Under the pieces are notes generated by a model. The model worked only from the letters and a program-made list of their open reading frames with translations, did not search any database and was not told where the DNA came from. A stretch of 64,000 nucleotides of DNA from Cliona cf. orientalis (lineage: Eukaryota; Porifera; Demospongiae; Clionaida; Clionaidae): positions 124,001-188,000 of the forward strand of contig OZ005698.1 of the NCBI GenBank assembly GCA_963930775.1, written 5' to 3'. Positions 1 through 64,000 of this stretch are shown here, piece after piece. The translations under genes were made by a program, and so were the position numbers. The stretch's first letter is position 1, and each line of letters starts with the position of its first letter.

Positions 1-472
1 CTCATTTCAGAGCATATATTTTCTCCTTCCCCGGCCTTCTGTCTGGGGAGACACTGTCCTTGTCACCACTCCTGCTCGGAGCTACACTGCCAGCGACTAC
101 CAGCAACTCTTCTCTGATATAGGACTGACTGATGGATTTGCCATGTACCAAGGAATAGAGAACATTAATAGGGACTTCCCCTCTCCAAATGTGCCCACTA
201 ACTGCTTCTATGGAGTGGGTATCGACACACTTGAGAGCTTTCATTACACTAGACCGTTTCCCAAAGGAGCTGAGGTTGACCCTGAAGTAACGATGGGAGA
301 TGGGGATGGAGCAGTCAACCTTCGGAGCTCTCAAGTCTGTCTTCGTTGGGCTAACAATAATGGAGGTCGTCCCTTCAGGAGTATGGTGTTTGAAGGTGTT
401 GGACATGGCGCAATGATCAGGAGTGAAGATGTATTGTTGGAAATATGGAGAATCGTTGGATCTAGAGACTAA
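1..472 (+). CDS. PLA2G15: Lysosomal phospholipase A2 (PLA2G15/LCAT-like), last exon only
   Basis: This is the 3' part of a group XV phospholipase A2 / LCAT family gene whose 5' exons lie left of the window. The family are alpha/beta-hydrolases that cut or transfer acyl chains of phospholipids, usually in the lysosome or secreted. The frame begins at base 2 (SFQSIYFLLPRPSVWGD) and ends with TAA at 470-472. The catalytic Asp motif is visible as MGDGDGAVNLRS (family GDGDGTVN). The catalytic His region reads EGVGHGAM, where the full paralogue at 4.1-6.5 kb has DGAEHMAI, so the His is kept but the preceding Glu is Gly. The serine motif would be upstream of the window. The protein is closely similar to the paralogue but ends about 15 residues earlier. 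The frame is open, so I treat it as a functional gene cut by the window edge. Confidence 0.85.
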   Translation, partial: SFQSIYFLLPRPSVWGDTVLVTTPARSYTASDYQQLFSDIGLTDGFAMYQGIENINRDFPSPNVPTNCFYGVGIDTLESFHYTRPFPKGAEVDPEVTMGDGDGAVNLRSSQVCLRWANNNGGRPFRSMVFEGVGHGAMIRSEDVLLEIWRIVGSRD

Positions 473-2404
473 ATTTAATTAACTATGCATTTATTCATGA
501 TATGCAGTGGCATGCTAGTCTCATCCCCAAATCCCATCATGAAGTGGGAACGAGACCAGTACATAGTATTGGAGAATCACGCATGCGCAGTAGTATAGCA
601 CAGTGCGCGCGCGTGCCGGGTGCAAATGGCCGGTCAACGTGTGGCAGTGTTTCCCACAACTTTATAATCCACAATCACAAATCACAATAGACTAGGCCCT
701 CCTTCTTTACTATCAACATGACCACTGTCGCACGCAGAAGCTGCAGTTTTCAAATTTTGTTGCAGAGAAAGCCTATCGGAATAGAAGTACAGGAGGTGAT
801 GTGGCTGAATGGCGTTCTCGTCCGCTGGTGCCTTTGATCGCACGGAGCTCTCTGTACTGAGACGAGGAGATGATGAAAGATGAGTTACATGGGTTTTTTT
901 GGCTTTTTTTTTTTTGTTATTGTTGCAGCGCATGGCAGCTGGCGTTTCGTTGGAAGACTTGTAGCTACCAAGTCTAGTATAAGATAGACCCGTCCATGGA
1001 TGTATCAGGCTGGAGGGCCCTTAGAGAAATTTGTGATTAATTCCTTTCTCGCGAGCCGTGCCTATGCCTTTTAATACAACACTTTTCCCCGGATCGTTGT
1101 AAATGTGCCTGGCCCGCATATTTGCGGCGATTCCGTAGGTTTATATGCTGCTGCATGATGCCAAGTTGTTGTTGTTTTTTTTCGCAAAGTACGTGTCTGG
1201 CCCGCAAGTATTCTGCGAATTTAGGCTGCACGACTCGAGTGAGAAGGGAATTGATTGCTCGCGTAGTTCCACCATAATTTATAGGGGTGCATGCATGACA
1301 GTTAATTAAAATAAGGAGTTGATGACCGTTGCCTGCATATGCTTGGTGCTTACGAGCCTTCGGAGTAAATTAATTAGATCTATTCTATGGTAGCTATACT
1401 GAAGGTAGGTAAAAGCAGTCCTCAGTGAAGCAAGCACTAGAGTGTGTGGTGAACAAGACCCCAGTGAAGCAAATCCCAGAGTGTCGCTCTAGGTGAGGTG
1501 GTGAACAGGTCCTCAGTAATAAAGCAAAACCCAAGAGTGTTCGCATTCTGGGTGAAGCTGTCTGGGGTGAAGACAAGTCCTCAGTGAAGTAAATCCTAGA
1601 GTGTTCACATTCTAGGTGAAGATGCCTGAGGTGATAAGGCCACAACGGAAGCAAGTCCTAGAGTGTAGTTATTCTGGGTGAAGATGTCTGGGGTGAAGAC
1701 AAGTCCTCAGTGAAGCAAGTCCTGGAGTGTGCACATTCTAGGTGAAGATGTCTGGGGCACTATAGTTGTAGAAACCACACTGACCTGAAGAGTGTAGAGC
1801 ATGCCCTAGAGTGTAGCTAGTTAGTGATTCTATAGGTAAAGTAGCAAGTCCTTGGTGAATGCAAGTGCTTGATGAAGGTAAGTTCTAGCCGAACAAAGTC
1901 CAAAAGGTAAGGCAAGGCCTATAGATGAAGACTTTCAATCTTGGCAGCTTCTACGACAAAGATGGCTGCGAGTTCAATGAATAATGGTCGTCAACTCTGA
2001 AATTACCAAAATATATACGTTTTCGGGAGGGGGGGGGTGCCCAAGATGTTGCTGGTGTGCCCCAGTGGTTTCAGTCTACCCTTTAGGGGGGCCCTGGCTT
2101 GTCTCGTCTCGTGGAGCCAGACCCCTCCCCCCGGCAGGTGTCTGGCTCTGCGATGGATTAGGCTTGTTCCAGGGTGAGGCACACGGTGCATGCGCTTGGT
2201 GTGCTCCGGAGTCCTTCGGGGCGACGTCTGTCTGCGGTGTTTCGGCACTGCGGGCAGATGCCTATGACGGGCTGAAATTACTGTGAGTGTATTAGCGACG
2301 TGTAGCGGCTAGCTACTTTTGATAAAATTTAATAGCGAATTGGTGTAGAAATAATTTTTTTGTAAATGTTTTTACTCTCTCTCTCTCTCCTCTCGTTTCT
2401 GTAG
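473..2404. other. Intergenic stretch, no convincing gene
   Basis: I found no conserved coding exon here. There is a CG-rich patch around 590-640, a short open frame beginning ATG at 809 that stops after 25 codons, a degenerate tandem repeat at 1408-1765, and a GC-rich segment at 2020-2270 with G and C runs whose long open frame has no domain-like composition. A CT-rich tract at 2372-2400 runs into the acceptor-like sequence of the candidate exon at 2405. Confidence 0.5.
1408..1765. repeat. Degenerate minisatellite, about 60-70 bp unit
   Basis: The phrase 'tcctcagtgaagcaa' followed by 'gagtgt', then 'cattctaggtgaag', recurs about five times with substitutions and small indels. The order is recognisable but units are well diverged, so this is an old tandem repeat. 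A 'ggtgaa' motif recurs in the following 150 bp. Confidence 0.7.
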
Positions 2405-3627
2405 GTATTTTTGATGCCTGCAGAAGCGAGAAAACATGGATTCTATGGACCAGAGCCTTCTCTTCACGGCCGGTTGCGTGTCAATGTGTGAGAGAGTACA
2501 TGTAAAGGGTCTCATTTCCAGTGGCTACTGCTGTCCTGCATGGTCACTTGAGGCCAACCACTCCACTCATCTTTGCTGTTGTGCATTTTTTCTACAATCT
2601 GATTTAATTTGCATAAGAATGCAAATTAAAGCTACTCAATTTTAAATTGCATTACAAAATGCAAATTAAAATCAGTTAACTATTGAAATCCCCCAACTAG
2701 TTTACCAATGAGTGGAAAATATTTCAAGAAGAATGGTTACTGATTTTTCTCCTATGCTACAAGGAAAGTGGTTCAATTGATTTTTTTCTGTTGTACATTT
2801 TTTTTACATGTTCTTTCTTATTCAGCCATCATCAGCCAATTAGAAACTGTTCACAGGATCAAGTTTTTCCTATCAGTGAAGTGTCTTTTAATTCTCCCTT
2901 CCTACCTCCTCCATAACCAACTTTTTTTTTAGGTTGCAGATGCGGTTTTAGCAGCCAGCGTACAAGTGTGTCCTGGCCACTACACCGCCGACTGGACCTG
3001 GTCAATTGATGGACTTGCAAAGCAAAACTGCCCTTTGGTTTCCACGGCAACATCCTGCCTGGGAAGGTGATGACACTAATTTTTTTGCTGTATCTCTCAT
3101 AATATTATGATGCTATTTTAGGTCGTGTGTGCAACCCCACTCTTTCTCAAGGAACACCGATGAAGCGAAGGTGAATATTTGTACTGTTTTGCAACAACCC
3201 TCTTTTTTTTTGTTCTATAGCTCATGCACGCTGTCTTGGATGCCCGGGGGGAGGGAGGATCTCCTCCTAGTACCTCTAGTTGCAGCATTTTCAGCAATAA
3301 ACTGAAGAAAAATAAAAATTGAAATAGTTTCCTTGCCTTTACGTTTACGTACTATGCATCCGCTATCACCAGGCAGGAGAGAAAGAGAGTTAGGGCCTCT
3401 GTCCCAGCATCAGACTCCACACATCAAGAGTAGTGACCAGGTCTAGAGATCCTCCAGATCGTAACTGACTGGACCTTTCCATGGCATCAAGGTTTCATTT
3501 GGAGGTCTTGTCATGTGACTATCAGGTGATCAAAGCTGCTTATGAGTGTATTTTCATTAATATCCTACACCCCACACAGGCAGCTCTACGTGGTTGTGTT
3601 GAACAATACAGTTGGAGCAGATTTTGA
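2405..3627 (+). CDS. Candidate 3' exons of an unidentified gene
   Basis: Four candidate exons bounded by AG and GT splice in phase to one frame: 2405-2485, 2933-3066, 3122-3170 and 3580-3627 (TGA at 3625-3627). Strong pyrimidine tracts precede the first two. The joined peptide is about 103 residues, with pieces such as GFYGPEPSLHGRLRVN, then CPGHYTADWTWSIDG, then SCVQPHSFSRNTDEAK. It has several cysteines and no family I recognise. The donor at 2486 (gtgtga) is weak, and no start exon was found. The phase agreement across three junctions is the only reason to list it; it could be a decayed gene or chance. Confidence 0.25.
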
Positions 3628-4120
3628 CTCGTTTTGCCATTACACAATGTATGTAAGCTTTGTGAAATTTGAAGTGCTGTTGCCATTATTTACCCATGCA
3701 TGTCCTACAGGTCACCTGATGATGAAGAAATTTATTGACGCTGTGTGCAGGTCTACAAAGTTTGACAATGTCATTTGAAATTTTTTGCAATACTTCAGCA
3801 AAACTTTGAACTGTCTAAATTGGAGTTATTCTCTTTATTTATGTAATCACTCTACCTGTTTGAAACTATTCAACTCGACGACTTGAATCAGTTATTTTTG
3901 CAAACATCCAGTTCTGAATTTGCATTGCAGCAGAGTGTTACAGGGTCGTCATTGGATCGGTGTTTATACATTAGTATTACTATTATGTAATTTTGACGAC
4001 CTATACATGTATGCGTATAATAATTAAATACCGGAATCAGCGGAGTGCATAAATTGCAACTCTCCAAATTAAACTTAGCACCAGTCCACTTCACAAACAA
4101 CAGTGATCAAGAGAGCAAAG

Positions 4121-6533
4121 ATGGTAACTTCGAATTCAGTCCAAATAGTTCTCGCCGCTATGATTTCTAGCGTGATTTTCAATTCTCAACTGATCAGCAG
4201 TATGTCTACTGGAGATCCAATACTGATAGGTAAGTTATATTATAGCAATAGGCCTATACCAGCGCCCCGTAATTATTGGCTATTAATACACAAATTCTTA
4301 TGCTACAATGTCATATTAAATTATTATATTTTGTAGTTGTGATGCTTATAGCTAGCTACAGAATGCCAGTTCATCATTGTCGCAATCACTTTGGGCTCAT
4401 TGGCAGCCACTCAGTGACTATCTTGACGTGACCTCAACTCACAGAATTCCATAAATTTTCTACATCCCATTACTAGATCACGTATACTACCTTTTAATAT
4501 TATCAAGAATAGCAAATAACTGAGTACTCATGCGTCCTTTTACAGTGATTGACTCCCACGTACACCATTATATTAATATAGACTGTCGTGATTTCATGCA
4601 CCATAGTAAAATATACAATTATGTCATAACTTTCAATGAGCATGTTAATAATAATCACTATATGGTTTATCTTTCCTTTAGTGCCTGGAATAACTGGTTC
4701 TCGACTTAGTGTGCGGCGATCAGGGTTCACTTTGTGCAACACGTTCGGCACAAGTGTTGGGCTCTGGGTCAGTGAAGTCCGTATCCTTAAATTTGGATGC
4801 TTTTCACCTGAATTGACGTAAGATATCCCTCTCAATTAATTAGGCTCCATATTAATAGCTATATAATTATTATACAAAACATATTATTATGATATAAATA
4901 GGTTGAGCTATGACAGAAACACTGGTCAGTACTCCAGCACATCTGACAGCATCACTGTCAGTGTCCCCGGCTTTGGTGATACTTACTCGGTGGAGAGGCT
5001 GAGTGGAGGTTTGATAACCTTCCCTTATTTCGATGGATTTGTGGACTACTTCGTTAAGAGAGGATATGAGAGGGGCAGGAGTATTCGAGCTGCACCTTAC
5101 GACTGGAGATTGGGACCAGGTGGGATAGTTACCACAATACGTATCACTAGACCAAAACTGATTTCCTTCAGTAGTGTTTACCATTTCCTACACATAGCTA
5201 TTTATTGGAGGATAGGGCAGAATTTTTGCTAACTTAAATGAAATATGCAGAAAAATTGCTCTATCCTACACATTTCCTATACCTGCACGAAATCCATATT
5301 TTCGTCTAGTGTATTATATTAACTTTACTCCACAGTTTAGGAATACTTTATATTCGATTCCTCTCACATTTCAAATGCCATGGTTTAATGATTAAGTACG
5401 ATTCCGAATAATTTTGTATCCCCCCCCTCCCCCCACCGTTTATGGCTTGCTTCCTTTTCTGATCATAAAAATTAATGCATGGTATCTAAATTACGATAAC
5501 ATCCCGTCTAATAGGAGTTCAGAATCTCCCCTGCTAAAGTATAACCTTTGATGACCCAGTACAAGTGCCCAACTTTTAAAGGAAGAAGCAAAATAAATTG
5601 CTAGCCTCGATGGACTCTATTTATACTCACTTACTAGTTGAGCTGATTTATGTAGGAAATTACTTGGCATCAATATTTATCCACACAGAGGAGCTCCAAA
5701 GGAGGGGTTACTATGACGATGTGAAGGGACTGATTGAGACGATGTATCGTGAGAATGGCAACCGTAGGGTGACCATAGCTGCTCACAGTATGGGGGCTCC
5801 CATAATGCTACACTTTTTGACCCAAAGTGGAGTTGTGACACAGGAGTGGAAGGATCAGTTCATTGGAAACTTCATCCCAATAGCTGGGGCGTGGTCTGGC
5901 GGGAACTCAGCTTTACAATTTGAGATTTCTGGTCTGACTGCAGTCAATAGGGGACATGGTGATATGTTCAATTTCTTCTTTCGCCTTCAAGACTCAATCA
6001 CTGATCCTTTCACGCCAATACTGCGCTCATTTCAGAGCATACACTTTATCCTTCCCCGACCCTCTGTCTGGGGTGACACTGTCCTTGTCACCACTCCTGC
6101 TCGGAGCTACACTGCCAGCGACTACCAGCAACTCTTCTCTGATATAGGACTGACTGATGGATTTGCCATGTACCAAGGAATAGAGAACATTAATAGGGAC
6201 TTCCCCTCTCCAAATGTGCCTACTCACTGCTTCTATGGAGGGGGTATTGATACACCTCGCAGTTTTCACTACACTAGGTCATTTCCTGAGGGAGCTGACA
6301 AGGACCCTCAGGTCACGATGGGAGATGGAGACGGAGCAGTTAATCTTTTAAGTTCCGAGGTCTGCCTTCGTTGGGCTAACAGCAATGGAGGTCGCCCCTT
6401 CAGGAGTATGACATTTGATGGAGCTGAGCACATGGCAATAGTCAATGATGAGGATGTGTTGAGGGAGATTGGTAAGATCGTGGGAGCTTCAGCCAACCCT
6501 ACTGAATGGAAGTCCTTCTCCTTCTTTGGATAG
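4121..6533 (+). CDS. PLA2G15: Lysosomal phospholipase A2 group XV-like, complete
   Basis: A four-exon gene: 4121-4229, 4682-4817, 4902-5119 and 5689-6533, all junctions GT-AG and in phase, giving 435 residues (human PLA2G15 is 412). I chose ATG 4121 because it opens a hydrophobic signal-peptide-like stretch (VQIVLAAMISSVIF). Family landmarks follow in order: the oxyanion-side VPGITGSRL, the VPGFGDTYSVERL block, APYDWR, the nucleophile elbow AAHSMGAP (Ser codon 5787-5789), the Asp motif MGDGDGAVN, and the His in DGAEHMAI. This is the full Ser-Asp-His triad of an LCAT/PLA2G15 hydrolase, expected in the lysosome or secreted. The residue after SMG is Ala, where human PLA2G15 has Asn. It is a near paralogue of the partial gene at 1-472 and the probable source of the fragment at 10240-10720. 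Whether it acts as phospholipase or acyltransferase cannot be told from sequence. Confidence 0.9.
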
Positions 6534-6689
6534 ACAATAGATCTAGTAGCTAGTCGATTTGCTAGCCATATCAATTTTGGTAATGAACTATAATCACAGT
6601 TAGTATGATCTTAGGATTAAGTATTTATAGCTTTTGGGACTTTGATATTTCTGCATAATAATTTTATCGGTGGCAATAGTCCAACAATA

Positions 6690-6975
6690 ATATTTTGTGG
6701 AAAAGCGTCTTACCATCATTTTGTGGGATACTGTCCTGTATAGAGTATCATCATTAATAATATTTGTAGGATACTATCCTGCATAGGACGGTGTCCGACA
6801 AAATGATAATTTTATGCAGGACGGCATCCCACAAAAAATTTAAATTTGTGCAGGACGGTATCCGACAAAAATTTAATGATAATTTTATGCAGGACAGCAT
6901 CCAACAATGTGGGATACTATCCTGCATAGAGCTCGAGTATCATCATCATTAATATTATTATTATAATTATTCAAG
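6690..6975. repeat. Foldback repeat array, CAGGACAGTATCCAACA family
   Basis: A roughly 20-bp word of the type 'gcaggacagtatccaacaaa' occurs here several times in both orientations, separated by AT-rich spacers such as 'aattttat'. The same word forms arrays at 10721-11020 and is found at 18985-19045, 22385-22520, 28675-28735 and 54430-54530. The stretch from about 6834 to 6975 is also nearly the same as 10906-11020. It looks like a small foldback transposon that nests in itself. Confidence 0.7.
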
Positions 6976-7090
6976 AAGACTGACCGCATCCTAAGTGGAA
7001 AAAGTGTGTTCATTTAGCTAGCTAGAAAAACATCTGCATTAGGAGGAACAAACTGAATTTAACAAGATTAGATGTTATGATTATTATATT

Positions 7091-7300
7091 AATAGCCATC
7101 AGATGCTTTGGTACCACTGGGCCTACCCACCACTAGTGCTGACAGAATAGCCATCAGATGCTTTGGTACCACTGGGCCTACCACCACTAATACTGACAGA
7201 ATATCCATCAGAGGCTTTGGTACCGTACCACTGGGCCTACCACCACTGGTGCCCACAGAATAGCCATCAGAGGCCTTAGTATTACTTGGCTGACCATCTT
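7091..7300. repeat. Minisatellite, 54-59 bp unit, about 3.7 copies
   Basis: Units begin 'aatagccatcagatgctttg' and end 'ctgacag'. The last unit is partial and diverged. The third unit carries an extra 'ggtacc'-type duplication. An open frame on the minus strand through the array encodes a repeated SGTKASDGY peptide, but it has no other sign of being a gene. Confidence 0.8.
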
Positions 7301-7726
7301 TTTTACCAAACATAAATCTACAAGATGTACACTGTTTATGCCACCGAATGATAGTAGCTACATCACAACCGTGAAACAATTTTAAATTAACAACCAGCCA
7401 CCACCAAAAGGACGACAATCAGTCAGTCAGCTTGCACCACAAAGATTGATAATACTGCACTTGCTACCAAATCATGTGGTGCTTTAATAGTGAGCATTAA
7501 TATCTAACGATCTTTACCTAACTTTGCTTCACTCGAGTATTTAGCTATGGTAAATATTATTGTCATTGGCCAATATGGCCTAAACTGTGTATTGATGATG
7601 ATGCATCAGTATACATACTAGTATTATTTTAATCTTTTATTATCCAATATACATGAAAGACAACCTTTCCCAGCATCATTGGCTGTTAAAAAGAGTTGGA
7701 AAAAAAAAATCGGCTCTGGCTAGTTG

Positions 7727-7800
7727 CGGGATTCGAACCGGGGCGCGCATTTCACACTGCCTGGCAGACTCAGAGCTTAACCATTAGACCATCTGGACAG
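7727..7800 (-). repeat. tRNA-like element (tRNA-derived SINE head or tRNA pseudogene)
   Basis: Read on the minus strand it has an A-box-like TGGTCTAATGGTTAAG and a B box GGTTCGAATCC at the right spacing, followed by a run of T (the A run at about 7699-7708 on the plus strand) that would terminate RNA polymerase III. The acceptor stem does not close (GTCCAGA against GCCAGAG), and the T stem has mismatches. It is therefore not a normal tRNA gene. Confidence 0.55.
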
Positions 7801-8139
7801 TAGTACAGTTGTGGCTTTTGTGTTTTGACAAGGACATTTTCGCTTATAACTCGACAATGAAAGTGAAATTGAAAATTCTGGAACGTGTAAATTTTTGTTT
7901 TTTTATGCTCTATCTGCTGATCTTTGAATTATCTTCGTAGCATGTTCTGGGGCTGAGTTTACTTATATTATATTATATTATTACATTACATTAGATTGAT
8001 TTTATTTTTTTTCCCACTTAGGATGTAAATTGCGAATATTATGCCTCACACAGCTACCAGTCACCGCCGCCCATATTGTCAAAGGCTTCTGTGCGAGCCA
8101 GCACGGAGCCGAAGAAATGCGAACGACCCCTTACCGCAT

Positions 8140-8245
8140 TAGCGTTATTATAGTGCATGCTAATTTTCGTAGCCGCCAAGGCCCATCGACTACGAAAATA
8201 TTTTTAGCTACAACAAAAATTTCCAGATTTACGGTATTTGTATTT
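8140..8245. mobile_element. Small foldback element, TTTCGTAG...ACGGTA type
   Basis: This AT-rich piece shares 'attttcgtag', 'cgactacgaaaat' and 'aaatttccagatttacggta' with the longer element at 21555-21745. It sits where TBCK exon 2 would be in the duplicate, so its insertion or an associated deletion removed that exon. Confidence 0.6.
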
Positions 8246-8953
8246 TTATCCATCACTTTATTTTTGTAGAGTGATGTCAAACTGCACAACTATGGTGTGT
8301 ACTACATGACCAATCACGGGAAAGAAGTGGACTTCCCCATAGGGTGAGGGAGCGAGGAGTATGTCACATGACACATTCACATGATCATGTTGCTTATCAT
8401 TCAGATCCCCTCGGTACATGGCCCCTGAAATAATTAGCTCTGGTCCAAAATCGCAGATTCCCTCCAGCATCAAGGTTTGTCGTAACCATAGCAATGTACA
8501 TATTATTATTATAATATACATGCAGTTTCATCTTGTGTATAAGCCCCCCCCTCCCCCTTCTTCTCTTACAATATATTAACTCCTTAATTAAGCCTATGGA
8601 TTACCGTATGTGTGTCTATTTGGCTACTGTAGGTGGACGTCTGGTCTCTTGGTGTCATCATGCTGGAGCTCTTCATGGTAAGATCTCTGACATTTGCTGC
8701 TAAATTTAATTTTAAATTTTTAAAGATAATATGAATGATTTCAGCATTATAGGGACAAACATTGACAAAGACTGGTAGTGCAATAAGATTAATAATATTG
8801 TGCTTATTACTATATACCTTATGCAGGAGACGCCTATCTATCCTGACTTGTTCTTACGAAACGCCATTGGTACACTGTTCAAGAGAGTCATACTTCTAAC
8901 ACAGAACTATCAACGTAAGTGTTCTCTACAGTACTCACTAGGCGGTGCAGTTT

Positions 8954-9466
8954 TTAATAGTTCTTGAGTGAAGATGTAGTATTGACACATTCACACTCTC
9001 GTATAAATGGAAAATACACTGGCTTCCATATCTTCACTCCATTGCATATAAGTTTTAACAGTTTTGGCCTGTTTGACTTGTAACGAGTAGGCTGGCAAGA
9101 TGTGCATGATCCAATGTAAAATGGTGGATCTATGGTTGTATCTACTGCTGAAAGGCACACTCCATTGCATGCCCTCACGTTGGTGGATGTTTCCTCACAG
9201 CCTTCGACCTTCACTGACACTGTCACCCTCTCAATTCCACATTTATTTTCACTCCAAGTCATGATTGCCTTGAGATCTTTCTCATTTGTGTTCGCCTCGA
9301 TATCTGTCTCATTTGTGTCTGCCTTGAGATCTGTCTCATTTGTATTTGCCTTGAGATCTGTCTCTTTCGTGTCTGTAGCTATCAGTGAGGAGCCACAGAC
9401 TGCAGCTGCTGCTAGTGACACGAACAGTAGATAGCGCACTAGACTACTGGTGCTGGTGGCCGACAT
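8954..9466 (-). CDS. Secreted C-terminal cystine-knot (CTCK-like) protein, copy A
   Basis: A single-exon gene of 170 residues. The N-terminus has a clear signal peptide ([17 protein letters not shown]), then four imperfect 9-10 residue repeats of the type NTNETDLKA, then a cysteine-rich domain. Cysteines fall as CGIE, EGC, ACNGVC, GSCTSC, LIC, ECEC, and the text VKVEGCEE...CTSCQPTRY...ECECVNTTS resembles the CTCK knot of mucins, von Willebrand factor and related growth-factor-like ligands. It should be a secreted, disulphide-rich, possibly dimeric ligand or matrix protein; the role is unknown. It lies antisense within the TBCK duplicate, in the same position as copy B in the true TBCK intron. 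Copy A has one more N-terminal repeat than copy B. The fold assignment rests on cysteine spacing, not on a search. Confidence 0.75.
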   Translation of the reverse strand: MSATSTSSLVRYLLFVSLAAAAVCGSSLIATDTKETDLKANTNETDLKADTNETDIEANTNEKDLKAIMTWSENKCGIERVTVSVKVEGCEETSTNVRACNGVCLSAVDTTIDPPFYIGSCTSCQPTRYKSNRPKLLKLICNGVKIWKPVYFPFIRECECVNTTSSLKNY

Positions 9467-10239
9467 TATCTTGACGAACTTTCCTCAAGGCTATTATAAT
9501 GTTATAGCTCTTGATCGATGGAGCTATTCGTGATAACTGAGTGCTTTTCCCCTCCGTGCGTGGTGTTTTGATTGGCTGTGGACCGTCTGGAATTCATTAA
9601 AACTTCCCTCGTGGGCCAAGTTCTATTTGGCTAATGAGATTATGACAGGGATGTAGTATTGAGCAATGGCCAGGGAAGGTTAACAAGTGCTCGTTTTTAT
9701 GTGGGTGAGTGGTAGTAGGGGGGAGAGAGGGAGCTCTAGATCTAGCCCTTGCTATTATGTCATGACATGCCTAGACACCCAGCTTGTTGTTCGGCAGCAA
9801 GATCGTTTGATGGTTAGTGGGTTTGTGATTACGTGAGTGTCCCTCTCTTTAATGTGGCCATGGGAGGCCTCTCATTCACTCGGTGCAGCTGTTACTAATT
9901 AATTAAGGCTTGTGTACATGTAGAGCCTGGCCTGAGGGTATGTCCCTGGTTTATTGACTGCCATACTTTAGATGATTCCTAAAGGCTGTGTACATACATG
10001 TTACAGTTGGACACAGATCTACTACTGCGATTATGGTAATCAAATTTTGATACTTTGAAAGTCTTATTAATATGGAGTTCCATAATGTTACATAGTTGTG
10101 ACAAATGAGGGTGTGTTGGGTTCTTGGAATGAACTAAAAATGGCTTCCAAACTAAAATTTTTTTCCCCCACTATCTATCACTTGTATGTTTTTATTGGTA
10201 GCTACTGCAGGCAAGTCCACCAGCCCCCTCACCGCCTTG

Positions 10240-10720
10240 GTCATCGTTGGCGCCCTCAGGAAATGACCTAGTGTAGTGAAAACTGCGAGGTGTATCAATA
10301 CCCACTCCATAGAAGCAGTGAGTGGGCACATTTGGAGAGGGGAAGCCCCTATTAATGTTCTCTATTCCTTGGTACATGGCAAATCCATCAGTCAGTCCTA
10401 TATCAGAGAAGAGTTGCTGGTAGTCGCTGGCAGTGTAGCTCCGAGCAGGAGTGGTGACAAGGACAGTGTCTCCCCAGACAGAAGGTCGGGGAAGGATAAA
10501 GTGTATGCTCTGAAATGAGTGCAGTATTGGTGTGAAAGGATCAGTGATTGAGTCTTGAAGGCGAAAGAAGAAATTGAACATACCACCAGGTCCCCTGTTG
10601 ACTGCAGTCAGACCAGAAGTCTCAAATTGTAAAGCTGAGTTCCCGCCAGACCACGCCTCTGCTATTGGGATGAAGTTTCTAATGAACTGATCCTTCCACT
10701 CCTGTGTCACAACTCCACTT
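10240..10720 (-). pseudogene. PLA2G15: Inverted PLA2G15-like exon fragment
   Basis: This matches 5825-6305 of the complete PLA2G15-like gene in inverse orientation, nearly base for base. It covers SGVVTQEWKD to HYTRSFPEGA, so it lacks the catalytic Ser, Asp and His and has no splice context. One edge abuts the truncated TBCK exon 7 copy at 10239/10240; the other abuts a CAGGACAG foldback repeat. It is a captured gene fragment, not a gene. Confidence 0.9.
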
Positions 10721-11100
10721 TATGCAGGACAGCGTCCAACAAAAATTTAACGATTCTCTGCATAATAGATTTGGATACTGTCCAGCAGTGAATATTTTGT
10801 TGGAATATTCACTGCAGGACAGTATCCAACAAAAGTCAATACTATTCAATGGTTATGGATGGTGGTGCAAACATGTTGTGGATGACTATTGAGTAGCTAC
10901 CAACAAAAAATTTAAATTTGTGCAGGACAGCGTCTGACAAAATGATAATTTTATGCAGGACAGCATCCAACAATGTGGGATACTATCCTGCATAGAGTAT
11001 CATCATTAATATTATTAATTATGAAAAACTTGACCACATCCCCAGTAGCTGCGTACATTGTTCTAATGGTGTATGTGGTAAAAGGTCGTCAATATTATAT
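10721..11100. repeat. Foldback repeat array and short dispersed repeat before TBCK
   Basis: Several CAGGACAGTATCCAACA-type words in both orientations occupy 10721-11010. They are followed at 11022-11090 by a short dispersed repeat ('aaaacttgaccacatcccc' through 'ggtaaaaggtcgtc') that recurs at 25228-25275 and, inverted, at 20999-21058 and 37595-37672. The final part resembles the array after the PLA2G15-like gene at 6834-6975. Confidence 0.7.
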
Positions 11101-11167
11101 ATTGCGAATATGCGGTGTGCGCATGCGCCTCACACAGCTACCAGCCACGCCCACATTGTCAAAGAAG

Positions 11168-14100
11168 ATGGCTACTCCGCTGGGATCTGCTCAGTTTGGC
11201 GTGACAACCTTCTGTGCGAGCCAGCACGGGGCCGAAGAATGCGACTCCCGCGGTCTTCCCCTCACCCTCAACTCCGTCAACATCACAGGTCGATTCAAGA
11301 AGCTGCTCTCTCTCTCCCACCCCGGCCTAGCGACATACCTCGACATCAAGAGCTCAAGGAATGGTAAAACATTGCGACACCGAAGATCAATAATGGTGTC
11401 TAGCCGGGAATTTTAGTGTGAATTTCTCTCTCTCTCCTCCCTCCCATGCATGTACAGAGCGTATGATCCTTGTATCTGAGTGGTACGATGACAATCTGGA
11501 GAACCACATCAGATCGGGGGATTTTGCTAAACCACACCCCCTGTCCAAGCTGGCCAATCAGATCCTCGAAGGTCTTGTCTACCTCGCTGATCACAACATG
11601 ACTCACCGAGCCCTCTCCCCTGACAGCATACTCCTCACACAACAGGTCTGTATGCCAGAATAAGATGAGCTTATATTAGCTTACAGGCTTCTAGACCCTA
11701 AAGCGTGTTTAATATAATATTATCAAGGGGTCTATAAGCCCTTGATATTATGATATACCGTATAGCCAGAAAATTTGGCAGGGAATTAAATGTGGTGGTT
11801 TGGCGGTCTATATTTATATTACAACCGCCAAATTAAAATCCGCCAAAATTTCCTACTTGTACATGTATATACGTATGGCGATCCCATACCGAACTGCCAA
11901 ATTTAAATCCGCCAATATTCTTGCAATCGATTTTGGGCTCAACTGCCAAACATTTAATTCCTGCCAATATTTCCAGCTATACAGTATTTTTATGTTATTA
12001 AATAATTATTCCTTTGATGTGGATATTTTTATCCATCACTTTATTTTTGTAGAGCGATGTTAAACTGCACAACTATGGTGTGTACTACATGACCAATCAC
12101 GGGAAAGAAGTGGACTTCCCCATAGGGTGAGTGAGCGAGGAGTATGTCACATGACACAGTCACATGATCATGTTGCTTATCATTCAGATCCCCTCGGTAC
12201 ATGGCCCCTGAAATAATTAGCTCTGGTCCAAAATCGCAGATTCCCTCCAGCATCAAGGTTTGTCGTAACCATAGCAATGTACAGATTATTATTATTATAG
12301 GTAGTTTCATCTTGTGTATAAGCCACACCCCCTTTCTTCTCTGACAATGCATTAGCTCCTTAATTAAGTCTATGGGGAAAAAAGCTTTCTCCTCATGGCT
12401 ATCGTACGTTTGTCTATTTGGCTACTGTAGGTGGACGTCTGGTCTCTTGGTGTCATCATGCTGGAGCTCTTCATGGTAAGATCTCTGACTTTTGCCGCTA
12501 AATTTAATATTTTAAAGATAATATGAATGATTTCAGCATTATAGGGACAAACATTGACAAAGACTGGCAGTACAATAAGATTAATATTATTGTGCTCATT
12601 AATAGCTAACTATCTTATGCAGGAGACGCCTATCTATCCTGACTTGTTCTTACGAAATGCCATTGGTACACTGTTCAAGAGAGTCATACTTCTAACACAG
12701 AACTATCAACGTAAGTGTTCTCTACAGTACTAGGCGGTGCAGTTCTTAAGAGATTGAAGATGTAGTGTTGACACACCCACACTCTAGTATTTTTGGAAGG
12801 TATACTCGCCGCAGAGTCTTCTTTCCATTGCACATAAATTTTAACCTTTTCTTTCCTGAGTGAATATAACGAGTAGGCTGGCAAGATGTGCATGATCCAA
12901 TGTTAAACGGTGCAGAGAGGGTTGTAGCTATTTCTGAACGGCACAGTCCATTGCATGCCTTCACGACGGCGACCGTTTCCTCACAGCCCTCGACCTTCAC
13001 TGGCACCGTCACCCTCTCAATTCCACAAAATTCATAACTCTTTATCTCAAGATCTGTCTCATTTGTATTTGCCTTAAGATCTGTCTCATTTGTATTTGCC
13101 TCGAGATCTGTCTCTTTCGTGTCTGTAGCTATCAGTGAGGAGCCACAGACTAAAGCTGCTGCTAGTGACACGAACAGTAGATAGCGCACAAGACGGCCGG
13201 TGCTGGTGTTGCTGGCCGACATCATCTTGACGTACTTTCCTCAAGGCTATTATATTATAGCTCTTGATCGATCGATGGTTCTGTTCGTGACAACTGAGTG
13301 CTTTTACCCTCCGTGCGTGGTGTTTTGATTGGCTGTGGACCGTCTGGAATTCACTAAAACTTCCCTCGTGGGCCAAGTTCTAGTAGGCTAATGAGATTAT
13401 GAGAGGGGCTGTAGTATTGAGCAATGCCCAGGGAAGGTTAACAAGTGCTCGTTTTTATGTGGGTGAGTGGTAGTAGCCGGGAGGGAGAGAGGGAGCTCTA
13501 GCCCTTGCTATCATGATATGACATGCCTAGACACCCAGCTCGTTGTTCGGCAGCAAGGTCGTTTGATGGTTAGTGGTTTTGTGATTTCGTGAGCGTCCCT
13601 CTCTTTAATGTGGCCATGGGAGGCCTCTCATTCACTCGGTGCAGCTGCTACTAATTAATTAAGGCTTGTGTACATGTAGAGCCTGGCCTGAGGGTGCGTC
13701 CCTGATTTATTGACTGCCACACTTTAGATGATTCTTAATGTCAGTGCACGTACATGTTACAGTCGGAGACAGATCTACTACTGCGATTATGGTACTTAAA
13801 TTTTTATACTTTGAAAGTCTTATTAATATGGAGCCCCATAATGTTATAATAATATTATTTGTGACAAATGAGGGTGTGTTGGGTTCTTGGAATGAATTAA
13901 AAATGGCTTCCAAACTAAAATTCAGTTCACTTGTATGTTTTTGTTGGTACTGCAGGCAAGTCCACCAGCCCCCTCACCGCCTTGCTCGAAACACACAACT
14001 GCTCAGACAAGGTACCTCTATCAAATTAGTGGGGTTTTTATGGGAAGTTCTTGCATGCATGTATATATGTGATTATGATTATTGTATGGCTCCCCCCTCT

Positions 14101-14283
14101 CTCCCTTCTCCGTTCTCCCGGCTAGCCGATGGACGAGCACCTGAGGTCTTTCCTGGAGGCTTGTCTCACACCACTGCCAACTAAAAGGTGAATAATACAG
14201 TTACTTATCAAGTTATGCATGCTGCAAATATCTTACATTCGAGTATAGCATAATATGTGGTAATTGCATGATAATCTCACATC

Positions 14284-14323
<40 letters not shown>

Positions 14324-17300
14324 GCCATCTCCCAAGGAGTTGCTCCACCATTCCTTCATCACCCACTACAAGCAGCCGAGCGTCAAGAACAATGGCTACT
14401 CCTTTCTCCCCAGCCCTTTCTCCTCCCTCCTTCGCTGCTCCCCTCTCGCGGTTCCTTCACCTGACGACCACCAGCAGCTGGGGAACGGATCTGCCCCACC
14501 CGACCATTTGGCCGAGCGTCCAATGAGAGACGTCTATTACCTGTGGAGCCTAGCAGGCGGAGACTTGGAGGCGGAGCTGAAGAAACACAATCTTGTTCAG
14601 ACCAAGCCAGCAATCTCCACTCTGCCAAAGTGAGTTCACTAGCTCTATATATAGCAGCTCTCTGCTTCTCTGCTCTTGAGAGGTAGATTCTGTTGAAATT
14701 TGAATGAGTGAAGAGAGAGAGTTTTGAGTATGATTTGTAATAGTTTAACTGACTGTTAGAACGGAGTATCTGGACCATGTGTATGTGATTTTCAAATTGC
14801 ATAGCGGGCTTATATGTCTACTTGTTGAATTTTCAACGTTAGACTTGTGATCCATGATGGTGAGACCTATGGAGTGACCAGGGACCGAGTGACCCTCTAC
14901 GACAGCTCCGTCATACCTCTCTCGCTCGATCAGCTACGCAAGGTACGAACAGTTTAACACACAACAGCTTATTAATACAGTATCATGTGAAATTAATATT
15001 CAATTGTATGCGTATTGTCCAGCGATTGGAGGGGCTTACTACTGAAGACTACTACCCTTTGATGGAGCTAGCTAAGTGAGTTACGAAAATTACTATTTCT
15101 ATTTTATATTACGTAATCTTTGTCACAGTGATGGTGGTGAGCACGAGATTGGAGGTCAAAGTTCACCTGGGGGTCAAAGGTTTCTGCTGCATGACTCGGC
15201 GAAGCTGCCCCTGGCAATTAAGGAGAAGGACGTTGAGTATCAGTTCCATCGGCTGGTTCTCTTCTCCCGCCTCCTGGAGAGCTACCCTTACTCTCAGCCG
15301 CGGATTGTGGCGGAAGCTCTGCTGGACATCTGCCCGCTGCTGAGGGGGGAGATATGGGCCGCTCTGCTCGGAGTCAAGGTAACCATGGCAACCGAACCGA
15401 CGATCGAGCAATGATGATTACGGTGGCCGGAGTTTGGTGGTATAAAGTTGGCATGATAGTGGATTCGTGTGATTGCTAGATCCTGTGTAATGCGTTCAGT
15501 TTGCCAATTTTTCCAAGTACTATGCACACTATCCTTTATTAGTGGCTCATTAGTTAATGTCCCCCATTAATAATGTTTATGCTATTGGACTTGGCAATGT
15601 TAAGCACTTCTCTGCCAAGATTTATAATTAATACCTTTTCTATATCCCCCCTCCCCCCCCCCCTCTCCAGGGTGACCTTCACTGGGAGTATTCTGACATT
15701 GACAAAGACTCTGTCACAAGCACTGATCGTCAGATTGATGTTGACATTCCTCGCTGCCACCAGTACGACACACTCCTCTCCTCCTACGAAGGACATCGCA
15801 AGTTCAAACGAGTCCTCAAATCGTGGGTCATTTCTCACACCCAACTAGTCTACTGGCAAGGTAGGAGGGGGTGGGGCAAGGGGCGGAGCAGAAGTTATTT
15901 ATTTTTTATTAAATATAGGTCTTGATTCATTATGTGCTCCATTTCTGGCCCTCAATTTTAACAATGAAGGTATATATAGTCAAATTTAATGTGTATGGTT
16001 CTCAGCAGTCATGTGATAGTCATGTTGAGATCATGTGACCTTGTGCATGCATGCAGCGTTGGCGTGTGCTTGCCTCAGTGCCTTCATTGATAAATACCTC
16101 CACAAGTTCTTCCTCAAGGACAACTCTTCAGTGATGCAAGGTCAGAGAAATGCAGTAGCAGCAGCTACCTCTAGATCTGTTCATTTGGCACTTTTACTCT
16201 CTCTCTCTCTCTCTCTCGTTTCTTTCACTACAGAGTACCTTGCCATCTTCTCTCAGTTGATTGCCTTTCATGATCCTGAGCTCTTCAACCATCTTGATAG
16301 CATTGCCTTCCAGCCCGAGGTACAACATACTTTTGCTGTTTTGCAGACTAGAAAACTTAATAACTTGCCAATTATTTTCGCTGCAGCTCTATGCTATTCC
16401 GTGGTTCTTAACAATGTTCACTCGTAAGTAGAATTAAGTTTGTATTTGATACTTTTGTTAGTTATTAAACTAATTTTTGTACATGTACATGTAGATATTT
16501 TCCCGCTGTCCAAGATCTATCACCTTTGGGACACGGTGTTGATGGGTGCGAGTAGCTTCCCTCTCTGTGTGGGCGTGGCCATCCTCCAGCAGTTGCGGGG
16601 GGACCTCCTCTCGTTCGGATTTAATGAGTGCATCCTCATGTTCTCAGATATGCCAGGTCAGCATAACATTATTACCTTAGGGCTACTATTATTTGTGGGT
16701 ACAAATTTTAGTGAATAGCGCATTTAGTGGGTACTCATTTTAGCGATTTTTTTCAAAATTTATTCGAAAATGTTGAAAAATTTAATATTCGTGGGTACAA
16801 TATTTTTAGCGAAAATTAGGCAAATCACTAATTATGCTAAATTTAGTACTTGCAAACAAAAATGTCCTTACACCAAGGGCTTTATAGACGTCTATATGTC
16901 CTTGACCACACCTACATGTAGATTTGCACTTCATGCACCTGGATAACTTTTTATAACTTCCTCCTTCAGATATTGACATCCAGCAGTGCATTAATGACAC
17001 TGTGCGTGTGTACCAGAACACGCCCCCGAGTGTGATGGTGCGGCGCCATGAGCCACTCCCCTCCCAGGACCCATCCATACCACTCACAGCTGTAAGTAAT
17101 AATTACCACGAATCTGAAAAGTTGCTATAATAAAATTGTTCCATGAGCAGCATATGTGCTCTAAAGTGATGCCTATAATTACCCCGCGCGCATGCGCAAG
17201 GGGTAATGTGATCGGTTTTGTCTGTCGTCTGTCGTCTGTCGTCTGTCGTCTGTCGTTAGCACAAAAATCGCCAGATCTGGAGATCTAGGCATCTGAGCGA

Positions 17301-18517
17301 ATCGTAAATACAACTTCTGTAGGCTGTTGCCGACCTTTACCTACATAATATTGTGCCAGGTTATGCGCATGAGCAGAAAGCATATGGTGGGTAGTGTTAA
17401 TAGGCGTGGCCAACAAAATGCAGTATTTGCGACGCTCATGGACCTTGCCAAACGATTCGAAGCACAATGAAGCCAGTTTTTCGACGATATCGACGGGTAC
17501 GCTGCAGCGCGCGGGGTATGTGCTCTATAGAGCTCTAGTATTATATATATTATATGAAATCTTCAGTATAAAAATTATCTTTCCACAAAATTTTTTGGAT
17601 TGATGATGATGCCGTAACAACATTAGAAGTCATGTATAGCATTGTGTATGTTAGTGGAAACGCTTGTTACATTTATATATACCTACAGCGACGTGAAGCA
17701 CTTTCATTGGCTACTCTGCGGATGGAGGCGTGTCCTCAGGTCTCCGCCCATGACGTCATCATAATGTGTGGCCTTGAATCACAGGCTCTCGGCTACAACA
17801 ATCTGCAAAAGATCCACGAAAGTGATCCGTTTCGAAAGAAGGGTGGGGTGAGAGGGGCCAAGAAGTCTCGCCTCAAAGCCATAGTGGTGGACATCCGCTC
17901 ATCGGAGGAGTTTCGTCTCGGACATCTCCCAAACTCAAAGAACATTCCAGAGAGTGCGGCATTTCAGGCGGATGGCTCCCTCAGCCCTTCCCTCTCGCTA
18001 GGAGCCGTGCCAAAGGGAAGAGTTGTCGTGGTGGTCGGGGGAAAGAAGGAGAAAGAACCAGTGGTAAGCAGTCCTCAGTCAATCTGTTGAGGTATATAGA
18101 CACAAATTTAATAAAGGATGGAGTACTGGAATTTTTTTTGCAGGGATGAGCTTGAGCTAGGCCTAGGTTGATGTGCCTCCTGTTAGCTAACCCCAAATAT
18201 TAAGTGTGGGGAATTGTCTAAAAAGCCCAAAAATGGGTTAAAACCATACTCTACCAAATTACTGAAATTTCAGAAATGTTAATTTTCTGCAGCTCATGAA
18301 ACACAGGGGGCTAATTCAACATTAATTTTGTGGGTTAGCCCATGCACTATAGTTATAGTGAGTCTGAGTATCTGGATAAGAAGATGATGTATGTTTCTAT
18401 GTGCAGTTTGCTCGGCAGCTAGTGAGGATGAACTACTCCAAGGTTTGTGTGCTGAGCGGAGGCGCTGGTGTCCTCAGAACTCATGGCCTGCTAACGTCTC
18501 TTCATGATGACCCTTGA
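11168..18517 (+). CDS. TBCK: TBC domain-containing protein kinase-like (TBCK)
   Basis: I spliced 21 GT-AG exons in one frame: 11168-11363, 11458-11645, 12053-12126, 12188-12257, 12431-12475, 12623-12710, 13956-14011, 14126-14187, 14324-14629, 14843-14942, 15023-15075, 15129-15378, 15671-15860, 15919-15969, 16057-16140, 16234-16319, 16387-16423, 16495-16656, 16970-17091, 17689-18063, 18407-18517. This gives 901 residues (human TBCK 893). Domains: a pseudokinase ([11 protein letters not shown] in place of HRD, no DFG, then MAPEIIS and [12 protein letters not shown]); a TBC Rab-GAP domain with both catalytic fingers, [11 protein letters not shown] (IxxDxxR) and VYWQG (YxQ); and a C-terminal rhodanese-like domain ([20 protein letters not shown]). 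TBCK is linked to Rab regulation, endosome/lysosome traffic and mTOR signalling. ATG 11168 aligns with the family start. Intron 6 hosts an antisense cystine-knot gene; intron 2 holds a foldback element; introns 18 and 19 hold two more elements. Confidence 0.96.
11756..11986 (+). mobile_element. Foldback element, family 1 (TACCGTATAGCC...GGCTATACGGTA)
   Basis: Family 1 elements are about 190-230 bp, begin near 'taccgtatagccggaaa' and end with the inverse 'tttccggctatacggta'. Inside they have several words 'ccgccaaatttaa' and 'tttggcggt' in both orientations. The flanking TA fits a TA target duplication of Tc1/mariner-type MITEs. This copy lies in TBCK intron 2; its 3' end reads 'acagta'. Confidence 0.85.
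12746..13225 (-). CDS. Secreted C-terminal cystine-knot (CTCK-like) protein, copy B, nested in TBCK
   Basis: A single-exon gene of 159 residues, wholly inside TBCK intron 6 (12711-13955) on the opposite strand. Its signal peptide ([17 protein letters not shown]) is almost the same as in copy A. Three NTNETDL-type repeats follow, then the nine-cysteine domain (CGIE, EGC, ACNGLC, GSCTSC, FMC, ECGC). The start may be 13225 or the next ATG at 13222, which is the one aligned with copy A. In the domain only about two thirds of residues match copy A, though all nine cysteines and the [11 protein letters not shown] block are unchanged. This is likely the parental locus because the surrounding TBCK is intact. 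Function is unknown; a secreted ligand or surface factor is likely. Confidence 0.75.
   Translation of the reverse strand: MMSASNTSTGRLVRYLLFVSLAAALVCGSSLIATDTKETDLEANTNETDLKANTNETDLEIKSYEFCGIERVTVPVKVEGCEETVAVVKACNGLCRSEIATTLSAPFNIGSCTSCQPTRYIHSGKKRLKFMCNGKKTLRRVYLPKILECGCVNTTSSIS
16672..16875. mobile_element. Foldback element, family 3 (CCTTAGGGCTAC...TGTCCTTA)
   Basis: About 200 bp in TBCK intron 18, starting 'accttagggctactattatt' and ending 'gcaaacaaaaatgtcctta'. A second copy at 45006-45214 shares the whole length, including 'gtgggtactcattttagcga' and 'ggcaaatcactaat'. The ends are imperfect inverted repeats. Confidence 0.8.
17181..17518. mobile_element. Inverted-repeat element, family 4 (TACCCCGCGCGC ends), copy 1
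   Basis: In TBCK intron 19. The ends are 'taccccgcgcgc' and 'gcgcgcggggta'. The left part holds a (GTCTGTC)n tandem and 'cacaaaaatcgcca'; the right part holds 'gacctttacctacat' through 'ttttcgacgatatcgacgg'. A second copy is at 54112-54422. It has no coding capacity, so it is a non-autonomous element. Confidence 0.8.
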
Positions 18518-18659
18518 CCCTTAGCTTCACGGTTCTAGTTGCACTTCCATTGTTAAGTTGTTGTATGTACCAGTGTTGAGTTGAGTTGTGCAAGTTTAAT
18601 AATTATGCTCTTAATTAATCTTACGAAAATGCATGTATAATATTATTTCAATATGGTGA

Positions 18660-19580
18660 GCTTGAGCGAGCCCCAAATACTGGAGGGCATTACTGTGAAT
18701 AATTCATGCATATTAGCTACATTATCCCACGATTATAGCAGGCTACAGTGCATGAGGGATACATTTTTCTCACTTGTGAAATGAAAAAAAAAATTATAAC
18801 CCCATCCTCCCATCGACCTTCCGAGCTCTAGGCTGGAACGCTGGTCAGGGTACACTGCAGACACTACTGCAGCCAGTTAGGCTTCTGTGTCACAGCCACA
18901 GGGGACCGAAGTCAGCCTATGGTGGATTACTAGACTAGGATGCCGCTTCCAGGGATGGGGGGTACTAGTCAACTACCAACAAAAGTCTGTGCAGAACAGT
19001 GTCCAATAATTTTATGCAGGACAGTATCCAACAAAATAATTTTATGCAAAAATGGAAGAAAAAATAGTCCCAATCATCCCTCCCCCCGGGCCGAGGTGCC
19101 GCAGCTTCGGTGATCCGTTTGGGAGTGACCCTGCGGACATTACCGCAGCTGGCATACTTCCAGGGATGGGGGGTATTCAAGGGAGGAACCTGGGCGACCC
19201 CTAAGCCATATATGCCCAGGACCATGTGCAGTTTTCAGCTGCAGGTGCCAGAGGGGATACCCCTGACACCGTCTAGCCCCGTTATCGATAGTACCTCCCA
19301 GAAAATGCTATTTATTGAGCTGGGACAGGGGGTAGCAAAACGCGTATGGTTTTCACGTTGGAATGTACAGACCGTGACGTAATTAATTAATAGCTATGAA
19401 TATCATTAATTCTGTACCGCGGCGCGCGCCAAAGTGTATCTCTGCAACGGAAAGAGCTATGGAGCTGGAACAAAACCCAAAATGTAGCTCTTGAGCAGAT
19501 GAAAGCAGCCACCATGGTCCTGAACATGTTAGACTATGCCATAGTATCATACTAAGCTTCTTCAAGGACATATACCAAAA
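18660..19580. repeat. Composite dispersed repeat between TBCK and the nucleoside-hydrolase-like gene
   Basis: 18985-19045 has CAGGACAG-type foldback words. 19045-19575 is a unit that recurs at 54830-55640: 'gggccgaggtgccgcagctt', 'ccagggatggggggtattca', 'ctgacaccgtctagccccgt' and 'aaatgtagctcttgag' are shared. 18672-18730 ('ctggagggcattactgtgaa') recurs at 55808-55850, on the other side of the unit. 18800-18960 is a GC-richer, repeat-like stretch. No gene is seen here. Confidence 0.75.
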
Positions 19581-19659
19581 AGAGCTCATGCATCATGTGC
19601 ATGTTCAATAATAATAATTATTATTAAAAAGGGTGTGGCTATTAAATTTGGACGTCGAC

Positions 19660-20874
19660 ATGCTCTCTTTTGTGCTTCTAGCAGTATTGTTGCTGTCGCT
19701 GCTTCTACTTTTATTTACACGGTCCCAGAAATATGCTGTTCTCTTCATCGATGCCCCCGACCCTGACAACCCAGCCGCGGCCATGGCTCTCTGGAGCTAT
19801 GTCTTGAAGAAGAAGGGCGGGGACCATCTCCACATAGTGCTCACTGGTAGACCTGTCGATCTGAGAACGAGGAAGCGTTTCTCTGAGCACTTACCCACAA
19901 GGGAGCAGATTTCACGCCAAAGCTGGGAAACAGCTGTGCCAGAGCACGCCAGGAGAGTGCTGGAAGACTCTGCCTGCAGAATAGCCAGATATTTGATGAA
20001 ATGCGGTGTCCCTCTTCGCTCCTTCACCCTCTACGATGGAGGTGTGGCTAGAGAAGCTCCCCTCTCTGATGTAGCTCACGATTGGGACTTCATTTTCGAC
20101 CGAAGAGATCTAGTGACGCAGAGAAGAGAAGATGAGGGAGAAATTTTAGAGCCTCGGGAGTATGACCAACTAGTGGGCAAGTATTCTTCTCTGAGTGAGG
20201 TAGAGAGAGAACAAACTTTTCTATCATTTTTAAGGCACTACGATCTGACACCACTGGACGATCTACGTTCGCATCTCAGCAAGCCTTGGAATAGAGGAAT
20301 AGCTGTATTCCTAGGAGGCCCGGCAACTGCGTTGGTGAAGCTATTTAAAGGTCGAGCTCACTTGTCCAGTAAGGTCTCCTCCTTCTACGCCATGTTTGGA
20401 AGCCTTCATCCAGGCAAGAGGACCCTATTGGCCAATCAGTTCAATGCAGCGTGCGATCTCCCGGCTGCCAAAGAGGTGTTCATTGATAACCTATTCCCTG
20501 GAGCAAAGTCGCACCTGATTACGACAGAGACAGCGAAACTATCAACATTTGTTCTCTCGGCGCAGGAGATGGCTGAGGTGGGGGTGAACGGCCATGTTGT
20601 GAGGTTGCAGAGGTTATGGGAATGGACTCATGGGAATCGGCCCCAGCCAATGTTTGACGTCCTATCAGTGATGGCAGCTCTACCAATGCACAAAGACTGC
20701 TTCACTTGGAGAGAGAAGAGAGTCTGCATGGTGAAATCAGATGGTGATAAGATTTTTACTTTTGTTGATGCGGCTGATTCCACTGAGAGCAGTGATGCTG
20801 TACTAGTGACTGATGAATGTGTCAAGTATGACAAAGAAACTTTTAAACAGTTCTTTGCACACATTTGGAGATAA
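19660..20874 (+). CDS. Membrane-anchored nucleoside-hydrolase-like protein
   Basis: An intronless frame of 404 residues from ATG 19660 to TAA 20872. I prefer this ATG because it opens a strong hydrophobic segment (MLSFVLLAVLLLSLLLLLF), a signal anchor or signal peptide. The rest resembles the inosine/uridine-preferring nucleoside hydrolase fold: an N-terminal acidic motif VLFIDAPDPDNPAAAMAL (family DTDxGxDDAxAL), then IAVFLGGPATALVKLF, and ANQFNAACDLPAAKEVFID (family xEFNxxxDPEAAxxVF). The Asp pattern of the first motif is changed, so Ca2+ binding and hydrolase activity are uncertain. It is a relative rather than a proven enzyme. A poly(A) signal AATAAA lies at 20910. The gene converges on the ryanodine receptor gene, 363 bp from its stop. 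The lack of introns among intron-rich neighbours could mean a retrocopy. Confidence 0.7.
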   Translation: MLSFVLLAVLLLSLLLLLFTRSQKYAVLFIDAPDPDNPAAAMALWSYVLKKKGGDHLHIVLTGRPVDLRTRKRFSEHLPTREQISRQSWETAVPEHARRVLEDSACRIARYLMKCGVPLRSFTLYDGGVAREAPLSDVAHDWDFIFDRRDLVTQRREDEGEILEPREYDQLVGKYSSLSEVEREQTFLSFLRHYDLTPLDDLRSHLSKPWNRGIAVFLGGPATALVKLFKGRAHLSSKVSSFYAMFGSLHPGKRTLLANQFNAACDLPAAKEVFIDNLFPGAKSHLITTETAKLSTFVLSAQEMAEVGVNGHVVRLQRLWEWTHGNRPQPMFDVLSVMAALPMHKDCFTWREKRVCMVKSDGDKIFTFVDAADSTESSDAVLVTDECVKYDKETFKQFFAHIWR

Positions 20875-21237
20875 TTAATTTTATGGCTAGTTTTTCACAC
20901 CCATGCAAGAATAAAAATTAATTAGTGTCTCTCAACCATGCATACAGTTAATAATAATTATTATTATTATAGTAAAAATTAAATTTTAATATTCAGAAAT
21001 AAACCACATGCGCCATTAGAACTATGCATGCAGCTACTAGGGATGTGGTCAAGTTTTCATAAAAATTAAATTTTAATATTCAGAAATAAATAATCTTGCA
21101 ATAATAATAATAAATGAACAGCATTATAACAGTTACTGATTGTGAAATTGTGTCTAATTTTTGGATCACAATAAAGTGTGATAAAACTGGTCTGGGTGAA
21201 AAGACAGCGGCTACTATCAGCAATAAATTTGCACTAG
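20875..21237. other. Convergent intergenic spacer, AT-rich, with a direct repeat
   Basis: This spacer separates two convergent genes. A roughly 30-bp AT-rich word ('aattaaattttaatattcag') occurs at 20973-21003 and again at 21060-21090, flanking a 57-bp copy of the short dispersed repeat seen at 37612-37670 ('agggatgtggtcaag'). The AATAAA at 20910 is the likely 3' end signal of the upstream gene. Confidence 0.6.
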
Positions 21238-53640
<32,403 letters not shown>

Positions 53641-53684
53641 ATTTCTTTTTCACCTCTACAACTGAACTTTTTCCTTCCCCAACC

Positions 53685-53705
53685 GGCTTTTCTAAAAGCC
53701 ACCAC
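53685..53705 (+). terminator. Histone mRNA 3' stem-loop
   Basis: GGCTTT TCTA AAAGCC forms a six-pair stem with a four-base loop, followed by ACCACC, 45 bp after the H3 stop. This matches the conserved histone 3' processing hairpin (GGYYYU, four-base loop, ARRRCC, ACCA). A standard AATAAA also occurs at 53745-53750, so the mRNA may be made in both non-polyadenylated and polyadenylated forms. Confidence 0.9.
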
Positions 53706-53769
53706 CAACACAAAAGTTTCCACCTTGTTCAAGATCTTGTATTTAATAAATATACCCTGCTCCCTTCTA

Positions 53770-54110
53770 AAGCAAGATAGTGTGTGGTATAGGATCACTG
53801 CTTAAAGGTCGTCGGGCGAAAAAGGGTCTAGCTTGATAGACTATGATAAAACATACAGGAGCATTTACCATGGCCCAGGAAGAAAAACTTCATCCTGTAG
53901 GCTGTAATAAATTTTCATATATTAATATAATAATAGTTATCTGCCAGTAATTGAAGTGCACGAGATGCATGGTCGAATGCACCCCAATTTAATACCGGCA
54001 GATAACTTTGTTGGTACTTTACCTCTGTTCATCATTGGCCTACTTTTAATATGAGGACCCACCCCCTTCCCCAGCAAAATGCCTATATAAACTAGAGCTC
54101 AAAAGAGCAC
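53770..54110. other. Intergenic spacer after H3
   Basis: No gene is seen. A word 'tatctgccagtaattgaagt' near 53938 and its near inverse 'ttaataccggcagataact' near 53991 form an imperfect inverted repeat. Confidence 0.5.
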
Positions 54111-54111
54111 A

Positions 54112-54422
54112 TACCCCGCGCGCTGCAGTGTCGACGACCTTTACCTACATACTGTGCCAGGTTGTGCGCATGAGCAGAAAGCACATGGTGGGTAGTGTCC
54201 ATATACATAGGCGTGGCCAACAAAATGCCAAAATGCAGCATTTGCTATGCTTGTGGACCTTGCCAAACGATTCGAAGCATAATGAAGCCAGTTTTTCGAC
54301 GATATCGACGGATATACTATACTTACGAGTCGCTCAGATGCCTAGATCTCCAGATCCGGCGATTTTTGTGCTAACAACAGACACAACCGATCACTTTACC
54401 CCTTGCGCATGCGCGCGGGGTA
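54112..54422. mobile_element. Inverted-repeat element, family 4, copy 2
   Basis: The ends are 'taccccgcgcgc' and 'gcgcgcggggta'. It contains the same two internal blocks as copy 1 at 17181-17518, but one block is inverted relative to the other. Confidence 0.82.
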
Positions 54423-54429
54423 AAAACTT

Positions 54430-55640
54430 TGGTTGCTAAGCAACTACCAACAAAAGTGTGTGCAGGATCAAGGACTGTGTCCAATAATTTTATGCAGGAC
54501 AGTATCCAACAAAATAATTTTATGCAAAAATGGAAGAAAAATAGTCCCAATCATCCCTCACCTACCTACAATGCTACATTACCCTATAGTTGTAACAAAT
54601 ACTGTGATCCAATTGGTCACTCAGAGGCCCGAGGCTGTAGCATCCCGAGCAAAACAAAGTGAAATAGTGGACCGCCAACTGATCAATCAGATTCCTGACC
54701 TACATTACCCTATAGTTGTAACAAAATTAATACTGTGATCCGATTGGTCACTCAGAGGCCTGAGGCTGAAGCGTCCAAAGCAAAATGAAATAGTGGAGGG
54801 CAATAATCACAATTGTTACATCAAAATGATGAAAAAAAATGTCCCAATCATCCCTCCCCTCGGGCCGAGGTGCCGCAGCTTCGGTGATCCGTTTTGGAGT
54901 GACTACTGCGGACATTACCGCAGGCATACTTCCAGGGATGGGGGGTATTCAAGGGAGGAACCTGGGCGACCCCTAAGCCATATATGCCCAGGACCATGTG
55001 CAGTTTTCAGCTGCAGGTGCCAGAGGGGATACCCCTGACACCGTCTAGCCCCGTTATCGATAGAGCCTCCCAGAAAATGCTATTTATTGAGCTGGGACAG
55101 GGGGTAGCAAAACGCGTATGGTTTTCACGTTGGAATGTGTGGACCGTGACGTAATTAATTAATTGCTATGAATAGTCCATTTTTTGTTCAGTTGCAGTCT
55201 ATACACGCAGGAAAGGCAAGAATTCTTTGATTACAGTAAACAAATAAACAAAAGTTTCCCCTACCTCACAGATATTGATAAATGGAGATTTATGTCACGT
55301 AGTAACGACAAACACTTAATCTACTTGCTCAGTAAATTCATTTCAGTAGCTTTTGAAAAAAGAGCACACTCTCACTAACTCTCATTAACTGCCATTATCT
55401 CTTTTTATAATGCTTGTACTATGCTGACTATTGGGCCTCCTGGCCTCTACTGTCATTAAAATTAATAATAATAATAATAATATCATTAATTCCATACCGC
55501 GGCGCGCGCCAAAGTGTATCTCAGCAACGGAAAGAACTATGGAGCTGGAACAAAAGCCAAAATGTAGCTCTTGAGTAGATGAAAGCAGCTACCATGGTTC
55601 TGAACATGTTAGACTATGCTATAGTATACATACCAAGCTT
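54430..55640. repeat. Composite dispersed repeat, second copy, split by a LINE tail
   Basis: It matches 18985-19575: CAGGACAG foldback words (54465-54530), then 'gggccgaggtgccgcagctt' through 'accgtgacgtaattaattaa', and after an insertion 'cattaattccataccgcggc' through 'gttagactatgct'. Additional pieces of the 27.5-kb tandem repeat family ('actgtgatccgattggtcac') are inserted at 54590-54800. Confidence 0.8.
55178..55485 (+). mobile_element. 5'-truncated LINE 3' end (reverse transcriptase C-terminus)
   Basis: Present in this copy of the composite repeat and absent at the matching site near 19395-19400, so it is an insertion. An open frame to 55378 encodes CSLYTQERQEFFDYSKQINK, LTDIDKWRFMSRSND, then HLIYLLSKFISVAFEKR, a layout typical of the end of LINE reverse transcriptases. 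A short 3' UTR follows and ends in an (AAT)n tail at 55460-55482. It is a dead, 5'-truncated copy. Confidence 0.75.
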
Positions 55641-56005
55641 CTTCAAAGACAACCTTACATGACATTGTATGATTGTCACATTAATTTTATACTCAGACCA
55701 AGTAAACGTATTTCGGTAACGGTAATAGTTATGGACCTGGAACAAAGACCAAAATGTAGCTCATAATCTAACGAAAAATATTTTTCAGACAATCAGTGTC
55801 CTTAATACCTGGAGGGCATTACTGTGAATAACTCATGCACATTATCCCATCATTATTACATCAAACATACTTGTATTATTATAATAATATTATAAATAAT
55901 TATACTAGTAGAGAGTACGATTTCTTTTATCGTAACACAATTATTTATTCATGTGTGTGTGATTAATCAATACAAAAATTTAATAATTAAACTGCACAAC
56001 ATTGA
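55641..56005. other. Intergenic spacer, AT-rich
   Basis: It contains a diverged repeat of 'gagctggaacaaaa.ccaaaatgtagctc' (55735-55765) and the short piece 'ctggagggcattactgtgaa' (55808-55830) shared with 18672-18695. No gene is seen. Confidence 0.6.
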
Positions 56006-59000
56006 TCATGTTGGTGAAGACAAAGTTTCCTGACTTTGATTTGACCTCTGCTCCTCAATTTCAGCCAGCCTCATCTACATACATACACATCAACGATTCT
56101 GAGTAGACACATTATTGAAGCAGACACATCATCATTCAACTCACTTGGAGGGACTGAGAGAGCTCCACAAAGTCCTTCTGCGTCTCCTCAGAGTGGCTTA
56201 GCTGACTCTTGAGCAAGCCAAGCTGGTGCTGAAGTTCTTTCACCTGTTTTTCAGAGCTCTCCTACCAGATAATAAAGCACAAAAAATATCATCTCAATAA
56301 AAAAATTAATGATCGTTGTGAATTGTCTCTCACCTTGGCCAGGTTGAGTTCCTCTAGCTTTCGCTGCTGGTTCTCTATGAATTCTTTTGATTTTCTCTCA
56401 ATGTTCTGTTTATTTGCTATTATTTCTTCTTTGGCCCTCCTCTCCTCCTGGAGTACCAGGTGCGTGGCATCTAGCGTAGCTAAATTGAGAAAAAAACAAA
56501 CAAAATTTACACTCTCTGTATATGTATCCATTGCTCCACTTACCCAATCTATCATTAGCAATGGCCAGCTCTTTCTTCAGCCGCTCACAGGTAGTCTTGG
56601 CTGTTATCAGGTCCTCCTTGGTGGCTGCCAGTTCGTTGGCAAGGCGATCCTCCGCTTCCTGCTTCTGTGCCTGCAGCACTGACAGCTGCTGCATCGTTGT
56701 CATCAAATTCAACTCGGCTTCTTTCTGATTCTGAACAGCAAAAAAATAACACATATTGACCCTGATATCTTGGAAAAGTGTTAGCACAAACAAGTAGATA
56801 GACCCTTTTTGCCTGACAACCTTTGCATGTACTTATTCTCCACAGGGGCAGGTGGGAGTAGATAAAATTTTGGACAACAATGCATTTCAGCAATCACTCC
56901 ACTCTTTCAACAGTTACATTAGTCTCGCTATCACCCAGACCAAACCCAAACCCGAAGTTAGGTCTGGGTGATAGCGAGACTACAGTTACGTACAAACCTT
57001 TGAAGCATGGTCAAGCTGCACTTGGTAGTCTGTTATCCCCGTTGCCTGGACAACCTTGAGGCACTCATACTCCTCCCTGACAGTCTCTATCTGATGGTAG
57101 AGGTTGGCCCTCTCCTGCACAAGCCGCGCTATCTCCTTCTGAGTATCGATCTTTATCTCTGTGAACTTGTCGCTCATTATACGCATCTGCTGAGTGATCT
57201 CCGCCTCCTCTGCCTTGAATTTATCAATCTGGAGAGAAAAGATCATTATAACAAGTGTTAGCAGATGTTGCAGTACTGTAATATTTCGTTGTTAAGATAT
57301 TTTTGAACAGCCTGGCTTGTGCAAAATTAAACACGCGAAAATACATAATGATAGTGTGGTACAGAGTCGTTTGTCCGAAAATTATTTAACACAAAAATTA
57401 TTGCACGAAATATTTTAGACATGAAAATATTCGCAATTTACAGTATTCTCCACTCACTCTTGATGCCATTTCTTCTTTAGTTGAGTCCAGCTGTTTCCTT
57501 AGCTCCTGGCGAATCTGCCGTTCTCTCATTATTCCAGCCTATTAGTAGCAGTAGAAAATCAATAATTCTGTCGATTCTTATTTTCTGGACTGTTTTACTA
57601 TTACATTGGCGCCTCCCTTATTTCTTACAAAATTACTATCAGAAATTAATCATTGTACCTTATATTTCTCCATTTCTGCCCTGAGTTTGTCGATGCTCCT
57701 CTCTTTCTCGTCCATCTCCTCCACCATCTGTGCCTGGACTCGGTGAAGCTGGCTCTCGTAGCGGGAACACTGTGTCTCCAGACCTAGCCGCACCCCCTCT
57801 AGTCGAACTACCTCCGCTCGGGCAGATGCGAGCTGGAGCATGGAACAACACAAGCAGTGATATTTCAATTATCACTTTTTGATTTTTTTTTTTTTGTCTT
57901 CCCTCTCTCTCTCTTTCTTACCTGTGATTCGAGGCTGGATACTCTGGTAGACAGCTCCCAAACCTTTCCAATGTTTGCAGCACTGGTCTGGTGAAGATTC
58001 CCCCAAGATGCTGACCTATGTATGCGAAAATTACTATAATGCTTTTATAACCACCACGATGTGGTAAAGGGTCGTCTTGAAAATCACATTGTGGATGGTC
58101 TATAATTTGGATTCTGCTCTAGACATACCGTAGACTCGGGTTATTAAGCGCACCTCGTTATTAAGCGCACATTTTTTAATAAGCGCATGCTGCCTTCCTA
58201 CTACTAGCATTGGCTAATAAGCGCATACTCAACAAATGTAGCCTAGCTGTTCACTGTAGCTTTCTGATCAGGTTACCGTCCCTTTTGATGGCTCTGCTAC
58301 TCACTTGATAGCTCTACCAGTGCGAGACTACTTCGATCCCTCGCGCGGATCACGACCGCCCGTGAGGGGGTGTGGCTAAACTACTCTCGTTAATAAGCGC
58401 ACATTTTTTATTAAGCGCATATTTCCTTACAACCATGAGTAATAAGCGCATGCGCTTAATAACCCGAGTCTACGGTAATCTCTATGCCCTAGGCTCCCTG
58501 ATGCATTGAAAAGATCGGGGAGCGAGGGAATGAGGCTACTCACTTTGCTTGAGCTCCGACGGAGTCCACTCCAGCGACATCCAGTGCCTCTGATGAAACC
58601 GATTTTCTATGAATCCTAGGACCAGTCGTGAGCAGTGCTCCCTCCTCTGCTCCCTGCTGTAGCCTGGCTTCGAGTACCCCTCCCCCTCCCCCTCTCTCTC
58701 CCAGCTTCTGTTGTAGCTGCTCTATCTCTCCCTTGAGCTGGTCCTGGGCCGATATGAAGTGAGTGTTGGCTAGTTCCCACGTCTTTTTCAGGTCATTGTG
58801 CCTGGCCCTCTCAGCATCAAGCTCCTTGTTCACTGCACCAACATCAAAGCATTCCATTCATACCAAAATTAAAGCATTCCAATATGAGACCCAAACCTTG
58901 TTGGAGATTTTTTGTGAGTTCGGAGACTTCATTCTGCAGGTAGGCCTTCTGTGATTTCAGCTGTTTAGTGTGCATCTCTAAATCATGAGTGGCCGCTCTC

Positions 59001-61243
59001 TCTAGGTCCAGCAGATTCTGTAATTGCTACAAAAAAATTAAAGTTATGAAATCACTACACTTAATAAAAGCTATCTGAACCCATTATTATCAGAAATGTT
59101 GATGGGAAACAAATTTGGCAATTGGATCCTAAATCATCTACATGTACATAAGTTCGGTACGGGGTCGCCACATACATATGCAAGTAAGAAATGTTTCTAG
59201 CTATACAGCACTAGGAACACATTCTCCCTGCTACTTCAACTGACTTTAACAGTCCCTACACTAATATTACAGGGGTACCTTGTTAGGATCGGTGGGGGTG
59301 GGGCTTGGACTGGTGGGTAGGCTGTAGGAGGTATTGGATGGCAGGGGAGCGGGGGAGTCTAGGCTGATGAGGGGCGTGGCCAGGAGGTCCCTCTCGGGGG
59401 ACAGACTGGACGACGCCTGGTTCTCGTAGTACTTGAGTCTGCCCTCAGCTTCAGCGAGCTTTGTCTTCAGCAGGTCAATTTCCTAAACACAGAAAGTCAC
59501 AACACGGGACCACAGAATAGCATGACATTTTGTACACTTATATCAAAATTACTTATCAAGACTAAGGCCGGCCGGCACCCCACAGACAGGCCGACTCCAG
59601 GCAATATCAGTGCGGTATTATACATACGTACATACACACAAATGTTCAATGATTTACATGTGTTTCGCTAATAATTAGCACTAGGTGTGGCCAAAAAGTG
59701 TACAATCTCAGTGCATGCATAGTGCACAATACCGTAAATCGCGAATATTTCGTACCTAAAATATTCCATGCAATAATTTTTTACATTAAATAATTTTCGG
59801 ACAAATGACCTTGTATTGCGCATGTATTTTCATGCGTTTAATTTTTGCACAAGCCAGACTGTCCGAAAACAATGAAATATTCGCGATTTACTGCATTACT
59901 GTATTATTATTACAAGTTGTAGTGTGAACTGTGTACCTCTTCGAGGGGAATGATGACGGCACGAAGAAGCTTGGAGTCCTCAGCAGCCTGTAAAAAGGTC
60001 AAAAGGTCACAGGCTGATGCTCTTAGGCTTAGCTACTACAAAATAACAAATTCCTGGGAGTATTATTTTCTCTGTAAGAATTGGCTATTCACCCTCATCA
60101 TGCTGGTCTCCAGGCTCTCCTCTGGACTGGTTGTTCTGCTGTTCTCATCAGAATTTCCTGACGTCAGCGTGGGGGTGGGGGGGAGGGGACTGAGGGAACG
60201 ACCCTTGAGCACTTTGACCTCGGCAAGAAGTGCACACTTTTCGGTTCTCCACTTTTCTCTCTCTTCATCGAGAGCGGACTTGTGTTCGCTCCTTTGCACT
60301 GCATACGGATAAGAAATAATGATATTCATAGTGAAGTATTCCACCATCATACATTGTACACTGTCACTGGCATGTGGTCAATGGTGGTTATCATAACTGA
60401 AGGTCATGTGCATACAAACTATCTCTCCTCTCTCTATCTCTCTCTCTCTCCTCTCTCTATCTCACCATTCAGTATCTGTCTCAGAGAGGCTATCTCCTCC
60501 TCGTACTTGACCCTATCCACGTCAAAAGCCTCCCTGTTCTGTGCGTCTGCCATCTTTGATGAAGTAGTCACGCTCTTCAACTCTTCATCTCTGTATAGCA
60601 GCTGTGTGCTCAACTCTCGGACCTCCTCAGATAATTTTTTATTCGTCTGCTTAGACAGTGAAATCTCGTTGTCCAGTTCAGTCATGTGGTTCATAAACAT
60701 CTTTCTCTGTCGACCAAATTCTCCTTCTAACTGTTCCTTCTCTCTCCTCAAAGTCATACACAGCTGTTCCAGGTAGTGTATCCTAAGGTGGGGGCTGGAA
60801 GAAGTTGGATTGGGAGCAGGGGGCACTACAGGGGTCGTGGTCGTGGGGGAACCCGATTGGGGGACCATTCCTCTGGCCCCCTGATTGTACATGTGTAGTG
60901 CCGAGTGATGCTGAGCTGCTGCACTAGAGGAGGAGGAGGGGGCAGATCCGCCGACCCCCACCACATTTGGGTGCCCCCCATATCTCGCGGCAGTTGTAGG
61001 GGAATAATCTGCTGTAGCATAAGACGAGCTCCCTGTCGTAGAAGACAATGTTGGATTGAACCAGCTACCAGCGGATGGCGGCTGGGAGGAGGGGACGGTC
61101 GTAGTTCTTTGCTGAGAGGAATCGAAAGATGAGGGAGGGAGAGAGGTGGAGTCAAGGGAGGAGAGATCTTGTAGCTGGTCCAGCTCTGAGGGCGGGAGGA
61201 CGGGGTAGGAGGGGAGCGAGGAATGACCGCCGGACTCGCTCAT
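56006..61243 (-). CDS. RABEP1: Rabaptin (Rab GTPase-binding effector protein)
   Basis: About 14 exons, start ATG 61243, stop TGA 56008-56006. The first exon (about 60465-61243) encodes a Ser/Pro-rich N-terminus, then a coiled coil from LEQLCMTLRREKEQLEGEF on. The signature that identifies the family is ELDAERARHNDLKKTWELAN (exon about 58546-58834; rabaptin-5 has LEQERQQHNQLKHTWQKAN), together with LDLERAATHDLEMHTKQLKS and the C-terminal EETQKDFVELSQSLQ (rabaptin-5 QVQRDFVKLSQTLQ). Nearly the whole protein is heptad coiled coil, as expected for a dimeric Rab5/Rab4 effector acting with Rabex-5 on early endosomes. The long Ser/Pro-rich N-terminal extension (about 150 residues) is not found in vertebrate rabaptin-5. 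RABEP1 and RABEP2 cannot be separated here; the ancestral single gene is likely. Introns hold family 2 and other foldback elements. Confidence 0.85.
56911..56989. mobile_element. Very short palindromic element with flanking repeat
   Basis: Arms of 22 bp (56920-56941, 'tagtctcgctatcacccaga' and on; inverse at 56961-56982) are exact and surround a 19-base centre. The word 'cagttac' lies on both sides (56911-56917 and 56983-56989), as a target duplication would. It lies in a rabaptin intron. Confidence 0.8.
57270..57445. mobile_element. Foldback element, family 2
   Basis: In a rabaptin intron. It contains 'atatttcgttgttaagatat', 'acagcctggcttgtgcaaaa' and 'gtcgtttgtccgaaaattat', ending 'aaaatattcgcaatttacag'. 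Confidence 0.78.
58126..58477. mobile_element. TA-flanked MITE with TTATTAAGCGCA subrepeats
   Basis: Terminal inverted repeats of about 27 bp are perfect ('taccgtagactcgggttatt' then 'aagcgca', inverse at the right end). Seven or so 'ttaataagcgca' words lie within, in both orientations, mostly near the ends. The centre holds unique GC-richer sequence. It lies in a rabaptin intron. Confidence 0.9.
59730..59900. mobile_element. Foldback element, family 2
   Basis: A complete copy with the clearest ends: 'taccgtaaatcgcgaatatt' on the left and 'gaaatattcgcgatttactg' on the right. It lies in a rabaptin intron. Confidence 0.82.
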
Positions 61244-61637
61244 GGCATGCAGGAACTGAACTGATAATGAAAGGGGAAGAGGAAGTAATTAGATATTCAG
61301 ATTTGGGAGCGGGCGCGGGCATACGCGCGCGCTTGAGATAATTTAGAAGATGATGCCTTAATCATTTGTAACGGATGGCTCACCTTATCCCTTATACTCG
61401 CTAGCTAGGCCAAAGAAGAGCGGATTCTCAAACAGCAACATGAACAACGCACACCACTTGGATTTTACTTTCATTTCGTTCAATTAGAACAGGCGCTACT
61501 TGTACGTACATTGGTAATGGTCGACGATTCTAAAAATCCCACAGATGATTTATAGGACATGTCAACAATAATTAATTTTCACACGAGCAATGCCACAATT
61601 ATACAACGGAGTACTCAAATATCACACAAAATGATTA
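61244..61637. other. Spacer between rabaptin and the Spinster gene
   Basis: It should hold the rabaptin promoter and 5' UTR and the 3' UTR of the upstream Spinster gene, both read on the minus strand. A CG-rich patch 'gggcgcgggcatacgcgcgc' lies at about 61310. No conserved box was recognised. Confidence 0.5.
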
Positions 61638-64000
61638 TCACTTATTGTAGGTCACTACAACATCTGTTTCCTTCAATGCTTCGTCTAGAAGCTGTTTATG
61701 TTCGTCAAAATCTTCCGAATTGTCGTCATAGATGATGTCATCGCTGTCGCCGGTCCCCCTACGCTGGATACGAGAATTCTGCTTCACAGTATACAACTCC
61801 ACAGCCTGCAGGGGGGAGGAAATGGGGGGAAAACCCTGACCAATTTGTAAAAATTAATATCCTGCTGTACTGTATGTACACCTTCTAACGATGTGCTGAT
61901 CAACAAGTGTGCAGCTGCAGCCAGCTTTAATATTACAATGGGGAAGGGGGGGGGGGTGATGCAATGTCCTAGGTATGGAAACTGTATGTGCTATATTTGC
62001 ACAGTAATTTCCCAACACACTAAAATATCAATTAATTAGACACACAAATACACATACACACAATGGTGAGATGGGTGATGTCATTCTTTTTGCTTGGCTG
62101 GGCTCTGCCAGCTGGCTGAATGGTGGCTGAATGTTTAGCTATTACATCCCCATTCAAGAGTAGGGATACAAACAATTGATGGTAAGGGGGACATTTGGTA
62201 GTTCTATGTTTAGAACCAGAGATTGAGAATATTTTGCCTGGAAGTTCTATATTTAGAGCAGTTGAGCTTACTGGGGGTTTACTATCGCACAATTTGCAGT
62301 ATAATCGCTTTCCTAAAGTTTACGCAATTGACCACCCAAAAATAAACTTCCAAGTACAGATAATAAATATTAGACTTAAAATCCAGGTAGCCACTCATTT
62401 TGGGGAAGGAGGGGGGGAGGGGGGGGGGGCATGAGATGCATAATATGGCTAATTCAAGTCATGTACATGTAACGGCCCATGACCCCCTTTAATCATTAGG
62501 CTATATCATATGACCATCTACGCGTACACTCATCCCATAGCTGATAATTAAACTTTACCCATAAAAAATAATTTTATTTACTAAAATTTAATACAATCAG
62601 CCTCACAGTCACAGCCTCACACAATCATAGGCCTCACACAGTCACAGCCTCACAGTGTCACTCACCCTCCTGTCCTTTTCGACGGTGAGCGTTGAGACGA
62701 GGAAAGCCCCTCCCCCCAACACACACATGAACACAGTAGTGAACAGTGCGAACTCCATACTGATCGCCTTGCCGTACTTTTGACCCTTGTAGCGTCCAAT
62801 CCACGAATAGACACTGTCAGAAATCTGAGAAATATTGATATTGTAAGGATAAGTCCACAGTTGCGATACCAAACTGTATACCACAACTGTTATTGATTGA
62901 TAAAAGAGTGTTTTTACGCGAGGTGTTTGCAATCTTGCGTGACCGCAATTTGTTCAATGGATTGAGTTATTGAATACATACACCGTCTCTGTTAGCAAAC
63001 CAAGTAGTACGATAGCCCAAGCTACGTAAGCTGTTTGTTGGTAATCCCTTGGGACAGCTCGAAGCGACTAGATTAAAACAAAAATCCAGAAGGAGAGGGA
63101 ACAGAGGAGGGAGGCATCCCCATTCAGGATCATCCCTTTTATGTACGTACGTACGTGGGGAGATTTATTAAGTTTTCGTGTATCACATGAAAAATTCTAT
63201 TTAGCGGTTTAATTGGAATGGTATTTGTATTCAAGAATCAATTGAAGAGACAGATTGAGGTCAGGCAGAGATTGTAAACACTCAAACCAACGCATAACTC
63301 TATGATCCAGCCTTCATCGCTAAAATCAAAAACAAGAAGTGGTCGAGGTTTGTAACCGTGGGAGCATCCTGTTTCAGTGATCTCAACCGCTCGCTGGTTA
63401 ATTATACTAACCAAGAGGCCCTACACTGAAACCCAGCTGAACAATGGGCCCATTCTGACACAGCTATTCTAATAGGTATTCCAGGACTATTCAGCATGCC
63501 AATCGTGAACCCATGCAAAAATTAATAAGGTTCAAAAGTTCAAGTGTCCTCTCCCTCCCTCCCTCCCTCCCCCACCCCCTCAGTACTAACTATTGCTACT
63601 GCAATAATATTGTCCAAGATTCGCAATGTGTTCCAGGAAAGATTTATTTATGTACATGCAAAAAGGATATTGCTCGCTTCAAAATATTACCACAAAGGGA
63701 AACCTTTGCCTAATGGCTTCTTGGAGAGAAAGGGAGACAGAGAGAGACGTCAATGATGTGTGTAATAATAGCTTACCCCTCCAACAATGGTTGGGCTGAC
63801 AGCATCACCAAACAGATGGGATATCAGAATCTGAATAGCCTCCGCTGTCGAGCGACGCGCCGGCACTATGGTGTACTGTGCAAGTACAAGTGTGTGTGTG
63901 TGTGTATACATGTTCTAATTATATCTCATGACATTACATCATAATAACTAACCAGCAACATTGCAGCAACAGGAGCCCAGTTGAGACAGAGGAAGAACTC
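61638..64000 (-). CDS. SPNS1: Spinster-type major facilitator transporter, 3' part
   Basis: The gene runs off the right edge, so only its C-terminal exons are here. Seen on the minus strand: FFLCLNWAPVAAMLL (63952-64000), a block reading IVPARRSTAEAIQILISHLFG then DAVSPTIVGG (about 63779-63880), SLRAVPRDYQQTAYVAWAIVLLG (about 62985-63068), a transmembrane exon about 62665-62828 (MEFALFTTVFMCVLGGGAFL), and the last exon 61638-61805, which ends VVVTYNK with TGA at 61640-61638. The VPARRSTAEAIQILISHLFGD block is the hallmark of Spinster proteins. SPNS1 exports lysophospholipids from lysosomes; SPNS2 exports sphingosine-1-phosphate. I assign SPNS1 by likelihood only. The last exon is acidic and cytosolic (DSDDIIYDDNSEDFDEHKQL). 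Confidence 0.88.

Follow-up and report, generated by a model that had tools for sequence, protein, structure and literature searches.

The window analysed here is a 64,000-nucleotide stretch of chromosome 10 of the sponge Cliona cf. orientalis (C10:124001-188000; genome 216.8 Mb). By its list of open reading frames, it holds two single-exon genes, A and B, both antisense within the same intron of what we take to be TBCK. Gene A (8954..9466, minus strand) is an intronless ORF of 170 aa which encodes a signal peptide, a repeat stalk and a DAN-type cystine knot, and gene B (12746..13225, minus strand) is an intronless ORF of 159 aa with the same layout. The leader of A (9242..9466, minus strand) comprises the signal peptide, about four 9-residue repeats [13 protein letters not shown] and a linker of the class TWSxNKC; that of B (13028..13225, minus strand) has a similar signal peptide, about three repeats and a linker of the class SYEFC. 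The knot domains, C76-C160 in A (8987..9241) and C67-C151 in B (12773..13027), both on the minus strand, are where the two copies diverge most. Both show the frame CxGxC ... C ... CxC with further cysteines and exceed the PF03045 cut-off of 22 bits (A 27.0, B 31.3), both have the fold of a cystine-knot growth factor, and their nine cysteines align, as the first-pass annotation had it. The two genes are paralogues, each encoding a small secreted sponge protein with a cystine knot of the DAN/norrin type. The name of the surrounding gene is that of the first-pass annotation; it fits the sequence features of TBCK and the order of a kinase-like exon (11418-11660) followed by a rhodanese-domain exon (17572-18087), and the piece at 15076-15411, taken for part of the TBC domain, gave no domain match. 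TBCK exons are numbered as in the first-pass annotation.

The two genes lie in a tandem segmental duplication delimited by blastn and MAFFT. Copy A (8241..10239, plus strand) spans exons 3-6 of TBCK and is truncated after the opening bases of exon 7, and copy B (12024..13984, plus strand) lies within a TBCK gene which has a start and further exons. To the left of copy A is a decayed remnant of exon 1 (8018..8122, plus strand), whose alignment with 11095-11244 scores 125 against a top score of 51 in 100 shuffles; lacking the start-codon region, this remnant marks copy A as a fragment of a disrupted TBCK. No copy-A match to exon 2 was found in the self-comparison. The right end of copy A abuts an inverted fragment of an LCAT-domain gene (10250..10721, minus strand; PF02450, 34.1 bits), which matches 5824-6295 at 96.8% and whose source gene is a neighbour of the duplication.

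Despite this breakage, the TBCK exons of the two copies are nearly the same. Exon 6 (8827..8914 and 12623..12710, plus strand) differs at one of 88 sites, as previously counted, and that change is synonymous; across exons 3-6 there are two synonymous and no non-synonymous differences in 89 in-frame codons (dN 0, dS 0.032), and a third one lies at the exon 3 margin (8272) and is synonymous when read in that frame. In total 3 of 312 exon sites differ, compared with 3-11% in the interleaved introns (exon versus non-coding, p 2e-6). Conversion tracts could hardly have selected the TBCK exons alone. Since the exons show no amino-acid change though copy A is broken, most of the A-B divergence probably arose while both copies sat in working TBCK genes; constrained exons beside diverged introns fit two alleles, or two intact duplicates of which one was broken late.

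Divergence within the duplication is far from uniform. The ungapped cysteine domains (9001-9240 and 12787-13026) differ at 55 of 240 positions, exactly as first reported, and the knot with its C-terminal tail (8954-9241) at 61 of 282 (21.6%), compared with 83 of 1133 (7.3%) for all non-coding DNA of the duplication, introns and flank together with gapped columns excluded (Fisher p = 8e-11). The flank had earlier been put at about 95% identity, a figure which holds at 9537-9656 (6/120 differ) but not for the non-coding DNA as a whole, which is itself uneven, one intron differing at 17 of 150 sites. The stalk/linker beside the knot is intermediate (16/107) and the signal-peptide part differs at 6 of 82 sites. 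Within the knot, the block [11 protein letters not shown] (9081..9117 in A and 12867..12903 in B, minus strand) has no difference in 37 nucleotides, again as first noted. Overall, the knot has diverged about three times as far as the non-coding DNA, at synonymous and amino-acid sites alike by most counts. The contrast between A and B is real and well delimited.

Codon-based estimates were made for this single pair from a gapped alignment of 91 knot codons, with an ungapped version of 92. The dN and dS values were 0.233 and 0.283 by NG86, 0.247 and 0.254 by LWL85, 0.252 and 0.241 by YN00, and 0.240 and 0.242 by maximum likelihood, giving omega values of 0.82, 0.98, 1.05 and 0.99 respectively (bootstrap 95% 0.50-1.69 for NG86, ungapped), and the knot overall thus shows no net protein constraint. 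The signal peptide and repeats (47 codons) gave dN 0.040 and dS 0.085. A dS raised in the exon alone had been named beforehand as the pattern that would count against diversifying selection, and the knot dS, above that of the flank and of the leader in the same ORF, comes close to it, the stricter synonymous counts being less extreme. Against non-coding DNA, the synonymous excess is 16/69 (p 8e-5) over the knot, 12/64 (p 0.003) when the indel-prone codons 130-138 are removed, and 8/44.5 (p = 0.016) in codons whose amino acid is unchanged. The comparison of synonymous sites in leader and knot gives p = 0.065, and that of finger 2 with the remaining knot p = 0.056, both of which weigh against an older knot. 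Codons with multiple hits inflate the knot dS, part of which is an artefact, but its synonymous sites nevertheless look older than the flanks.

Genome searches, which had been proposed for paralogues, found a single further one, on chromosome 13 (PF03045 29.1 bits in the genome scan; 19.3 bits, under the cut-off, for its 85-residue piece alone), and this is saturated at the synonymous sites of the knot against both A and B (pS 0.79 and 0.80). In addition, 31 related public proteins were found, mostly on environmental or genomic contigs. The alignment used for the family tree contains 24 rows: A, B, the chromosome-13 gene and 21 of the first 22 proteins, P0001 being left out as identical to A. 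Eight cysteines are invariant across these rows, C76 is present in at least 90%, and 23 of the 24 match PF03045 at E up to 0.1. In the TBCK-type group, taken as 8 rows because P0003 repeats the knot of B and was excluded, every one of the 28 pairs has a leader better conserved than its knot, as do all 21 pairs of an earlier set of 7 rows; in the sister chromosome-13-type group (11 rows; counted without P0011, P0018, P0020-P0022 and P0024-P0031) this holds for 53 of 55, though the relatives were retrieved by shared words and are mutually related, so that pairs are not independent trials. With that reservation, the pairs show the CRP-I-like pattern of hypervariable secreted effector families, in which the signal peptide is better kept than the mature domain across paralogues. 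One comparison reverses the trend: P0003, from a 557,831-bp contig, has a knot identical to that of B over 85 residues and a slightly different signal peptide (signal 0.93, knot 1.00). It is likely an allele or close relative of B, and speaks against extreme variation at B.

The linker class TWSxNKC is common to A, P0002 and P0004, and that of B to P0003 and P0007, but the closest non-identical knots in the first eight rows are those of P0002 and P0007 (0.81), whose linkers differ; linker classes cross-cut knot similarity. A compatibility-order test on eight sequences gave p values of 0.06, 0.003 and 0.007 at three window sizes, and together with the linker classes this suggests that knots and linkers may have been shuffled by recombination. 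The knot tree is poorly resolved, and a grouping of A, B and P0003 was not rejected (p 0.43). As to haplotypes, the genome report (PMC12639293) gives a k-mer completeness of 60.5% for the primary assembly, 91.4% for the alternate and 99.6% for both. The specimen's two haplotypes thus seem to differ greatly, with a heterozygosity of roughly 3% from the primary k-mer completeness, a crude figure given that the alternate's 91% misfits a simple diploid.

The best explanation, to which we give about an even chance, is that recombination has set knot sequence classes of greater age into younger flanks, with diversifying or balancing selection at work. The two knots would be sequence classes older than their flanks, given a knot dS of 0.24-0.28 beside 0.085 in the leader, 0.032 in the TBCK exons and a raw non-coding divergence of 7.3%. 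They may have been brought together when divergent haplotypes were joined in tandem; alternatively, conversion confined to the exon may have overwritten one knot with that of an unsampled allele. The knots would have been kept distinct by selection, diversifying or balancing, acting on their variable loops, while the cysteine frame, like the signal peptide and the repeats, stayed more constant; the product would be secreted and act in recognition or defence as a ligand or effector.

Of the competing accounts, the one which fares best, though we consider it unlikely, is positive selection acting on ordinary point mutations after the copies arose in tandem, with the high dS an artefact of codons carrying two or three changes. 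It stays a rival because the size of the synonymous excess varies with the count: four-fold sites differ at only 4 of 30, little above 7%, and residues 101-120 have a dN of 0.27 with a dS of 0.13. Non-synonymous change in the knot (41.4/203.8 sites) clearly exceeds the non-coding level (83/1133, p about 1e-7), which upholds the earlier claim that the coding DNA has changed faster than its neutral surroundings, and the leader-knot contrast runs through the whole family. However, such selection alone does not raise dS, which is high in the knot and reaches 0.60 in the finger-2 segment of the ungapped alignment; omega stays at 0.82-1.05 by all four methods, and linker classes common to other members suggest older lineages. 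The diversifying selection first proposed is consequently favoured by the excess of coding change and by the better-kept leaders of the relatives, but the estimates of omega do not lie clearly above 1.

It is rather improbable that one copy simply acquired its knot from a diverged donor through gene conversion, constraint being relaxed and no particular selection involved. An omega of about 1 with raised exon dS, the patchiness of the divergence, including the 37-nt identical block, and the order test (p 0.003-0.06) would all agree with this, but relaxation accords poorly with the retention of all nine cysteines and with a leader-knot contrast that recurs family-wide. Moreover, the sole other paralogue found is saturated, which makes conversion of the loops from further paralogues of this genome, the alternative offered in the first-pass annotation, unlikely.

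We regard it as quite doubtful that two haplotypes of one locus were strung together in assembly, even though constrained exons beside introns 7% apart would suit alleles and the genome report records the removal of 81 haplotypic duplications and 201 manual corrections of misjoins or missing joins (PMC12639293). Rather than a whole second haplotype, copy A comprises part of a disrupted TBCK gene and ends at an inverted piece of LCAT, and there is no gap in C10:24001-288000. Protein A is also encoded on a 165,798-bp contig in public data which, because the window's own contig is gap-free over that longer stretch, is another contig, perhaps from the alternate haplotype. Finally, a local mutation hotspot in the knot exon would raise dN and dS together as observed, but is very improbable given the conserved cysteines, the 37 nt without difference in mid-knot and a transition:transversion mix like that of non-coding DNA (27:34 versus 45:38, p 0.31).

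Returning to older knot classes held within younger flanks, the role in recognition or defence is inferred from the pattern of divergence, and the main functional alternative is an ordinary secreted BMP/LGR-type ligand that has diverged fast. A constant leader with a divergent mature part is often seen in recognition or defence proteins, and little is known of the genes with which sponges tell self from non-self and defend themselves; a near-constant leader with a strongly diverged knot makes this a ready candidate for such a gene. More speculatively, and with little confidence, the TBCK intron of clionaids could be a long-lived, multi-class polymorphic ligand locus at which a DAN-type knot undergoes shuffling and owes its lasting diversity to balancing selection for self/non-self, gamete or microbial recognition, two of its classes being carried on one chromosome of this individual. 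The locus is compact, so that one amplicon suffices for typing many individuals. If the recognition role is true, a BMP-antagonist/hormone fold serves as a variable scaffold; if conversion and relaxation are all that occurred, the locus nonetheless offers a clean example of a host gene, TBCK, giving neutral and constrained yardsticks within 2 kb.

Among known systems, the DAN-family BMP antagonists (NBL1/DAN, gremlin-1/2; PF03045) share the cystine-knot layout and signal peptide, and the 24-row family profile matches NBL1 (4yu8, E 2e-7) and gremlin-1 (5aej, E 8e-6). The match of A alone to NBL1 is weak (E 0.077 and 0.12), behind the CTCK domain of von Willebrand factor (E 0.007), and unlike the DAN-family antagonists the sponge proteins have a repeat stalk and a conserved leader with a variable knot. 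Norrin, a ligand of Fz4/LGR4, and the VEGF/PDGF-type knots also count among the closest systems. The Mytilus CRP-I peptides, as described in their report (PMC10138031), resemble A and B in their conserved signal/propeptide, hypervariable cysteine-framed mature part and tandem duplication; however, they belong to another phylum and peptide family, and positive selection is reported for them, compared with an omega of 0.82-1.05 here. The sponge cystine-knot hormone-like peptides (CKHs) are likewise small cystine-knot peptides, with GPH/bursicon and BMP antagonist features, and some of them have little besides a signal peptide ahead of the knot (PMC4079206). In the portion of that text covered by the comparison, rapid divergence, nesting in TBCK and a leader-knot contrast are not described for the CKHs. 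On that description, A and B are probably a new form of the known cystine-knot hormone-like proteins of sponges.

Self-comparison of the window placed copies of the LCAT-domain gene, the neighbour of copy A (the duplicated segment carrying a broken TBCK fragment), at 5824-6295, 10250-10721 and 1-409, with 87% likeness between 1-409 and 6026-6436. One of these fragments, that at 10250-10721, is inverted and directly abuts copy A; the region therefore looks like a zone prone to duplication. A short repeated, GCAGGACAGCGTCCAACAAA-like motif flanks copy A on both sides (6740-6990 and 10700-11020), and is possibly tied to the rearrangement there.

The same self-comparison revealed a dispersed repeat family with a unit of ~200 bp and copies on both strands (11752-11990, 22931-23152, 26658-26839, 30683-30876, 34181-34313, 39125-39342, 40873-41048 and 46779-46994), one copy of which lies within TBCK, in the intron preceding exon 3, as well as a degenerate, AGTCCTCAGTGAAGCAA-type repeat at 1434-1757 with self-match offsets of ~126 and ~55-60 bases. 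A long ORF on the forward strand (19618-20871; 418 aa) encodes an inosine-uridine nucleoside hydrolase domain (PF01156).

Within the paired cystine-knot genes A and B, the leader repeats are encoded by a 27-bp in-frame minisatellite (9242-9400 in A, 13028-13150 in B), the copy number of which varies among A, B and their relatives. The third DAN-type paralogue, on the chromosome 13 contig (C13:1663725-1664126, equivalent to L005 1396-1797), is intronless; ORFs of at least 85 aa are otherwise few within the surrounding 9.9 kb, and its leader (MERSLIHGFQRLL...) is unlike those of A and B.
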